The notes below the pieces were generated by a model. The model ran no database searches. It saw only the letters and a program-made list of their open reading frames with translations, and was not told the origin of the DNA. The position numbers were made by a program, and so were the translations under genes. Shown here in pieces: positions 1 to 64,000 of a DNA stretch of 64,000 nucleotides (position 1 is the stretch's first letter; the number at the start of each line of letters is the position of its first letter). The stretch is taken from positions 496,001 to 560,000 of the forward strand of contig NZ_JAQSLN010000003.1 of NCBI RefSeq assembly GCF_028649655.1, written 5' to 3'. Source of the DNA: Halobacteriovorax sp. GB3 (lineage in GTDB: Bacteria; Bdellovibrionota; Bacteriovoracia; Bacteriovoracales; Bacteriovoracaceae).

Positions 1-761
1 AGGGGGTATCTTAGTTTTAAAGGATTCGCAAGCTCTTGAAAGGCCTCTCCTTCAACCGCCTTCTCCTCACCAGTATGAGTGATCAAAGTCATGTTATTAG
101 CGATGAGAGTTTTATAATAGCGCTCAAGTGACTGATCAGAAGGGTCCATTCCCATGGCATTTGGGAGCCACTTAACATGGCGAACCCCCATTTCAGCATA
201 CTTTTCAAGCTCTTCTATCGCCCCCTTTTTATAAGGGTGAACAGAGACAACAGGAACAAAGTATTCAGGATTCTTCTTTGATAGTTCGACAATATAATCA
301 TTAGGAACATAGAATTCAGAATGATGATAGTCTATCGTTCCATCTTTTTTATAATGATAATCAAAACCAAAAATATGAGACTTAAATACAAAAGGAAGGT
401 TTTTATGAAGCGATACTAAACGAGTAACATACTCTTGATCGGCCTTATCAATGTCCTGAACACCACTTGCTGATAGATAAACATTAAAACGATTATATTT
501 TCCAAGGTGCTTCCACCACTTTCTCATATTGGGATTGACCCAAAGACCAGTATTTCCCTTTCCAAGACCAGCAACGTGCATATGAAGATCTTCAATCTTT
601 TTTAAATCTATATTAGTGAAACTCTCTTTGATCAATTTTTGTGCATCTTGAGATAGAACCTGGTTAATTTCATCTGGTTTATGAGAAAAATCACCACCAA
701 GTTTTTTGTACATGACAGAACAAGAAGAAAAAAGAAAACAAAGTAAAAGAATAGATTTCAT
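1..761 (-). CDS. Amidohydrolase-family lipoprotein, 3' end outside window
   Basis: I read this gene directly from the minus strand; it begins with ATG at 761 and runs off the left edge, so about 253 residues are visible. The first 14 residues form a lipoprotein signal ending in FSSC (Cys14). An HxH pair (DLHMH, His60 and His62), a KWLPNAMGMDP segment and a later THTGE segment fit a metal-dependent amidohydrolase of the amidohydrolase_2 type, in which the HxH and a later His bind metal. The substrate cannot be told. The ATG overlaps the stop of the upstream gene by one base (TAATG), so it is the fourth gene of a translationally coupled unit. A surface or periplasmic hydrolase is inferred. Confidence 0.72.
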   Translation of the reverse strand, partial: MKSILLLCFLFSSCSVMYKKLGGDFSHKPDEINQVLSQDAQKLIKESFTNIDLKKIEDLHMHVAGLGKGNTGLWVNPNMRKWWKHLGKYNRFNVYLSASGVQDIDKADQEYVTRLVSLHKNLPFVFKSHIFGFDYHYKKDGTIDYHHSEFYVPNDYIVELSKKNPEYFVPVVSVHPYKKGAIEELEKYAEMGVRHVKWLPNAMGMDPSDQSLERYYKTLIANNMTLITHTGEEKAVEGEAFQELANPLKLRYP

Positions 762-1522
762 TAAAATAACCTCAATCCCTTTTTACCATTATAACGAACA
801 ATAAAAAGAGAGCTTAGATGATCCTTACCAAGAGAAGTTCTAAATTTACCAACTCCTCCTTGAAAACTCCAGCGCTCGATAGTCTTTTGAACGACAAGAA
901 AATTCATCGAAGTAAAATTCTTGCTATGATGGGCCTTCGAATAGAGATGAAGTGCACCAACAAACCACTGATCTTTTAAATCTCGCCCAAAGATAGTCGT
1001 AAACGAATCAAGCTTATCACTTTGAGTTAAAATAAGGTTTGATAATTCCTCGGCAAAACTTCCTTGCTCATCTTTGTAATGAATTTGCTCTTGGCGAAAA
1101 AAGTGAACCAACTTAAATTTCTTATAAGCGAGGGCAATATTCATTCCAAAAACATTTTTCCTAACAGAGCTTGTGCAATTGACTTCAAGACAATCAAACC
1201 CCTGTAGATTCGTTAATGATCGATGTCCATATGATTTAGCAATATAAAGGCCAATAAATGATACCGGAAAGACTTCAAGCTGCGCTGTTGCATAGTTAAC
1301 GATTGCACTTGTTTTTAGTTGCAAAGAAGATCTTACATATCCATAGAGAATTGGATTTTTCTTCCAAAGAAGCTTTCCGATTCCAAGGTCTGAATCAACC
1401 GCTCCCCCTTGTGGGTAAGAACGAAAGCTCCCTTGAAATCGATAATCCAAGTCTGTTCTTGCAAACGTACTAGTCAAAAGAAACAAAGCAAAAACAAGGA
1501 GAATGCGCAGGGATAAAATCAT
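761..1522 (-). CDS. Exported, probably outer-membrane protein of unknown function
   Basis: A 253-residue protein with a clear Sec signal peptide (hydrophobic residues 4-20, cleavage probably after TFA). The mature part has alternating short hydrophobic and polar stretches and many aromatic residues, which suggests an outer-membrane beta-barrel, but I recognise no family. Its ATG overlaps the upstream U32-like gene in an ATGA arrangement and its stop overlaps the downstream amidohydrolase start, so it belongs to a tightly coupled operon. No cysteine ladder or catalytic motif is visible. Barrel topology is an inference from composition only. Confidence 0.6.
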   Translation of the reverse strand: MILSLRILLVFALFLLTSTFARTDLDYRFQGSFRSYPQGGAVDSDLGIGKLLWKKNPILYGYVRSSLQLKTSAIVNYATAQLEVFPVSFIGLYIAKSYGHRSLTNLQGFDCLEVNCTSSVRKNVFGMNIALAYKKFKLVHFFRQEQIHYKDEQGSFAEELSNLILTQSDKLDSFTTIFGRDLKDQWFVGALHLYSKAHHSKNFTSMNFLVVQKTIERWSFQGGVGKFRTSLGKDHLSSLFIVRYNGKKGLRLF

Positions 1523-2700
1523 GCTAAATAGACACTCGACTTCACACTAACGCCACTAACATGAGAAAAGAAAACCACTTGTCCATTTGAAGCTTCCTCT
1601 AAACTTTCGTGCTTAGAGTTTTTAAGTTCGTGAATCACTGTATTTTTCACTTTTCCATCAGGTGTTCTAATTTCGATTTGATCGCCAACTTTTAACTGTC
1701 TTGATTCATTTCGAATGAGAAGGCCTAAGTGCTTTTTCTTATTCACTTCGAGAATATCTCCAAGATAGTTCTCATCATTTCTAAGAGTTCTCTTGTTCTT
1801 AAGTTTAGAGAAAAGAGCATCACTTTTGTTAACTTGATAGTAGCCACGAATGACCTTCGCTGGATACTTCTCTTTGATTGACTTTGCCAGTTCACTATCA
1901 AAAGAATCGTTGAGAGTTTGAATATCTTTTAAAAGATTCGTGTTTTGTTCAACGAATCGAAGATCAATTCGACAATAAGCAAGATTCATCTGCTGCAGTT
2001 CTAGAAAGTTCTCTAATAGACAATGATCTTTTATATTGAACATAAAAGTCCCATGTCTATTTTCAATGATTGGAAAACCACTGTGTGGTGATTCTTCACT
2101 TGATCCATAAACTTCAATAGGTCTGTTATGAACAGAGACGACTTCTGAATCATCGTGATCAAAAACAAGTGGACCGAGAAGACTTCTTGGCGTGTAAAAT
2201 AACAAGATACGCCCAAGTCCCAAAAATTCTACAGAAACCTTGAGCTTGGTAATATATTCTTCTAGTTTAGCTTTTGGAAATTCAATAGATAAAATGATTC
2301 GCTCAACTCTCTCTTTGGCCGAGTCGATCCATCGCTGAATCCCTATGAGATTGTGATTTCCAGTTTCAAGATTAAGTTGAATTGGTAAATTTGGGTAGTG
2401 TTCTAAAATATAACCAAAGGCCCCTGGATCCTGAACACGAATGGCCTTAAAAGAGTTGAAATCGACTTCATTTAATTTTGGAACGATTATTTCAAATTTA
2501 GTTTGCACCATCAAAACATCCCATTCAAAAACAGGTCGTATTTTAAGAGCAAGGCACTTTTTTGCAAGATCATTGGCCTTATCAATTGTGAGTGAACCAA
2601 AGCGAGAAAAGACATCTGTACCAATGATTACTTCCTCTAGACCGGCTTCTTTAGCCCTTATGAGGTCTTCTTCTTTTTGCAAATAACTAATTAATTTCAT
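1519..2700 (-). CDS. Cysteine-less peptidase U32-like protein
   Basis: About 393 residues. The start is placed at ATG 2700 (MKLISYL) because a GAGG ribosome-binding site lies just upstream and the ATG overlaps the stop of the trhP-like gene (ATGA); a longer start would lie deep inside that gene. The N-terminal half has the TIM-barrel feel of U32 proteins (ELL-like start, LGLGRILLFYTPRSLLGP near the middle) and the C-terminal 90 residues resemble the small beta-barrel of the longer U32 proteins. The stretch that in U32 relatives reads like SPRC carries Ser instead of Cys, and the usual four Fe-S cysteines are not present. It may be a partner subunit of the neighbouring TrhP-like protein, as UbiU pairs with UbiV; that pairing is inference. 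Confidence 0.65.
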   Translation of the reverse strand: MKLISYLQKEEDLIRAKEAGLEEVIIGTDVFSRFGSLTIDKANDLAKKCLALKIRPVFEWDVLMVQTKFEIIVPKLNEVDFNSFKAIRVQDPGAFGYILEHYPNLPIQLNLETGNHNLIGIQRWIDSAKERVERIILSIEFPKAKLEEYITKLKVSVEFLGLGRILLFYTPRSLLGPLVFDHDDSEVVSVHNRPIEVYGSSEESPHSGFPIIENRHGTFMFNIKDHCLLENFLELQQMNLAYCRIDLRFVEQNTNLLKDIQTLNDSFDSELAKSIKEKYPAKVIRGYYQVNKSDALFSKLKNKRTLRNDENYLGDILEVNKKKHLGLLIRNESRQLKVGDQIEIRTPDGKVKNTVIHELKNSKHESLEEASNGQVVFFSHVSGVSVKSSVYLA

Positions 2701-3890
2701 GATAACCTCGCTCTGACGATGTTCCACTTTTGGGCCTCTTTTACATAAGGAATTTTAACTAAGTAACCAGGCTTAGTTTTTTCATAAGGTTCATCCATAA
2801 TGGTCGTAGCAAAGGAAACTTCAATTTCTTGGCTTGGTCCAGAAAAAGGAACAAGCTCTAAGGTATCACCAGGTCTAAAGGCTGAGCGAACTTCAATCAC
2901 AAGATGGTCATCTTCATGAACATCGAGAACTACTCCTACTACCACGTATTCATTTTCATCGTGAAGACGTTCCGTATAAATAGAGTCGGCACCAGCAGGT
3001 TCAATGAGAGAGGCTTGAGTATAATCACGATGAGTAATCTTTCTTAGCTCCGTTTCCCATTCCTTCATATCTTCACTAAGAAGATGCCCTTCTTTTTCAT
3101 AATATTTAATGGCATCAGAATAAACTTTTGAAATCGTTCCAACGTAGTGATGAGATTTCATTCGACCTTCAACTTTTAGCGAATCAATCTCACAGTCAAT
3201 GAACTCAGGCAGAACACGAATTCCTTCGAGATCTTTTGAACTCATGAAGTAGGCCTTCTTTTGTTCTTCTTCAAAATCTAAGCTATATTCGAAACGGCAA
3301 GAGTGAGCACAACCTCCACGGTTAGAATCACGCCCTTGAGTGTAATTTGAGATCACACAATTTCCCGAGTAGGCCATACACATTGAACCATGAATGAACA
3401 TTTCAACTTCAAGGCCAGTTTCTTTTTTAATTTTTGACGCTTCTTTTAGTGAAACCTCACGACCAAGAACGATGCGAGTCACTCCCATCTCTTTCCACAT
3501 TTTTGCTGCATAAACATTTAAACAACTTGCTTGTGTAGATAAATGGATTTCTATATTGCAATGATTTTGAATCGTCGTAATAACACCAAGATCAGAAACA
3601 ATTAAGGCATCGACGCCAATACTTTCTAAAAATTCCAAAAACTCAGGAAGCTCATCTAATTCTTTATCATGTAAAAAGCTATTGAGTACGACATAAACTT
3701 GAGCATTTCTCTCATGAGCAAAACGCACACCCTCTTCTAGCTCTTCGTATGTAAAATTATCGGCGGCCGATCGAAGTCCAAATTTTTGGCCTCCAAGATA
3801 GACAGCATTGGCCCCATAAAGAATGGCCACTTTTAATTTCTCTAAATTACCGGCCGGAGCAAGTAGCTCAGGCACCCATCTTTTTGTCAT
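2697..3890 (-). CDS. trhP: U32-family tRNA hydroxylation protein, TrhP/YegQ-like
   Basis: About 397 residues beginning MTKRWVPELLAPAGN. The U32 signature is plain: EMFIHGSMCMAYSGNC followed by RGGCAHSCR, giving four cysteines (near residues 171, 178, 194, 198) that bind an iron-sulfur cluster in this family. The following SSKDL...DSLKVEGRMKS segment matches the YegQ/TrhP branch, which makes 5-hydroxyuridine at tRNA position 34 from prephenate-derived chemistry. ATG 3890 is preferred over the upstream TTG at 3896. It is the first gene of a four-gene minus-strand unit with overlapping starts and stops. The family call is firm; the exact tRNA role is transferred from E. coli. Confidence 0.85.
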   Translation of the reverse strand: MTKRWVPELLAPAGNLEKLKVAILYGANAVYLGGQKFGLRSAADNFTYEELEEGVRFAHERNAQVYVVLNSFLHDKELDELPEFLEFLESIGVDALIVSDLGVITTIQNHCNIEIHLSTQASCLNVYAAKMWKEMGVTRIVLGREVSLKEASKIKKETGLEVEMFIHGSMCMAYSGNCVISNYTQGRDSNRGGCAHSCRFEYSLDFEEEQKKAYFMSSKDLEGIRVLPEFIDCEIDSLKVEGRMKSHHYVGTISKVYSDAIKYYEKEGHLLSEDMKEWETELRKITHRDYTQASLIEPAGADSIYTERLHDENEYVVVGVVLDVHEDDHLVIEVRSAFRPGDTLELVPFSGPSQEIEVSFATTIMDEPYEKTKPGYLVKIPYVKEAQKWNIVRARLS

Positions 3891-4009
3891 AAGCAAAATC
3901 CAAGTCTTAAAAATAGGACAGAAAAACCCGTCTTTTAACTACCAGATTTTTCTAATACAATAAAGGTATAGATGCTTTTTTATACCCCAAAACATCGGAT
4001 TTTAGCTCT

Positions 4010-5131
4010 ATGCTCAAAAAGATTAAATATATTTTCTTGCTCTTAATTCTAGGTGCTATTGGAGTTGTGACACACAGGTTCATAAGTACTCAAAAGCAGA
4101 TTGAGCCCTACCCATACAAATTCACCTATGAACAATCCCCTAACCAGGAAATTAACCAGAGCGATGTCCTCGTTTTTGGCGACCAAAAGGCACTCGAATT
4201 AAAATCACTTACCGATAATATCGTTAAAGTAACATCAAAAAACCTACGCTATCCTCTGAAAGTTGAATTTTGGGCACAAAGAGATGAAGGTCTCCACAGG
4301 ATTCTCCACAAATTAAAATCTCTCAAAAAGCTTCCAAAGATGATTATCGTCTACCTTGGATCTTCAGAGCATACGGAATTGAAATTTCGTCCGAATCAAT
4401 ACCAAAAGATTCTAAAAAATATCGAACGCTACGATAATCAAAAACTTCTTTCACTCATAATGACACTTCCCGATTTAAGTCGATTTATCTATGAACCAGT
4501 GAAGCCAATTTTGCTATCGAAAGAAATTATCCCTTTTGATAAAGACATATCGACAAAGGCCAAGCAAATCATTCTAGAAGTTAGTTTTAAAATCTTTGAG
4601 CTGGAACTCAGTGAGTTAATTTACTTTGCCAGGCAAAACAACTCAAAGCTACTTTTTATCACTGATCCCATAAACTTTGAGCTTGCGCCTAAAGAAGTTT
4701 GCGACAACGCCAATAGCAACACCATTGTTATTGAGCAAAATGATATTAGAAGACTTCTTAAAGAATCAAAAGTTAAAGATGCCTATTATAGATCGAGAAA
4801 ACTTCTCTCTGTGACCAATGGAAATGCCTATTCACACTATCTTGTCGGCCACAGTGCCATGAGACTTGGAAAATACGGGGAAGCAAAAAAAGAGTTAATG
4901 CTCGCCCATGCCTATGATTGTAAATTTTGGCGAACACACCCTGTTTTAAACTCTATTATTAGAAATAAAGCAAAGAGAGAGTCTATTCCAATTATCGACT
5001 TCGATCACATGGTTAACATTCAGCTTGGAAGAAAGGCACTCTTTCTATCTGATGATACGCCTCAGTCGATTTACTACGAGCAACTAGAAAAAGAACTTCT
5101 CTTTCAAATAGAGCAAACATTTAACTTATAG
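4010..5131 (+). CDS. Membrane-anchored SGNH-like protein with a TPR-like segment
   Basis: A 373-residue protein with an N-terminal membrane anchor (residues 8-22) that has no obvious cleavage site. Residues 50-60 read DVLVFGDQKA, resembling block I of SGNH hydrolases (GDS) but with Gln where the catalytic Ser should be; IIVYLGSSEH and a late IPIIDFDHMV also fit SGNH blocks. Between them, residues 245-300 look like one or two tetratricopeptide helices (AYSHYLVGHSAMRLGKYGEAKKEL). It ends 8 bases before the cyclic-nucleotide-binding gene, so the two are probably co-transcribed. The SGNH relation is tentative and activity would not be expected from what is visible. Confidence 0.5.
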   Translation: MLKKIKYIFLLLILGAIGVVTHRFISTQKQIEPYPYKFTYEQSPNQEINQSDVLVFGDQKALELKSLTDNIVKVTSKNLRYPLKVEFWAQRDEGLHRILHKLKSLKKLPKMIIVYLGSSEHTELKFRPNQYQKILKNIERYDNQKLLSLIMTLPDLSRFIYEPVKPILLSKEIIPFDKDISTKAKQIILEVSFKIFELELSELIYFARQNNSKLLFITDPINFELAPKEVCDNANSNTIVIEQNDIRRLLKESKVKDAYYRSRKLLSVTNGNAYSHYLVGHSAMRLGKYGEAKKELMLAHAYDCKFWRTHPVLNSIIRNKAKRESIPIIDFDHMVNIQLGRKALFLSDDTPQSIYYEQLEKELLFQIEQTFNL

Positions 5132-5139
5132 GGAAAGTA

Positions 5140-5574
5140 ATGGAAGCTGGAATTAGAAAAACTTATAAAAAAGACGAACTCATATGCTCTCAAGGAGATG
5201 AAGACTTTGATCTCTATTGGGTTGAACAAGGTGAGCTCCTCGTTTTTGTAACAGAGGGAACGAAGGTTCATCCTGTTGCCATTATTCCTTCAGGACAATT
5301 TCTAGGGGAACTCTCCTACTTTGATCATCAAAAACGATCGGCCTATGTCATGGCCAAGACAGATTGTACTTTAATTCAATTACCTCTAGAGGAAAGCCAA
5401 AAAGTTTTTCCAAACTGGCTCTATCGCATGGGACAAGACTTAACAAAGAGACTTCGCCAAGCCGATGAGCTTGTAAGAAAGAATGGACTGAAGAAGAAAA
5501 AAGTCCATGAAATCGAGGCCTTATCAATAGAAGAACAAAGACATATTCTCTCAATCACAAAAGGCGACAAATAA
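5140..5574 (+). CDS. Cyclic-nucleotide-binding domain protein
   Basis: A 144-residue protein that is almost entirely one cNMP-binding beta-roll (residues about 10-110). The phosphate-binding cassette is visible as GQFLGELSYFDHQKRSAYVMA, close to the family's GE...RSA pattern, so binding of a cyclic nucleotide or a similar ligand is plausible. There is no DNA-binding helix-turn-helix after it, only a charged helix with a KKKK stretch. It therefore cannot act as a CRP-type regulator by itself and may work through a partner. The ATG at 5140 is eight bases behind the stop of the SGNH-like gene. Confidence 0.8.
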   Translation: MEAGIRKTYKKDELICSQGDEDFDLYWVEQGELLVFVTEGTKVHPVAIIPSGQFLGELSYFDHQKRSAYVMAKTDCTLIQLPLEESQKVFPNWLYRMGQDLTKRLRQADELVRKNGLKKKKVHEIEALSIEEQRHILSITKGDK

Positions 5575-5623
5575 GCTCAAGTATTAATCAAATATGACGA
5601 TAAGAACTTAAAAAGGAGTTCTT

Positions 5624-5791
5624 ATGAAAAAGCTATTGCCTTGTCTCTTCGTTGTGCTTGTAGTGAGTGCTTGTACATCAAATAATTTTCGCGTCCCACT
5701 AAGTTGGGTTGAAGATCATGATGAAAAGCAGGCCAATCAACAAGAGGCCCAATTTCAAAGAATGCAAATGTTTAATGAAATGCAAAAATAA
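5624..5791 (+). CDS. Small lipoprotein, 55 residues
   Basis: A short gene read by eye: ATG at 5624 preceded by AAGGAG at 5613-5618. The product starts MKKLLPCLFVVLVVSAC, an ideal lipoprotein signal with lipobox VSAC (Cys17), and the mature part of 39 residues is polar and rich in Gln and Met (QANQQEAQFQRMQMFNEMQK). A rho-independent terminator follows directly. Strong ribosome-binding site, signal sequence and terminator make it a real gene; function is unknown. Confidence 0.8.
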   Translation: MKKLLPCLFVVLVVSACTSNNFRVPLSWVEDHDEKQANQQEAQFQRMQMFNEMQK

Positions 5792-5817
5792 AAGGCTCCC
5801 TTAGGGAGCCTTTTTTA
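5792..5817. terminator. Bidirectional rho-independent terminator
   Basis: A nine-base stem (AAGGCTCCC / GGGAGCCTT) with a TTA loop and T-rich tails. It sits between the convergent small lipoprotein gene (stop at 5791) and mdh (stop at 5818) and can serve both strands. Confidence 0.9.
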
Positions 5818-6804
5818 TTAGATAAGTCCGAGTTCTTTAACTGTATCTCTTTCTGTTCTTAGTTCATCAAGAGTTGCTTCAAATTTTTGTTTACCAAATT
5901 CGTTGTGCTCAACACCTTCAACAACTTTTAATTGACCATTCTCAACTCTACATGGAAATGAGAAAATAAGACCAGCATCAACTCCATATTCACCTTTAGA
6001 AGAAAGACACATAGAGAATGTCTCACCGGCCGGAGTATCGTGAGTAAGGTTGTAAACACCTTGAACACATGCATTAGCAGCAGAAGCGGCAGATGAAGCT
6101 CCACGAGCTTTAATAATCGCAGCACCACGCTTTTGTACAGTTGAAATAAAATCACCCTGTAGCCATTGTGTATCTGTAATGACTTCAGCAGCTGATTTCC
6201 CACCAATTTTAGTATTGTAGAAATCTGGATATTGAGTTGCTGAGTGGTTCCCCCAAATTGTCATGTTCTTAACTTCTGTTACATCAACACCTGCTTTCAT
6301 TGCAAGTTGAGTCTTTGCTCTATTTTCATCAAGAGTTGTCATAGCAAAGAATCTTTCTTTAGGAAGACCAGAAGCTTCCATAGCAATAAGACAGTTTGTG
6401 TTACATGGATTACCAACAACAAAAAGTTTACAGTCATCAGCACCGTGAGCTGCCATGGCCTTACCAAGTGGACCAAAGATTCCACCATTTACTTTAAGAA
6501 GGTCAGATCTCTCCATTCCATCTTTTCTTGGAACTGCACCAATTGCAAGAACCCAGTTTACATCTTTAAAAGCTACTTCCATCTTATCTGTGCAAGTAAT
6601 TCCTTTAAGACGTGGGAAAGCACAGTCATCAAGTTCCATCTTCACACCTTCAAGAGCACCAAGTGCTTGAGGTAGTTCAAGAAGAGATAGCTCTACATCT
6701 GTTTCAGGTCCAAACATTTGTCCAGAAGCAATTCTAAAAAGGATTGCATAACCAATTTGACCAGCGGCACCAGTTACCGCAACTTTAACTTTTTTATTTG
6801 CCAT
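5818..6804 (-). CDS. mdh: NAD-dependent malate dehydrogenase
   Basis: A 328-residue cytosolic-type malate dehydrogenase that interconverts malate and oxaloacetate in the TCA cycle. The start is [12 protein letters not shown] at 6804, preceded by GGAG; longer reading frames lack a start signal. The Rossmann dinucleotide loop is [11 protein letters not shown] near residue 11, substrate-binding arginines are in [15 protein letters not shown], and the catalytic His lies in [12 protein letters not shown]. Length fits the family. It is a single-gene unit with a terminator just behind its stop. Confidence 0.96.
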
Positions 6805-6958
6805 AAAAAAAACTCCTTGTGGCATCCTAAGTATCAATAGAAATCTCCCTAACAGTATCAAATTTTCACAGTTTGAACAGTCCCAATGTGTTATGGACAA
6901 AAGTTGACGGTAGAGTCGGCCTTGACTATTATTAAACTTTCAAGGAAGGTAACACACT

Positions 6959-7603
6959 ATGTCTGAAGACAATAAAAATAATGGTTCGAAACCAAACCGT
7001 CCGGCCAAAAACTCGAACCGCCCAAATAGAAGTAAGTCGAGAAGAAGAAATAACTCTTCTAATAAACCACGCTCAAATAATCCAGAGGCTCAAAAAAGCA
7101 ACACAGGAGAAAAGAGCGCCCAGGCGACTCGTCCAAAGAAAACTTCTGGTTCATCCAATAATAAGAGACGTCGTAGACCTCAAAATAGAAATAATAGAAA
7201 GGCCCCTAGCGGACCTCAGCGAGTTATTACGAAGTACCTCAATATTTTAGAACAACATCTCCATGCTAGAAGAAAGTACTTTTCTTTATACTACCGTGCT
7301 GATGAAAGACAGCTTGCGAAGCTTGAGCGCAACTACGAAGCCAGTATGAATAAAGTGAGAGAGTTTGAAAGTGGACTCAATGAGAAGGAAAAGGAAATCT
7401 TTAACAAGCATTTCGATGGCCTCTCTCCCGATCAAATCTATTCAAATAATCATGAACTTCCAAAGATGGGAGAGATCGAAGTTAAGTATGAAGATATCGA
7501 AGATCCTCACTATTTAACGACTCAGTCTGATTCTGACTACTCTGAAGATACAGAGGAAAGTGTGGGATCAATAGAAGACTACAAGGCCTACAAAGGTCTC
7601 TAA
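6959..7603 (+). CDS. Arg/Asn-rich protein with coiled-coil core and acidic tail
   Basis: A 214-residue protein with three zones. Residues 1-90 are very rich in Arg, Lys, Asn and Ser (RRR, KRRRRP repeats), as in disordered nucleic-acid-binding tails. Residues 92-150 form a predicted helical, coiled-coil-prone segment (ITKYLNILEQHLHARRKYFSLYY onward in spirit). Residues 165-214 are acidic (EDIEDP, DSDYSEDTEES). The ATG at 6959 follows AAGGAAGG. I do not recognise a family, although similar basic-tail proteins occur in Bdellovibrionota. RNA or DNA binding is inferred from composition alone. Confidence 0.65.
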   Translation: MSEDNKNNGSKPNRPAKNSNRPNRSKSRRRNNSSNKPRSNNPEAQKSNTGEKSAQATRPKKTSGSSNNKRRRRPQNRNNRKAPSGPQRVITKYLNILEQHLHARRKYFSLYYRADERQLAKLERNYEASMNKVREFESGLNEKEKEIFNKHFDGLSPDQIYSNNHELPKMGEIEVKYEDIEDPHYLTTQSDSDYSEDTEESVGSIEDYKAYKGL

Positions 7604-7623
7604 ACTAAGCCTAAAAAACAAAA

Positions 7624-7651
7624 AGCCCCGCTATAAAGCGGGGCTTTTTTT
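7624..7651 (+). terminator. Rho-independent terminator
   Basis: An eight-base GC-rich stem (AGCCCCGC / GCGGGGCT) with a six-base loop followed by a run of T. It ends the Arg/Asn-rich protein gene on the plus strand; the A-rich left flank lets it also stop minus-strand transcripts from the XRE gene. Confidence 0.92.
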
Positions 7652-7670
7652 CGCAACCATTTTTTTTAAA

Positions 7671-7988
7671 TTACATAAGAGCAGCAGAAGACTCTTGTAC
7701 TTCACTAGTTTGAGCAGCTTGTGCTCTTCCTTTCTCAAGGTAGTTATCTAGTGTTCTTTCGTGATCCTTAAGGATCGCAGCTTTAAGTTCAGCTGGATCG
7801 ATGTCTAGAACCTCAGAAACTCTTGTAAGCATTTTTAGTGGAATGTTACAAAGTGCTCTTTCAACGTTCGAGATGAACTGACCATTCTTGTAACCAAGAA
7901 GGTGTGAAAGTTCAGATTGAGAATAACCTTTTGGGTGGTTGATTCTTTTTGTTCTAATTAGTTTTGCAATGTTTTCAAAGCAGCGCAT
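7671..7988 (-). CDS. XRE-family helix-turn-helix regulator
   Basis: A 105-residue protein. Residues 5-65 form a Cro/C1-type helix-turn-helix (GYSQSELSHLLGYKNGQFISNVER, with the usual helix 2 and recognition helix), followed by a helical tail of about 35 residues rich in Gln, Ala and Ser. The ATG at 7988 follows CAGGAG at good spacing. A perfect inverted repeat 30 bases upstream of the start (8018-8040) is a candidate own operator, and the 387-base gap before xth contains no other gene. The regulator class is clear; targets are unknown. Confidence 0.85.
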   Translation of the reverse strand: MRCFENIAKLIRTKRINHPKGYSQSELSHLLGYKNGQFISNVERALCNIPLKMLTRVSEVLDIDPAELKAAILKDHERTLDNYLEKGRAQAAQTSEVQESSAALM

Positions 7989-8375
7989 AAATATTCTCCT
8001 GTAAAATCTCCGTTTATTTGTCTTAACTTAACTAAGACAATATCAAAAAACATATGATCAAATTCAAAATAATTATTAGTTAATCTTCGCATTCTCAAAT
8101 TATTACTTCTAAATAAAACTCGAGATTTAGCCTAAACACCTTTACTTTTGTTTTAAATTAAGGTTATCTTACCTTACATTATTTTGTTTAGGTGATCAAG
8201 ATCAAGCAAAAACGAACTTTCAACAAGTTAAGACACCTAACTAAAGACAACCTCAACTCTAACTCTATCATAAATCAAGTCTTTTTTTTTAGCAACCCCA
8301 ATTTATTTAATAAATACTTTTGAAATAATAAAGCTAATTTGTAATAAATACCTAAAGAAAAACTAAGGATTTTGT
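7989..8375. other. Gene-free AT-rich intergenic region between XRE gene and xth
   Basis: 387 bases with no credible ORF. Apart from the inverted repeat at 8018-8040 it holds long A/T tracts and a partial copy of the operator-like motif near 8227-8255 (TTAAGACA ... CTAAAGACAA). It probably carries divergent promoters for the XRE gene and xth, but no single -35/-10 pair stands out. Confidence 0.6.
8018..8040. promoter_or_regulatory. Candidate XRE operator (inverted repeat)
   Basis: Perfect eight-base inverted repeat TTGTCTTA ... TAAGACAA with a seven-base spacer, placed about 30 bases before the XRE start codon. On the minus strand TTGTCT could also act as a -35 element, so a bound repressor would block the promoter. 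A role in autoregulation is inferred from position and symmetry. Confidence 0.5.
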
Positions 8376-9152
8376 ATGAAAATAGCCTCATGGAACGTCG
8401 CAGGCCTTCGAGCTTGTGTAAAAAAAGGATTTTATAACTGGTACCTTAATTCGGCCCCTGACGTGGTCTGCCTTCAAGAGACCAAGGCCATGGTTGACCA
8501 GTTGCCAGAAGAAGTTGTCACTCCACCAGATCACGATACTTTATACGCCCCCGCAAAAAAGAGGGGCTATAGTGGTGTTTCTACATGGATTCATAAAAAT
8601 CTCAAGGCCAATTCAAAAATAGGACTTGGCGAAGATATTTTTGATGATGAGGGAAGAACAATAATTACTGAGTTTAAGCACTTTTTTTTAATAAATTGCT
8701 ATTTCCCCAATGGTCAGCGTGATCACGCACGCGTCCCCTATAAAATGGACTTCTGTGAGCTTGTTTTAGCGAAAGCAAAAGAACTAATGAAAGATACGGG
8801 TAAAGAAATTGTGATCACAGGAGATTTCAATACGGCCCATACAGAAGACGACCTTGCCAATCCAAAGACAAATAAAAAAACCACAGGTTTTCTTCCCAAC
8901 GAAAGGGCCTGGATGGATAAGTTATTAGAATCGGGTTTTATCGATGCTTTTCGCCATTTCAACCCTAAGGGCAACGGCCATTACACGTGGTGGACTTATC
9001 GTTCTAATTGTCGCGAAAGAAATATTGGCTGGCGCATTGATTACTTTTGGGTTTCAAAAGGCCTAAAAGAGAGTTTAAAGGACTGTTACCATCAAATAGA
9101 CATCTTGGGCAGTGATCACTGCCCAATCGTCTTAGAAATCGATACTAACTAG
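8376..9152 (+). CDS. xth: Exodeoxyribonuclease III / AP endonuclease
   Basis: A 258-residue member of the exonuclease III family, which cleaves DNA at abasic sites and trims 3' ends in base excision repair. The motifs run in order: WNVAGLRA at the N-terminus (Asn7), LQETK (metal-binding Glu), GDFNTAH (catalytic Asp), and GSDHCPI at the C-terminus (Asp-His pair). The WNVAGLRACVKKGF start is closer to the human APE1 branch than to E. coli XthA. Length fits. The sequence coding for the final DH motif is a perfect 22-base palindrome. Confidence 0.95.
   Translation: MKIASWNVAGLRACVKKGFYNWYLNSAPDVVCLQETKAMVDQLPEEVVTPPDHDTLYAPAKKRGYSGVSTWIHKNLKANSKIGLGEDIFDDEGRTIITEFKHFFLINCYFPNGQRDHARVPYKMDFCELVLAKAKELMKDTGKEIVITGDFNTAHTEDDLANPKTNKKTTGFLPNERAWMDKLLESGFIDAFRHFNPKGNGHYTWWTYRSNCRERNIGWRIDYFWVSKGLKESLKDCYHQIDILGSDHCPIVLEIDTN
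9105..9126. repeat. Perfect 22-bp palindrome inside xth
   Basis: TTGGGCAGTGA is followed directly by its reverse complement. It lies in the codons for the conserved GSDHCP motif near the 3' end of xth, 27 bases before the convergent gene. It has no T tract, so it is not a classical terminator. Confidence 0.75.
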
Positions 9153-10469
9153 TTAGTCATTTTTAGAAAAAACACACTGGCCGAGAAAATAAGTCTCATT
9201 GACGAGTTTATCGTACTCGGCCCTTTTCTTTTTCATTGGCGCGATGATTTTCTTTAAAACTTCTTCGGCCTTATCTTTGTCTTGGTACTTAGGAGCATCT
9301 ACTAGAATGAAGTTTGCAAACTTTCCACTCTCCAAGTTTCCAGTTTTCTTCTCTTTACCCATAATTTCAGCACCAGACATTGTTGCACGGTATAGTGCTT
9401 TAATATAAGTTGCACCCTTTACTTTTTTCTTTTCATTTTGCTCAACAAAACTTCTCATAACATCAAACATTGAAAGAAATGGTCCTCCTCCAATATCACT
9501 TCCTAATGCCCAACGAACTCCGTGCTTTTCAGTAAACTTGAAATCAAAAAGTCCAGAACCAAGACCTTTTTCTTTAACGGGTGCATTTGATGTTGGACAG
9601 TGTGCAACGGCCGTTTGTGTCTTAGCGAGCGTTTTCAACTCTTCTTTTGAAAGATAAATTCCATGACCCATGATTGTCTTTTTCCCAAGAACACCACTTT
9701 TCTTATAAATATCAGTATAAGTTGGAACCTTTTCAAAACCCTTAATATCTTTATAGATTGATTTTACAAAATCGATCTCATTGAGAGTCTCACTCAAATG
9801 AGTTTGAATAAAAGATTTATTTTGTCTCGCAATCTTTGCAGACTCTTTCATGACATCAGGATGCGTTGTGATAGCAAAGCGAGGAGTCATGGCATATTTT
9901 TCTTTGTACTTACTCGCTAATTTTGTAACACTGCTAATTGCGTTTTTCTTTGTTTGGCTTAAGTACTCTGGTGAGTTCATTGTCATGAGGACATTTCCGA
10001 CAATGTAATCCCCAACAAAGTTCTTTAGCGCATCATCTACTGTGTGTGGATGAATAGACGCATAAACAGCTCCTCCAAGTGTTCCACAAGCAAGAAGTTC
10101 TGTGGCAAAACTAGCAGATTTTTCCTTAGAATATTTCCTCTCTTTAAATTTAGCTTCATATGGCCACGTATAATTTGAAAGCCAATCGAGAAGATTATCT
10201 TTTGGCATGAGGCGTACATCATCTTGCACCCAGTGAAAGTGCATATCATAGAAACCAGGCATGGCCACTTGACCGATAGCATCTTTTACTTCAATTGATT
10301 TTTTACTGGCGTATTTCGGTAGGATTTTTTTCTCTAGGCCTTTTTCTACAAATTTATAGCCATCTTTATATTTTTTTAAGACAAGAGCGCCATTTTTAAC
10401 AAACTCGCACTTTTTATCCGATAAAGGGTTGATATAATCACATAAGATTATCTTGTATAATGGATTCAA
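9153..10469 (-). CDS. guaD: Guanine deaminase (amidohydrolase family)
   Basis: About 438 residues. Guanine deaminase converts guanine to xanthine in purine salvage. Metal-binding and substrate motifs are visible in order: YDMHFHWVQ (HxH), IQTHLSE, GHGIYLS, HCPTSN and ALGSDIGGGPFLSMFD, the last being typical of GuaD. I place the start at TTG 10469 because AGGAG lies seven bases upstream; the frame remains open to TTG 10484, which has no ribosome-binding site of its own. The start lies only 34 bases from the start of divergent nfeD. Confidence 0.85.
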   Translation of the reverse strand: MNPLYKIILCDYINPLSDKKCEFVKNGALVLKKYKDGYKFVEKGLEKKILPKYASKKSIEVKDAIGQVAMPGFYDMHFHWVQDDVRLMPKDNLLDWLSNYTWPYEAKFKERKYSKEKSASFATELLACGTLGGAVYASIHPHTVDDALKNFVGDYIVGNVLMTMNSPEYLSQTKKNAISSVTKLASKYKEKYAMTPRFAITTHPDVMKESAKIARQNKSFIQTHLSETLNEIDFVKSIYKDIKGFEKVPTYTDIYKKSGVLGKKTIMGHGIYLSKEELKTLAKTQTAVAHCPTSNAPVKEKGLGSGLFDFKFTEKHGVRWALGSDIGGGPFLSMFDVMRSFVEQNEKKKVKGATYIKALYRATMSGAEIMGKEKKTGNLESGKFANFILVDAPKYQDKDKAEEVLKKIIAPMKKKRAEYDKLVNETYFLGQCVFSKND

Positions 10470-10503
10470 AAGAATTCTCCTCAATTTTTAAAAGGTGGAC
10501 ATC

Positions 10504-11829
10504 ATGAGGTATCACTTTCTACGTTTTTACGCAATCCTTTGTCTTTGTTTAGCGCCACTTCTAAGTGCTATGGCGCAAACAATTCCAAATGAGACGACCT
10601 ACAAAGTAGATAAGATCCTTTTAACCACAATTGATTCATCAATTAATCCTGCAACCTTTAATTATTTAGACAATGCTTTAAAAAGGGCCATTAAAGAAGA
10701 CTTCAACCTAGTCGTCATTAAAATGAATACTCCTGGTGGACTCATCTCGACGACCAAGAAAATTCTCACGCTCATCGGGGACTCTCCCCTGCCCTTTATT
10801 GTCTGGGTGGCCCCAGAAGGTTCGAGTGCCACAAGTGCAGGAGCGATCATCTCATCCAGTGCTCATATTCTTCTAATGAGTGAAGGAACCAATATCGGCG
10901 CGGCAACACCTGTTCAAATGGGCTCAAAAATAAAAGAAGACGACCTTAGAGACAAGGCGATAAACGATCTTGTGGCCCTTGTTCGAAGCCTAAGTGAAAC
11001 CAGAAAAAGAAATCCAGCGCCCTTTGAGCTCATGATCACGAAGGCCCAAAGTTTTACGGCCAAAGAGGCCTTAGAAAAGAAAGTTATCGATGGCATAGTT
11101 AATAGTGAAGCTCAGCTACTAAACTTTCTAAGCGATAAAGTCATCCACATCAAGGGAACTGACAGTCGATTAAAAATGAGTGCTACTCCTATAGTCGTTG
11201 AACAAGAAATGGATCTAGGCCAAGTACTTCTCAATATCTTTGCCAACCCATCTCTGGCCTACTTATTCTTTCTAATTGGTGCGGCATTGATTTATCTTGA
11301 ACTACAAACTCCAGGAGGCATGATCGCTGGAGCACTTGGGGCAGTATCTCTTATTATTGCGGCCATTGGTTTTCAAGTTCTTCCACTGAACCTTGGAGCA
11401 CTAGGGTTATTGGCCCTATCCTTTATTCTATTTATCATGGAAGTTTATATCACTTCTTATGGGATTCTTTCTATAGCGGGAATAGCGAGTTTAGTGACCG
11501 GCTCACTCTTTCTCTTTCGCACCAATGACTCATACATACATCTTAGCGGAGAACTTATTTTCTCTGCCACGTCGGCCATTGTGCTTTTTCTCATTTTTAT
11601 GGCCTATATTATTTTGAGAGATCAAAAAAATGTAGGAAAAAAGAGTTTCAATAAATTTGTTGGCCTAGAGGGGACAGTTATCACTTCCCTTGGACAAGAG
11701 GGTGAGTTTTATCTGTATCAAGTGAAAGTTAACGGGGAGTTTTGGAAGGCCCAAAGTCCTATCCAGCACAATCAAGGTGATAAAGTTGTAATTAAAGAAC
11801 AAAATACAAATATGCAATTGATCATCTAA
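10504..11829 (+). CDS. nfeD: NfeD-type membrane serine protease (stomatin partner)
   Basis: A 441-residue long-form NfeD. The start is ATG 10504, with AGGTGG five bases upstream. A signal peptide (to about residue 25) is followed by a ClpP-like SDH protease domain (residues 30-210) with the Ser-Lys dyad: Ser in SSATSAGA and Lys in DLRDKAINDL. Four to five membrane segments follow (about residues 245-375) and a C-terminal OB-fold NfeD domain. In other species this protease cleaves the C-terminal region of stomatin and is encoded next to it. Here the stomatin gene lies about 4.3 kb away. Confidence 0.92.
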   Translation: MRYHFLRFYAILCLCLAPLLSAMAQTIPNETTYKVDKILLTTIDSSINPATFNYLDNALKRAIKEDFNLVVIKMNTPGGLISTTKKILTLIGDSPLPFIVWVAPEGSSATSAGAIISSSAHILLMSEGTNIGAATPVQMGSKIKEDDLRDKAINDLVALVRSLSETRKRNPAPFELMITKAQSFTAKEALEKKVIDGIVNSEAQLLNFLSDKVIHIKGTDSRLKMSATPIVVEQEMDLGQVLLNIFANPSLAYLFFLIGAALIYLELQTPGGMIAGALGAVSLIIAAIGFQVLPLNLGALGLLALSFILFIMEVYITSYGILSIAGIASLVTGSLFLFRTNDSYIHLSGELIFSATSAIVLFLIFMAYIILRDQKNVGKKSFNKFVGLEGTVITSLGQEGEFYLYQVKVNGEFWKAQSPIQHNQGDKVVIKEQNTNMQLII

Positions 11830-11878
11830 AAGAGATCGACTACATTTTGGTAAATCATTTTATTTTTAGGAGTAAACA

Positions 11879-12028
11879 ATGGCCCAACGCGTCCGTTTTA
11901 GTTACGTTTTAAATATTGCTCTCACTCTTGTTAAGCAGGGAGAGATTTCGATGAAAGAAATTGAATGGCTTAGAAGAGAATTTGCTAATTGGTTTAAAGG
12001 ACTAATTACTTTCAAGGCCCTCTTTTAA
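11879..12028 (+). CDS. Possible small protein, 49 residues
   Basis: A short ORF starting at ATG 11879 with a strong AGGAG site nine bases upstream. The product begins MAQRVRFSYVLNIALTLVKQ and is amphipathic and basic (WLRREFANWFKG). Its last 27 bases overlap the 3' end of the convergent nuclease-like gene. The ribosome-binding site and position behind nfeD support it; lack of a recognised family and the overlap weigh against. It could be a conserved small cytoplasmic protein. Confidence 0.5.
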   Translation: MAQRVRFSYVLNIALTLVKQGEISMKEIEWLRREFANWFKGLITFKALF

Positions 12029-13144
12029 AAAATCGGGAACCACAACCATTTCATCGATGGGGATTTCCGAGACGCGAACTTCCCCGTCGTGATAGACGCC
12101 AATGGCCTCGAGACTTTTTGCCAGTTCCTTGTCTCCGCCAAATGGAAATACAACCTCAGTTTCAACAATTTTATCAAGTCTAGTAAACTGCAGAATTTCT
12201 AACGTTAACCTTGCCTGATCCACAATACTTTTTCTCGTTCCAGCAATTCGCCCCACTGTTTTTTCTGAGTGCTTTACTTCGTGAAACGTAATTTTTCCCG
12301 ATTCAGGATTGATACTAATGAGATCAATCTCTTTTGTTTCTATCTTTGAACGGAGCTTGTTAACAAAAATATCTTTCTCATCTTCTACAATTGTTCCAGC
12401 TAGTCTAGGATATTGCCTTTTAATCTTATCAACACTTAATCCACCAAGCTCAATATTCCTGACTAAATGATCTATCTCGCGCTCAAGGGATTCTTTAAAT
12501 ATCTTTTGAACCAGTGTCATATTACTTAAATTTATCCCTTTTAAAGTAAATGGATAAATACTACGGCCTATAACATTGGCCCTAGAAAGAGCAACTTTTA
12601 ATTCCGCTAATTCCCCTAGAGTTGGAACAAGAAGAAAGTTCGAAATAATCGTATAGTGATCAGAGTGAGTGTATAGTCGCTTCTTATCAAGGGAAGACTT
12701 TTCAAAGTTCTTCTTGGCCGCAATGACAATCTTTCTTAATTGAGAACGAAATGTATCAAAATAAAAACTATTCTCGTGAGTCTCTACTTGTGAAGAAAGA
12801 GTTTGTATTTTTTTATCTAAAGCAAATACGCGCCTTTTCATACTTTCAAAAGCATCTCCTACAACGGGAGAGCGTCTATTTTTTAAAAAGAAATCTTGTT
12901 TGAAAAAATCTGATGACCAAAATGGCGATGGTTGAGATGAGACGAAACTTCTTATTATCGGCTCCCTTTGGGCCATAGAACTTTCCTCTATGCGGGCCGA
13001 AAAATCTCGCGTTGGAGAGGTATCCATCGAACCGATAAATTCCTCAACAAGAGCGAAACAATTTGTTTTTCTTGGAGCTGCATCGACAATAGTCGAAGAT
13101 GCCAATAAATAGAAGGCCAAGAAAAAGGCCTTGAAATATTTCAC
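12002..13144 (-). CDS. Exported protein with C-terminal PD-(D/E)XK-like domain
   Basis: A 380-residue protein starting with GTG at 13144, preceded by a purine-rich GGGATAGAGA stretch. It has a signal peptide (residues 1-22, cleavage after VDA). The N-terminal 230 residues are helical and unrecognised. Near residues 270-295 the pattern KEIDLISINPESGKITFHEVKH gives D...ExK, the core of a PD-(D/E)XK nuclease fold, followed by an Arg/Gln-containing helix (SIVDQARLTLEI). A secreted nuclease that could digest prey DNA is possible but inferred. Its start codon lies in one arm of a nested inverted repeat. Confidence 0.65.
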   Translation of the reverse strand: MKYFKAFFLAFYLLASSTIVDAAPRKTNCFALVEEFIGSMDTSPTRDFSARIEESSMAQREPIIRSFVSSQPSPFWSSDFFKQDFFLKNRRSPVVGDAFESMKRRVFALDKKIQTLSSQVETHENSFYFDTFRSQLRKIVIAAKKNFEKSSLDKKRLYTHSDHYTIISNFLLVPTLGELAELKVALSRANVIGRSIYPFTLKGINLSNMTLVQKIFKESLEREIDHLVRNIELGGLSVDKIKRQYPRLAGTIVEDEKDIFVNKLRSKIETKEIDLISINPESGKITFHEVKHSEKTVGRIAGTRKSIVDQARLTLEILQFTRLDKIVETEVVFPFGGDKELAKSLEAIGVYHDGEVRVSEIPIDEMVVVPDFLKEGLESN

Positions 13145-13212
13145 TCTCTATCCCTTAAGTTACTGATTTTCGTACAATTCTATAAAAGAAATAGAATTAG
13201 AGATAGAGAGTG
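13142..13212. repeat. Nested inverted repeat over the start of the exported nuclease-like gene
   Basis: Outer arms are a perfect 11-base repeat (CACTCTCTATC at 13142-13152, GATAGAGAGTG at 13202-13212). Inside is a second perfect 8-base repeat (AATTCTAT at 13176-13183, ATAGAATT at 13191-13198). In the minus-strand transcript the GUG start codon and the purine-rich sequence before it would lie in the closing helix. It may control translation or form a cruciform. Confidence 0.65.
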
Positions 13213-13232
13213 TGAAAAAAGAATAGATGCTA

Positions 13233-13628
13233 CTAAGATTTAAACGATTGCTCTTCTAGAATTGCTCTCTCTTTTTCAAGATCACGATTTTCAGCGGCGC
13301 TTTCAGAGAACTTCTCTCCATATCTTGCTTTTAATTTCGTAATGTTACGATTCATAACATCTGAAAATTCTACTCCAAGCTCATCAGAGATGATGGCCAT
13401 ATACCAAAAGAGATCACCCATCTCTTCAGCTAGATTTACGCGATCGAGCTCTTTTCCATAGAAGATATGCTTTTTAAGAGCATCTAAGAACTCTCCTGCT
13501 TCAGTAGAAAGACCAATGCCAGCGTGTAAAAGTCTCTTTAATCCATCATCGCTTAGGCGCTCATCCATGGCCTTAAAGTCAGTCGCTTCAGTTTTAATAG
13601 CATTTTTAACATATTCAGATGTATTCAT
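13233..13628 (-). CDS. MazG-like nucleotide pyrophosphohydrolase
   Basis: A 131-residue all-helical protein of the MazG-like family, which hydrolyses (d)NTPs to monophosphates and pyrophosphate. The metal-binding pattern is present: TEAGEFLDALK in the first core helix (ExxE/D-type) and AEEMGDLFWYM in the second (EExxD). The tail after residue 110 is charged and helical. The ATG at 13628 follows AAGGAGA. A terminator and a possible structured leader lie upstream on the same strand, suggesting regulated transcription. Substrate cannot be told from sequence. Confidence 0.85.
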   Translation of the reverse strand: MNTSEYVKNAIKTEATDFKAMDERLSDDGLKRLLHAGIGLSTEAGEFLDALKKHIFYGKELDRVNLAEEMGDLFWYMAIISDELGVEFSDVMNRNITKLKARYGEKFSESAAENRDLEKERAILEEQSFKS

Positions 13629-13663
13629 AATCTCTCCTTAGTTTCTAAGACAAAATAAAAGAA

Positions 13664-13683
13664 AAGCCCGACGATTGTCGAGC
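13664..13683 (-). terminator. Terminator in the leader of the MazG-like gene
   Basis: On the minus strand GCTCGAC and GTCGGGC pair over an AATC loop (seven pairs with one G-U) and are followed by TTTTCTTTTATTTT. It lies 38-55 bases before the MazG-like start codon. It either ends the upstream beta-CASP operon or acts as an attenuator for the MazG-like gene. Confidence 0.7.
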
Positions 13684-13870
13684 TCATTCTTTGCACTAAC
13701 CTTAGAAATGGGACCGGAGCCTTTTTGAGAGAGAAGAAAGTCAGAAACAAGATGATAAGTATCGAATGGGATGTCGCTACTTAAACTTTTGGATTGCGTT
13801 TCCGATCCCCGTTTTCTTGATATCTATTAAAGCAATTCTCTCCCATCTTTGCGTCATCTCAATGTCAACT
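13684..13870 (-). ncRNA. Candidate structured leader or small RNA
   Basis: A minus-strand stretch without an ORF between the beta-CASP gene and the MazG-like gene. GGGAGAGAA (13836-13844) can pair with TTCTCTCTC (13727-13735), enclosing 100 bases. Inside, a short hairpin closes with a GAAA tetraloop (GGAT-CG-GAAA-CG-CA-ATCC, about 13799-13808 and neighbours). A terminator follows. TTTCTAAG at 13704-13711 is the exact complement of CTTAGAAA at 13643-13650, which itself can fold with CTAAG over the ribosome-binding site. Alternative pairings of this kind are riboswitch-like, but I match it to no known class, including 6S RNA. Confidence 0.35.
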
Positions 13871-13900
13871 TTTAGTCAATTCAGACAACTCGAAGCAGCA

Positions 13901-15208
13901 TTAAGGTAAAATGACTTCAAAATCAAAATTCTCCATAAGAATCTTCTTAAAATTCTCCCTCACTCTTTGTTCCGAATGAATTAAATAAACTCTTCTTGGC
14001 CTTTTATCTGACTTAGAAATCCAATCGATCATCTCCTGATAATCAGCGTGAGCCGAAAGAGAATGAAGCTGGTCGATATGGGCGCGAACTCTTTGTTTGT
14101 GTCCATTAACACGAACAACTTTCTCGCCATTAAGTAGCTCTCGACCAAGGGAGTTCTCGCTTACGTATCCACAAAAAAGAACACTCGTTGATTCATACTT
14201 AAGATAACGTTCTAGGTAGTCGACAACGCGACCACCTGTTGCCATTCCACTTGCGCTTAAAACAATTCGGGCCTCATTATCTCGATAGATTTTCTCTCGC
14301 TCTTTTGACCATTCAATAAAATGTGCGAATTCAAAGGCCTTATTCAAATCTTTTTCGCTAATCTTCAATTCATCACCAAAAGTTCGATACAGTTCAGTGA
14401 TCTTTGTGCTCATTGGACTATCAACATAGACAGGGATTTTATATTCAGGAGCATGATTCATGAGTTCAAAGAGTCGATAAATAAGAACCTGAGTTCGCGC
14501 CAAAGCGAATGAAGGGATTAAAAGAAGTCCATTTGAAGCTTTGGCCTTCATAATGAGTTCTTTCATTTTTATTAGAAAATCATCAGCACCGTGCAGTCGA
14601 TCACCATAGGTTCCTTCTAAAACGAGTTCATCAACTTCTGGCAAATCATCATAAGAGTGATGAAGATCATCATTTTTGCGCCCTAGATCCCCAGAGAAAT
14701 AAATACTCTCTCCACGACTTCCATCATATAAGGAGATGCCTGCGGCACCTGGAACATGAGAGGCCCTTAAGAAGCGAAAACTTAGATTGTCCAATTTGTA
14801 TAATTTGTGAAAACTGATCGTCTCATACAAATCAAAACAACTAAAGGCATCTTCGATTGTATAGAGTGGGCTCGTTTTTTTCTCTCTCGCTTCATGCTCT
14901 TGAATTTTTGCACTATCCTCTAGAATGATTTTACTAATTTCAATTGTAGGTTTTGTGGCATAGATTTTTCCGCGAAAACCTTTTTTATAAAGAAGTGGAA
15001 TGAGCCCTACGTGATCGAGGTGAGCATGTGTCAAAAAGATTGCTTCGATCTCATTTGCTTCAAAGCCTAGAGCATCAAAATTCTTTTTTTGAACAAGATC
15101 ACTTCCTTGATAAAGACCGCTATCGATAAGGTACTTCTTCCCTTCTATTTCTATAAGCGTTTTAGAACCTGTTACAGTTCCAAGGGCCCCGATAAAAGTG
15201 ATGTTCAT
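13901..15208 (-). CDS. Beta-CASP metallo-beta-lactamase-fold ribonuclease
   Basis: A 435-residue protein starting MNITFIGALGTVTGS at ATG 15208, with GAGGGG upstream; the longer frame is rejected because this ATG overlaps the upstream stop (ATGA). The metallo-beta-lactamase motif is THAHLDHVG (His61, His63, Asp65, His66), further ligands are in RASHVPGAAG and FSGDLGR, and the beta-CASP and RMMBL parts follow (LSASGMATGGR, HSLSAHADY). The family is that of CPSF-73-like and bacterial RNases acting as endo- or 5'-exonucleases on RNA. It is translationally coupled to the ATP-cone nuclease gene. Confidence 0.92.
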   Translation of the reverse strand: MNITFIGALGTVTGSKTLIEIEGKKYLIDSGLYQGSDLVQKKNFDALGFEANEIEAIFLTHAHLDHVGLIPLLYKKGFRGKIYATKPTIEISKIILEDSAKIQEHEAREKKTSPLYTIEDAFSCFDLYETISFHKLYKLDNLSFRFLRASHVPGAAGISLYDGSRGESIYFSGDLGRKNDDLHHSYDDLPEVDELVLEGTYGDRLHGADDFLIKMKELIMKAKASNGLLLIPSFALARTQVLIYRLFELMNHAPEYKIPVYVDSPMSTKITELYRTFGDELKISEKDLNKAFEFAHFIEWSKEREKIYRDNEARIVLSASGMATGGRVVDYLERYLKYESTSVLFCGYVSENSLGRELLNGEKVVRVNGHKQRVRAHIDQLHSLSAHADYQEMIDWISKSDKRPRRVYLIHSEQRVRENFKKILMENFDFEVILP

Positions 15209-16059
15209 AAATCCCCTCGCTTTGAGTTTATCGCCTTGGCCAAAAGGCAATTGATCTCTTCAATAATCTTTTCCATTTTATCATGATCAAGGCCAAGATG
15301 TTCCTGCACAAACTTTCTTCTGCGCTTTAGTTGTCTAATCACAACGATCCCCTCGCCTAAAAGAGATTTGGCATCAGAGACCTTTAAGGATTTTAAAACG
15401 GTTACAGGATAAACTTTATAACGAATAATATTTTCGACAAGGTTATACTCACTATCGGGATAATTCATGGAGATTAATCCAAGTCCAACTCCCTCTGCAT
15501 AAGTGATGGCATCTTTTGAAAAATATGTATTTGAGATGATAAGAAAATGATCAAAACCAGGAGAAATGGGATTGGCCTTAATATCTAAACTTCGAGCATA
15601 AACATAGAGGGCCGTTTTAATGTCATTTTTATGAGTTCTTGAGTTGTGATATTTACATTCACACATTAAGTCCATGTCAGCTCTCGTGGCATAGACATCG
15701 ACCTCGTGAGAAACAAATTGTCCCTTAACATTAAGACTGACTTTGGTTTTAAAACCCTTCATCTTTAAAAGTTCACTACAGAGAATCTCAAACGGGTAAC
15801 CAGTTGGTCCAAGTAATTCCATGGCCCTTTTTATATGATAATTAGCGGCAGCTACTTTAGAGTGCTTTTCTAGCTCTCTTCTGGCCATACCGTGAAGCTT
15901 GGTCGTGGAGACTTCTCTAGAGAGTTCCTTTTCCATTTTTTCAACTAGCTCATTACAGGTTTTCTCGTGCAGACCACTTCTTCTTAAGCTTTTTTTAAGC
16001 TTTCTTTTATCATAGCGCTCTTGCTGCTTATTACGTTTTCTCAGTAGAAATGGTGTCAT
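15205..16059 (-). CDS. ATP-cone domain fused to Mrr-like restriction endonuclease domain
   Basis: A 284-residue two-domain protein. Residues 5-85 resemble an ATP-cone (RKRNKQQERYDKRKLKKSL start, RRELEKHSKVAAANYHIKRAM end), the nucleotide-sensing module of ribonucleotide reductases and NrdR. Residues 88-225 are an Mrr-type PD-(D/E)XK domain: FEILCSELLKMKGF, then HEVDVYATRADMDLMCECKYH, giving Asp121 and Glu134-x-Lys136. The last 50 residues are basic and helical. The stop overlaps the start of the beta-CASP RNase gene by four bases. A nuclease gated by (d)ATP level is a reasonable reading; whether it acts in defence, repair or RNA metabolism is unknown. Confidence 0.82.
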   Translation of the reverse strand: MTPFLLRKRNKQQERYDKRKLKKSLRRSGLHEKTCNELVEKMEKELSREVSTTKLHGMARRELEKHSKVAAANYHIKRAMELLGPTGYPFEILCSELLKMKGFKTKVSLNVKGQFVSHEVDVYATRADMDLMCECKYHNSRTHKNDIKTALYVYARSLDIKANPISPGFDHFLIISNTYFSKDAITYAEGVGLGLISMNYPDSEYNLVENIIRYKVYPVTVLKSLKVSDAKSLLGEGIVVIRQLKRRRKFVQEHLGLDHDKMEKIIEEINCLLAKAINSKRGDL

Positions 16060-16147
16060 GAGGCAAACACTCCTTTGTCGCCACTTGTTGCCAATAAATA
16101 ATCTGTAAGGATAGAATACTAATGAATCTTAAAAGGAGTCAAAGGCA

Positions 16148-16900
16148 ATGCCTCAAATTTATTCATTTCTTCCCCTGATTATTATTCTTATTATTCTCGT
16201 TTTTAATACGATTAAAATTTTAACAGAATACGAACGTGCCGTTGTTTTTAGACTAGGTCGATTAACAGGTGTAAGAGGACCGGGTCTTATCATTCTTATC
16301 CCTGGACTTGAAAAAATGAGAAGAGTCGATCTTCGAACAGTTACAATGGATATTCCCTCTCAGGATATTATTTCAAAAGATAACGTTACTTTAAAAGTTA
16401 ATGGTGTTCTCTATTTTCGCGTTGAAGATTCGGAAAAGGCCATCATCGCCATAGAAGACTATTGGTCGGCCACAGCACAAATTGCGCAAACAACACTTCG
16501 CTCTGTTATTGGTCAATTTGAATTAGATGAAATTCTCTCACAAAGAGATAAAATTAATTCTAAACTCCAGGTAATTCTCGATGAGCAAACTGAGCCTTGG
16601 GGAATTAAAGTTAGTGCAGTTGAAGTGAAGGCCATTGACCTACCACTAGAAATGCAAAGGGCCATGGCCAAACAAGCAGAGGCAGAAAGAGATAAGAGAG
16701 CGAAAGTTATTAGTGCTCAAGGAGAGCTTGAAGCTTCGGAAAAGCTTGCAAAGGCAGCCGAGATGCTCAACACTCAAGATAATGCCATCACACTTCGCTA
16801 TCTTGACACCATGAGAGAAATATCTGCAGGAGAAGGAAAATCAACAACGTTCTTTCCACTGCCAATCGATCTTATGAAGTCAATGATTGAAAAGAAATGA
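16148..16900 (+). CDS. Stomatin/SPFH-domain membrane protein (slipin)
   Basis: A 250-residue bacterial stomatin. One N-terminal membrane segment (residues 6-22) is followed by the SPFH/band-7 domain ([22 protein letters not shown], then [19 protein letters not shown]) and a C-terminal coiled coil rich in Ala and Glu ([22 protein letters not shown]). Such proteins form ring or cage assemblies in the inner membrane and are partners of NfeD proteases. The ATG follows AAAAGGAG. Its stop overlaps the start of the DOMON-like gene (ATGA). The gene for the NfeD partner is about 4.3 kb upstream on the same strand. Confidence 0.95.
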
Positions 16901-17400
16901 AAATAATAGAAACACTTGTCCCTTTTTCTAAGAAAAAGGGACTCTCTATTAAATTTCAACTCCAATCTATTCATGATGACCTAATACAACTCTCCTATGA
17001 AATAATCGGAGATTCTCCCCTGTTTCATAGTTCCAATAGCAAAGAGAAAAGACAAAGAGAGCTATGGATGGAAACATGTTTTGAGTTATTTTTAAAATCA
17101 AAAGATGGCCACTACTTAGAATTCAATTTCACCCATGATGGTCGTTGGAATTGCTACGAGTTCGCATCCTATCGTTCTGATCTCCTAGAAGCAAAGATTC
17201 AAGGACCCGTTGCATTTTACTGGAATGGAGAGAGAAGCTTTGACACAAAGATTAATTTATCGCCCTATAACTTAGATGATTTCGATTTCTTTAACGCCAC
17301 TGCGGTTCTTTCTTATGATTATAATCAAGAATTTCTTGCATTAGATCACCCGCAAGAGAGGCCAGATTTTCATGATGGAAGCTGCTTCAAAGAGCTTTAA
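16897..17400 (+). CDS. DOMON-like (type 9 carbohydrate-binding-like) protein
   Basis: A 167-residue protein without a signal peptide. The pattern [24 protein letters not shown] followed by [15 protein letters not shown] matches the DOMON-like proteins sometimes annotated next to murB, which have a beta-sandwich related to CBM9. It may bind a sugar or a small aromatic ligand, but no activity is known. The start overlaps the stomatin stop by four bases, so the two are co-translated. This link to a stomatin is unexpected. Confidence 0.7.
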
Positions 17401-17443
17401 GAAAGGAGCAAATGGCCATCCACGCCACCTGCCCCAATAAAAC

Positions 17444-17917
17444 CTACTTACACACACCACTGGAGGAAATGTCAACAACTTTCATATTTTCCAGTGTAGG
17501 CTTTAACTTATCTTCTGATTCAAATTTAATTTGGATCGTCTCAGTTCCAATGGACTTGAGAATATTCCCATTAGAGCGACTTAACTTTTCAACTCTAATT
17601 TCTAGATCCATAACGAGCTCTCCAGAGTTTGTTGATTTCTGTGCCCCATCTTTTCTAAAGCGGATATTCTTAAGAATGATCTCACGTCCGGCCTCAAAAA
17701 CATTGAGACAATTATCAACAAGAGCTCTTGTGATCATACAATTTACTTGTGCATGAAGCTCTTCTGGTAGTCCAAAATTTGCAAGGTTATAAACAACCTG
17801 AGAATCACCAACGACATCTGTAGAATCGACACAACTATAGACAACTTGGCTATCAGCCTGTACAGAATGGCTTACAATACTAAGCGCGATCATTAATCCT
17901 GTTAAAAACTTTTTCAT
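17444..17917 (-). CDS. Small exported protein of unknown function
   Basis: A 157-residue protein with a clean signal peptide (MKKFLTGLMIALSIVSHSVQA, cleavage after QA). The mature part has four cysteines, at YSCVDS, VNCMIT, DNCLNV and the C-terminal GVCK, which could form two disulfides, and a beta-rich character (ETIQIKFESEDKL). No family recognised. The ATG lies at 17917 with GGGGAACATCG upstream, giving an SD-like GGGGA. It stands alone, convergent with the DOMON-like gene. Confidence 0.7.
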   Translation of the reverse strand: MKKFLTGLMIALSIVSHSVQADSQVVYSCVDSTDVVGDSQVVYNLANFGLPEELHAQVNCMITRALVDNCLNVFEAGREIILKNIRFRKDGAQKSTNSGELVMDLEIRVEKLSRSNGNILKSIGTETIQIKFESEDKLKPTLENMKVVDISSSGVCK

Positions 17918-18074
17918 CGATGTTCCCCTTTTATGGTGAACCGAATGTAATTTGTTGAGGATTAGATTTCAAAGCATTTGAAAAATGTTTAGAGCAAATT
18001 CCCTTCACAAAAGGTGTGAAAAAACACTTAAGCTTCTAGATTTAGATGCCGATAAGTTGTTAAATAGGTGATAT

Positions 18075-18908
18075 ATGGAATCAAAAAAGATTAATATCCT
18101 CGAGTACACAGATTATCGTGACTTTTTGAAAGATCACTTTAACCAAAAGAAGTCCACTCATCCTCAGTGGTCCTTTGGTATGTGGGCAAAACAAATGGGC
18201 CTAAGTAGCGTATCTGCTATTACGATGATTATTAATGGTCAACGTCATGCCGGAAAAGGTATTCAAGACAAGATCTGCCAATATTTTAAATTCCAAGAAA
18301 AAGAAGAGCGCTACTTTAGAGAGCTCGTTAAGATTCAAAAATCAGCAAAAGATGATCCTTCCTATGTTGTCTTGATGCTTGAGCAATCTCAAGAGATCAA
18401 AGAACTGAAAGGAACGACAGAAGATAAAATCCAACTCGTCTTTAACTGGGCCAGTTATGCTATTAGAGAAATCACTCAATTAAAAGAATTCAAAAATGAT
18501 CCCGTATGGATCAGCAAAAGACTTAAAAATAAAATCTCTCCTGATATGATTTCTGTTATCATTAAGCAAATGATTCAAGAGGGTGTTCTATCCGATGAAG
18601 ATGGAAAACTTAGACCAACAAATCACATTGTTCCAAAACAAGAAATTAACAGAGAACATGCCAGACAATACCACACAGACCAAATGGAAAACGGCAAAGA
18701 AGCCTTTGATGTTCCTTTTACAGAACGTGCTTTCCATGGATCAACACTAACAGTGAAAAAAGAAAAGCTTGCAGAAATGAAAGAGTTCATAAGAGATTTT
18801 CAAATCAAATTCTCTGAAAAATTCGAAGCTAATCCAGGTGATGAAGTATATCAATTGAATCTACAATTCTTCCCTCTTTCAAAAAAAGAAGAAGAATCAA
18901 AAGACTAA
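18075..18908 (+). CDS. TIGR02147-family (DUF4423) regulatory protein
   Basis: A 277-residue protein of the TIGR02147 family, which is strongly expanded in Bdellovibrio-like bacteria and Fibrobacter. The N-terminal signature NILEYTDYRDFLKDHFNQKK is followed by a helix-turn-helix-like part (FGMWAKQMGLSSVSAITMIINGQR), and the DUF4423 domain covers the rest (ERAFHGSTLTV and the final DEVYQLNLQFFPLS). A role in transcription control is proposed for the family. Its presence is the best single hint to the organism group. It stands alone, with its stop close to the convergent aldo/keto reductase. Confidence 0.88.
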   Translation: MESKKINILEYTDYRDFLKDHFNQKKSTHPQWSFGMWAKQMGLSSVSAITMIINGQRHAGKGIQDKICQYFKFQEKEERYFRELVKIQKSAKDDPSYVVLMLEQSQEIKELKGTTEDKIQLVFNWASYAIREITQLKEFKNDPVWISKRLKNKISPDMISVIIKQMIQEGVLSDEDGKLRPTNHIVPKQEINREHARQYHTDQMENGKEAFDVPFTERAFHGSTLTVKKEKLAEMKEFIRDFQIKFSEKFEANPGDEVYQLNLQFFPLSKKEEESKD

Positions 18909-18930
18909 ATATTGAAGGCGTAAAACTTTC

Positions 18931-20196
18931 TTAGAAAAAGTCTTTTAGCTGATTCACATAGTCTATTTTCTTCATACCTACTAGAACATGATCGATACCA
19001 TTATTTAAATAATATTCAATAGCAATAACAGACAGAGGCCTATCACCTTGGGCCTGAATAAGACCCATATTTTGTGCTTGTGTAAAAAAGCTCTTTCCAA
19101 TATCACCCATATTTTTTCTAGCAAGAAGTTGATTTAGTTCGTAAAGATGATAGAAGGGAGCTGATTCTTCAGCACTTAGGCCCTCTCCACCCCACACCTT
19201 TGCAATCAAAGGAAAGAAGTGCTCAAAATAAACTTGATCAACAGCATCTGGCGTCGGAAGAGTATCAAAAATCTCAGTGAGCTGGACCACAAGAGGAAGC
19301 TCCTTAAAGCGCTGCTCATCGTCTGAATATTGAGACTGGAATTTCTCCTCCATCAAGTTTAAGCAGTGATCTAACTGAGCTCTTACTTCTTCAATCGTTG
19401 GTATAGAAAACAGCTTTTCATAAGAAGCAAGTCGAACTAATCTTTGATCTTTAAAAGCATTGAGCGGACGATTAGAAAATGTAATCAAACCACTTTGCTT
19501 GGCCCTATCTATAAGTGAAAGTCCTTCACTATCTTTTTCAAAGGCACCAACTTCAATGAGATTGGCCGGAAACTGAATGGCCTTAAACCTCTTCGCTCCT
19601 ATCTTATTTGCAACTTCAATAATGCGCTTCAGAGAAACATGTTGCTTATCATCTTCACTTAAAACAAATCCATTAGAGCTAATTCCATAATTTTCAATTT
19701 CTCCACTTTCCACCTTTTTCTCTAAAAAGAGAAAGGCCTTTTCAATACGACGATAAAATTCATCCTGACTAGCGTTGTCTTCATAGAAATAATACTCAGG
19801 ATTATGAAGGAGATAAAAATCAATTTTATGGTGCTCTAACCTCTCGTAACTTAAATCAATTTGCGACTGTAAAAATTCGGGATGAATTGAGTGATAGAGT
19901 TGATCATTCACCTCAACAAGGTCTTCTTTGGCCTTGCCCTCAGAGTTTAGAACTTCTAACAACTTAATATTATCACCTTGGATATAACCACCCTTCGTGA
20001 CAATTTTAATATCTTTATCAGGAAACTCCTTTAAGACCTTACCAATAAGTTTTTCAGACTCTCCATTTGTATAGTTGGCCGATGTATCGATAAGATCGAG
20101 TCCAGCTTCAACGGCTGATTTTAAGGCCAGATAGTGCTCATTTGATCGAATACTTATTCTGTAAGCACCAAAACCGATTTTTGATTGAATTGTCAT
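18931..20196 (-). CDS. Aldo/keto reductase family protein
   Basis: A 421-residue protein, about 90 residues longer than common aldo/keto reductases. The fold signature is GFGAYRISIRSN at the N-terminus, DLIDTSANYTNGESEKLIGK (catalytic Asp and Tyr), KIVTKGG (Lys) and YLLHNPEYY (His). The C-terminal ITPAT-like region ends with IEYYLNNGIDHVLVGMKK. An insertion around residues 270-355 is helical and unusual. It would reduce an aldehyde or sugar with NADPH; the substrate is unknown. Confidence 0.85.
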   Translation of the reverse strand: MTIQSKIGFGAYRISIRSNEHYLALKSAVEAGLDLIDTSANYTNGESEKLIGKVLKEFPDKDIKIVTKGGYIQGDNIKLLEVLNSEGKAKEDLVEVNDQLYHSIHPEFLQSQIDLSYERLEHHKIDFYLLHNPEYYFYEDNASQDEFYRRIEKAFLFLEKKVESGEIENYGISSNGFVLSEDDKQHVSLKRIIEVANKIGAKRFKAIQFPANLIEVGAFEKDSEGLSLIDRAKQSGLITFSNRPLNAFKDQRLVRLASYEKLFSIPTIEEVRAQLDHCLNLMEEKFQSQYSDDEQRFKELPLVVQLTEIFDTLPTPDAVDQVYFEHFFPLIAKVWGGEGLSAEESAPFYHLYELNQLLARKNMGDIGKSFFTQAQNMGLIQAQGDRPLSVIAIEYYLNNGIDHVLVGMKKIDYVNQLKDFF

Positions 20197-20271
20197 AGAA
20201 AAACCCTTAGATGATGATCGTTTTACTTATCATATCAAATAAAGAAGAGAATTTTAAAGGGTCTTTGAAAG

Positions 20272-20302
20272 AAAAGGGGGAATACACTCCCCCTTTTATG
20301 AA
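20272..20302 (-). terminator. Rho-independent terminator
   Basis: A perfect ten-base stem (AAAAGGGGGA / TCCCCCTTTT) with a six-base loop, just after the stop of the 20306-21508 gene. The A-run on the left gives a U-run on the minus strand. Confidence 0.88.
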
Positions 20303-20305
20303 ATA

Positions 20306-21508
20306 TTAGAGACTTGTTTCAAATGGATTTACTGTTTGCTTCTTAAGTTCATTTTTCATGAACTCGTTATTTTGAATATCAAAGTGAGCATAAAGAGCTC
20401 CCTCTGTTAACGTTTGATTCTCATAGAATGACTTAATAAAATTTGTCGCCATATCTTTGATCGTACCATTTATAGTCAGAAAACTTAGACCAAGCTGCCC
20501 TAATTGAAGAACAGATCTCTTTCTTAGAACGCGATTAGGTCTATCAAAGCTATAAGCAACAGCTGGCATAGAATTGAACATAGACTCTTTATCAACTAGG
20601 TTAACAATAACGGACTCACCTTTATAAACAACTTCTTGAAAGGCATAATTCACTCTCTCACCCATTTGAGTATAAAGGCCACCTTTCGAGCGAAGTTTAT
20701 TCGTTGCCATTCTGAACTCTTGAAAGAACTTATTCACACCATAGTTGGCCCAATTCTTCTTGGCATTCTTTGATTCCCAAACAGCAAACCATGGGATACG
20801 CGACTCATAAATTGAAGAGTATGCAAGATCAACTTCACTTGCAGTCATCTTCAGCTCAGCCTCATCCATTCTCTCAAAATAGTGAAGTAACATATTTTGG
20901 TGGTACATACGACGTTGATTAATAAGCCTCTCAGACTCCATAAGAATAAAAGAAACTGTATTAAGAACTGGAAGATGACTTAATTTTTTCTTGGCAAAAT
21001 TAAGAGCGAACGTAAGAACTTGGTAAGTTACATTTCTTTGATAAAAAAAGCTTGGGTTATCAAGTCTTGCGATAATTGATGGATTAAAAGCTTGAAGAAC
21101 TTCAGTAATTTTAGTCTGAAAAACCTCTAGCACTTCTTTTACGGATTCATCCTGAAGCATCACTCTTAAATCGAGACCTTGAAGTGACTTAAGAGAAAGG
21201 ATTACTCTCTCTATATTCTCAGAGTTCTTATCTCCTGCAAGGTAAGCCTCTTCGGCGAGTAGGTCCTCTATTTCAGCTTCGTAATTAGACTTTTGATTCA
21301 TTCTATCTTGCTCTCTTTCAAGAGTCTCAGTGATATGATTAACATATGGCCAAATAGAAAATTTAAACGTCAAAGAAGCATCTCTGATTTCTACAAGTTT
21401 ACCACTGTCATCTCTAATTAATTTGAATCTGTTGTGAAAGCTTTCTAGGGCCAATGCATTTGAAACGAAAATAAACGCGGCCACTATTGCTAGTGATTTT
21501 TTAATCAT
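20306..21508 (-). CDS. Exported protein of unknown function, 400 residues
   Basis: The protein begins with a signal peptide (MIKKSLAIVAAFIFVSNALA). The mature part is mainly helical, with acidic coiled-coil-like stretches (NYEAEIEDLLAEEAYLAGDKN near residue 75) and amphipathic helices. No cysteines pairs, metal sites or known motifs are seen, and I recognise no family. The ATG lies at 21508 with GGAGG upstream. It forms its own unit with a strong terminator. A periplasmic location is inferred from the signal. Confidence 0.72.
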   Translation of the reverse strand: MIKKSLAIVAAFIFVSNALALESFHNRFKLIRDDSGKLVEIRDASLTFKFSIWPYVNHITETLEREQDRMNQKSNYEAEIEDLLAEEAYLAGDKNSENIERVILSLKSLQGLDLRVMLQDESVKEVLEVFQTKITEVLQAFNPSIIARLDNPSFFYQRNVTYQVLTFALNFAKKKLSHLPVLNTVSFILMESERLINQRRMYHQNMLLHYFERMDEAELKMTASEVDLAYSSIYESRIPWFAVWESKNAKKNWANYGVNKFFQEFRMATNKLRSKGGLYTQMGERVNYAFQEVVYKGESVIVNLVDKESMFNSMPAVAYSFDRPNRVLRKRSVLQLGQLGLSFLTINGTIKDMATNFIKSFYENQTLTEGALYAHFDIQNNEFMKNELKKQTVNPFETSL

Positions 21509-21602
21509 ATCTCCTCCATGAAATCGATAAATCTAATTTTAAGAGAGAAAATTCAAGGTGACTACGAATGTAAGAAAAGAAAAGAATGACCGAGTGTTAA
21601 CA

Positions 21603-22028
21603 TCAACTTTGATAAAAAAATAAAAGAATACCCAGATAACGAAGAAACTTCCCAAGTGCAATATAAAGAAGTCCTTTCAAAAGATTAAAGCGTATCAAAC
21701 CTAAAACGAGAGCAAAGACATCACCGACCAGTGGGAGCCAAACAAAAAGGGCCAATAAAGTGCCTCGATGAGAGAATTGATCTTGGTAATAGAGCACTTT
21801 TTTTTCATCAATTCGAAAATAGCGAACGGCCCAGTCAACCTTTCCAAGTCTCCCAAGTCCATAAGTTGTATAACTTCCGAGCGTATTGGCCAATGTAATA
21901 CAGATGAGTGCTGTTAGATGGTTATCAAATTGAGTAAGATAGAGATAAAGTCCACCTTCCGAAGGAAAGGGAAAGATGGTGGCGCCTATAAAAGCGCCAA
22001 GACAAAGAGAAGCTAGCGAAACAGTCAT
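21603..22028 (-). CDS. YqaA-family small membrane protein (VTT/DedA-like)
   Basis: A 141-residue integral membrane protein with four to five hydrophobic segments. The sequence GAFIGATIFPFPSEGGLYLYL, the LANTLGSYTTYGLGRLG motif and GDVFALVLGLIR match YqaA proteins, short relatives of DedA/VTT-domain proteins. The function of YqaA is not settled; relatives take part in lipid scrambling or membrane homeostasis. Its start is eight bases behind the stop of the DUF3050 gene, so the two are likely in one transcript. Confidence 0.85.
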   Translation of the reverse strand: MTVSLASLCLGAFIGATIFPFPSEGGLYLYLTQFDNHLTALICITLANTLGSYTTYGLGRLGKVDWAVRYFRIDEKKVLYYQDQFSHRGTLLALFVWLPLVGDVFALVLGLIRFNLLKGLLYIALGKFLRYLGILLFFYQS

Positions 22029-22036
22029 GGAAGAGA

Positions 22037-22792
22037 CTATTGAGTTGCTCCTAGACGCTTTGATTGAATAAGCATTAAAACTTCATCCCACATACGCATT
22101 CTAAGATCTAAAGATTCAATTCCTGCCCTATAGGCCTCCATCCACTTTGAAGAATCATTTTCACAAAGCGACTCAAGACACTTTTTAGCTAAAATTGAAT
22201 GTTCTCCGCCATCAAGCTCGATATGTCTTTCAAGATAGTATGTAAGACAAGGATACTTGAGAGAGCTTTCATTAAATTCTTTTAAAATATTCGTGAACAT
22301 ATCCGGAATCAACTTCTCTCGCCCGTACAGAAAAGCTGCCGCAACTTCATGAGGCTTCCCCTTTTGAGCGAGCTCGATATTAAAGCGAACAAATTCGCGC
22401 ACGGCCGGTCTAAGAATTTGAAAATCGAGATCATCAAGAAATTGTGTTATAGGCTTAGTCGAAACTTGCACTTCGCCCATGGCCTTGAGATACATTGTGA
22501 AATGATCCATAGGATTTCCATTCTGATCTAAATCACTCTCTTCCCCTAAAACAATTTCATTAATCATTCTCACAACATCTTTAGGATATTGAGATGGACG
22601 CCAAGGAACTTCAACACAGGTAATCGTTCTTTGCAAAGACTTTAGAAGAGACATGAAGTCCCAGACAGCAAAAACGTGACTTTCCATAAAAATATGAAGT
22701 TCATCCATTGTACGCACTTCTTTGTACATAGCATGGTTAGAAACTTCAGTGTGGCACTGTGATAATTTGGATTCGAGTTGTTCAATTTTCAT
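22037..22792 (-). CDS. DUF3050 / haem-oxygenase-fold-like protein
   Basis: A 251-residue protein. The start is placed at ATG 22792 (MKIEQLESKLS) because DUF3050 proteins begin with this region; the reading frame is open further upstream without a good ribosome-binding site. The family signature MDELHIFMESHVFAVWDFMSLLKSLQR is clear, as are YYLERHIELDGGEHS and the later helices. The fold resembles haem oxygenase and TenA-type proteins, and the conserved His/Glu residues could hold a di-iron site. Function is unknown. Confidence 0.85.
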   Translation of the reverse strand: MKIEQLESKLSQCHTEVSNHAMYKEVRTMDELHIFMESHVFAVWDFMSLLKSLQRTITCVEVPWRPSQYPKDVVRMINEIVLGEESDLDQNGNPMDHFTMYLKAMGEVQVSTKPITQFLDDLDFQILRPAVREFVRFNIELAQKGKPHEVAAAFLYGREKLIPDMFTNILKEFNESSLKYPCLTYYLERHIELDGGEHSILAKKCLESLCENDSSKWMEAYRAGIESLDLRMRMWDEVLMLIQSKRLGATQ

Positions 22793-22865
22793 GGGGCCAT
22801 GATAGCAAAGGGCCCCATTTTTGAACAGATAAGAGTGAAAAATCAACTCATACAAATTCTAGATA

Positions 22866-24641
22866 TTAGCTATCTTCTTGAATTTGTTCAGGTTCAGTCG
22901 GTTCAGGTTGATTCTTGGCCTCTCTAATTTGGGCGACTTGCTCATTGAGTTTCTTGAAATTGGCGATATCCTTTTCTTCCATCTCCGTATCTTTAGATAG
23001 AAAAGTCGCATTAATAAAGCGACGTACCTCTTCGATTCTCTCAGCATTCACACCATGAATAAGCGCGCGATAGAGAAACCTTCCCGCCTCTCTTTGAAAA
23101 GGCTTACCATCTATGGGAACAATTTTTAAATAAAACTTCATAGGCTCGTTTAAGCGATAACTTTGAAGATTTAATTCTTTATCTGAATAAAAAGTAAGTG
23201 TTGCTTCATTAATCGTTCGAAAAGAAATGGCATGAGAAATAGTAGCAATACTTAGCGGACTAGTTTTCTTTACATAAAATCTCTCTTCTTCAAGATCACT
23301 TGGTTTAAGTCTTCCATATTTTTTTGGATCTTTCTTTCTTAACTCTAAGATTTTTTTCTCTATGGCCTTAGTCTGCTTTTCTTCTTTTTTCATCTCATAC
23401 ATCTTAGCCATCTTAACAATGACATCGAGATCAATTTCTGAATTATTGGCCATAAGAAGTGGGTAGCGAAAACTGTCTTGTAAGGCCTTAGAAGAAAACG
23501 TATTACAATTGAAAACAATAACAAAAGGATTGAGTTCTTTTAATTCTTTTACTTTTCTAATTATTGTTTCAAGTTTTTCAATTTGCCCGTCATTGGAATC
23601 TTCGGCCGTCTCACCCAGAACATTAAAATTAAAAGCGATAATATTTGGCATCATACGATCAATTTCAGTCGCATCTTCTGAAATAAAGTCGAGGCATCTT
23701 ATCGTATAAGGATAGTTATCAAGAGGCTGAGCTTCCTTTCTCATAAATTCGAACATCTGATCGATGATGAGAACTTTTGTTTTCTTAGGAGAAGATGAGA
23801 GAGTGCTATCTTTTAACCAAGATGAATATTTCTTTTTAACAAAGGCCAATTCATTTGGGTATTCTTTTTGACGAACTTCAAGTTCTTCTTCAAGAGCAGT
23901 TATAGCGCGATCTCTTTCCATAACATCATCTAAGGCCTTACACTTTTCAAGGGCCTCAGGATCCATTTCAGGTGGATCTAAAAAAATAAAGTCTAAGTCA
24001 TATGCATATTCAAAGTCATAATAAAGATTGCTCTTATTTATATTTTTAATCTTATATTTTTGACTCGGAATCATATTGGACTTGAAGTCGAGTTTTAACG
24101 AAACAAGCTCACCTTGCTCGAATTTATTATTACACTCCAAGTGAATATAGTCCGGACCGAAGTAGCCAACTTTTAAGTCTTCTTCAATGAAAAACTCTTT
24201 ATCAAGTCTCGCTACAGCAAAGTTTGGTCTAGAAACAACTCCTGGAAAGGTATAGTCCAGCGGATGATGGATTAGATTGTACTTTTCTTTTCCTTTTACA
24301 AAGTAGAAATCGGCTCCACTGGCCCAGGCCAGAGGAATCTTATCAACAGAATCGAGAAGGGCCACAACGCAGCGGTTTTCCATTCTGTTAAGACGCTTAA
24401 TCATTGTAACGATTTTGGATTGAGTCTCAGGATTAGTAGAGAAATCGATATAATAAATATGGGCATCAAAATCGATGAGCTTCAAAAAGATTTTTTGATG
24501 ATCTTCGGGACTTTGTGAATAAGCATCTAAAAAGACGTTATCAAATTGAGCAAAGCTCGTTTGCAGGCGATATTGAATCTCACCCCAAAAACCTTTATCA
24601 AATCCACAATAAGCAAAATATTTTTTATTATTATCTGCCAT
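22866..24641 (-). CDS. Large multidomain protein with receiver-like and PilZ-like regions
   Basis: A 591-residue cytoplasmic protein. Residues 1-130 look like a degenerate receiver domain (YYIDFS at the Asp position, VVALLDS, GADFYFVKGK). Residues 140-215 resemble a PilZ-type barrel (VGYFGPDYIHLECNNKFEQGE). A charged helical part follows (220-285). Residues 285-425 look like a second receiver with Asn in place of the phosphoacceptor (IIAFNFN), and residues 465-560 another beta-rich PilZ-like part. The tail is Glu/Gln/Pro-rich. Such layouts recur in Bdellovibrio-like genomes as signalling proteins, but domain assignments here are by eye and tentative. Confidence 0.55.
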   Translation of the reverse strand: MADNNKKYFAYCGFDKGFWGEIQYRLQTSFAQFDNVFLDAYSQSPEDHQKIFLKLIDFDAHIYYIDFSTNPETQSKIVTMIKRLNRMENRCVVALLDSVDKIPLAWASGADFYFVKGKEKYNLIHHPLDYTFPGVVSRPNFAVARLDKEFFIEEDLKVGYFGPDYIHLECNNKFEQGELVSLKLDFKSNMIPSQKYKIKNINKSNLYYDFEYAYDLDFIFLDPPEMDPEALEKCKALDDVMERDRAITALEEELEVRQKEYPNELAFVKKKYSSWLKDSTLSSSPKKTKVLIIDQMFEFMRKEAQPLDNYPYTIRCLDFISEDATEIDRMMPNIIAFNFNVLGETAEDSNDGQIEKLETIIRKVKELKELNPFVIVFNCNTFSSKALQDSFRYPLLMANNSEIDLDVIVKMAKMYEMKKEEKQTKAIEKKILELRKKDPKKYGRLKPSDLEEERFYVKKTSPLSIATISHAISFRTINEATLTFYSDKELNLQSYRLNEPMKFYLKIVPIDGKPFQREAGRFLYRALIHGVNAERIEEVRRFINATFLSKDTEMEEKDIANFKKLNEQVAQIREAKNQPEPTEPEQIQEDS

Positions 24642-24778
24642 TTAACACTCTCACAAATATCTACTGACTACTAAGTCTTATGATAAACTTATAATTGGAT
24701 TTAGCACTAGCCCTAATAAAATTCACTACTTGCTTTTTTTGAAAAAACAACATTTATTAAAAATGGCAGATTTAGTTG

Positions 24779-25201
24779 TCAATTCTCAAAATCATCATAA
24801 GTTTGTTCAAACATTTCATCAAACTCGCGAGAGAAGTATTTTCTTACAAAATACTGTCCTGAACGAATAATTTCAATGAAACCATATTCTTCTAATCTTC
24901 TAGTTGCTTGGTGTATCTCATCGATGGAAAGATGGAGACTGTTTCCCATCTCTGTATGAGAGAGTAATTGAGAAATACCATGTTTTTTGAAAATGTTTTG
25001 TTTACACCAAACTCGTCTATACAAGTACATTAATACTAAGACTTCAATTCGCGACAATTTATACTCAACGAGAACACGATCAAAAAAAACACTAGGAATT
25101 TCAGCAAATGTCGGAAGTTCGATCTTAGGTTCGTGATCACTACTTTTTTCTCGGTCAAGTTTTGTCCGATGTCCTTTTAAAATAGTTTGTAGATCGACCA
25201 T
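24779..25201 (-). CDS. Winged-helix DNA-binding protein
   Basis: A 140-residue protein starting MVDLQTILKG at ATG 25201, with GGAGG six bases upstream; an in-frame ATG at 25213 is less well placed. Residues 35-115 look like a winged helix: KLSRIEVLVLMYLYRRVWC, then ISQLLSHTEMGNSLHLSIDEIHQATRRLEEYGFIEIIRSG, which resembles MarR- or DnaD/replication-initiator-type helices followed by a wing. A role as regulator is likely; targets are unknown. It stands alone between two larger minus-strand genes. Confidence 0.6.
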   Translation of the reverse strand: MVDLQTILKGHRTKLDREKSSDHEPKIELPTFAEIPSVFFDRVLVEYKLSRIEVLVLMYLYRRVWCKQNIFKKHGISQLLSHTEMGNSLHLSIDEIHQATRRLEEYGFIEIIRSGQYFVRKYFSREFDEMFEQTYDDFEN

Positions 25202-25293
25202 AAGAGCCTCCATGACTTTTATCTCTTCTCATTGACTATTATTTCAATAAATATGAACAAAGGCAAAGGGCCTGGACAAGAGGAAAATGTTTC

Positions 25294-26514
25294 CTAGGAA
25301 ATAAGGAATAGATAAGTAGAAATATACTGACGTAACTCTTTTGAATCTTCTGTCTGTTTTAACAACTCTTCTCTGCGATAACACTCAACTTTTCCATCCA
25401 ACATCAATGGATGATTTTTATCAAATATAAAAAGAAACCACTCTTGATCTGAATGCCTTTTTATAAATTGGTAGAATCTATGAAACACTAAAAAATCACT
25501 TTTGTGAATGATCGAAAAAAAATCCCCTTGCAAATCATCAAAGTTCCAGTTTCGCTTTTCAAGTGTATAAAAATAATCAATGCCCTCTAGTTCACTCTTA
25601 AGGCCTGATTTCTTAAGAGAAAGAAAAGATGAAATGGCCACAACCTGATCAATTGAAAGTAGTTTTTGAGCATAGGCCTTAAGAATAAAGTCTCTTTTAC
25701 TTGGCACAAATTTTAGTGAATCTTTTAATTCTAAATCTTTTAGAAACGATAATTGATCAATTTCACTCGACAGTTTTAATGATAATTTTTTCGAAAAATT
25801 ATAAAACTCTTTGAAGAAACGGCCCTTTTTAGATTTATAAAACTCACTAAAAAAGTAATAGAGTGAAAGCTCTTCTAAGTTCATTAATTTCATTTGCGCG
25901 ATTAATTTTTCACTAAACTCAAACGAAAATCTTTCTTTGAATCGAATGGCCCTTAAAAAGCGTACAGGATCTTGATAGAAATCTAATGAACAAGGCACAA
26001 GAGTTTTTTCATTTAAATGATTTATAGCATTGAATGGATCAATAAATTGAATGTCCTTAAACGATTTGATCTCAATGCCCATAGCATTGATTGTAAAGTC
26101 TCTTCTAGTAAAGGAATCATGGTAAGAGAGATCACCATTAAACTCGGCCTTAAAATTAGAATGACCTCGCCCCAACTTATCAAAAATTTCAACTCTTGGT
26201 GAAGAAAACTCATATTCTCTTGTATCGCCTTTCACTCTGACGACTTGAAAATTTAACGTCTCTACGCTGAACTTCCCCTGAAAAATGCTCTTAAGCTTAT
26301 TCGAAATGTCATCCCATTTGGAAAGTATATCTTTATTATCTGAACGGATTTCAAAATCTAAATCACTCCCAAGCTTCTGACTCAGGAGAAAGTCACGAAC
26401 AGCACCGCCAACAAGACAGACATAAAGTCCATGATCAAAGAGAAGAGCTAGAACTTCACGAAGTTCTGTATCTATGGAATTGGAAAAGAGTTCTTTTTCA
26501 AAAGAAATCATCAT
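25294..26514 (-). CDS. CCA-adding enzyme / poly(A) polymerase family protein
   Basis: About 406 residues from ATG 26514 (MMISFEKEL). The class II nucleotidyltransferase head is obvious: LVGGAVRDFLL, the metal-binding GSDLDFEI (Asp-x-Asp), RRDFTINAMGIEI, and DPVRFLRAIRFKERF. These enzymes add CCA to tRNA 3' ends or A-tails to RNA. The C-terminal half is less conserved and rich in Lys, Phe and Leu. It could be either type, since sequence alone does not separate them. The frame stays open to GTG 26544 inside the lysR gene, but that start lacks support. Confidence 0.85.
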   Translation of the reverse strand: MMISFEKELFSNSIDTELREVLALLFDHGLYVCLVGGAVRDFLLSQKLGSDLDFEIRSDNKDILSKWDDISNKLKSIFQGKFSVETLNFQVVRVKGDTREYEFSSPRVEIFDKLGRGHSNFKAEFNGDLSYHDSFTRRDFTINAMGIEIKSFKDIQFIDPFNAINHLNEKTLVPCSLDFYQDPVRFLRAIRFKERFSFEFSEKLIAQMKLMNLEELSLYYFFSEFYKSKKGRFFKEFYNFSKKLSLKLSSEIDQLSFLKDLELKDSLKFVPSKRDFILKAYAQKLLSIDQVVAISSFLSLKKSGLKSELEGIDYFYTLEKRNWNFDDLQGDFFSIIHKSDFLVFHRFYQFIKRHSDQEWFLFIFDKNHPLMLDGKVECYRREELLKQTEDSKELRQYISTYLFLIS

Positions 26515-26521
26515 AGCTCTA

Positions 26522-27433
26522 TTATAAGAGAGGATTTCTCTCACTTGTTAATCGTGAAAGAGTTTCTTTAATTCTAAGAAGTTCTGTCGAATCTTTGTGA
26601 TAGACAATATAGAATTTCCCATTTGAAACTTCAAACTCTTCACCGAGAGTTTCTATTTTGTCTCTATAATAAGATCTTTTAAGAACATGATTTGGAACGA
26701 CAGCAAGGCCAAGACCTTCCCTAACGGCTTGTAGCATATTCCCGTGAGAGTTTACGATATAGCGGGCATTCGTCTTTTTAGGAGTTTTGCCAAAGCGCTC
26801 ACGACACCATTTTAAAAAGAGGTGATCTTCTTCTTGAAAGAGGATTGTCGGCATTTCAGATAGTTCTTCTAATGTTGTATCTTTTGAAATTCCAAAAGGA
26901 TTGTCTTTTGGATAAACAAGGCTGATTCTCTCTTCACTAAGAAGGACTTTTTCTCCAACGTTTGGAACAGCATCTTCCGGTAAAATCAAAAAGTCGAGAC
27001 GGAAGTTTTCAAAGCCTTTCACTAGATCTTCTTGAAAGCCCATTTGAACTGAAACAGTAAGATCAGAAAAGTCTTTACTGAGAGAGAGAAATTCAGGGGC
27101 AAGCCATGACTTTCCAACTCCAATTAAAGTACCAATTCTCACCTTTCCAGACATTGTATTTTTATCGTGTTGAATTTCTTCTAGAGTGACATCGAGATTG
27201 CTAATAAAACCTTCGGCCAAAGAAAAGAGCTTCTCCCCTTCAGGAGTAAGAACAACCTTTTTCCCCGTTCTTTTGAAAAGTTTTACTTCAATCTTTTTTT
27301 CTAAATTTTTAATAGACTGAGAGATCGCAGATTGAGTAACATTCAAGTCCTCTGCCGCCTTTGAAAAGCTATTGGCCTTAGCAACGGCCACTAAAGTTTG
27401 AAGTTGACTTGTCTCTATCATGTTTAAGTCCAT
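26522..27433 (-). CDS. LysR-type transcriptional regulator
   Basis: A 303-residue LysR regulator. The N-terminal winged helix-turn-helix is IETSQLQTLVAVAKANSFSKAAEDLNVTQSAISQSIKNLE, followed by the linker helix and the periplasmic-binding-like effector domain from about residue 95. Family members activate or repress genes in response to a small molecule. No divergent gene lies close, only 294 empty bases before the next plus-strand gene. ATG 27433 and ATG 27421 are both possible starts. It ends just 8 bases before the start of the CCA-type gene and may be co-transcribed. Confidence 0.93.
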   Translation of the reverse strand: MDLNMIETSQLQTLVAVAKANSFSKAAEDLNVTQSAISQSIKNLEKKIEVKLFKRTGKKVVLTPEGEKLFSLAEGFISNLDVTLEEIQHDKNTMSGKVRIGTLIGVGKSWLAPEFLSLSKDFSDLTVSVQMGFQEDLVKGFENFRLDFLILPEDAVPNVGEKVLLSEERISLVYPKDNPFGISKDTTLEELSEMPTILFQEEDHLFLKWCRERFGKTPKKTNARYIVNSHGNMLQAVREGLGLAVVPNHVLKRSYYRDKIETLGEEFEVSNGKFYIVYHKDSTELLRIKETLSRLTSERNPLL

Positions 27434-27727
27434 TAATTAATAGTTAACATTAGGTTAAACTTATACCTCAAATAATAAAACTCGTCTACACAAATCGACC
27501 AACTATCCAAAATTACATTATATCAACTTTCTTTTATTGATCTTAGTCCAGAACCTGAAATCAATCGAGAAACGCTCAAATAAGTAAAATAGTAAAAACA
27601 CAGGCCCTTTATGAACTCTCCCTTTATAAGAACCGCCTAAGAGTGAGAAAATTCTTGCTTTACTCTTATAATTTCGCTACTTATTGACCACCCGTATCAT
27701 TCTCACCACTGAAAGGAATTTCCAATT

Positions 27728-28432
27728 ATGAGATTTATCGCCCTTCTTTTAATTCTATCTATTCAAGTACAAGCTCGCTACTTTGAACAAATCAATGGAG
27801 CTAAAGACTTTGAATGCCCAGATTGGAAAACGACTCGTTTTTCTAATGTTCAAAACTGGGAAACTTTTGGTGTACTAACGGCCAAGAAATTTGGATACGA
27901 CCATGAAATTCCAATTGATAGAAAAGGCGTCGATTATATCTGGTGTGCTTCTGTACCTGAGAGAGGAAGTGAAAATAGAATTTGTAAAAAAAGTAGAGTA
28001 AACGTTTCGAGTTCTCGTCCATTCTATGCCATGAGAAATGAACTTCCAGATGGTGAGAAATCTCTAAAACTTTTTAAGACGAAAGAAGAACAGTACAACT
28101 TCTATCTAGACTTTGTTCTAGAGCACTATCACAGAGATCAAATCACGAGACCAAATGTTGGTGTCGTTCTTGAAATCTTATCGAGATACTATCTTCAACA
28201 ATATACGGGACGTTTTCCAAGTGATCGCTACAATGTTGGAGGTGGTGTTTCTTATCGAAAGAAATTAAATCAAAATACAGTTGGTGAACTCGATATTCTT
28301 GTGTGGGACAGAAAGACATGTAAAGTTGTTCTCGTAGGAGAATCAAAAGCAGCGGTAAGAAGGACAATGAAAAAGGCCCTAAAAAAGGCCAAGCATCAGC
28401 TTCAACGTTTTAGGAATTTTCTTCCTTACTAG
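27728..28432 (+). CDS. Exported PD-(D/E)XK-like nuclease domain protein
   Basis: A 234-residue protein with a short signal peptide (MRFIALLLILSIQVQA). Cysteines at FECPDW, IWCASV, RICKKS and KTCKVV could form two disulfides, fitting an exported protein. The C-terminal part reads GELDILVWDRKTCKVVLVGESKAAVRR, giving Asp and Glu-x-Lys of a PD-(D/E)XK site, preceded by a possible helix Glu in NVGVVLEILSRYYLQQY. This is a likely secreted nuclease; use against prey nucleic acid is inference. It resembles the C-terminal part of the exported protein at 12002-13144 in pattern, not in close sequence. Confidence 0.65.
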   Translation: MRFIALLLILSIQVQARYFEQINGAKDFECPDWKTTRFSNVQNWETFGVLTAKKFGYDHEIPIDRKGVDYIWCASVPERGSENRICKKSRVNVSSSRPFYAMRNELPDGEKSLKLFKTKEEQYNFYLDFVLEHYHRDQITRPNVGVVLEILSRYYLQQYTGRFPSDRYNVGGGVSYRKKLNQNTVGELDILVWDRKTCKVVLVGESKAAVRRTMKKALKKAKHQLQRFRNFLPY

Positions 28433-28884
28433 ATACGTCTTCGACCTATTTTAAAAAGACAGTAATCAATCAAGCGGTAAAAAGGTTTTACAAGAGAGTC
28501 TATAGGGCTCTCTTTTTTTGTCACGATTATCGTGCGAAGTCCCTCTAGCTTTGAAATCATAAGATCGCACTCAATTCTTTCAACACCATGATCTTCAAAA
28601 ACAAAGCGAAAAAAATGAAGGACCTGATCGTATTGAAAATCTGTAATCCCAAGAGTCAAATGAGTTTTTCTTAAATGATTCTCAAGTTTACCAATATCTT
28701 TATTTAGGATAAGATCTCTAAGTGCAAGAGCTTGCTTATTGACTAGGCTTTCAATATCAACTCCGACAAAATGAAACGCAATCTCAGGGTGATCAACTAG
28801 TTCACGATATAAACTAATGACCATTGAGCGGAAATTCTCTTCAGAATTAATATTCGAGAAAATTTGGGAATAAGAAGCGTTCAT
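28429..28884 (-). CDS. Truncated-haemoglobin-like protein
   Basis: A 151-residue protein starting MNASYSQIF at ATG 28884, with AAGGA five bases upstream; the frame continues upstream without a start signal. FRSMVISLYRELVDHPEIAFHFVG and RKTHLTLGITDFQYDQVLHFFRFVF fit the E-F-G-H helices of truncated globins, with the His of KTHLTLGI at the proximal (F8) place. It could bind haem and sense or detoxify O2 or NO. It lacks the usual N-terminal Phe-Tyr pair in clear form, so haem binding is not certain. It lies divergent from a histidine kinase 54 bases away. Confidence 0.6.
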   Translation of the reverse strand: MNASYSQIFSNINSEENFRSMVISLYRELVDHPEIAFHFVGVDIESLVNKQALALRDLILNKDIGKLENHLRKTHLTLGITDFQYDQVLHFFRFVFEDHGVERIECDLMISKLEGLRTIIVTKKESPIDSLVKPFYRLIDYCLFKIGRRRI

Positions 28885-28938
28885 AATAATCCTTCGAAAT
28901 ATTGAGAATAAAAACAGGATAGAGATTAAAATACTAAC

Positions 28939-30300
28939 ATGACCTCCATCTATCATAAGACGATCAAATTATACGGCAAACTATTCTACGCTCTCACAAA
29001 AGAGGGACTAGAAAAGAATGACCTTGAAAGAAGAAGGCTACACTCTTTCATACTCTCTGTCCTCAGTACTTCTCTATTGATGTGGTCTTATACTTTAATT
29101 GCACTCCTTTATTTTGAAAGTTCCATTCCTTTTTATGTGGGACTTGTTTGCTCTATCATTCACTTGTTAAGTGTCTTTACTTTAAGATGGTCTGCAAGTC
29201 GTCTCTTTGCCATCACTAATATAATGCTCGCAGCGGGAGTTATCCATCAAAGTACCTTTGCCTACTTTTCTGGAGGCTTTAATAGTAATATTTTAATTTG
29301 GTTTGGTGTCATCCCTTTTCTTGCAGGTCTTATTTGTGGAATTAAAGGGGCCCTACTTTGGTCACTCATTGTCGGCTTCCTCACAAGTATTTTTTTGGGC
29401 CTTCAATTAAGCGGCCACATTTTTCCTTATGACATTTCCGTTAAAGGGCATCTTCTCGCTCAAGGCTTCATTTGCTTCGGCTATATCTTTCTCTCAGGAC
29501 TTCTAATCTCTATCTATCTTGGATTAGAACACGGTTATCTAAAAATCCTCTCTGAAAAAAATAATAAAATTCAAAACTTACTCAGAGTCATTTTACACGA
29601 TATTTTAAACCCACTAACAATTGTCTATGGAGCAAGTTACCGCTTAAAGAAAATGGTCGAAAGAGATTTATTAAGTCTTGAAAAGGTTGAAAACGAGGTT
29701 CAAAAAATCGATAGGGCCTCAAAGACCATCACCAGTATCCTTGAGCAAGTTCGCAATATGCACACTTACGAGTCGAAGGAATTTATCAAGAGAACTCCAT
29801 GCTCGATGAAAGAGACGATAGAACATATTGAATTTCTCTTTCGTGAAAAACTCGATCAAAAGCAAATTGAACTTTCAGTTTTTGGTTTAGAAAACGATAT
29901 ATCTGTTCTTGCAGAAAAAACTATTTTAGAAAACCAAATCCTCGGTAACGTTATTTCCAATGCAATTAAGTTTTCAGATCAAAACTCAAAGCTGCATATT
30001 ACACTGAAAGAACATTTTGATTTTATATGTATTGAAGTCAAAGACTTTGGAATAGGAATTCCAAAAAAGATGCTCGATAAAATGAAGGACAATCACATCA
30101 ATGCCACAAGAAAAGGAACGAGTGGAGAAAAAGGAAATGGTCTAGGCGTTCTCATTTTAAAATCATTTACAGAGCTCTTTGATGGAGAGCTGACAATTGA
30201 TTCAAAAACAAAAGATGAATCACCAAAAGACCATGGAACATCTGTTAAAATTTACTTACGACCCGCAACGCTTAAAGCTGAGCATCAGCAACAGGAGTAA
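28939..30300 (+). CDS. Membrane sensor histidine kinase
   Basis: A 453-residue kinase. Five to six membrane segments occupy residues 35-200 with no large periplasmic loop, so the input is probably sensed in the membrane. The phosphoacceptor H-box is VILHDILNPLTIVYG (His near 218). The ATPase part follows: N-box ILGNVISNAIKFSD, G1 VKDFGIGIPKKM, G2 GEKGNGLGVLILK. The output partner is probably the stand-alone receiver encoded convergently at its 3' end, with which it overlaps by 29 bases. The TM pattern resembles the MASE-type modules but I do not assign one. Confidence 0.92.
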   Translation: MTSIYHKTIKLYGKLFYALTKEGLEKNDLERRRLHSFILSVLSTSLLMWSYTLIALLYFESSIPFYVGLVCSIIHLLSVFTLRWSASRLFAITNIMLAAGVIHQSTFAYFSGGFNSNILIWFGVIPFLAGLICGIKGALLWSLIVGFLTSIFLGLQLSGHIFPYDISVKGHLLAQGFICFGYIFLSGLLISIYLGLEHGYLKILSEKNNKIQNLLRVILHDILNPLTIVYGASYRLKKMVERDLLSLEKVENEVQKIDRASKTITSILEQVRNMHTYESKEFIKRTPCSMKETIEHIEFLFREKLDQKQIELSVFGLENDISVLAEKTILENQILGNVISNAIKFSDQNSKLHITLKEHFDFICIEVKDFGIGIPKKMLDKMKDNHINATRKGTSGEKGNGLGVLILKSFTELFDGELTIDSKTKDESPKDHGTSVKIYLRPATLKAEHQQQE

Positions 30301-30673
30301 AGCTCATAAGAGCTTTCATCTCTTCAAATAATTCATCAAAATCAAATGGCTTAATCAGATATTTTCGCACCTTTAAAGCATGTGCCCTCTTAAGACGATC
30401 CATGTCACTATGCATACTAATAACAAAAATTGGCGTGTGCTCATCTTCTTCTCTAATTAAAGAAATGAAATCGAGCCCATTCATAACAGGCATATCCAAG
30501 TCGGTAATGATCATGTCGATGTCTCCGCGCTCTTTATAGATTTCGAAGGCCTCTTGACCATTTTCCGCAAAGATATATTCGTTCTCAGAGAGATCTGAAT
30601 CTCTACCCAATTTACACTCAAATAGAAAGTGCACATCTTTTTCATCATCTACGATTAAAACTTTCTTTGTCAT
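30272..30673 (-). CDS. Stand-alone response-regulator receiver protein
   Basis: A 133-residue single receiver domain. LIVDDEKD carries the acidic pair, IITDLDMPVMNG the phosphoacceptor Asp, VISMHSD the Ser/Thr position, and YLIKPF the conserved Lys. No output domain is present, as in CheY-like or phosphorelay shuttle proteins. Its 3' end overlaps the histidine kinase gene by 29 bases on the other strand. A perfect TATAAT (plus-strand ATTATA at 30708-30713) lies 35 bases before the start, with no good -35. Confidence 0.93.
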   Translation of the reverse strand: MTKKVLIVDDEKDVHFLFECKLGRDSDLSENEYIFAENGQEAFEIYKERGDIDMIITDLDMPVMNGLDFISLIREEDEHTPIFVISMHSDMDRLKRAHALKVRKYLIKPFDFDELFEEMKALMSFTPVADAQL

Positions 30674-31080
30674 CCAATCCCTCTCACCTTACTTCTTCGA
30701 TTCACTGATTATAAGTTGAGTAAAGCCCAAATCACGGCCTTTTGTTAATATACTTTCAAACTTATTTCTTTTCGGTCACTTACATGACAAATATAAATAT
30801 GACTCTCTCTGGTGCTACGACTACTAAAAACGGCAAACTACATGTGCTATGGCCATTTTTTGTGTAAATCTTCACATTTCAGCGAGGTAACTCACCGATA
30901 AACCGTTAATTCTAATCGGCAGATCGAAGAAAAGTTTGAAAGGTAAAACGAAAAGAATAAATGACAAAACTAAAGATTCTTGATCTTCTATTAGATAAAA
31001 TACTGTTAACAATAGCATCTATTTACAACAGGGAATTTTTTTGAATTTTAGAGATATTTGTAGGACGGTCGCGTCTTTTC
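30674..31080. other. Gene-free region between receiver gene and repeat array
   Basis: About 400 bases without a convincing gene. The left end holds the receiver promoter. A 27-codon ORF (ATG near 30961) lacks a ribosome-binding site. One inverted repeat, CCGAT ... ATCGG near 30895-30920, is short. I see no known RNA motif. Confidence 0.5.
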
Positions 31081-31516
31081 TATTCACTCATTGTCATTAT
31101 CGAGAGCTCAGTCGAAAAGGCTCTTTTAAATCGAACTTTGTCTTACCTATTCGCCTATTGTCACTATCGTGACACTAGTCGAAAAGGCGATGATTAAAAA
31201 AAAAGCCCCGTGAGGGGCTCTTTTAAATCGAACTTTGTCTTACCTATTCGCCTATTGCCACTATCGTGACACTAGTCGAAAAGGCGATGATTAAAAAAAA
31301 AGCCCCGTGAGGGGCTCTTTTTGATCGAACTAAAGCTTCCCTATGTGCTCAGTTGTCACTATCGTGACACTAATCACAAAGGCGATGATTAAAAAAAAAG
31401 CCCCGTGAGGGGCTCTTTTAAATCGAACTTTGTCTTACCTATTCGCCTATTGTCACTATCGTGACACTAGTCGAAAAGGCGATGATTAAAAAAAAGCCCC
31501 GTGAGGGGCTCTTTTT
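31081..31516. repeat. Tandem array of about 97-bp hairpin-terminator units 3' of fusA
   Basis: Five units: 31081-31147 (67 bases, terminator part missing), 31148-31244, 31245-31341, 31342-31439 and 31440-31516. Each full unit has a hairpin with stem TGTCAC / GTGACA and TATC loop, outer arms TTCG / CGAA, then GGCGATGATT, an A-run, the stem AGCCCC / GGGGCT with GTGA loop, and a T-run. In unit four the outer arms read TGTG / CACA, a paired change on both sides. Terminator stems lie at 31204-31219, 31301-31316, 31399-31414 and 31495-31510. The better U-run faces the minus strand, downstream of fusA. Function may be insulation of fusA transcription or production of repeated small RNAs. Confidence 0.88.
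31495..31516 (-). terminator. fusA-proximal rho-independent terminator
   Basis: AGCCCC / GGGGCT stem with a TCAC loop on the minus strand and an eight-base U-run, starting a few bases after the fusA stop. It is the first of four near-identical terminators in the repeat array. Confidence 0.9.
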
Positions 31517-33682
31517 TTAATCATCGTTATCAAGTTTTTCTTTTCTTTCTGCGATAACTTTTTCTTGGATGTTTGATGGACAATCAACATACTTAGCGAA
31601 TTCCATTGTGTATGACGCTTTACCAGCAGACATAGAACGTAGGTCGTTAGAGTATCCAAACATCTCAGAAAGAGGAACCTCAGCGTTGATGATAACTTCT
31701 CCTCCCGGATCAGTCTCAGAACCTTGGATCATCCCTCTTCTAGAAGAAAGGTCACCAATTACTGAACCTTGATACTCATCAGGAGTTGTAACTTCAACTT
31801 TCATTACTGGTTCCATAATTACTGGATCAGCAGCTCTAATAGCTTTTCTCATTGCTTGTCTAGCAGCAATACGGAAGGCCATATCAGAAGAGTCAACATC
31901 GTGGTACTTACCATCTTGTAGGAAAACTTCACAGTTAATAACTGGGAACGCTGCAAGAGGTCCTTTATCCATAACGTCTTGGAAACCTTTTTCACAAGCT
32001 CCAATATATTCGTTAGGAATCGATCCACCTTTAATTTCGTTGTGGAATCTAAATACCTGATCTTCTTTTTCTTTGTTTTCATCAGTAAGTGGCTTAAGAA
32101 CACCAACAACTTGACCAAATTGACCAGAACCACCCGTTTGCTTCTTGTGAGTGTATTCGTAGTTAGTTTGAGTTCTAATTGTTTCACGGTAGTTAACCTG
32201 TGGCGCACCAACAGTTACTTCAGCACCGAATTCACGCTTAAGTCTTTCAACGTAAATTTCAAGGTGAAGCTCACCCATACCTGCAATTCTTGTTTCACCT
32301 GATTCTTCATCAGTGTAAACGTGGAATGTAGGGTCTTCTTTAAGGAATTTAGCAAGACCTTTAGACATCTTAGCTTGCTCGTTCTTATCCTTACATGAAA
32401 TCGAAAGTTCGATAACTGGAATTGGAACGTGAATCCCTTCAAGAGAAAGGTTAAGGTTGTCATCTTTACCAACGAAAGTATCCCCTGAAGCACAGTCGAT
32501 ACCTACGATAGCGATGATATCACCAGCGTGTGCTGAATCGATATTCTCTCTATCGTTAGAGTTCATACGAACCATACGTCCGATTCTAACTTTCTTACCT
32601 GTTCTTGTATTGTAAACAGTGTCACCCTTATTAAGAGTACCACGGTAAATTCTTGTATAAGTAAGCTGTCCAAATTGCTCATCAGTGATCTTGAATGCCA
32701 TAGCAAGTAGATCTTCTGCTGGATCTGGATTGATTTCTACTGTTTCATCATTATCAGAGTTAACAGCAGTTGGCGCAGCACAAGTAAGTGGTGAAGGAAG
32801 GTATCTTGCAACAGCTTCAAGAAGTGCTTGAACACCTTTGTTCTTGAATGCAGAACCCATATATACAGGAGTTAGTTGAAGTGACTGAACACCTTTTTTA
32901 ATACAAAGGTGAAGTTGCTCTTCAGTTGGCTCGTTACCCTCTAGGTAAGCTTCCATTACGTCATCATCAAATTCAGCTACAGCGTCAACCATTTCTGATC
33001 TTAGCTCTTCTACTTTATCAGCTAGGTCTGCTGGGCAGTCTTCGATTCTGATATTTTCACCGTTATCACCATCGTAGTACCAAGCTTTTCTAGTGATGAG
33101 GTCTACAGCACCTAGGAAACCGTCTTCAGCTCCGATAGGACATTGCATAAGAACAGCATTGTGGTTTAGCTTGTCTCTAAGAGCATCTCTACCATTGAAA
33201 GCGTTCGCTCCCATTCTGTCCATTTTGTTAAGGAAGGCCATTCTTGGTACGTTATAACGCTTCATTTGTCTGTCAACAGTAATAGACTGAGACTGAACAC
33301 CAGAAACAGAACAAAGTACAAGGATTGCACCATCAAGAACACGTAGTGATCTTTCTACTTCTACAGTGAAGTCAACGTGACCCGGAGTATCGATAATATT
33401 GATACGAGTATCTTTATCAACACCGTCAGCGAAAGTTGTTCCTTTACCGCTAGCACCTTTCCAGAATACTGTTGTAGCAGCAGATGTAATTGTAATCCCT
33501 TTTTCCTTCTCTAGTTCCATGTGGTCCATTTTTGCACCATCACCACCACCACGAACGTCTTCGATCTTGTGGATCATGTCACAGTAAAAAAGGATACGCT
33601 CAGTAAGAGTCGTCTTTCCTGAGTCAATGTGTGCCGAAATCCCGATGTTACGAGTTTTGGCCATTAGTTTGTTGTTAATCAT
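31517..33682 (-). CDS. fusA: Elongation factor G (mitochondrial/spirochaete-type)
   Basis: A 721-residue translational GTPase that moves tRNA and mRNA through the ribosome. G1 is AHIDSGKTT (Ser rather than the common Ala), the switch II region is DTPGHVDF, and G4 is NKMD. The HIDSGKTT variant and the early RGGGDGAKMDHMELEKEKGITI switch I are typical of the branch shared with mitochondrial EF-G1 and spirochaete/deltaproteobacterial EF-Gs. The start MINNKLMAKTRN at 33682 has GGAGAG five bases upstream. A sigma-70-type promoter lies about 65-95 bases before it. Transcription ends in a tandem terminator array. Confidence 0.97.
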   Translation of the reverse strand: MINNKLMAKTRNIGISAHIDSGKTTLTERILFYCDMIHKIEDVRGGGDGAKMDHMELEKEKGITITSAATTVFWKGASGKGTTFADGVDKDTRINIIDTPGHVDFTVEVERSLRVLDGAILVLCSVSGVQSQSITVDRQMKRYNVPRMAFLNKMDRMGANAFNGRDALRDKLNHNAVLMQCPIGAEDGFLGAVDLITRKAWYYDGDNGENIRIEDCPADLADKVEELRSEMVDAVAEFDDDVMEAYLEGNEPTEEQLHLCIKKGVQSLQLTPVYMGSAFKNKGVQALLEAVARYLPSPLTCAAPTAVNSDNDETVEINPDPAEDLLAMAFKITDEQFGQLTYTRIYRGTLNKGDTVYNTRTGKKVRIGRMVRMNSNDRENIDSAHAGDIIAIVGIDCASGDTFVGKDDNLNLSLEGIHVPIPVIELSISCKDKNEQAKMSKGLAKFLKEDPTFHVYTDEESGETRIAGMGELHLEIYVERLKREFGAEVTVGAPQVNYRETIRTQTNYEYTHKKQTGGSGQFGQVVGVLKPLTDENKEKEDQVFRFHNEIKGGSIPNEYIGACEKGFQDVMDKGPLAAFPVINCEVFLQDGKYHDVDSSDMAFRIAARQAMRKAIRAADPVIMEPVMKVEVTTPDEYQGSVIGDLSSRRGMIQGSETDPGGEVIINAEVPLSEMFGYSNDLRSMSAGKASYTMEFAKYVDCPSNIQEKVIAERKEKLDNDD

Positions 33683-33747
33683 TACTTCTCTCCAAACTTA
33701 ACGACTGTTATTAATTAACCGATTAAAATTAGCATATTTAAAACCGC

Positions 33748-33776
33748 ATCTTAGTGAAATTCTGGGAATGAGTCAA
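33748..33776 (-). promoter_or_regulatory. fusA promoter (sigma-70 type)
   Basis: On the minus strand TTGACT and TAAGAT are separated by 17 bases. The position about 70 bases before the fusA start fits a short leader. Confidence 0.75.
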
Positions 33777-33865
33777 TCTAGGAAGAAAGAAAAAACCTCA
33801 TTAAAGTTACATTACCTAGGTTTTATTGACCCACCTCTTTTTTTCAAAAGTGATTTAATCAGATA

Positions 33866-33894
33866 TTGACAAGAACACCTTTCGGCCTTAAAAC
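33866..33894 (+). promoter_or_regulatory. Candidate promoter for the 33972 gene
   Basis: TTGACA, a 17-base spacer, then TAAAAC on the plus strand, about 78 bases before the start codon. The -35 is perfect and the -10 matches four of six. Confidence 0.55.
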
Positions 33895-33971
33895 TTTTTG
33901 ACGCAAAACAACCAATGTAAAATTAAGAGATTAGCTTTCAATATTCATTATTGACCGAGGGTAATTTGAGA

Positions 33972-34592
33972 ATGAGGGACGCAATCAATAAGCAAGATTT
34001 ATACGAATCTGTAAAAACGCTCGTCGAAACTGATGCACCACACATCCATTTAAATCAACATAAGCTCTATACGCTTTTTAGTATTGGCTTTCAGTATCTA
34101 CTGTACCAATCAACTAAAAATCCAGGTGCCTATGTTTTAAGAATCGAAGACAGTCATCTGGCCGAAAAAATTTATCGAAAAGCTAAAGATGAAAGTACGC
34201 GCAAGTTTCTTCAGTCACTTCTAATTCCAAGAAAACTCAAATATGGAAAAAGTATGTTCTATCTGGACTTCTTTCACCTTGGAACATGGAATATGACAAA
34301 AGACATTCCAAAAGAAAAACTCAAGGGAGCTCTTATTGTCAAAAATACGACGAAGAGACCAATGAATGAATTAGTTGAAGCTGGAAGTGAAGAGGAAGTT
34401 CTCTTTGAAGGATTACCAGAAAATTACTTCTTAACTTCTCTAACAGAGTTTGTACCAAGAACTTTAACAATTTCTTTTGAGGATGAATTTGAGGATCTTG
34501 AAATTGTTCGATTTCCATTTATTAAAAAAGAAGCCGAAAAAACAGTCTCGGGAGTTACATTGAGTAACGAACTTGATTGGGACAAAATATAA
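33972..34592 (+). CDS. Protein of unknown function, 206 residues
   Basis: A soluble protein with no signal peptide. I place the start at ATG 33972 (MRDAINKQDLY), with GAGGG ten bases upstream; two upstream TTG codons are alternatives. It contains hydrophobic core segments (YTLFSIGFQYLLYQS, SMFYLDFFHLG) and an acidic C-terminal part (SFEDEFEDLEIVRFPF). I recognise no family. Own promoter-like sequence upstream and a separate position suggest a single-gene unit. Confidence 0.65.
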   Translation: MRDAINKQDLYESVKTLVETDAPHIHLNQHKLYTLFSIGFQYLLYQSTKNPGAYVLRIEDSHLAEKIYRKAKDESTRKFLQSLLIPRKLKYGKSMFYLDFFHLGTWNMTKDIPKEKLKGALIVKNTTKRPMNELVEAGSEEEVLFEGLPENYFLTSLTEFVPRTLTISFEDEFEDLEIVRFPFIKKEAEKTVSGVTLSNELDWDKI

Positions 34593-34644
34593 GTCGACTT
34601 GGGCCACTAGTGAAAATTAGAGGCCCAAAACATCTCTCACTTAA

Positions 34645-35685
34645 TTAGAGTAATCCTCTTTTCAAAAAGTAAACCACAAGTTCGGTTAAAAATATCGAAA
34701 GTAATACAAAGAGAATTGCTAAGAGGATAGATTCCTCTTTAGGCGTATAACTGGCAGCAATTAATGCATATCCAGAATTATCCAATTTTCCATAGAAGGC
34801 CGAATAGCGCTTATCATTGTGTTCAAAAGTTTCAAAGCCCCTCTTCCCTTTTAAAACCTCTCGCCCTATTAAGGCGACAGAATCGTTTTTATCATATTGA
34901 ACAAAAGAGCTAACTGCGACATTTTCACCAAAATTGTCGAGAATATTATTACCTTGAAAGTTTTTAAGGGGGTGAATAATTTTAGCGCGATCCCAATGAT
35001 ACCAATAGGTCCCATTTGGGGCTATTAAAGAGAGGTATATTCTTTCGGGATGAGAAAAATTATTTTTTAGATCAATGAGAAAGGGCTTCATAATATCCCA
35101 CGAAAGAGAACCTCCGACCATACCGACGACTCTTCCGTCTCTTACAATCGAAGCGGCGACGACAATTTGTTTCACAGAAGTTGTATACGAGATCATAGGA
35201 GAAGAAATAAAAATCTTCTTCTTATGTTGTTCATTACTACCAACAGTTTGTTTCCAATAATCACGACGCCTGATACTTCGTGGCCTAGTATCTTCACTCG
35301 TATCATCAAAAGTTCGAATCATGTTAAAGTGAGGATTACCCCCATGAGTATTATAGAACTCTCCCTTAGGGGTTCCAACGATAAACTTTTCAAAGGTCTT
35401 ATCTTCTTTTAACTTTTCTTTTATGAATGGTAGAAATTTCTTGTAATCCATATGATCAAAAGAAGCGTCGTTTGTTATGGAAATAATTTTTTGAACTTGG
35501 GTATCAAAAAAGTTATCTAAAATTTCAGAAGATTTGTTAAATGGTCTCTCTAATTGTTTTGCTTCATGAATGAGAATATTTTGAAAGAGTGATTCATTGA
35601 GATATTCATAAGCGTGATAAAATAAAAAACCACAATGTAGAAATACAATCATTCTAAATATGAAGATAGTTTTTTTTAAATTCAT
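34645..35685 (-). CDS. Orphan Cache-domain membrane protein
   Basis: A 346-residue protein with an N-terminal membrane segment (residues 6-24), a periplasmic part of about 290 residues and a second membrane segment near the C-terminus (LLAILFVLLSIFLTELVVYF), ending after a few residues. The periplasmic part has Cache-type signatures: RSIRRRDYWKQTV, ISSPMISYTTSVKQIVVAASI, RVVGMVGGSLSWD. Cache domains bind small ligands for chemoreceptors and kinases, but no output domain follows here. It must signal through a partner or be a ligand-binding decoy. The start at ATG 35685 is chosen because it fits the membrane segment. Confidence 0.75.
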   Translation of the reverse strand: MNLKKTIFIFRMIVFLHCGFLFYHAYEYLNESLFQNILIHEAKQLERPFNKSSEILDNFFDTQVQKIISITNDASFDHMDYKKFLPFIKEKLKEDKTFEKFIVGTPKGEFYNTHGGNPHFNMIRTFDDTSEDTRPRSIRRRDYWKQTVGSNEQHKKKIFISSPMISYTTSVKQIVVAASIVRDGRVVGMVGGSLSWDIMKPFLIDLKNNFSHPERIYLSLIAPNGTYWYHWDRAKIIHPLKNFQGNNILDNFGENVAVSSFVQYDKNDSVALIGREVLKGKRGFETFEHNDKRYSAFYGKLDNSGYALIAASYTPKEESILLAILFVLLSIFLTELVVYFLKRGLL

Positions 35686-35752
35686 AAGCAAAGTCGACCT
35701 AGTAATTAATAAAAGTAAATTCACTTCATTTTAAACGAGATCAAAAAAATAA

Positions 35753-35772
35753 AAAAGGAGGCCCAGGCCTCC
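35753..35772 (-). terminator. Rho-independent terminator
   Basis: A perfect seven-base stem (GGAGGCC / GGCCTCC) with a two-base loop and an A-rich left flank, giving a U-run on the minus strand. It lies 15 bases behind the stop of the 35787-36974 gene. Confidence 0.85.
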
Positions 35773-35786
35773 ATTCTTTATTGAGA

Positions 35787-36974
35787 TTATCTTAAAGTAC
35801 AGGTCATTAACTTCTTGAGATTTGAACCGGTGGAGTTTTGAAGTGGTCCAAAGTGATTATATCCATAGCCAGCGTAAATAAATGGACTCACACAGCGCTG
35901 ATCTTTATCCTTCAGGCCTTTGGATGTTCTATTGCTTGGGTGGGTTGATTTAGTTTGTGATGTATTCACTTGAATAGCAAAAGTTTGAGCGACTTTATTG
36001 ACACCACAAAAGCTATTCATCCCCTGAAAAGAACTTCCAAACATCTTGATAAGCTCTCCCTGATTCGATTTCTCATTAACCTGACAACTTGGATAGAGTT
36101 GGTTCCAGTGCTTTAGACATGCGCCGATATTTCCCGTCCAATTCGGTGTGAACTGATAGAGACCGATATTGAGTTTACTTGCACTCGATTGATAAGGATC
36201 TTCATAAAACTTAACCCCGGCCGGTTTTCTATAATTAGAAGGAGCATATTTATTGGCGACACGCTCAGAACTCGAGGCATCGGCCGTTGTTAAAGACTCG
36301 ACATAAGAGAGACAACCCATAAATTTTGACCACGTTTTCACAAGATCAACTTTAGCAATCTCATCTCCACCAATAGTCTTTTCACGCAAATCATTTACCT
36401 TATCTTCAAATTCATTAAGCATCTCAATCACATCATTACTTGGAACTTTTTTAACCATTGAACTCAGCGAGCTTCTCGTCGAATGACAAAGAGGAAAATG
36501 GGCCAAACCCGTTTGAATGTGATCATCCATTTTATTAGGGACACTATAGTAAGGAGCTAAATGAGATAAATAGGGCCTAACATTGAACATATGCTGATCA
36601 ACATAAAAGCTTATTCTATCAGCAAAACGCGTACGACCAACGAGAGAACTTTGGCATTGATCGACAAAATGTTCTCCAGTAAAACTTCTCTCTTTCAAAA
36701 GCTCTTCTGTTGAAAACTGAGAGTCAACTTCAGCACCAATGAAATTTGGCACTTCTTCAAAAAGCGTCGCATCTTCTAGAAAGGAAATATTGTAAGTAGG
36801 AGAAGTCGGTTCAATGGGCGCCTGACTTCCTGGTTCTCTCGAATTATCTTCATCAGGTTCACTTGGAGCAGGCTCAGCTGGTTTAGAAATTTGTCTTGGA
36901 CGAAACAAACCCATCGAAAAAACTTCGCTTGATAAACAAAATAAACCAAGGAAAACGATCAAGATACTCTTCAT
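35787..36974 (-). CDS. Exported lysozyme/transglycosylase-like protein
   Basis: A 395-residue protein with a signal peptide (cleavage near VFS) and a Pro/Glu-rich linker (residues 30-60). In the C-terminal half FMGCLSYVESLTTAD (Glu in the lytic-transglycosylase position), LNIGLYQFTPNWTGNIGACLKHWNQLYPSC and GYGYNHFGPLQ resemble the SLT-type lysozyme fold. Eight or more cysteines suggest disulfides. A peptidoglycan-cleaving role, for example in prey wall remodelling, is inferred. It could alternatively be an inactive binding protein. Own terminator follows. Confidence 0.62.
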   Translation of the reverse strand: MKSILIVFLGLFCLSSEVFSMGLFRPRQISKPAEPAPSEPDEDNSREPGSQAPIEPTSPTYNISFLEDATLFEEVPNFIGAEVDSQFSTEELLKERSFTGEHFVDQCQSSLVGRTRFADRISFYVDQHMFNVRPYLSHLAPYYSVPNKMDDHIQTGLAHFPLCHSTRSSLSSMVKKVPSNDVIEMLNEFEDKVNDLREKTIGGDEIAKVDLVKTWSKFMGCLSYVESLTTADASSSERVANKYAPSNYRKPAGVKFYEDPYQSSASKLNIGLYQFTPNWTGNIGACLKHWNQLYPSCQVNEKSNQGELIKMFGSSFQGMNSFCGVNKVAQTFAIQVNTSQTKSTHPSNRTSKGLKDKDQRCVSPFIYAGYGYNHFGPLQNSTGSNLKKLMTCTLR

Positions 36975-37099
36975 ATTCTGCTCTCTTGTTATTGATATAA
37001 GAGCAGATCGGAAAATTTTTCCTCCCCTTTATGCTTTCCTTCAAGTTTTCGTCCAAGCAATTTATATAAACATGAATTACAATACGTTAGAGGCTACAA

Positions 37100-37747
37100 A
37101 TGAACATTGAAAATACTGAAACATTGAAGTTCATGATCACACTTATTACGATCATCAACCCAATTGGGGTAATTCCCATCTTTCTTTCTTTAACAGAGAG
37201 TTTCAGTCAGAATCACGTAAAAAGTGTTGCCAAAACATGTGCTATCGCAGTTGCAACAACTCTTGCTCTAAGTACCGTCTTTGGTCAAAACATTCTTACT
37301 TTCTTTGGTATCTCGATTGCCTCGTTCACAATTGGTGGTGGTGTGCTTCTTTTTAGTATGGCCTTTTCCATGATTAAAGCGGCACCAAGTAAGGCAAAAA
37401 TTAGTAAAAGCGAAATGGAAAACTTCGAATCAAGAAGTGACCTCGGCGTTGTACCGCTTGCCATCCCTATCCTCGCTGGACCAGGGGCAATCTCAACATC
37501 AATTATTCACGCTAAAGAACTCTCAGACTTTAGCTCATGGGTCGGCACTGTAGTCGTTATTCTTGTTCTGTCTTTTGCCATTTATTTAATTCTAAGAAGC
37601 TCTCGTGAACTTGGAAGAAAGCTCGGTATGGTTGGAATGAGTGTTCTTACTCGTGTCTTTGGTATCATCCTCTTGGCCATTTCAATTGAAATGATTACTG
37701 GTGGAATCAAAGATATCTTTCCACTTCTTCAAACTAGTGGCCTATAA
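37100..37747 (+). CDS. MarC-family integral membrane protein
   Basis: A 215-residue protein with six membrane helices. NPIGVIPIFLSLT near the N-terminus and VPLAIPILAGPGAISTSII in the middle are the signature repeats of MarC/UPF0056 (NAAT) proteins. The family was once tied to antibiotic resistance, and this has been withdrawn; some members transport neutral amino acids. The start ATG 37100 lies behind an AGAGG stretch. It stands alone. Confidence 0.92.
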   Translation: MNIENTETLKFMITLITIINPIGVIPIFLSLTESFSQNHVKSVAKTCAIAVATTLALSTVFGQNILTFFGISIASFTIGGGVLLFSMAFSMIKAAPSKAKISKSEMENFESRSDLGVVPLAIPILAGPGAISTSIIHAKELSDFSSWVGTVVVILVLSFAIYLILRSSRELGRKLGMVGMSVLTRVFGIILLAISIEMITGGIKDIFPLLQTSGL

Positions 37748-38152
37748 CTTCACTAAAAAGTGAGGCCTTGGAAAAGTTTAAATCTTGAAAGGTAGGATAA
37801 AAGAAAAGATTCTAGGGGATCAATTCTGATCCTCTTAATATGCGGCCGGTAAGGTGGGACAGTGGGACAAGAAGTAGACTTTCTTCCAAGGCCTAAATTG
37901 TCCGGCCAACTTGATTTGTATATAAGCAAGACACGTGCCAAAATACCCGACAATTAAAATCACCTATCTTCAGCTACTTAGCACTATAGTGCCCAAGTGC
38001 CCCTTGGCACCGGCCTAGTATCAACAAGAAAAATCAGGGTCACAATGAAACCTTTACCTTGGACAAAGTGCCATCGAATAAATAATACATGCCCCCTAAA
38101 CATTTTTTTACGCGGTGCTATAAATCAATCATTGTTTTTTGGGGGGAATGCC
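37748..38152. other. Gene-free region with clustered palindromes
   Basis: About 405 bases without a supported ORF. It holds a hairpin with nine pairs (AGGGGATCA / TGATCCTCT) at 37814-37835, distant arms GGCCGG (37845-37850) and CCGGCC (37902-37907), a perfect 12-base palindrome GCACTATAGTGC at 37981-37992, and GTGCC ... GGCAC at 37989-38010. The GC-rich blocks stand out from their AT-rich surroundings. A structured RNA or a mobile-element remnant is possible; I cannot choose. Confidence 0.5.
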
Positions 38153-38929
38153 GTGCACTCTTTAGGTATGGTCATCACATTTGTTTTCGCTGTGACGTTT
38201 ATTTCATGTGGTAAGCAGAACGTTAATTCAAATGACTTTGTCGGACTTAAGGGTGGAATCATCCACGGAAAGCATGTTGATGAATCCAGCTACCTATTTA
38301 GTGCGCGGCTTTTAAAAAACTATGACTCCATCTGTGGAGCAGTCTATCTGGGAAAGAAAACACTTCTCACGGCGGCACACTGCCTAGAGAATCTTTGGCC
38401 CGATGAAACTCAGATCCTTATTCAAGATCAAATCTATGAAGTTGAAGACTTCCTTTTTCACCCTGATTATGAAGATGATTCTTCTATTAGAAGTGAAAAT
38501 GATTTGGCCATTATAAAACTTTATAAAGCTCCAATGAAAGATCAATTGATTATCATTGCGAAAGAAGATCTCGACATAAGAGAGTTAAACAAGTCCAGCG
38601 ACTCACTCTTTGTTCTTGGAACTGGCCACGACGAAAATGGCAATAAAGGCCAATTAAAGAAAAAGTTTTTGAAAGTTAAAGAAAAAGACTTTCTTTGCCA
38701 ATTCAATCACCTCGATCAAAGTTTAATCAGTGGAATTGATTTGGCCCTTGGTGACAGTGGAAATGGTCTTTTTTACACAGATGGTAGGAACACTTTCATT
38801 CTTGGCATAAACTCCGGCAAGACTTACGAAGATGAGATTGCGAATCAATCTTATTTCAAAAAAATTTGCCATCGCTCCTTTTACTCGGATTTAAGAAAAC
38901 ACCGAGACTGGATCGAAAAAAATATTTAA
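38153..38929 (+). CDS. Trypsin-like serine protease lipoprotein (S1 family)
   Basis: About 258 residues from GTG 38153, which has a run of six G upstream; the frame is open to 37997 but that part has no signal. The lipoprotein signal ends TFISC. The S1 triad is visible: TAAHCLE (His), ENDLAIIKLY (Asp) and LALGDSGNGLF (Ser), though the usual GDSGGP is GDSGNG. The start IIHGKHVD may be the zymogen cleavage end. Cysteines CGAVY...AAHC form the typical disulfide. An exported protease that digests prey or host protein is inferred. Confidence 0.88.
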   Translation: MHSLGMVITFVFAVTFISCGKQNVNSNDFVGLKGGIIHGKHVDESSYLFSARLLKNYDSICGAVYLGKKTLLTAAHCLENLWPDETQILIQDQIYEVEDFLFHPDYEDDSSIRSENDLAIIKLYKAPMKDQLIIIAKEDLDIRELNKSSDSLFVLGTGHDENGNKGQLKKKFLKVKEKDFLCQFNHLDQSLISGIDLALGDSGNGLFYTDGRNTFILGINSGKTYEDEIANQSYFKKICHRSFYSDLRKHRDWIEKNI

Positions 38930-38953
38930 AAACGAATTCATTTCTGGGGGGGA

Positions 38954-40330
38954 ATGATGATGTCAAAAGCGCTAATCTTAGCGTCTCTACTGACAGGACT
39001 CACTATTGGGACTGTTAGTGCTGACCAAAGCAAATATGCACAAATTTATGACGATTACGATCTAACACCGAAATATCACGGTTTTTGCTATACTGATGAC
39101 AAAGGTGAAATTAAAGGTCTTAATCCCCATCGAAGAGTTCGCCTTGCTTCAGTATCAAAGCTCATTACAACGTTATGGGCCACAGAGAAAATGGGAATAG
39201 ACTCTCATTACACGACAAAATTTTATCACCACGACAACGATATTCATATCGAAGGCGATGGTGATATGCTCAATACAAAAAGAAAGCTCTTTTTCTTTCT
39301 TTCTCAACTTAACAATCTCGGTATTCAAGAGATCGACACTCTAAGTTTTAACAAAGATTTCTTTGCCTTCACAGGCCATGTTGTAGAGAAAAAAGATCGC
39401 TCCCTAAGTTATGCGACACAGATGAAAGTTGTAACAGGAGCTGAGGGTTACGTCGGATGGATCTTTAACACATCAAAAGAAAGAACAGCGATGAACCTTA
39501 AGTATTTTTTCAACACAGACACATGGGAGAAAATGCAAGAGGCCTATAAAGCGTTTATTAATGAAACTCCAAAAGAAATTATAGAAAAGCTTCAAATAAA
39601 AACATCGCTTGATGAAATTAGTCTTAAAGTCAAAAAAGTTGAATATAAAGACGAAAATCCATTTAAAGATATGCCAGAGGCATTAAAAACTTATACTCAC
39701 ATCTCACCAGAACTTGCTCGTTACTTGAAATATATGAATATTAAATCGAACAACTTTATTGCTGACCAAGTTTTCGACCAACTTGGTGGTGAAAAAGAAT
39801 TTGATAAATATATCACACCAGTGATTGAAGAGATTTATCCTGAATATGAGAAAACAAGAAAAGAATTTGATAAGGGTGAAAGTACGATCAAGCTCTTTAC
39901 AGGTTCAGGTCTTAATACCAAAAGAAATAAAAAAAGAGTCGATAACTATTCCACATGTGCGGTTGTAGTTAAACTCATTGAAAGACTAGATTTAAAGTTA
40001 AAAGAAATCGAAAGGCATATTAAAGAAGTTGTCGCCGTTCCAGGTAGCGATGGTGGAACTTTTAAGAAAAGACTTAATACACCTAGACTTACTAATACAA
40101 TGGTAGCAAAAACAGGTACACTCTTTCACACATCGGCACTTGCAGGAAAAGTCTATTCTCAAAAAGGAGAGCACTTTTTTGGAGTATTCCACCAACTTAG
40201 AGGGTGGAAAGGAAATGCGAAGATGGCCCAAAATGAGCTCGTATCGCAAATCATTGATGAATATGGTGGACCAAAGAAAATTGAATATGCAAATGAGTTC
40301 TTCTTTCCAGTAGATCAACTAATGAAGTAA
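38954..40330 (+). CDS. dacB: D-alanyl-D-alanine carboxypeptidase, PBP4/DacB family
   Basis: A 458-residue peptidase S13-type penicillin-binding protein. The signal peptide ends near VSA. The motifs are SVSK (catalytic Ser-x-x-Lys, near residue 61), SNN (IKSNNFIADQVF) and KTG (VAKTGTL). These enzymes trim or cut peptidoglycan peptides; in Bdellovibrio PBP4 homologues round the prey wall. Three consecutive ATG codons follow a run of seven G, so the exact start (38954-38960) is uncertain. It lies 25 bases behind the protease gene and probably shares its transcript. Confidence 0.93.
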   Translation: MMMSKALILASLLTGLTIGTVSADQSKYAQIYDDYDLTPKYHGFCYTDDKGEIKGLNPHRRVRLASVSKLITTLWATEKMGIDSHYTTKFYHHDNDIHIEGDGDMLNTKRKLFFFLSQLNNLGIQEIDTLSFNKDFFAFTGHVVEKKDRSLSYATQMKVVTGAEGYVGWIFNTSKERTAMNLKYFFNTDTWEKMQEAYKAFINETPKEIIEKLQIKTSLDEISLKVKKVEYKDENPFKDMPEALKTYTHISPELARYLKYMNIKSNNFIADQVFDQLGGEKEFDKYITPVIEEIYPEYEKTRKEFDKGESTIKLFTGSGLNTKRNKKRVDNYSTCAVVVKLIERLDLKLKEIERHIKEVVAVPGSDGGTFKKRLNTPRLTNTMVAKTGTLFHTSALAGKVYSQKGEHFFGVFHQLRGWKGNAKMAQNELVSQIIDEYGGPKKIEYANEFFFPVDQLMK

Positions 40331-40339
40331 ACTATTTTT

Positions 40340-41146
40340 ATGAAAATAAAAATATTAAAGATTCTTTTTATCGTAACGACGCTGGCCTTTGCCGTCGTTA
40401 CGATGAAAAATTACTACTCTCAAAAATCTAAAAAACAATTAAACAGAAGTTTTGAACGGAAAAACCCTCCCTCACTCCCCCTACCAAAACAGAAAAAAGA
40501 AAAAGAGCTCAAAGACACATCAAAAAGAGAAGCTCGAATAGATCATCTAAAGCAAAGTAATGAGCGAACAAAAGCACTAACTCAAATTGATTACGCAGAA
40601 CTTATCTTTGAAAATAAGCACGGCGAAATCCTCAAACTTATCGATCAACAAAAAATTGATCTCAACTATCAAGGCGAAATAAGTGGACAGTCATTTTTAA
40701 TGATGGCCATTCATGCCCAAAATAAAGAACTGATCAAAGGACTTCTAGAAAGAGGAATCAATATCAACTTAAAGGATAAAAGAAACCAAAGTGCACTGGT
40801 CTTTGCCAGTAGTGATGGAGATGAACAACTTGTCTCTAAACTTTTAGAGATGGGTGCTGATCCCAATATTAAATTTAACAAGAAAAACTTCACTCTCCTA
40901 ATGGACGCTGCAAGAGAGGGCAATTTAAAGACTCTCAAATTGCTTCTGGAGGCAGGAGCGCAAGTAAATGATCAGACACGCTATCAAGAAACGGCCCTCC
41001 ACTTTAGCGCTAAAGAAGGACATGAGCAGATTGTTAGAGAGCTCTTAAAATACGGGGCGCGCTCTTCAAAGGATGCTAAGAGTAAAACGCCCTCTCAATA
41101 TGCTAAAGAATCAAACTTCACAAGAATTGTTGACCTATTCAATTAA
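40340..41146 (+). CDS. Membrane-anchored ankyrin-repeat protein
   Basis: A 268-residue protein with an N-terminal membrane segment (residues 6-21), a basic Lys-rich linker and at least four ankyrin repeats from about residue 110. Repeat patterns such as GQSFLMMAIHAQNKELIKGLL, QSALVFASSDGDEQLVSKLL, FTLLMDAAREGNLKTLKLLLEAGA and ETALHFSAKEGHEQIVRELL are clear. Ankyrins mediate protein binding; the anchor would place it on the periplasmic face. It lies nine bases behind dacB and may share its transcript. Confidence 0.9.
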   Translation: MKIKILKILFIVTTLAFAVVTMKNYYSQKSKKQLNRSFERKNPPSLPLPKQKKEKELKDTSKREARIDHLKQSNERTKALTQIDYAELIFENKHGEILKLIDQQKIDLNYQGEISGQSFLMMAIHAQNKELIKGLLERGININLKDKRNQSALVFASSDGDEQLVSKLLEMGADPNIKFNKKNFTLLMDAAREGNLKTLKLLLEAGAQVNDQTRYQETALHFSAKEGHEQIVRELLKYGARSSKDAKSKTPSQYAKESNFTRIVDLFN

Positions 41147-41247
41147 AAATCTATCTCAACACAAACTTAATAAAATCCTAAAACACAAACGAGACATTTC
41201 ACTTTAGTATCATCTTGAAAACAACTTATACATGTTCGGGGGAACAG

Positions 41248-41400
41248 ATGAAGCGACTTAGAAATGTCATGGATGCCGTTTTTAAATTTCTTGTTTCAAG
41301 TCACTCAAGCGATCAAGAATTATTGAAGCTTGAAATGAAGAAAACAATCAACCTTGAAGAAAAAATGTTAATGGAAAAATTATTCAATCAAGGTCACTAG
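41248..41400 (+). CDS. Small protein, 50 residues
   Basis: ATG 41248 is preceded by GGGGG five bases upstream, which decides against the longer frame from 41215. The product (MKRLRNVMDAVFKFLVSSH onward) is a charged amphipathic helix of no known family. It has its own terminator. Confidence 0.6.
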   Translation: MKRLRNVMDAVFKFLVSSHSSDQELLKLEMKKTINLEEKMLMEKLFNQGH

Positions 41401-41409
41401 ACCTTAAAT

Positions 41410-41469
41410 TTGAGGGCAGGCACTCAATTCCCAAATTCTTTCCTCATTCCCAGCCTGCTCTCAATTTTT
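41410..41469 (+). terminator. Likely terminator of the small ORF
   Basis: Arms TTGAGGGCAGGC and GCCTGCTCTCAA (one G-T mismatch) enclose a long loop and are followed by five T. The long loop makes it less certain. Confidence 0.6.
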
Positions 41470-41490
41470 ATCCAAAAAAAGAAAAAAAAA

Positions 41491-41510
41491 CTGGAGCACA
41501 AAGGCTCCAG
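41491..41510 (-). terminator. Rho-independent terminator of the HU gene
   Basis: A perfect seven-base stem (CTGGAGC / GCTCCAG) with ACAAAG loop and a long A-run on the left, which is a U-run on the minus strand. Confidence 0.88.
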
Positions 41511-41541
41511 TCATTAGATAAAAACTTTTTGAAAGTTCTAA

Positions 41542-41820
41542 TTAGAACATATCTTTCCAAGCTTTACCTGGCTTAAATTTTGGAAGATTTTTAGCTTTAA
41601 TTTTAATCTTCTCACCAGTTGCTGGGTTAACACCCATTCTAGCAGCTCTCTTAACTTTAGAGAAAGAACCAAAACCGATTAGAGAAACGTCTTCACCTTT
41701 CTTAACAGTTTTCTTAACAACGTCAATTGTCTTGTTAAGGAATGCTTCTGCATCTTTCTTAGTCATGTGGTTAAGTTCTTTGTCTTTAAGAATTGCTTCA
41801 ATTAATTCTTTCTTGTTCAT
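41542..41820 (-). CDS. HU-family DNA-binding protein
   Basis: A 92-residue histone-like protein from ATG 41820, with GGAGG four bases upstream. MTKKDAEAFLNKTIDVVKKTV helices, the VSLIGFGSFSKVKRAARMGVNPATGEKI core and KPGKAW tail are typical, including the conserved GVNPATG DNA-intercalating loop. HU bends and compacts DNA. An IHF subunit is less likely because the N-terminal pattern is that of HU. Own terminator follows. Confidence 0.95.
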   Translation of the reverse strand: MNKKELIEAILKDKELNHMTKKDAEAFLNKTIDVVKKTVKKGEDVSLIGFGSFSKVKRAARMGVNPATGEKIKIKAKNLPKFKPGKAWKDMF

Positions 41821-41990
41821 AATGCCTCCATACAGTTTAATAACGTAATTCAATGGTGAGGTATTTTCTTAATTTTGACAAGTACTTGAAATAAAAAAAA
41901 TGACAAAAAAGCTAAAAAACTTCAATGATAGAGCGGCATTTCACGAAAGGCACATCTACAAACCAATGTCAATGCACCTTTTGACACTTC

Positions 41991-43157
41991 CTACTTTAAA
42001 AAACGCTTTAAAACGCGTCCTATAACCTCGATATAGTCATCTACCATTTCCTTTCTCATTAAATGAGAGAAAGAAAACCGAATTGCCGATTTTGACTCTG
42101 CTTCACTGTATCCCATACTTAATAAGACACGACTAGGAACGATGGCCCCTGACGAACAAGCTGAACCTGATGAAATATCAACTCGAGATAAGTCAAAAGC
42201 AGTCATTAGAACATCTACTTTTTGACCTGGTATAATAAGATAAATCGTATTCGCATTTCTTTTCTTTGCTTTAGCTCCGGCGACAACAAGCCTTGAACTT
42301 AAAGATAAAAGATGCTCTTCTATCAAGTCTCTTGCTTGTTTCAACTCCTCATAAGAAAAAGAGGCCATCAAATCTTTTAGTGCAAGTTTTATAGAATAGA
42401 TCCCAGGAACATTTTCCGTTCCAGAGCGCATACCTTGTTGCTGTCCCCCACCTCTGACAAGAGGATGAAATCGTAGGCCGTGACGAACAAAACTAAAACC
42501 AACTCCTTTCATTCCACCAAATTTATGGGCAGAATAAGTATAGAAGTCGAGCTCCTCTTTGATTGTTTCCCACTCGTTAATTTTTCCAATTGATTGAACG
42601 GCATCAACGTGAACGAGACAACCAGTTTGTTCTTTAATTTTTAAGGCGTCTTCTAAAGGCCACACAACCCCTGTCTCATTATTGACAAAAGTATAATTCA
42701 GTAAGACTTCACCTTCGCATTGTTTTACTAGGGAGACGACTTCCTCTAAAGAAATATCACCTTGATCATCAACATCAAAAGCAATGACTTTATGACCAAG
42801 AAGCTCTAAATCTTCTCTAAGGTTGTTAATGCATGAATGATCAGTTTTCGAATGAATAAAAGTAAACTTCTTCTTTTCTTTGAAAGCTGAAAAAGACAGT
42901 CCTTTTACAATAGTGTTAATCCCTTCACTAGCACCAGAGTGATAGAAGACATCATGTGATTTCTCAAGTGAAAAAGTATCAAAAAGAAACTCAGTCGTTT
43001 CGTTGATATGCTTTTTAGCTTGTTTACCGGAATGATGGATTGAACTGGGGTTTGCAAAAGGTAAATCACCCTTAGCGATCCATTCTTGAACAGAAGGCGC
43101 TAAGGGTGATGTTGCATTATAATCGAAATAAAATCTGTTATTGATTAATTTCACCAA
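41991..43157 (-). CDS. Cysteine desulfurase (NifS/IscS class)
   Basis: A 388-residue PLP enzyme that moves sulfur from cysteine to scaffold proteins. FDYNATSPL at the N-terminus, YSAHKFGGMKG with the PLP Lys, and SGSACSSGA with the persulfide Cys are typical of group I (IscS/NifS). The start is TTG 43157 or GTG 43154, inside the 3' end of the Rrf2 gene, after AGGAACC. No iscU lies next to it here. With its neighbour it looks like a small iron-sulfur operon. Confidence 0.93.
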   Translation of the reverse strand: MVKLINNRFYFDYNATSPLAPSVQEWIAKGDLPFANPSSIHHSGKQAKKHINETTEFLFDTFSLEKSHDVFYHSGASEGINTIVKGLSFSAFKEKKKFTFIHSKTDHSCINNLREDLELLGHKVIAFDVDDQGDISLEEVVSLVKQCEGEVLLNYTFVNNETGVVWPLEDALKIKEQTGCLVHVDAVQSIGKINEWETIKEELDFYTYSAHKFGGMKGVGFSFVRHGLRFHPLVRGGGQQQGMRSGTENVPGIYSIKLALKDLMASFSYEELKQARDLIEEHLLSLSSRLVVAGAKAKKRNANTIYLIIPGQKVDVLMTAFDLSRVDISSGSACSSGAIVPSRVLLSMGYSEAESKSAIRFSFSHLMRKEMVDDYIEVIGRVLKRFLK

Positions 43158-43695
43158 TTGGGTTCCTAATAGCAGAAGCTAGGCCACCCAAAGTTACGTC
43201 AGAAGAAGAAGTTGTAGACTCTGTTACAGTTTCGTTACCTGTATTATTTTGAGAAGAAGTTTCTTGAGTTGGAATTTCAATCTCAACAGACTTTCTTACA
43301 AGATCACCTAGTGAAGTTGTCGCTAGGTATTCGCTCATAATAACACCAAGGTTTTGAAAATAATTCTTAGACAGATGAAATTCTACTGTGTTCGCTTGTT
43401 CTGCTTCACTTCCAAGAATGTCCTTAGCAGGGTTAATATTTTCTCCAACACAGTCTAATACGTCTTTAACTGTGATTTGATCCATTGATCTAGATAAAAC
43501 ATATCCACCACCTGGTCCTCTAACAGACTTAACTGCTTGACCATTTCTTAGCTTTCTAAAAAGCTGCTCTAGGTAGTGTAGTGAGATGTTTTGTCTTTGT
43601 GAAATTTCCTGCAGACGGACAGGGTTTCCATTGCTGTGAACAGTTAAGTCTAACATTGCTCTTACAGCGTAACGTCCTTTAGATGTAAGTCTCAT
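43138..43695 (-). CDS. Rrf2/IscR-family regulator lacking cluster cysteines
   Basis: A 185-residue regulator. The N-terminal winged helix is MRLTSKGRYAVRAMLDL ... LQEISQRQNISLHYLEQLFRKLR and GGGYVLSR. In IscR three cysteines around residues 92-104 bind [2Fe-2S]; here this part reads GENINPAKDILGSEAEQ and has none, leaving only one Cys just before. The C-terminal 45 residues are Ser/Thr-rich and unusual. It overlaps the cysteine desulfurase gene and has a strong promoter about 150 bases upstream. Confidence 0.9.
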   Translation of the reverse strand: MRLTSKGRYAVRAMLDLTVHSNGNPVRLQEISQRQNISLHYLEQLFRKLRNGQAVKSVRGPGGGYVLSRSMDQITVKDVLDCVGENINPAKDILGSEAEQANTVEFHLSKNYFQNLGVIMSEYLATTSLGDLVRKSVEIEIPTQETSSQNNTGNETVTESTTSSSDVTLGGLASAIRNPIGEINQ

Positions 43696-43843
43696 TGGTC
43701 TTCCTCCATAAATCCTAATAAGAGAGTGAACTCGGTTTTTCTTTCATGAATCGTAATGTGCGTGTCGCTCTCGATGAAGTCACAAGTCCTTTGCCTTCAT
43801 CTTGTAGCATTTGTTCATTCCAGTGAACCCGAGCTACACAAAT

Positions 43844-43873
43844 AGTATGACAAGAAATCGAAAGCCCCGTCAA
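43844..43873 (-). promoter_or_regulatory. Promoter of the Rrf2-cysteine desulfurase operon
   Basis: On the minus strand TTGACG and CATACT are separated by 18 bases, about 150 bases before the Rrf2 start, leaving a leader that can form two short hairpins. Confidence 0.65.
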
Positions 43874-43949
43874 CTTCATTTCCAGATAAAAAAGAACAAA
43901 AAATGTCATGTTCTACGAAATTAAGTTTCACTTATGCTAAAGATCAATA

Positions 43950-43975
43950 AGCTCAGGTATTTACTGGGCTTTTTT
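43950..43975 (+). terminator. Orphan plus-strand terminator, possible small RNA end
   Basis: AGCTCAG and CTGGGCT pair (seven pairs, one G-U) over a seven-base loop, followed by TTTTTT. It ends a plus-strand transcript that has no visible gene, which would run antisense to the Rrf2 leader and promoter. Confidence 0.6.
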
Positions 43976-44054
43976 AAGCGGTTAATAGCGAGTGTCGACA
44001 AAATGCGCACAGCGTAAAAAGTACATATGATGGGGTGTTTCGGCAATCTTTTCC

Positions 44055-44501
44055 CTAGAGGTCAAGCTTTGAAAGAAGAAAATTGCGGCTTTCTTGATCA
44101 GTGCCATTATTAATCGATAATGCGAGCTCATAGAAGCTAAATTCGTAGGGAACATGACGAGAGAGCTCCCTAGCGTAATCCATTCCCCATTCAACGAGAA
44201 AAAAAGTTTTTCCTTCTAGATAGAGTTCTATCTCTAAATGTACAATGTCCTCTTTTGATTCGAGTCGATAGAGATCGGCATGAGCACAGTCTCCGAATTC
44301 ATTTATTAATGAATATGTCGGGCTTTGAATTTCATTTTTACTATCAAAAGAGATGAAGTGTTTTGTAAAGGTAGTTTTACCTGCACCAACGGGCCCTGAT
44401 AAAATAATAACGGCCGGTGTATCGACCGTTTCTTTTAATTCACTTGCTAGGTTTTCTAGATCAGATTCAAATACTTTTTTCCACTCTCTAAGTAATTTCA
44501 C
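44055..44501 (-). CDS. tsaE: tRNA threonylcarbamoyladenosine ATPase TsaE
   Basis: A 148-residue P-loop protein of the TsaE/YjeE family. Walker A is GPVGAGKTTF, followed by SPTYSLINEF and the acidic HADLYRLESKED; the C-terminal VEWGMDY is typical. TsaE works with TsaB and TsaD to make t6A in tRNA. The start is GTG 44501 with AAGG upstream, nine bases after the nnr stop; it is the last gene of the cdaA operon. Confidence 0.93.
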   Translation of the reverse strand: MKLLREWKKVFESDLENLASELKETVDTPAVIILSGPVGAGKTTFTKHFISFDSKNEIQSPTYSLINEFGDCAHADLYRLESKEDIVHLEIELYLEGKTFFLVEWGMDYARELSRHVPYEFSFYELALSINNGTDQESRNFLLSKLDL

Positions 44502-44510
44502 AAATAAACC

Positions 44511-46097
44511 TTACCCAATCATCTCATCAATTTCTTTAAATGCGTCTGTCAAATACTCAATGATAGAGCCTGCACTCATCGCTCTTGCACCCAGTGCTTC
44601 ACACGCGTGCTTACCAGCAAGAGAGTGAATATAAACACCAAATAGAACTGACTGATACATTTTTTTCTTATCGATAAAAAGTGTACTCGTCATTTGCTCA
44701 ATAGGATTTTGTGCCAGAAGCCCACCGATAATACCAGCGAGTACATCTCCACTTCCACCACTGGCCATCCCATCATTTGGCATATAGTTGATATAAGTAT
44801 CACCATTTGGAAGGCCGATAAAAGTGCAATAGCTCTTTAAAACAACAATACAATTTGCTTCATCAACAACTTGCTTTAAATAGCTAATAGGATCACTTTC
44901 AACGTCTTCAACAGTTTTACCTATGAAGTTTGCAAACTCTCCCACGTGAGGAGTCATAATTGTTGGATACTTTCTCTTAGCAAGTAAATTAGCATCGTCT
45001 TTTAAAGAGAGAGACTTAATTGCATCGGCATCAAGAACTACTGGACCAGCGAAATGCGTTAAGAGATTCACAACATTCTCTCTTGTCGACTCTCTAAGTC
45101 CAAGGCCAGGTCCCATCACAACACAATCATAATGATCTAGGTCAAGAAGAACCGATTCAACTTCATCTTTATGAGTTGGAATCTGACCTGTCATAATTTC
45201 AGGAGTAATTCGAGAGCAAAGCTCCCCGTAATTATCGCGCCAAGTGGCCGCTGTAACTAAACCTGTACCGACTTTTAAACAAGACTCACTGGCCATGATC
45301 AATGCGCCCGTCATTCCACGAGAGCCACCAAGAACAAGAGTGTGTCCAAAACGGTTTTTATGATCAAATTTACTTCTGTGACCAACGACATCTCCAAAGT
45401 GATGAAAGTTCAAACAAAACTTATCCCCACCTTCAAGTGAGCTATGAGGGAAACCTCCATCAATAACAAAGAGCTCCCCAGTAAGTCTGGCACCATCATT
45501 TACATAGTGACCAATCTTAGGAAGTCCAATAGAAAGAGTATAATCTGCTTGAATCGCCGTTGATGAAGACTCTCCCTTATCGCCAGTAACACCGGAAGGA
45601 ATGTCTACAGACACCATGACAGTTGCGTATTGATTAACCAGATTAACAACGTCAAAAAGATAGTTGGAAAGTGGCATACGAAAGCCTGTACCAACAATGG
45701 CATCAATCATCAGATATTCATTTTGAGATTGAGAAAAATATGAACTCAACTCATCTACGTTTCTAATTTCATTAACTCGTACACCGTAGCGCTTGGCCCT
45801 TTTGGCCTGAACGAGAACTTCATCACGAGGTGTTTCATTTGGAAACAGAACAAAAGCACGCACTCGATGCCCGCGATTAGCTAAGTTTCTAGCGATAGCA
45901 AATCCATCGGCTGCGTTATTTCCCATTCCAGCAAGAAGAACAATCTCTCCAAAGTTATGATCATCTAAGAAGGCCTTTTCAATGAAATCAGCACCACGAA
46001 GACCAACATTCTCCATAATTAAAGATTCACTGAAACCAAACTCTTCTTTAGTTATTCTTTCAATTTCAATCATTTCCTTTAGATCGACAACTCTCAC
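44511..46097 (-). CDS. nnr: Bifunctional NAD(P)H-hydrate epimerase/dehydratase
   Basis: About 528 residues from GTG 46097, chosen because AAGGAG lies five bases upstream. The N-terminal YjeF_N half (NnrE, epimerase) has AGMGNNAADGFAIAR and DAIVGTGFR; the C-terminal half (NnrD, kinase-like dehydratase) has GGSRGMTGALIMA, MGPGLGLRES, LDADAIKSL and NDGMASGGSGDVLAGIIGG. Together they repair hydrated NAD(P)H. The order in the fusion is typical. It starts 11 bases behind pdxJ in the cdaA operon. Confidence 0.94.
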   Translation of the reverse strand: MRVVDLKEMIEIERITKEEFGFSESLIMENVGLRGADFIEKAFLDDHNFGEIVLLAGMGNNAADGFAIARNLANRGHRVRAFVLFPNETPRDEVLVQAKRAKRYGVRVNEIRNVDELSSYFSQSQNEYLMIDAIVGTGFRMPLSNYLFDVVNLVNQYATVMVSVDIPSGVTGDKGESSSTAIQADYTLSIGLPKIGHYVNDGARLTGELFVIDGGFPHSSLEGGDKFCLNFHHFGDVVGHRSKFDHKNRFGHTLVLGGSRGMTGALIMASESCLKVGTGLVTAATWRDNYGELCSRITPEIMTGQIPTHKDEVESVLLDLDHYDCVVMGPGLGLRESTRENVVNLLTHFAGPVVLDADAIKSLSLKDDANLLAKRKYPTIMTPHVGEFANFIGKTVEDVESDPISYLKQVVDEANCIVVLKSYCTFIGLPNGDTYINYMPNDGMASGGSGDVLAGIIGGLLAQNPIEQMTSTLFIDKKKMYQSVLFGVYIHSLAGKHACEALGARAMSAGSIIEYLTDAFKEIDEMIG

Positions 46098-46108
46098 AGA
46101 AACTCCTT

Positions 46109-46861
46109 TTAGTGATCGTAATGAGTGAAAAGACTTTGTAGGTCTTTTGTCACATTTCCAAGTCCGTTGAAGACGGCCTGGCAAATAATCCAATGACCTA
46201 TATTGTATTCTTCAAAGAGATTATTTTCTAGTAGTGGAACAACACTTTCTTTGGTTAATCCATGTCCTGCGTGACAGTTGATTTTTTTACTCAGTAAAAA
46301 CTCATGGGCAGCTTTAAATTGAGTTAAATACTTTGAATAGTCCTCTTCCAAAAGATGAGCTCTAGCATAGTCTCCCGTGTGGACTTCAACGGCATCAATT
46401 TTCATTTTCGAGGCTAGTTCTAGTGTTTGTAGATCGGCCTCTAAAAAAAGAGAAATCTTTGTATTAGGACTCTTTTCCTTAATAAGCTCGCAAGTCTTAT
46501 TCACTTTTTCAAAGTTAGTACTTGAAACCAGATCCAGTCCACCTTCCGTTGTTCTCTCCTCCCTTTTTTCGGGGACGAGGCAAACCCATTCAGGGGCCGT
46601 TGCAATGGCTATCTCAACGATTTCATCATTACATCCTAGTTCTAAGTTTAGTGGCTTACCATAGCGCTTTGTCACAAGTTGTACGGCCTCCACATCTGTA
46701 TCTTGAATGTGGCGTCGATCTTCGCGCAAATGGATTGTAATCTGGTCGGCACCGTTTTCAAGAACAACTCTTGCGGCCTCAACAACAGAGGGGTAATCTT
46801 CTCCACGGGCCTGTCTCAATGTGGCCACGTGATCAATATTGACACCAAGTCTTGGGATCAT
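46109..46861 (-). CDS. pdxJ: Pyridoxine 5'-phosphate synthase
   Basis: A 250-residue TIM-barrel enzyme that condenses 3-amino-1-phosphate and deoxyxylulose 5-phosphate into pyridoxine phosphate in the DXP-dependent pathway. VNIDHVATLRQARG, ITIHLREDRRHIQD, VCLVPEKREERTTEGGLD and NCHAGHGLT are all diagnostic. The ATG at 46861 is 11 bases behind glmM. Its presence implies de novo vitamin B6 synthesis if pdxA and serC are elsewhere. Confidence 0.96.
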   Translation of the reverse strand: MIPRLGVNIDHVATLRQARGEDYPSVVEAARVVLENGADQITIHLREDRRHIQDTDVEAVQLVTKRYGKPLNLELGCNDEIVEIAIATAPEWVCLVPEKREERTTEGGLDLVSSTNFEKVNKTCELIKEKSPNTKISLFLEADLQTLELASKMKIDAVEVHTGDYARAHLLEEDYSKYLTQFKAAHEFLLSKKINCHAGHGLTKESVVPLLENNLFEEYNIGHWIICQAVFNGLGNVTKDLQSLFTHYDH

Positions 46862-46872
46862 CGTCTTTCCTT

Positions 46873-48243
46873 TTATTGTCCTAACTCTGCAGTAACAACA
46901 CTAACAAGTTCATCGCAAAGAGAGTTCACTAGATCAAATCTCTCTCCTTCTACCATTACTCTTGCAAGAGGTTCTGTACCAGAATAGCGTACGAGAACAC
47001 GCCCCTTGTCACCTAATTGTTCATCAACTTTTTTCAACATTGCTTGAACGGGCTCAATCGTATCGAAAGGAACTTTCTTATTAACAATGGCACTCTTTGT
47101 TACCTGTGGGTATAGTTTAATTTCTTCTAAAATTTTTGTTAATTCATCACCATAAGTTTTGATTGCTTCAACCATTTTAAGAGCTGCAAGAGAACCATCT
47201 CCTGTTGTCGAATGCTCTTTAAAAATAATGTGACCAGATGGCTCACCACCTAGAATCGCTCCACTCTCTCTCATGTATTCCATGATGTAGCGGTCACCAA
47301 CTTTTGTACGGTGAAATTTTAAACCTAAGCTTTTAAGGTAAACTTCAAGTCCGAGGTTTGACATGACTGTCCCAACCACAGTATCACCTTTTTTCAAAGA
47401 TCCTTGATCGAGAAGCATTTTAGCGAATAGACCGATAAGCACATCGCCATCAATAACTTCACCATTTTTATCAATAATCGTTACGCGATCACCATCTCCA
47501 TCCAAACAGATTCCTAAATCTGCTCGATACTTTTCCACTTTATCAGCGGCCTTCTCAGGATGAAGTGATCCACAGTTAAGGTTGATATTTTCACCATTAG
47601 GCTGAACGCCTAAGAGCATGACCTCAGCTCCAAGCTCATCAAACATCATTGGAGCAACTTTATATCCAGCACCATTGGCACAATCGAGAACAATTCTCAT
47701 TCCATCAAGGTCCACATCACCTTTGATGGCCGACTTAACATGAACAATATAACGTCCAAAGACTTCTTTTAAGCGTTTCGCGTTTCCAAGCTCATGGCCA
47801 ACCCTAACTGTCATAAGCTCAGGCGTGAGAACGAGTTCTTCAAGCTCTAGCTCAACTTCATCAGGAAGCTTGTGCCCATTGGCATCGAAGATTTTAATTC
47901 CGTTATCATCAAAGCTATTGTGTGATGCCGAAATCATAACACCTGCATCGGCCCTCATTGACTTTGTGACAAAGGCAACACCAGGAGTTGGAAGAGGACC
48001 TGTGAGTATAACACTTCCCCCCTGAGAACAAACGCCAGCAGCAAAGGCCTGTTCAAGCATATAACAGCTTAATCTTGTATCTTTACCTACGATAATAAGT
48101 GGTTTTTTTCTCTTTCCATTACCGTGAGTTTGAAAATAGTGAGTGACAGCACGACCGAGGGCCGTTGCTACCTCTGGAGTCATTGGATAAATATTGGCCC
48201 TGCCTCTAATTCCATCCGTTCCAAATAGCTTTCTTTGTGCCAT
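46873..48243 (-). CDS. glmM: Phosphoglucosamine mutase
   Basis: A 456-residue alpha-phosphohexomutase that turns glucosamine 6-phosphate into glucosamine 1-phosphate for UDP-GlcNAc and cell-wall synthesis. FGTDGIRGRAN, the phosphoserine loop ISASHNSFDDNGIK, DGDGDR (metal site) and the sugar-binding GGEPSGHI and RYSGTEP loops are present. In Firmicutes GlmM binds and controls CdaA, and the gene order cdaA-cdaR-glmM is kept here. Confidence 0.97.
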   Translation of the reverse strand: MAQRKLFGTDGIRGRANIYPMTPEVATALGRAVTHYFQTHGNGKRKKPLIIVGKDTRLSCYMLEQAFAAGVCSQGGSVILTGPLPTPGVAFVTKSMRADAGVMISASHNSFDDNGIKIFDANGHKLPDEVELELEELVLTPELMTVRVGHELGNAKRLKEVFGRYIVHVKSAIKGDVDLDGMRIVLDCANGAGYKVAPMMFDELGAEVMLLGVQPNGENINLNCGSLHPEKAADKVEKYRADLGICLDGDGDRVTIIDKNGEVIDGDVLIGLFAKMLLDQGSLKKGDTVVGTVMSNLGLEVYLKSLGLKFHRTKVGDRYIMEYMRESGAILGGEPSGHIIFKEHSTTGDGSLAALKMVEAIKTYGDELTKILEEIKLYPQVTKSAIVNKKVPFDTIEPVQAMLKKVDEQLGDKGRVLVRYSGTEPLARVMVEGERFDLVNSLCDELVSVVTAELGQ

Positions 48244-48268
48244 ACATTTCCTCTTTAAAATGAGTGTT

Positions 48269-49198
48269 TTATCGGACTCTTACATTAATAGATTGTGGAT
48301 TGATTTGCAAAAGATGAACGCCTTCAGGCAGTGTTGCTCTGAGTTTAACGCGTACTCTTCCTTTTTTCCCTTCAGGTACATCGGCGATAACCTGCACATC
48401 AGATTCTTTTATAGAAACGCCATCGGGCGCAAGAACGTCTATTGAAACCATACGACTCGATGCACTCGTAACTTTTTTTGAACTTAAAAACCTTATGGGA
48501 ATATTTTTGAGGGTCATATTCGCCGTTTTAGCGCGGACGTTATAATCAAAGACAATCATCTGATCGCGATCATAACCAATGCCTTCATCCAATTCGGTGA
48601 GAGCTATTTTTAGCTCACCGCTTCCCTCTAAGTCTGAGATATCGATTGGCACAGTGCGAATAAGTCCTGTTTTGCGCATTAATTCAACAGGCCCCTCAAT
48701 GAGAATTCTCTTTGGTAGCAATTCCTTTTTCACAAGTCTAAGTTCACTTGGAAGCCCACCAACTAAATTAGCGCGAATGGGAATATACTTTTTGATTTTT
48801 CTATCGAGCCCCAGTGTAATTTCATGAGGTATAACTTCGAGAACATCAACACCAAATGGAACAGCAATATCATTTGGACCAATATGAACTTGAAAGTCTT
48901 TTCCCTTTTTAAAAGGAACTTTTGAGAGATCAATTTTTATTTTTTCATTTCTTCCAATAATATCATTGATAAAGGCACGCGCCCCCTTAAGCTTAACACT
49001 CACTTGTCTAGTTTCGGCCTTAGAGACCGCAAGACCAGTTGGCGCAATAAAATCGATTCGCATCTGCTTAACAATTTCTTGTGGCTCAGAATTGACGACA
49101 TAAAACCAAAGAAAAAGCGATAGCAATATGCTGACGAGCTTTAAAAAAGTTCGCTCGATTCTCCCCTTATTTATTTTCTTTTTAGATCGAATGACCAT
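48269..49198 (-). CDS. cdaR: YbbR-domain regulator of diadenylate cyclase
   Basis: A 309-residue protein with one N-terminal membrane segment (LVSILLSLFLWFYVVNSEP) and three YbbR-type beta-rich repeats (for example GARAFINDI, IRANLVGGLPSE, IPIRFLSSK, VQVIADVPEGKKGRVRVK). YbbR proteins (CdaR) bind and modulate CdaA. The gene starts two bases after the cdaA stop and so is co-translated with it. Confidence 0.9.
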   Translation of the reverse strand: MVIRSKKKINKGRIERTFLKLVSILLSLFLWFYVVNSEPQEIVKQMRIDFIAPTGLAVSKAETRQVSVKLKGARAFINDIIGRNEKIKIDLSKVPFKKGKDFQVHIGPNDIAVPFGVDVLEVIPHEITLGLDRKIKKYIPIRANLVGGLPSELRLVKKELLPKRILIEGPVELMRKTGLIRTVPIDISDLEGSGELKIALTELDEGIGYDRDQMIVFDYNVRAKTANMTLKNIPIRFLSSKKVTSASSRMVSIDVLAPDGVSIKESDVQVIADVPEGKKGRVRVKLRATLPEGVHLLQINPQSINVRVR

Positions 49199-49200
49199 GA

Positions 49201-50013
49201 TTAAACCTTTTCCACACTTGTAATCGGAGCGAGTTCTTTACTTAATTTCTCCTGGGCCCAAATGTGCTTCATGTACTGGCGAAGATGCCCCTCATTTTCA
49301 CAAGGATAAAAAACACCTTTAACACATAGACTGATGCGACCCGTTTCCTCACTGGCCGTGACAACAATAGCATCGGTAACTTCACTAATACCAAGGGCCG
49401 CTCTATGGCGCGTTCCCAGATGTCGATCAATCTCAACGTTCTTCGATAAAGGTAAGAAACAACCTGCGGCCGCAATCTTATTACCACGAATAATAACAGC
49501 ACCATCGTGAAGTGGAGACTTCGTCTGAAAGATTGAATACAAAATATCAGAATGGATATGTGACTCCATTTTCGTACCAGTTGCAATATAATCGTAGAGA
49601 CCATTTTTTCTTTCAAAAACAATGAGGGCACCAATTCTCTTTCTACTCATTGCACTTGTAACTTCAATTATCTCTTCAATATCAAGTTCAGCCTCTGGTC
49701 TTTGAAAAAAACCAAAAAACTTTTTACCTGTACCAACACTTGCAAGTGCAGAGCGAATTTGATCTTGAAAAAGAATAATGAAAATAAGAAAGAAAGAATC
49801 GAAAAAGTGTCTAAGAATCCAATTGAGCGAGTAAAACTTGTAATACTGGGCCGCAAAGAAAAATCCCACAAGAATAACAATTCCCATGAGCATTTGAAGC
49901 GCCCTCGTTCCGTGAACAATTCTTAAAATTTGATATAATAAAACAGCGACAAGAAAGACATCGACGAAGTCTTTCATACTCATCTGATTGACAAAAATAT
50001 CTAAGATCTGCAT
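49201..50013 (-). CDS. cdaA: Diadenylate cyclase CdaA (c-di-AMP synthase)
   Basis: A 270-residue membrane diadenylate cyclase. Three membrane segments cover residues 17-90. The DisA_N catalytic domain has SPLHDGAVII (DGA at 170-172) and LGTRHRAALG (RHR at 202-204), the two signature motifs for joining two ATP into c-di-AMP. ATG 50013 has GAGGAA upstream. It leads the operon cdaA-cdaR-glmM-pdxJ-nnr-tsaE. No c-di-AMP phosphodiesterase lies in the window. Confidence 0.96.
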   Translation of the reverse strand: MQILDIFVNQMSMKDFVDVFLVAVLLYQILRIVHGTRALQMLMGIVILVGFFFAAQYYKFYSLNWILRHFFDSFFLIFIILFQDQIRSALASVGTGKKFFGFFQRPEAELDIEEIIEVTSAMSRKRIGALIVFERKNGLYDYIATGTKMESHIHSDILYSIFQTKSPLHDGAVIIRGNKIAAAGCFLPLSKNVEIDRHLGTRHRAALGISEVTDAIVVTASEETGRISLCVKGVFYPCENEGHLRQYMKHIWAQEKLSKELAPITSVEKV

Positions 50014-50094
50014 GATCTATTCCTCTATTTAGACTAATTACTTGTCTTTATCGGCTATCATCTCAAAATAATTGAGCAATTTGCAAGGTTAAAT

Positions 50095-50511
50095 ATGACT
50101 TATAAAAAACTTAACGTTCAAACTAAAGGAGAAGGCTTTTACGATGTAACAAGAGAGCTTCGTAAAATGGCCAAAGACCTCTTTTCAAATGAAAGTGGAA
50201 TGATTCAATTATTTATCACGCATACTAGTGCAGGATTAACAATCAATGAGTCTTTCGATCCAAGTGCAAGAATCGATTTAGAAAATTTCTTAAAACATCT
50301 GGCCCCAAGGGATTTAAAATTTATAACCCATACAGACGAGGGCGAAGATGATTCACCTTCTCATATGAAGGCCATTTTAATGAATCAAAATCTTGGTATC
50401 ATTGTAGAAAGGGGCGAACTTATTTTAGGAACCTGGCAAGGAGTCTATCTCTGTGAATTTAGAGATGACCCCAAGACCAGATCTATTTTAGTCAAACCGT
50501 TTTTTGATTAG
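50095..50511 (+). CDS. yjbQ: YjbQ-family (UPF0047) protein
   Basis: A 138-residue trimeric beta-fold protein. ITHTSAGLTINESFDP, DDSPSHMKAIL and LGTWQGVYLCEFRD are the family motifs, including the His residues that bind zinc. Members show weak thiamine-phosphate synthase activity, probably not their true role. The gene stands on the plus strand and overlaps by four bases the convergent AAA+ regulator. Confidence 0.93.
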   Translation: MTYKKLNVQTKGEGFYDVTRELRKMAKDLFSNESGMIQLFITHTSAGLTINESFDPSARIDLENFLKHLAPRDLKFITHTDEGEDDSPSHMKAILMNQNLGIIVERGELILGTWQGVYLCEFRDDPKTRSILVKPFFD

Positions 50512-52463
50512 GCGGCCTTCTTCTCTTCGCTTAAAGAAGCTGGAGAAGAATCACCTTCTAGAGAATCCAGAACCTTATTAGACATAAGAAGCTTCTTTCT
50601 TAAAGCCTCTCTAGAAATTCCCATCTCTTTTGCTGCTTTAGATTTATTTCCGTTATTTCTCTTAATCTCAGCAAGAATCATCTCTCTTTCAACAAGAGCA
50701 ATTCTATCTTTAAGTGAAATGCTGAAATCACTAACAAAAGGAATTGATCCAAACATTCTCTGCTTGTGATTAAAGTCAAGAAGAGGTGTCGTTGTATTTT
50801 CAAGGGCAACTTCTGTAATAACGTGAGATCTTGGATTATAAAGAACAGCTCTTTCAATACAAGTCTTCAGCTCTTTAACATTCGCTGGCCAATCGTAGTC
50901 TTTCATCTTTTGCATTGCTTTTGGTGAAAAGCTTTTTAAAAGGAGACCTTGTTTTTTACATTCGATCTTTAAGAAATACTCAGTAAGAAGTTCTAGATCA
51001 TCGATCCTTCTTCTTAAAGGCTCTATTGCAATATATGCACTTGATAAGAATTCATAAAACTCTCTATCAAAAGACCCCTCATCAACAAGCTTCCCAAGAT
51101 CTTTTGAACTTGTTGCTATAATACGAGCATCTATATTGATTCTTGATTCAGGAATTCCTCTCTTCTTAATAATCTCATGAAGCTTTCTTTGCTGCTCGAG
51201 ACTTAACTGGCTAACTTCATGCAGAAGAACTGTACCACCTTGATTAGAAGTAAGAACACACTCTTGTTCTCCTGGCCCCCAAAGTTTCTTTTCTAAATGG
51301 GCCACATCTTTATCTTCACAGTGAATGGTATCAAAAGAATGTAATCCTCTTGATCCTTCGTGGTGAAGAATCTTTGCATAAAGTGTTTTACCGACACCTT
51401 TTTCACCATGAATAAGAACTGGCTCATCAAGGTCTTTAATTTTAATAATTGAATTTCTAAGACTTCCCACGTGAGGATGCTTACCAATAAGCGCGAATTT
51501 TCTATCAAACGGTTGAGAGAATCTTCTTAACTGTGAAGTCTCACTAATTGGATTGAAACCATGAAATACCGAAGAGAAAACAAGGGCAAGAACCTTCATT
51601 GTCTTTTCATCTTCAATGGTAAAACGATCTTGGTTTCTCTTATTGATAACTTCAATAACACCAATGATCTTATCTTCTCTATTGTGAATTGGATGGCAGA
51701 TAATTGACTTCGTTTGAAATTCGAGCATTTTATCAAAACACTCATTAAATCGTGAACTATCATTTTGCACATCAATATTAAGGGCCACGCCTGTTGTAAA
51801 AACAGAACCAGCAATACCTAGTCTATAATCAAATTTCAACTGGTCCTTATCACAGCCAAGAGCTGCAATGGCCTCTAATTCATTATTCTCAGGATTGATC
51901 AGAAAAATTGAAGATCTTTGAGCGTTCATGATACGAACAACCTCTTCTAGCATATTATCAAGAAAGCCTTCTTTATCACCAAAATGAGTAATGTCCTTAA
52001 ATAGAGAGAGCAGCAGCGAGAACATTTCAAAGCCTTCACTTGCCTTGGTATAACGCTCTTTTAACGCTGAATCGATAAGACATTCTTTCAAGCGCTCACT
52101 TGAAAAGCTTAGAATATATTGTTCTAAAAATTTATGAATCTTTTTCTCTTCATCAATTTCTACACCATAGATAATTTCTTCATCTTCAATTGTATTAGAA
52201 AAAGCACGAACAACCTGCCCTGTTAGGTCTAGGTGATACTTCTTAAATTGAAGTGAGATTGTAAGAGGCGTACCAACTGAGATTCTCTCTTTCGTTGAGA
52301 ATCCAAGTCCTGTCACTGAGATATCTTGTAACTTTCCGTCCTCTATATAAACATCATTTCCTAATTCATCTTCCTTTTGAATCAAAAAGCGCAGATCATC
52401 TGCCTCTTCAACTGGAATTCTAAATGACTGGTAAAATTTAAACTCTTGAAAACTTGCGAGCAT
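50508..52463 (-). CDS. PilZ-GAF-AAA+-Fis regulator lacking sigma-54 contact loop
   Basis: A 651-residue NtrC-like protein. Residues about 10-115 resemble PilZ (FRIPVEEADDLRFLI, DISVTGLGFS), which in other proteins binds c-di-GMP. A GAF domain spans about 160-305 (RSSIFLINPENNELEAIAALG). The AAA+ part has Walker A GEKGVGKT, but the loop that should hold GAFTGA reads KLWGPGEQECVLTSN, and Walker B is GGTVLLHEV with His where Asp is normal. The Arg-finger region and the C-terminal Fis helix-turn-helix (NNGNKSKAAKEMGISREALRKKL) remain. It probably regulates without activating sigma-54. Confidence 0.9.
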   Translation of the reverse strand: MLASFQEFKFYQSFRIPVEEADDLRFLIQKEDELGNDVYIEDGKLQDISVTGLGFSTKERISVGTPLTISLQFKKYHLDLTGQVVRAFSNTIEDEEIIYGVEIDEEKKIHKFLEQYILSFSSERLKECLIDSALKERYTKASEGFEMFSLLLSLFKDITHFGDKEGFLDNMLEEVVRIMNAQRSSIFLINPENNELEAIAALGCDKDQLKFDYRLGIAGSVFTTGVALNIDVQNDSSRFNECFDKMLEFQTKSIICHPIHNREDKIIGVIEVINKRNQDRFTIEDEKTMKVLALVFSSVFHGFNPISETSQLRRFSQPFDRKFALIGKHPHVGSLRNSIIKIKDLDEPVLIHGEKGVGKTLYAKILHHEGSRGLHSFDTIHCEDKDVAHLEKKLWGPGEQECVLTSNQGGTVLLHEVSQLSLEQQRKLHEIIKKRGIPESRINIDARIIATSSKDLGKLVDEGSFDREFYEFLSSAYIAIEPLRRRIDDLELLTEYFLKIECKKQGLLLKSFSPKAMQKMKDYDWPANVKELKTCIERAVLYNPRSHVITEVALENTTTPLLDFNHKQRMFGSIPFVSDFSISLKDRIALVEREMILAEIKRNNGNKSKAAKEMGISREALRKKLLMSNKVLDSLEGDSSPASLSEEKKAA

Positions 52464-52518
52464 AACTCACTCCTAAAGATTGATGGCCTTTCCTCTTAGA
52501 CATTTCGGTTGAGAGAGA

Positions 52519-52538
52519 GCAAAACTTAAGCGTTTTGC
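52519..52538. repeat. Inverted repeat before the AAA+ regulator gene
   Basis: Perfect seven-base arms GCAAAAC / GTTTTGC with a TTAAGC spacer, 56 bases before the regulator start. It is a possible own binding site for the Fis-type domain. Confidence 0.4.
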
Positions 52539-52653
52539 CTTAAAAATGAGGCAAGAAGACTAAACAAAAGATTGTGAATGGCAAATGAATGAACTTTCAA
52601 CGACTTGCGACACGGCCCTGAGATATTTTTTTTTCCTTAAATTCTTTTTTCTT

Positions 52654-52682
52654 TTGGTGATTATTCAAAAAATGTGTATAAA
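52654..52682 (+). promoter_or_regulatory. Promoter of speD
   Basis: TTGGTG, a 17-base spacer and TATAAA on the plus strand, about 38 bases before the speD start codon. The -10 matches five of six. Confidence 0.6.
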
Positions 52683-52720
52683 ACTTCATTACTTATCATT
52701 ATTTTTTCGGGAGATGGGCC

Positions 52721-53659
52721 TTGTTATTTGAAGGATCTGAAAAGAAGTGCGAACTCATTGTTGATAGTTCAAAAATCAATTTGAGAGAACTAGACAAAGA
52801 ATTCTGGAAAGAGCTCGTTGCTAAGTGCAACGCAACTATATTATCAACGATTTCTAATGAACACTGTGATGCTTATCTTTTAAGTGAATCATCTCTCTTT
52901 GTATGGAAAGATCATTTTCTTCTCATCACTTGTGGTCAAACGACATTGATTGATTCGATTGTTTTCTTCCTAGAAACCCATGGCCAAGAAGCCGTAAGAC
53001 AATTGATCTTCCAAAGAAAGAATGAGTACTTCTCTTATCTTCAGCCGACAACATTTTTCGATGACGTAAAGAAACTTAAAAAAACAATTGATGGTGAAGC
53101 TTACCGCTTTGGAAAAATTGATGGACACCACAATTACCTATTCCACATTAATAAGGAATACAAACCAACAAACTTGGATAAAACTTACGAATTGCTGATG
53201 TATGATATTTGTCCAAAATGCATCGAAGTACTTACAAAAGAAAATCAGACGAAAGAAGTCTTAAGAGATTTTCTAGCACTTGATAAATTGATTCCTGGCT
53301 TTATTATTGATGACTTTGTCTTTGAACCATATGGATACTCTCTTAATGCGATTAAAGACGAGCACTACTTAACGATTCATATCACACCTCAAGAGTCGAG
53401 TTCATATATTAGTTTTGAAACGAATTTCGACCTTGTTGAAAAAATCAATATCCCACTTGAAGTCTTTAGACCGGGATCATTTGACCTCATTACATTTAAC
53501 TCGGATAATATTCCGCAACTGATAGCGCAAGTTCCAGATGCATATACTGATAAGAGAAAAGTCCAAGGAGAGCTTGGATGTGGATACACAGTAACGTTTT
53601 CTCACTTCTACAAACATGTACAAGAAACACTTGCCCCTTATAAACTTGAGGAGTTTTAA
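52721..53659 (+). CDS. speD: S-adenosylmethionine decarboxylase, eukaryotic type
   Basis: A 312-residue proenzyme of the eukaryotic AdoMet decarboxylase family, much longer than the short bacterial SpeD forms. FEGSEK (Glu4, Glu7), YLLSESSLFVW with the self-cleavage site Glu56-Ser57, LITCGQTT (Cys71), and YGYSLNAI ... TIHITPQESSSYISFETN (Ser207, His220) match the human enzyme. Cleavage makes the pyruvoyl group that decarboxylates AdoMet. The start is TTG 52721, as no ATG is in frame, with GGGAG upstream. speE follows two bases later. Confidence 0.92.
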   Translation: MLFEGSEKKCELIVDSSKINLRELDKEFWKELVAKCNATILSTISNEHCDAYLLSESSLFVWKDHFLLITCGQTTLIDSIVFFLETHGQEAVRQLIFQRKNEYFSYLQPTTFFDDVKKLKKTIDGEAYRFGKIDGHHNYLFHINKEYKPTNLDKTYELLMYDICPKCIEVLTKENQTKEVLRDFLALDKLIPGFIIDDFVFEPYGYSLNAIKDEHYLTIHITPQESSSYISFETNFDLVEKINIPLEVFRPGSFDLITFNSDNIPQLIAQVPDAYTDKRKVQGELGCGYTVTFSHFYKHVQETLAPYKLEEF

Positions 53660-53661
53660 TT

Positions 53662-54519
53662 ATGCACTCAAATCTATGGATTGAAGAAAAATTTAGAGAC
53701 TTTTATGGAATGAGATATAAAGTTGAAAACGTTCTTTTTTCTGGAAAGAGCGAATTTCAAACTGTTGATGTCGTAGAAACAAAAGGACATGGAAAAATGC
53801 TCCTAAACGACGGTCTTGTTATGGTTACAGAGAGAGATGAGTTTGTTTATCACGACATGATAGCTCACGTACCTCTTTTTGTTCACCCTAATCCGAAAAA
53901 AGTTCTCGTCATCGGTGGTGGTGACGGTGGAACGGCCAGAGAAGTTATTCGTCATGAAAGTGTTGAAAAATGCGTCATGGTTGAAATAGACAAAATGGTT
54001 GTTGATGCTTGTCTTGAGCACATTCCTCTTACGAGTGAAAAACTAAGTGATCCAAGAATTGAGCTTCGAATTGAAGATGGTATAAAATACGTTAAAGAAA
54101 CGACTGAGAAATTTGATGTTATTCTCGTTGACTCTACTGATCCAATTGGACCAGCTCAACCACTCTTCAATGAGAGCTTTTACCAAGATATTTATAACTG
54201 TCTAACAGACAACGGTATTGTTGTTTCACAGGGTGAATCTCCTTGGTATGAGCAAACAATGCAAAAGAAACTTGTATCAATTAAAAACAAGCTATTTGAA
54301 AAGACATTCATTTATAACTTCGTAAACCTAACCTATCCAGGTTCATTTTGGAGTTTTACTTTTGCAACAAAAGGTCTTCACCCAATAGAAGACTTTGATG
54401 CTAAAAGAGTGGCCGCGAGCGGTCTAGAATTTAAGTATTACAATGAGCAAATTCACAGTGGAGCATTTGCACTGCCTACATTTCAAAAGAAAGAGCTCGA
54501 AGGTCTTATTCAAAACTAG
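53662..54519 (+). CDS. speE: Spermidine synthase
   Basis: A 285-residue aminopropyltransferase that joins putrescine and decarboxylated AdoMet. The AdoMet-binding motif is VIGGGDGGTAREVIRH, with VEIDKMVVDACLEH and the catalytic DSTDPIGPAQPLF. Its start lies two bases behind speD, and the EVE-domain gene follows nine bases later, so the three genes are one transcript. Confidence 0.96.
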   Translation: MHSNLWIEEKFRDFYGMRYKVENVLFSGKSEFQTVDVVETKGHGKMLLNDGLVMVTERDEFVYHDMIAHVPLFVHPNPKKVLVIGGGDGGTAREVIRHESVEKCVMVEIDKMVVDACLEHIPLTSEKLSDPRIELRIEDGIKYVKETTEKFDVILVDSTDPIGPAQPLFNESFYQDIYNCLTDNGIVVSQGESPWYEQTMQKKLVSIKNKLFEKTFIYNFVNLTYPGSFWSFTFATKGLHPIEDFDAKRVAASGLEFKYYNEQIHSGAFALPTFQKKELEGLIQN

Positions 54520-54528
54520 GAAATTCTT

Positions 54529-54987
54529 ATGAACTACTGGCTAATGAAAAGTGAACCAGATACTTTTTCAATTGATGATTTAAAACAACGTCCAAAGAGT
54601 ACAGAACACTGGGATGGGGTGAGAAATTATCAGGCCAGAAACTTTATGAGAGATGAGATGAAAAAGGGAGATCTTGTTCTCTTCTATCACTCTAGCTGCA
54701 AGGTTCCAGGAGTCGCTGGAATAGCAAAGATAGTTAAAGAAGCCTACCCTGATCATACGGCCTTTGATAAAAATTCAAATTACTACGATCCTAAATCAAG
54801 CGAGGAAAATCCTCGCTGGTTTATGGTCGATGTAAAATTTGAAAAGAAATTCAAAAAAGTAGTGACTCTAAAAGAACTTAAAACATTCGAAGAGTTAAAA
54901 GAAATGAAACTCTTACAAAAAGGCTCTCGTTTATCAATCATGCCTGTAACAAAAGAAGAATTCGACTTTATTCAAGGTCTCTCTTAA
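54529..54987 (+). CDS. EVE-domain protein (thymocyte nuclear protein 1-like)
   Basis: A 152-residue protein consisting of one EVE domain. MKSEPDTFSIDDL, HWDGVRNYQARNFMR and GDLVLFYHSSCKVPGVAGIAKI are diagnostic. EVE domains bind modified bases in nucleic acids and are related to PUA and YTH; in bacteria they may bind modified tRNA or DNA. It shares its transcript with speD and speE, a link I cannot explain. Confidence 0.94.
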   Translation: MNYWLMKSEPDTFSIDDLKQRPKSTEHWDGVRNYQARNFMRDEMKKGDLVLFYHSSCKVPGVAGIAKIVKEAYPDHTAFDKNSNYYDPKSSEENPRWFMVDVKFEKKFKKVVTLKELKTFEELKEMKLLQKGSRLSIMPVTKEEFDFIQGLS

Positions 54988-54990
54988 CTT

Positions 54991-55218
54991 TCAATAAAAA
55001 ATTCTCAATTTGAAATTTTGTAGAAACGCCTGACCTTTTGGTGAATAAGTGAAGGCAAGTAAAAGAAAAAAGACGGAAAGAGTAAAGGCTAAAAAGCCAA
55101 GAAAAAAAAGTCCAAAAGTCCCAACGCGGGCCTTAAATGTTTGATCATAATAAGCATGTAATGAATGCTTAGATGACTTTTTATTTCCTTGTGATGAATA
55201 ATCGTGGGCAAAACTCAT
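54991..55218 (-). CDS. Small membrane protein, 75 residues
   Basis: A short protein with a polar N-terminal half (HDYSSQGNKKSSKHSL) and one or two hydrophobic segments (GTFGLFFLGFLAFTLSVFFLLLAF in shape). The ATG is preceded by GGAGGAG, so the gene is real. It ends three bases from the convergent EVE gene. No family recognised. Confidence 0.72.
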   Translation of the reverse strand: MSFAHDYSSQGNKKSSKHSLHAYYDQTFKARVGTFGLFFLGFLAFTLSVFFLLLAFTYSPKGQAFLQNFKLRIFY

Positions 55219-55279
55219 AACTCCTCCACCTTAATTATCGTCATTCCAGACGAGAACCTTAGATGGAGGAGATAAGTAT

Positions 55280-57211
55280 TTATTTTTTGTTATCTGAAGT
55301 CTTTAAATAGGTATAACCAGCGAGACAATCCTCATAGAAGTCTATCAGGCGAACACCTTCTCTAGGATTGATACTGCCACGAACAACTTCCTTATCAATG
55401 GCCTTTTTCACAGTGAAGGCCATAAATTGTGGATTGTACTGCATTGTCGAAAGTACAAGCTCTGCAGAAGAGCCCTTGATAACTTCTTCAATATAGAACT
55501 TCTTTGGGTCCTCTTCGTGCGAGTACACGTGAACTTCATTTAGACGACCAAATAAGTTATGCATATCACCCATAACATCCTGATAAGCACCCGTTAAAAA
55601 GATACCTAAGTAATAAGGCTCATCACTTTTAAGCTTATGTATCGGGATCGTTTTTCTCTCACCCTCAAGGTCGATAAACTTATCAATTTTCCCATCACTG
55701 TCACAAGTGATATCAACTAAAGAAGCGTTCTTCGTCGGCTTCTCATCTAGGCGAGAAATCGGACAAATTGGCAATAACTGATCAATGGCCCAACTATCAG
55801 CGGCCGATTGAAAGACTGAGAAATTACAAAGATATTGGGCCGATAAAAGCTCATCTAATCCCTGTAAGTCTTCAGGAACAAATTCCTGATCATCGAGCTT
55901 ATCATTGATCTTTTTAAGAACTCTCCAATAGAGAGTCTCACTCTTGGCCCTTTCTTCCAATGTAATAACACCGAGCTTGAAACCGTTATTCACATCATCT
56001 TTAATCTGAATAGCATCATTATAAGCCTCTTGAAGAGAAGAGAGTTGATCAATATTCTCTTCAAGATCACGCATATTCGTAACCAAAATATGCTCACCCG
56101 TAGTTCTCTTTGTATCGAGCGTTTCGGCCGTGTTATCAATCTCACCGACTACATTTGTGACAAGACATGAGTGATGCGCAGTAATGGCACGCCCACTTTC
56201 AGTTACAATATTTGGGTGTGGAACAGCTTCGATATCACAGATCTGTTTTAATCCGTAAACAATATCAGAAACGTATTCGACAATTGAATAGTTAGTCGAA
56301 GATTCATTAGTCGTTTTAGAACCATCATAATCAACACCAAGTCCTCCCCCAACATCGAAGTACTCGATTGGAACATTCATCTGGTGAAGTTTAGCATAAA
56401 TTCTACCACCTTCTTGGATCGCCTCTTTAATAGAGCGAATGTCTGTAATTTGTGATCCAATGTGAAAGTGAAAGAGTTTAATACAATGATCGAGACCTTC
56501 AGCTCTTAAAAATTGAATGGCCCTAAGGATTTCAGCAGTAGTTAGTCCAAACTTAGCGCGATCACCACTTGAACTCTCCCACTTACCTCTTCCTTTAACA
56601 GTCATCTTCGCACGAATTCCAATCATTGGTTCAACACCCATTTGGCGTGAAATCTCAACAAGTGGTTTTAATTCCGAGAATTTTTCGATAACAACGACAA
56701 CTTTCCTCTTTAACTTTCGTCCAATCATAGCAAGACGAAGATACTCTTCGTCTTTATAACCGTTGAGAACAGTAAGAGAGTTTTTATTATTATTGTAAGC
56801 GAGAACACTTAGTAGCTCTGGCTTCGAGCCTGCTTCAAGTCCATAATCAAATTTAGCACCGGCATCGACAATCTCCTCGACAACTTCGCGCATCTGATTA
56901 ACTTTAACAGGATAGACCCCAAGAAAACGCCCTTCGTAGTCGGCCTCTTCGATAACATCACGAAAGACCTTATTGATGTGCTTTACTTGTGAACGCAAAA
57001 TATCATGAAAACGAATAACAGTTGGAAACTGAACACCCATTGTTTTCATCTCTTCTATAACTTCTTTAATGGCAAAGCTCTGTGTAGCTTCCTTACCGTT
57101 TGGGTTAACTGTTAGGCATCCATCTTCACCGATACCAAAATATCCATTACCCCATTTTGAAACGTGATACGTTGCTTCAGCATCCTCTACTGACCACTTT
57201 GAATCACTCAT
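55280..57211 (-). CDS. speA: Biosynthetic arginine decarboxylase
   Basis: A 643-residue PLP enzyme that makes agmatine from arginine, the first step of the route to putrescine. The start is ATG 57211 (MSDSKWSVEDAEATYHV), with AGGAG five bases upstream. VYPVKVNQMREVVEEI (PLP Lys), HFHIGSQITDI, FDVGGGLGVDYDG and the C-terminal fold-III domain are present. It starts eight bases behind speB, so the two are co-transcribed. Confidence 0.96.
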   Translation of the reverse strand: MSDSKWSVEDAEATYHVSKWGNGYFGIGEDGCLTVNPNGKEATQSFAIKEVIEEMKTMGVQFPTVIRFHDILRSQVKHINKVFRDVIEEADYEGRFLGVYPVKVNQMREVVEEIVDAGAKFDYGLEAGSKPELLSVLAYNNNKNSLTVLNGYKDEEYLRLAMIGRKLKRKVVVVIEKFSELKPLVEISRQMGVEPMIGIRAKMTVKGRGKWESSSGDRAKFGLTTAEILRAIQFLRAEGLDHCIKLFHFHIGSQITDIRSIKEAIQEGGRIYAKLHQMNVPIEYFDVGGGLGVDYDGSKTTNESSTNYSIVEYVSDIVYGLKQICDIEAVPHPNIVTESGRAITAHHSCLVTNVVGEIDNTAETLDTKRTTGEHILVTNMRDLEENIDQLSSLQEAYNDAIQIKDDVNNGFKLGVITLEERAKSETLYWRVLKKINDKLDDQEFVPEDLQGLDELLSAQYLCNFSVFQSAADSWAIDQLLPICPISRLDEKPTKNASLVDITCDSDGKIDKFIDLEGERKTIPIHKLKSDEPYYLGIFLTGAYQDVMGDMHNLFGRLNEVHVYSHEEDPKKFYIEEVIKGSSAELVLSTMQYNPQFMAFTVKKAIDKEVVRGSINPREGVRLIDFYEDCLAGYTYLKTSDNKK

Positions 57212-57219
57212 AGTCACTC

Positions 57220-58137
57220 CTACTTATTGAGAATTAAAATTAATTCTCTTACTACCTTCGCAGCAAAAACGTCACTATTACCAGATTGATCAATTGAAGG
57301 AGATAGCTCAACAACATCACAACCTACAAAATTCTTGTTTCTTAAGATCTTAATCAATTTAATAAATGAATGAAAGTCCTCTCCTCCCGGTTCAGGTGTA
57401 CCTGTTCCAGGTAGAAAACTTGGATCAAAATAATCGAGATCAAGAGTCAAATAGACTGGTCGATCATCAGCAATTTTTTCAACACTTTCAATAAATTCAG
57501 CGCGAGAAGTCTTAATCGTTTTATTTTCACGCATCCACTCATATTCTTCTTTTGTTCCAGAGCGAATTCCATACTGAATCAACTCATGGCCTTCTTGAAA
57601 ATGGTCGAGTGATCTTCTTATAATTGAAGCATGTGAATAATGGTAACCTTCATAACCGTCACGAAGATCAGCGTGAGCATCTAAGTGAATAAGAACAAGA
57701 TCAGGATATTGCTTTAAGTAAGTCGCAATAGGAGCATAGGAAATTGAATGCTCTCCACCTAGAGTTAGAAGCTTTATTCCATCTTTTTTAAGATTAATAT
57801 CGTTGAAAACGTCGAAGAAGTAATCTGTTGCAGTTTGCCACATTTCTTTAGCATCTTCAGAATCTCCAAGCGGAAGGTTCCCAAGATCGTAAAAAGGTTT
57901 CCCTTCACTTGTATCCATATCGAGATAAGGAGAAAAACTTTCAATTCCATCACTGACATCTCTTAGCGCATCAGGACCTTCTTTTGTGCCCTTTCTAAAA
58001 CAAGCAGTTCCATCAAATTCAAAACCTAAAATATGAAGTGAATCACGATAGATTTCTTTCGCTTCAGTTGCAAAATCATAAACGGTAGAAGGGGTCTTAA
58101 AATCTTTTAGATCGCCCTTCACGATTTCTTTACTCAT
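57220..58137 (-). CDS. speB: Agmatinase (ureohydrolase family)
   Basis: A 305-residue metal-dependent ureohydrolase. GGEHSISYAP, HLDAHADLRDGYEG and LDLDYFDPSFLPGTGTPEPGG carry the Mn-binding residues. It converts agmatine to putrescine and urea. With speA on the same transcript and speD-speE opposite, the locus gives a complete route from arginine to spermidine. Length fits. Confidence 0.95.
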   Translation of the reverse strand: MSKEIVKGDLKDFKTPSTVYDFATEAKEIYRDSLHILGFEFDGTACFRKGTKEGPDALRDVSDGIESFSPYLDMDTSEGKPFYDLGNLPLGDSEDAKEMWQTATDYFFDVFNDINLKKDGIKLLTLGGEHSISYAPIATYLKQYPDLVLIHLDAHADLRDGYEGYHYSHASIIRRSLDHFQEGHELIQYGIRSGTKEEYEWMRENKTIKTSRAEFIESVEKIADDRPVYLTLDLDYFDPSFLPGTGTPEPGGEDFHSFIKLIKILRNKNFVGCDVVELSPSIDQSGNSDVFAAKVVRELILILNK

Positions 58138-58223
58138 AGAATTTTACCTCACAATTATTCCTACTAAGTAAGCGTAACCAAAGGCTTGGTCAACTAATTC
58201 CTAATGGCCAGATAATTTGTATC

Positions 58224-59363
58224 TTAATTAGCTTGCTGGTGGGTTTGCTCACCTTCCTCATGAGACTTTTCGAGGGCAACATTCACCTCTTTTTCATCTC
58301 TTAGGTCGTGTAATAGAGCATAGTGAATCGCTTTTTTAAAGCGCTCCCAATAAACTTTATGTTTACGGTTATCACTGCTTGGAAGCTCTAACGTATAAGT
58401 AGGAATTGAACGCTCATTACCAGCGTAATTTCCTAAACTTCCAGGGAAGAAAGGATAGTTCTTGATTCTATAACCCTTGGCCTCACGACTCATCTGTAAG
58501 AGCAGTTGAGTGGCCTTATGAGAGATTTTCACCCCCAACTCTTCCGGCCCATCATAATCAAGAATTGTTAAAGGCGCATGTACTGAGAGGATCTTATTTG
58601 GCCCATAGCGTTTGATGAGATTCACTTGAAAAAGTGTTTCAGGTTCACTAAGTGGTTTCTTCCCAGGGAAACGTCTCTTATCTTTACTGTAACGGTGTTT
58701 CCAAAGTCTAAGAGCGTCTTTACTCCAGTCTTTTGTTGGAAAGTTTCTATTGAGGTCGACTCCTCTCGCGTTAGTCCTTGTAGGTCTTCTAATGAAGAAT
58801 GAGTCAGGGCTTACAATAGGAGCAACAACGATAAGTTTATTTTTAAGCTCTTCCTGACCCGGCTCAATTCCGGCCTGAATGCGCTCAAGGTGGCGAATGA
58901 CATCAAAGCAGAATTTTATAGGAGTAATTTCATCACCATGAACTCCACACATAATCATCGTCATATCTTTTTTATTTTTCTTATGAGCGGCTTCATCCCC
59001 AAAGACAGTCCAAATAAGAGGATCACCTTTATAAGAATTTCTTACGTGATGCCAGTTATAATCTTCACAACGTGAAAGACCCCAACCCCAGTGAAGAAAC
59101 TTCTTATCAATTTTTCTACAGTAATCACGAACGGCCTTCGTATGTTTGATTTCTTTTTTTGGTAATTGATCCAAAGATGTAATCTTAGGCTTCGTAATCT
59201 CAAGATTTTTTTGTGCGCTGTCAGTGTGATCTACGAGTTCTTTCTTTTCATTTGAAGAAGTGGCGTTTTTATCACTTCCCATCCAACCTAGGGGATTTAA
59301 CTTGTTCACAGAACAAGAGCTCAAAAGAATTGAAAAGACTAATATAATTAAATGCTTCATCAT
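58224..59363 (-). CDS. M14-family zinc carboxypeptidase lipoprotein
   Basis: A 379-residue lipoprotein with lipobox LLSSC (Cys near 17). The M14 catalytic features are MCGVHGDEITPIK (zinc His and Glu), GVDLNRNFPT (Arg), ILSVHAPLTILD (His) and TYTLELP (catalytic Glu). The short form resembles MpaA, which removes diaminopimelate from murein tripeptides, so action on peptidoglycan peptides is likely. It stands alone. In a predator it may act on prey wall. Confidence 0.9.
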   Translation of the reverse strand: MMKHLIILVFSILLSSCSVNKLNPLGWMGSDKNATSSNEKKELVDHTDSAQKNLEITKPKITSLDQLPKKEIKHTKAVRDYCRKIDKKFLHWGWGLSRCEDYNWHHVRNSYKGDPLIWTVFGDEAAHKKNKKDMTMIMCGVHGDEITPIKFCFDVIRHLERIQAGIEPGQEELKNKLIVVAPIVSPDSFFIRRPTRTNARGVDLNRNFPTKDWSKDALRLWKHRYSKDKRRFPGKKPLSEPETLFQVNLIKRYGPNKILSVHAPLTILDYDGPEELGVKISHKATQLLLQMSREAKGYRIKNYPFFPGSLGNYAGNERSIPTYTLELPSSDNRKHKVYWERFKKAIHYALLHDLRDEKEVNVALEKSHEEGEQTHQQAN

Positions 59364-59427
59364 AAGTACCTATCAGTTTTAATCTTAACACATTATAATG
59401 ATTAAGAACCGAAACAAAAGAAGTTTT

Positions 59428-60267
59428 ATGCGAACACCAAAACTTTTGATCTTCACTGAAAACCCACTGCTATACAGCGTTAAAAGGCTTTGGACCGAAG
59501 CTCAATTTCTAAGTCTAAATATACAAAATGAAAACCCATTTAAGGACTTTTCCCATCAATCTCTTAATGATTGCGACATCATTCTCAATAGAATTAGTGG
59601 TATTCGTTATACAGACACTGATCTCGATCTTTGTGCCAGTAAATTGGCCTTCAATGACCCTCACAAGACCTTGGCCCTTCGCGACAAATCAAAGCAAGCA
59701 CGCTTCTTTACAGATAACTCCATCGCTCACCCACAAACTCAATCTCTTGATGATTTTATGCAATTGAGCTCACAAACGATCAAGGCCCCTTATATGGTAA
59801 AGCCACTAAGAGGAAATCAAGGACGAGGTATTTTATATATAGATGGAAATGAAAAACTAGAGGCCTTTTACAGGGAGAAAAAAGAGCAAAGTGATACGCG
59901 CTATATTGTTCAATCATTTGTTAAAAAGATCCGCGAGTGGAGAATTCTCTTCATTGGAACTGAATGCCTTGGTGCACTTGAAAAAACTGAACTCTCACTT
60001 ATTGCCAATGCTTCCAAAGTAAAATGTCAGTATAGAGAAGTTAGTGAATTACCAAAAGCACTGATTGAATTGTCCTTGATGACCCATGCTCAAAGTGGAC
60101 TCTTCTACAGTGGCATCGATATGATAGAAGATGAAAATCAAAATTTTATTGTCTTAGAAATCAATACGACGCCTGGATTTGAAGTTTTTGAAAAAGAATC
60201 AAAGCTTAATATTGCGAAAAACTTATTAGAGCAAATGCTCAAAGAGCGCCGCAGGAATCTTAGCTAG
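59428..60267 (+). CDS. ATP-grasp ligase, RimK-like
   Basis: About 279 residues from ATG 59428 (MRTPKLLIFTENP); the frame opens at 59398 but AGAAG before 59428 fits better. The ATP-grasp pattern is YMVKPLRGNQGRGI, IVQSFVKKIREWRILFIG and VLEINTTPGFEVFEK. RimK-type enzymes add glutamate or other amino acids to a protein or small molecule; the target is unknown. Its 3' end overlaps the phospholipase D gene by 42 bases. Confidence 0.85.
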   Translation: MRTPKLLIFTENPLLYSVKRLWTEAQFLSLNIQNENPFKDFSHQSLNDCDIILNRISGIRYTDTDLDLCASKLAFNDPHKTLALRDKSKQARFFTDNSIAHPQTQSLDDFMQLSSQTIKAPYMVKPLRGNQGRGILYIDGNEKLEAFYREKKEQSDTRYIVQSFVKKIREWRILFIGTECLGALEKTELSLIANASKVKCQYREVSELPKALIELSLMTHAQSGLFYSGIDMIEDENQNFIVLEINTTPGFEVFEKESKLNIAKNLLEQMLKERRRNLS

Positions 60268-61698
60268 ATAGTAGAGAATTCTCTTTCCCAAACCAACGCG
60301 ATCAAACTTAAGTCTATCAAAGGTCTTCTTGTCTTTTAAAAGAAGAGAGTGCTTAAGCCTTCTCTGTACATTTTCGCGTAGATCATCAGCAAACACATAA
60401 TTATCGCGACAAAAAAGAGCATGTTCCATGTTGTAATTATTTGAACGTGGATCGAAGTTATAGCTACCAACGATAACTTTTTTACTATCAATAATGAAAG
60501 TCTTCCCATGGGCGCCCCATCTTTGCTCAGTGAGGTCTTCTTTAAAAAGTGGATAATCAGAGAGTGATACTCCCGCGTACATATGAACTTTAAGTCCGCG
60601 ATCAATCCACTTAGAGACGATATCATAGAAGCGACTTCCCACAGGAATCGCATCAGAAGAATAGAGACTATTTGTTAAAATCCTAACGTCGATCTTTCTT
60701 TTAAGTAAGTCTTCAAAGATTTCACGAGTATCATCATCAAAGAGAAAATAGGGAGTCTCAATAAGAACGCTTCTTTTGGCGTTTCTTAACATATTAAAGA
60801 TTTCATACTTAAGAACGCGAGACTTCTTTGTCTTTCTCTTACCAACAGATGGTTTATCTGAGTAATAGCCAAGATCTCGACAATAGTATTCGTAACTCTT
60901 ATTAATCTTTTGTGCTTCAAGATCCATCCAGAAGTTTTCAAGATCAACAAGAAGCTTATCATTCTCCTTCATCGCGAGAAAATTCTTTGCGATCTCTTTA
61001 CGTTGAATCCAGCGGCGGAGGGCATTTTTAAATCGCCATTCATCGTGAAAGTTACTCTTACCAGCTCGGTTATAACGTTTCTCCTGAGGCCTAGACTTCC
61101 TTTTAATGATTTTTGTGTATTTTGAATTCCAAAAGGCATTGAATGTCCCTTGAACGGCTTTTGCCACAGGACCCTTTACTAGAACATCGCGATCAATGAA
61201 ATTATAGTCATCGCTCAAATCATAATATTCATCTCCAATATTACGTCCGCCGACAATGGCCATCTTCCCATCAACAATAAATGACTTTCTATGATTTCTA
61301 TATTGAATACGATTAAAAAAGATAAAAGGGAGCGTATTAAAGAATCGAACTTTAACCCCAGCATCTCTTAATTCATGAGTGATGAAAGGATCTACTGTTT
61401 TAGAAGCGAAAACCTTATCGAGGAGAAGACGTATCTCTACCCCTTGTGCCGCCTTACGCATGAGTGCATTCAGTATAATTCTACCGCTGTTGTCATCTTC
61501 AAAGATGAAAGACTCGATCTCAATAGACTCCTTGGCCTGATTGATGAGATCATATCTCTCTTTTAAAGCGAGCGAGCCATGGTTGAGAACCTTTAACAAG
61601 TGCTCTTCTTTCGATTCAAAAGAAAAGACGGAATCGCTGGCCTTAGTCCCTGAGATTAGGACAAAAAATAAATTTAAAAGTACAAAACATCTATACAC
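60226..61698 (-). CDS. Exported phospholipase D / cardiolipin synthase-like protein
   Basis: About 490 residues from GTG 61698, chosen because GGGGA lies five bases upstream and a signal peptide then begins at once (YRCFVLLNLFFVLISGTKA). Two HKD motifs are present: YRNHRKSFIVDGKMAIVGGRN and WGAHGKTFIIDSKKVIVGSYNFD. The family covers phosphatidyl transferases and phospholipases. The signal peptide argues for a secreted lipase-like role, but cardiolipin synthesis remains possible. Confidence 0.9.
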   Translation of the reverse strand: MYRCFVLLNLFFVLISGTKASDSVFSFESKEEHLLKVLNHGSLALKERYDLINQAKESIEIESFIFEDDNSGRIILNALMRKAAQGVEIRLLLDKVFASKTVDPFITHELRDAGVKVRFFNTLPFIFFNRIQYRNHRKSFIVDGKMAIVGGRNIGDEYYDLSDDYNFIDRDVLVKGPVAKAVQGTFNAFWNSKYTKIIKRKSRPQEKRYNRAGKSNFHDEWRFKNALRRWIQRKEIAKNFLAMKENDKLLVDLENFWMDLEAQKINKSYEYYCRDLGYYSDKPSVGKRKTKKSRVLKYEIFNMLRNAKRSVLIETPYFLFDDDTREIFEDLLKRKIDVRILTNSLYSSDAIPVGSRFYDIVSKWIDRGLKVHMYAGVSLSDYPLFKEDLTEQRWGAHGKTFIIDSKKVIVGSYNFDPRSNNYNMEHALFCRDNYVFADDLRENVQRRLKHSLLLKDKKTFDRLKFDRVGLGKRILYYLAKIPAALFEHLL

Positions 61699-61913
61699 TA
61701 ATTTCCCCAAATTAGTTCATAACAAGCACAACCTGACACACGGCTTCATTTTGCACAATAAAAAGGTAGTATCATGTAATAACTACACCATTATAATTTC
61801 AATAACTTGGAGCCATAAAGTTTTCCATCTAAAGTTTTCACTTAAGGACCCGAAAAATAGTTTGGCTATTCAAATTTTTTATGTAAAATATAAACAGGAG
61901 TAAGGATAGCAAT

Positions 61914-62120
61914 ATGTATATTTGTATCTGTAATGGAATCACTGAAGAACAATTAAAGAGTGCTGCTAAAACTAGTCATTCACACAAAGACGTCTTAAAG
62001 AAATTAGGCGTTGGTGATAGCTGTGGTATTTGCTTAATTGATGCTCTTGAAAAGATTGCTCCTGAATCAGAACTCAAATCGAGCGAGTCTGTAACAATTT
62101 CCCCTGTTTCAAGTAAGTAA
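61914..62120 (+). CDS. bfd: Bacterioferritin-associated ferredoxin
   Basis: A 68-residue [2Fe-2S] protein. CIC at Cys4 and Cys6 and CGIC at Cys37 and Cys40 are the cluster ligands. Bfd passes electrons to bacterioferritin to release iron. A Ser/Glu-rich tail of about 20 residues follows. The bfr gene is 83 bases downstream, and the two are the expected pair. Confidence 0.93.
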   Translation: MYICICNGITEEQLKSAAKTSHSHKDVLKKLGVGDSCGICLIDALEKIAPESELKSSESVTISPVSSK

Positions 62121-62203
62121 CCATTGTTCTATTGCACAGACTCCGTGCACTCCCTATAATCAATAATGTACCCATTTAAATTAACTAAAAATGAGGAGAT
62201 TCC

Positions 62204-62674
62204 ATGAAAGGTAATCAACAAGTTATTGATGCACTCAATGCTGTATTAACAAAAGAACTAACGGCCATTAACCAATATTTTCTTCACGCACGTATGCTCC
62301 AAGACTGGGGTCTTGAAAAGCTAGGTAAGCTTGAATACGATGCCAGTATTGATGAGATGAAGCACGCTGATGAGCTGATCAAGAGAATTCTTTTTCTTGA
62401 AGGGCTACCAAACCTTCAAAAGCTTGATCGCATTAAAATTGGTCAAAACGTCACAGAAATTATTGATGCTGACCTAGAAGTTGAGTACGCTGCGATTCCT
62501 CTTCTAAAGCAAAATATCGCTCTTTGTGAAAAAGAAGCTGATTACGTTTCAAGAGAGCTTTTTGTAGAGATCCTAAAAAGTGAAGAAGAGCACGTTGATT
62601 GGCTTGAGACTCAAAAAGATCTGATCCAAAAAATTGGAATCGAAAATTACATGCAATCACAATTAGATGATTAA
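62204..62674 (+). CDS. bfr: Bacterioferritin
   Basis: A 156-residue four-helix-bundle iron-storage protein. The haem-binding Met52 and ferroxidase ligands Glu18, Glu51, His54, Glu94, Glu127 and His130 are all in place. ATG 62204 has GAGGAG upstream. Followed by a terminator. With bfd it stores and releases iron under changing supply. Confidence 0.97.
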   Translation: MKGNQQVIDALNAVLTKELTAINQYFLHARMLQDWGLEKLGKLEYDASIDEMKHADELIKRILFLEGLPNLQKLDRIKIGQNVTEIIDADLEVEYAAIPLLKQNIALCEKEADYVSRELFVEILKSEEEHVDWLETQKDLIQKIGIENYMQSQLDD

Positions 62675-62679
62675 TATTA

Positions 62680-62704
62680 AAGGCCCTTCATGAGGGCCTT
62701 TTTT
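62680..62704 (+). terminator. Rho-independent terminator of bfr
   Basis: A seven- to eight-base stem (AGGCCCT / AGGGCCT) with TCATG loop followed by six T. The tail overlaps the stop of the convergent solute-binding gene. Confidence 0.9.
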
Positions 62705-63425
62705 ATTTCTTCTTTTCTGCTTGATCACCTAGTCGAATAGGCCGTTTAAAAAAATCATTCAACTCCAAAACCAAATCCGACCTTGAAATAGATGAAAAGC
62801 AATAGCCGCTCTCAACATGCTTTACCATTGGAAGAAGTTCTAATTGCCTTTTTTTAGAAACCTCTCTATCGTAGAAAAGTCCAACACTCGTGTTGAGAAA
62901 AACCGCATCGACGCGACCGAGATAGAGAAGCTCAAGCAGTTTTTCCACATCAAAGACTTCCTTTAACTGTACAAGACCAGAATCAACTCGCTCTTTTAAC
63001 GGCGTGACAGTAAAACCAAATAAAGTGCCGACAACTTTAATATCACCTTTCTCTTTAAGCCTGTGTCCCTTTAAAGAAAAGAGACCATCAGTATAGGAAA
63101 TAATTGGTTTTGAGTAGATAAAACTCTCCCCGGACTTTTTGTCATTAATCCAAAGAGGATTGTCGGGAAACATCAGATCAACTTGCTTTTCTTTAAGCTC
63201 TTTATTTGCCCGAAGATAAGGGAGTACCTTGTATTGAACAGAGTAGTTTTTCTTTTGAAAAAACTGATCGAGAATATCTCTAGCAAAGCCTTTAAACTCA
63301 CCATTTTCAATATAATAGAGAGGATGATACTGAAGTTTCTCAATGGCCACCACAACTCTGTTCGACTCTGTTGCAAAAGAGTCTATGGCAAAAAAAAAGA
63401 ATAGGAATAAAAACAAAGTTTTCAT
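62703..63425 (-). CDS. Periplasmic solute-binding protein (family 3-like)
   Basis: A 240-residue exported protein with a signal peptide (MKTLFLFLFFFFAIDSFA). VVVAIEKLQYHPLYYIENGEFKGFARDIL is the start of the SBP_bac_3 amino-acid-binding fold, and GRVDAVFLNTSVG is the ligand-loop region. Similar short forms without a transporter next door are common in predators and Vibrio. No permease gene is near. Ligand unknown. Confidence 0.8.
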   Translation of the reverse strand: MKTLFLFLFFFFAIDSFATESNRVVVAIEKLQYHPLYYIENGEFKGFARDILDQFFQKKNYSVQYKVLPYLRANKELKEKQVDLMFPDNPLWINDKKSGESFIYSKPIISYTDGLFSLKGHRLKEKGDIKVVGTLFGFTVTPLKERVDSGLVQLKEVFDVEKLLELLYLGRVDAVFLNTSVGLFYDREVSKKRQLELLPMVKHVESGYCFSSISRSDLVLELNDFFKRPIRLGDQAEKKK

Positions 63426-63484
63426 TGTTCTATTATATCTTATAAAGAGGATTTCAAGAGTAATTTTTATTAAATTTAAAGCTT

Positions 63485-64000
63485 TTAATCAGCGAAAAAT
63501 CGATTACTTTTAACGACATAAAGAGAGAGGAAAATCAGCCCAGTTCCCACAATGAAACTTGGGTTGAAATTCATATTTTTCGTCCATAAAAAGTTTAAAA
63601 CAATTCCTAGGGGGATGACCATATTATTCATTACGGCCAAAACACCATGAGAAACTTCACTGGCCCCTTTATTCCATAGGTAATAGCCAATCCCACTTGC
63701 ACCAAGACCTAGCCATAATAGAGCAAGCCACTGAGATGAGCTTGTTGGAATTTTAGTAAAGTCAGAAAATAAGAAACAAAGTGGTGTAACAAAGACAATG
63801 GCACCCAAATAGAAATAAGAAAAGACACTCATTTGATCAATACCCTTCATTGACGATGAAAGAGAAAGTTTACGATAAACCACTTGCCCAATCGCAAATG
63901 AAATATTGGCGCCTTGAACGAGAAAAAAACCCAACAAAAAGTTTGAATCAATACCTTTATAGCGAATGATAAAACTACCTATGACGGCTATAAGAGCTCC
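63485..64000 (-). CDS. EamA/DMT-family transporter, 5' end outside window
   Basis: A minus-strand frame open to the right edge (GALIAVIGSFIIRYKG visible before the apparent internal start), so the gene continues beyond 64000. About 170 residues are seen, with five membrane helices and the EamA pattern WLALLWLGLGASGIGYYLWNKGASEV. Such transporters export metabolites or amino acids; substrate unknown. Confidence 0.88.
   Translation of the reverse strand, partial: GALIAVIGSFIIRYKGIDSNFLLGFFLVQGANISFAIGQVVYRKLSLSSSMKGIDQMSVFSYFYLGAIVFVTPLCFLFSDFTKIPTSSSQWLALLWLGLGASGIGYYLWNKGASEVSHGVLAVMNNMVIPLGIVLNFLWTKNMNFNPSFIVGTGLIFLSLYVVKSNRFFAD

Follow-up and report, generated by a model that had tools for sequence, protein, structure and literature searches.

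A putative structured 3′-UTR element in tandem copies behind fusA of Halobacteriovorax sp. GB3, with relatives in a second genus of Bacteriovoracaceae

The array behind fusA

What kind of element is the hairpin array that directly follows the elongation factor G gene fusA in Halobacteriovorax sp. GB3, and does its folding matter as RNA, as DNA, or not at all? The window analysed here is a 64,000-nucleotide stretch of one contig with fusA on its minus strand, and TRF placed directly 3′ of this gene a tandem array with a period of 97 bp and 4.1 copies (31119-31515, score 673). A repeat search of the window gave unit spacings of 97, 97, and 98, and both searches bear out the tandem array of units of about 97 bases that a first-pass annotation of this DNA had described behind fusA. 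That annotation took each unit to be a hairpin plus a terminator. Both parts are present; in the fusA sense (minus strand), however, each terminator precedes its own hairpin, giving the order A1-B1-A2-B2-A3-B3-A4-B4-B5, where A denotes the terminator hairpin and B the second hairpin. Four complete terminators and a deleted fifth were seen as claimed. The unit without a terminator had been counted as the first, but since fusA lies on the minus strand, 31079-31120 is the last; this final unit, B5, is decayed and reaches to about 31079. The features are as follows.

31517-33682, minus strand: fusA (elongation factor G), an ORF of 721 aa with 63-94% identity to fusA from 80 genomes
31480-31526, minus strand: hairpin A1, predicted intrinsic terminator, 21-22 bp stem including the fusA stop codon (inverted repeat; -27.5 kcal/mol, z -9.3)
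31438-31479, minus strand: hairpin B1 (-18.3 kcal/mol, z -5.4)
31388-31418, minus strand: hairpin A2, predicted terminator, core stem 31399-31414
31340-31382, minus strand: hairpin B2, covarying variant (TGTG/CACA) with 1 extra nucleotide
31290-31322, minus strand: hairpin A3, predicted terminator, core stem 31301-31316
31243-31284, minus strand: hairpin B3, with a single U-A to U.G change
31193-31224, minus strand: hairpin A4, predicted terminator, core stem 31204-31219
31146-31187, minus strand: hairpin B4
31079-31127, minus strand: decayed hairpin B5 (31079-31120), inner stem broken (z 0.25), with the terminator remnant GAGCC

The A hairpins at fusA consist of AGCCCCTCACGGGGCT followed by a T run, four times on the minus strand, and this combination of a GC-rich stem and a U tract identifies hairpin A at this locus as a predicted intrinsic terminator. 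The terminator nearest fusA had been noticed before, with a shorter stem than the one found here, which takes in the stop codon. Hairpins B1 to B4 share one plan (3 bp, 1x1, 4 bp, A.G, 3 bp, G.A, 6 bp, and a GAUA loop) and fold with z values of -4.6 to -5.8; B5 is without a fold. Compared to shuffles, the inner hairpin core has 8 matches in the window versus 0.25 expected, and the whole 470-nt array folds with z = -11.9 on the minus strand and -10.4 on the plus strand.

The B hairpins of the window also vary among themselves. B2 differs from B1, B3, and B4 by 3 pairs altered on both sides, 2 of which make up the pair-keeping change of arms from TTCG/CGAA to TGTG/CACA that had been pointed out earlier and is present in B2; the third replaces C-G by U-A, and there is one wobble in addition (U-A to U-G). 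One-sided changes that keep pairing in B2, B3, and B5 give G.U in the fusA sense and A.C on the opposite strand. Because 17 of 500 shuffles equal the paired changes of B2, covariation within the window is weak evidence.

Each unit could in principle yield a small RNA of its own, either as a transcript ending at the next terminator or through release by RNase E from the fusA 3′ UTR. At about 95 nt, the stretch B-linker-A′ does resemble a hairpin with a terminator, and mRNA 3′ ends are a known source of small RNAs (reviewed in PMC9438474). However, a sigma-70-type scan found no sigma-70-like promoter within the array (1 in the region, elsewhere, versus 3.8 in shuffles), and a conserved single-stranded seed is absent beyond the short linker. 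Because no promoter per unit was seen, we regard an independent bank of small RNAs as very improbable, and the repeated small RNAs suggested in the first-pass annotation are unsupported. A tandem riboswitch was dropped as a candidate, the modules sitting behind fusA with no promoter.

In its own genome, the array is present at one locus only (five copies). Within 464 kb sampled from this genome, stretches that supplied the background, it is the sole non-coding tandem array with a period of at least 30, the other arrays in the sample appearing to be coding as judged by sequence, and the sole cluster of identical terminators. No such array follows fusA in relatives, where mostly one plain terminator is found; DNA similarity across 129 family genomes was confined to terminator cores, and phage and plasmid collections returned nothing or terminator-like scraps. 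The exact hairpin core was not found in viral contigs, and degenerate core patterns gave no matches or six chance matches that fold otherwise.

Confinement to one genome agrees with a neutral origin, in which a terminator region of the ordinary kind was duplicated in tandem and the both-arm changes arose by template switching in a palindrome without selection. The A1 stem holds an inverted copy of the fusA tail, and an inverted-copy mutation has thus probably happened here; one array unit is decayed; and the closest relative by FusA (94%), Bacteriovorax sp. DB6_IX, carries an unrelated 167-bp tandem duplication (2 x 167 bp, L003:2500-2837) at the same place, directly behind its fusA terminator. 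We nevertheless consider neutral duplication improbable, given that the same hairpin architecture, with other arms, stands at unrelated loci in another genus, and that palindrome correction would erase mismatches, yet the G.A mismatch and the GNNA loop are fixed (see below).

The surroundings of fusA differ among relatives. In a MAG (L014, from 6158), a hairpin stem behind fusA contains the stop codon, and another long hairpin, different in sequence, comes next; by eye, the layout is alike and the element different. Several relatives have a LysR-type gene directly after fusA, whereas in the window about 4 kb lie between the two (26522-31516), so this interval may be an insertion hotspot. It holds a receiver gene, a histidine kinase, a weakly globin-like gene, and an unknown protein, and the histidine kinase (28939-30300, plus strand) and the single-domain receiver (30272-30673, minus strand) are convergent with a 29-bp tail-to-tail overlap.

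Hairpin B in another genus

The five hairpins of the window, and no other sequences, went into a covariance model (R1), with which we searched 369 genomes. The best match outside the own genome reached 36.9 bits (E 1e-6 per genome) in G113, a member of genus g42 in the same family, versus 22.6 bits for the next-best such match and a maximum of 24.1 bits for a decoy made from the reversed alignment (R2) across the 369 genomes. The covariance-model search of related genomes that had been proposed as a check therefore did return hairpin B. The absence of a homologous array from relatives had been named in advance as a finding against the earlier reading; the array is indeed absent there, but the hairpin recurs in g42.

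With the G113 sequence added to the R1 alignment (model R3), the search recovered one more locus in G113 itself and three in its sister genome G112. R1, which is blind to these loci, gave them 31.3 (receiver gene), 29.4 (rpoD), and 26.1 and 18.2 bits (typA), while the best other R1 match in the same 32 kb had 12.9 bits and the best decoy match 10.8. A sequence profile from the g42 copies added what is probably another copy, downstream of tuf in G112 (E 0.022 versus 0.6 for the best decoy), weak by the model (9.7 bits) and sharing hairpin A, the AGTCGTCC linker, and the position. In g42 the element thus follows typA in two species, as well as rpoD, genes for a receiver and a histidine kinase, and probably tuf, at 2-4 loci per genome in about 1.03 Mb sampled of two g42 genomes. 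Weak R1 matches in G109, G060, G027, and G110 were set aside as chance, being apparently in coding sequence or poorly folding. In G050, R1 gives 22.1 bits to a possible further copy behind a tyrosine-integrase-like gene (L119:1501-1541, minus strand), a hairpin with TGTCAC/GTGACA arms and a comparable outer helix.

The plan is the same at all g42 loci: a short linker joins hairpin A to hairpin B, whose loop is of the GNNA type and whose G.A mismatch is fixed. The linker resembles AGTCATCC in g42 and is AATCATCGCC in the window. At typA (G112 and G113), rpoD, tuf, and the receiver gene, the start of hairpin A falls on the stop codon or no more than about 6 nt away, and the stop codon lies inside the hairpin A stem at rpoD and fusA. 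Two tandem A-B copies are found at the receiver-gene locus, and one copy with a partial second at the rpoD locus; the extra nucleotide of B2 occupies the same site as the extra nucleotide in the typA copy of G113 and in the receiver-gene copy. At fusA, hairpin A is itself the predicted terminator, whereas at the typA, rpoD, and tuf loci a separate terminator follows the element and hairpin A is not one. The new result is that, as far as sequence can tell, hairpin B recurs in another genus as a structured element that follows stop codons.

Covariation, strand, and mobility

The pairing of hairpin B was followed through nine related sequences found by a structure-aware search, in which 140 of 144 paired cells are standard and 11 of 16 pairs have double changes, covariation that is inflated by this selection and by alignment by hand, and that comes from only about six independent loci. 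None of 2000 shuffles paired as well, and all 9 sequences have the G.A mismatch. These hairpins form a family with a 3-1-4-1-3-1-6 stem, a G.A mismatch, a GNNA loop, and pairing that is kept despite the change of arms. The selection on structure that the arm change in the window had suggested is therefore supported more strongly than the window alone could show, the same plan with rewritten yet pairing arms being found at more loci in another genus.

The nine-sequence alignment contains 7 G.U and 0 A.C pairs, and folding of the sense strand beats that of the antisense strand in 9 of 9 hairpins, where orientation is unambiguous for fusA, rpoD, and tuf only and "sense" is ambiguous at the other loci because most g42 loci lie between convergent genes. 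Since G.U is present, A.C is absent, and the sense strand folds better, these data favour hairpin B acting as RNA with the same sense as the gene upstream. The choice between RNA and a cruciform, which the first-pass annotation had left undecided, thus tips toward RNA in the fusA sense, and the cruciform reading is weakened by the G.U pairs without A.C.

A serious rival to an RNA element, although one that we hold to be unlikely, is a mobile DNA palindrome of the REP or MITE kind, which inserts close to the ends of genes, was once captured behind fusA, and was then tandemly amplified, its folding serving mobilisation and not the host mRNA. Copies are dispersed over several g42 loci. The kinase-gene copy of G113 (93 nt, L117:1471-1600, minus strand) is flanked by an exact 18-bp direct repeat, TAGATATAATTTCTTGGA, in which the stop codon comes first. 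The tuf copy of G112, upstream of a shared similar terminator and tRNA, is missing in the sister G113; this direct repeat and the tuf difference suggest that gain or loss of the element is possible. Published REPs are likewise short imperfect intergenic palindromes, with stems that vary while pairing is kept, G-T pairs, and tandem reiteration including flanking DNA (PMC3733652). However, REPs number more than 100 copies per genome (PMC2817692) or are present in "high copies" (PMC3733652), whereas copy number here is very low, at one five-copy locus in the own genome and the few loci found per g42 genome. The element occurs as direct tandem copies only, with a constant two-hairpin plan from the stop codon, and the unpaired GTAG/CGTC tag of REPs is not seen: the flanks are AGTCATCC, AGTCTGCC, or AATCATCGCC, and CGTC occurs only in the weak tuf copy. 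Moreover, no linked transposase was seen, the strong sequence divergence between copies is unlike recent movement, and G.U without A.C points to RNA.

A candidate 3′-UTR element

Rfam 15 gave no family at the gathering cut-off in the window (weak matches only, all below it) and literature searches found no description of the hairpin A-B element, in agreement with the earlier remark that no named element of this layout is known. Type III toxin-antitoxin RNA repeats and tandem riboswitches are, like the array, tandem structured RNA repeats. The array differs from both in standing behind the adjoining gene and not before it, and from the former also in having neither a toxin gene nor a repeat-terminator-toxin order. 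Tandem intrinsic terminators share with the fusA locus a strong GC stem and a U tract, here repeated four times; in contrast, the terminator here alternates with a second conserved hairpin, and hairpin A is no terminator at the other three loci named above. The element is also similar to small RNAs derived from 3′ UTRs, such as SdhX (PMC6393394), in that it would give a structured RNA of about 90 nt at the 3′ end of an mRNA, with a terminator as its last part, but its arms vary freely while the shape is kept, and it is known here from sequence alone.

Together, the architecture, the recurrence at other genes, the covariation, and the sense-strand G.U pairs incline us, with somewhat better than even confidence, to the view that the array arose when a small structured 3′-UTR RNA element, one of a low-copy family in Bacteriovoracaceae, was amplified in tandem. 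The element begins with hairpin A at or just past the stop codon and continues through a short linker into hairpin B, with the GNNA-type loop and the fixed G.A mismatch; as RNA, it would form the 3′ terminus of the mRNA of the upstream gene. At fusA, where hairpin A is the putative terminator, transcripts would end at A1, and polymerases that read through would reach the next B-A modules and stop there, leaving nested 3′ ends that carry B hairpins. Hairpin B would most likely cap or mark the 3′ end, either as protection against 3′ exonucleases or as a site for an RNA-binding protein. Unequal recombination probably produced the additional copies, and a fail-safe against transcription running on from fusA into the receiver gene would be a by-product; strong insulation of the receiver gene, as raised in the first-pass annotation, is possible. 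Neither the orthologous tuf of the sister species nor the fusA of any relative carries the element, so any function it has would be dispensable.

A bolder version, which we consider doubtful, is a new regulatory RNA family in predatory bacteria that starts at the stop codons of the core translation and transcription genes fusA, tuf, typA, and rpoD, in which a dedicated factor would read the GNNA loop and the purine mismatches, the stability or termination of these mRNAs would be tuned jointly, and the copy number of the array would set its strength at fusA.

To our knowledge, little is known of bacterial structured 3′-UTR elements behind stop codons. If the element is mobile, it would be a low-copy REP-like element under strong structural constraint and would bear on how such palindromes persist. 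If it is instead the RNA module that we favour, its arms, free in sequence and conserved in shape, would make a clean covariance family, and the fusA array would be a natural copy-number experiment on mRNA 3′-end function.
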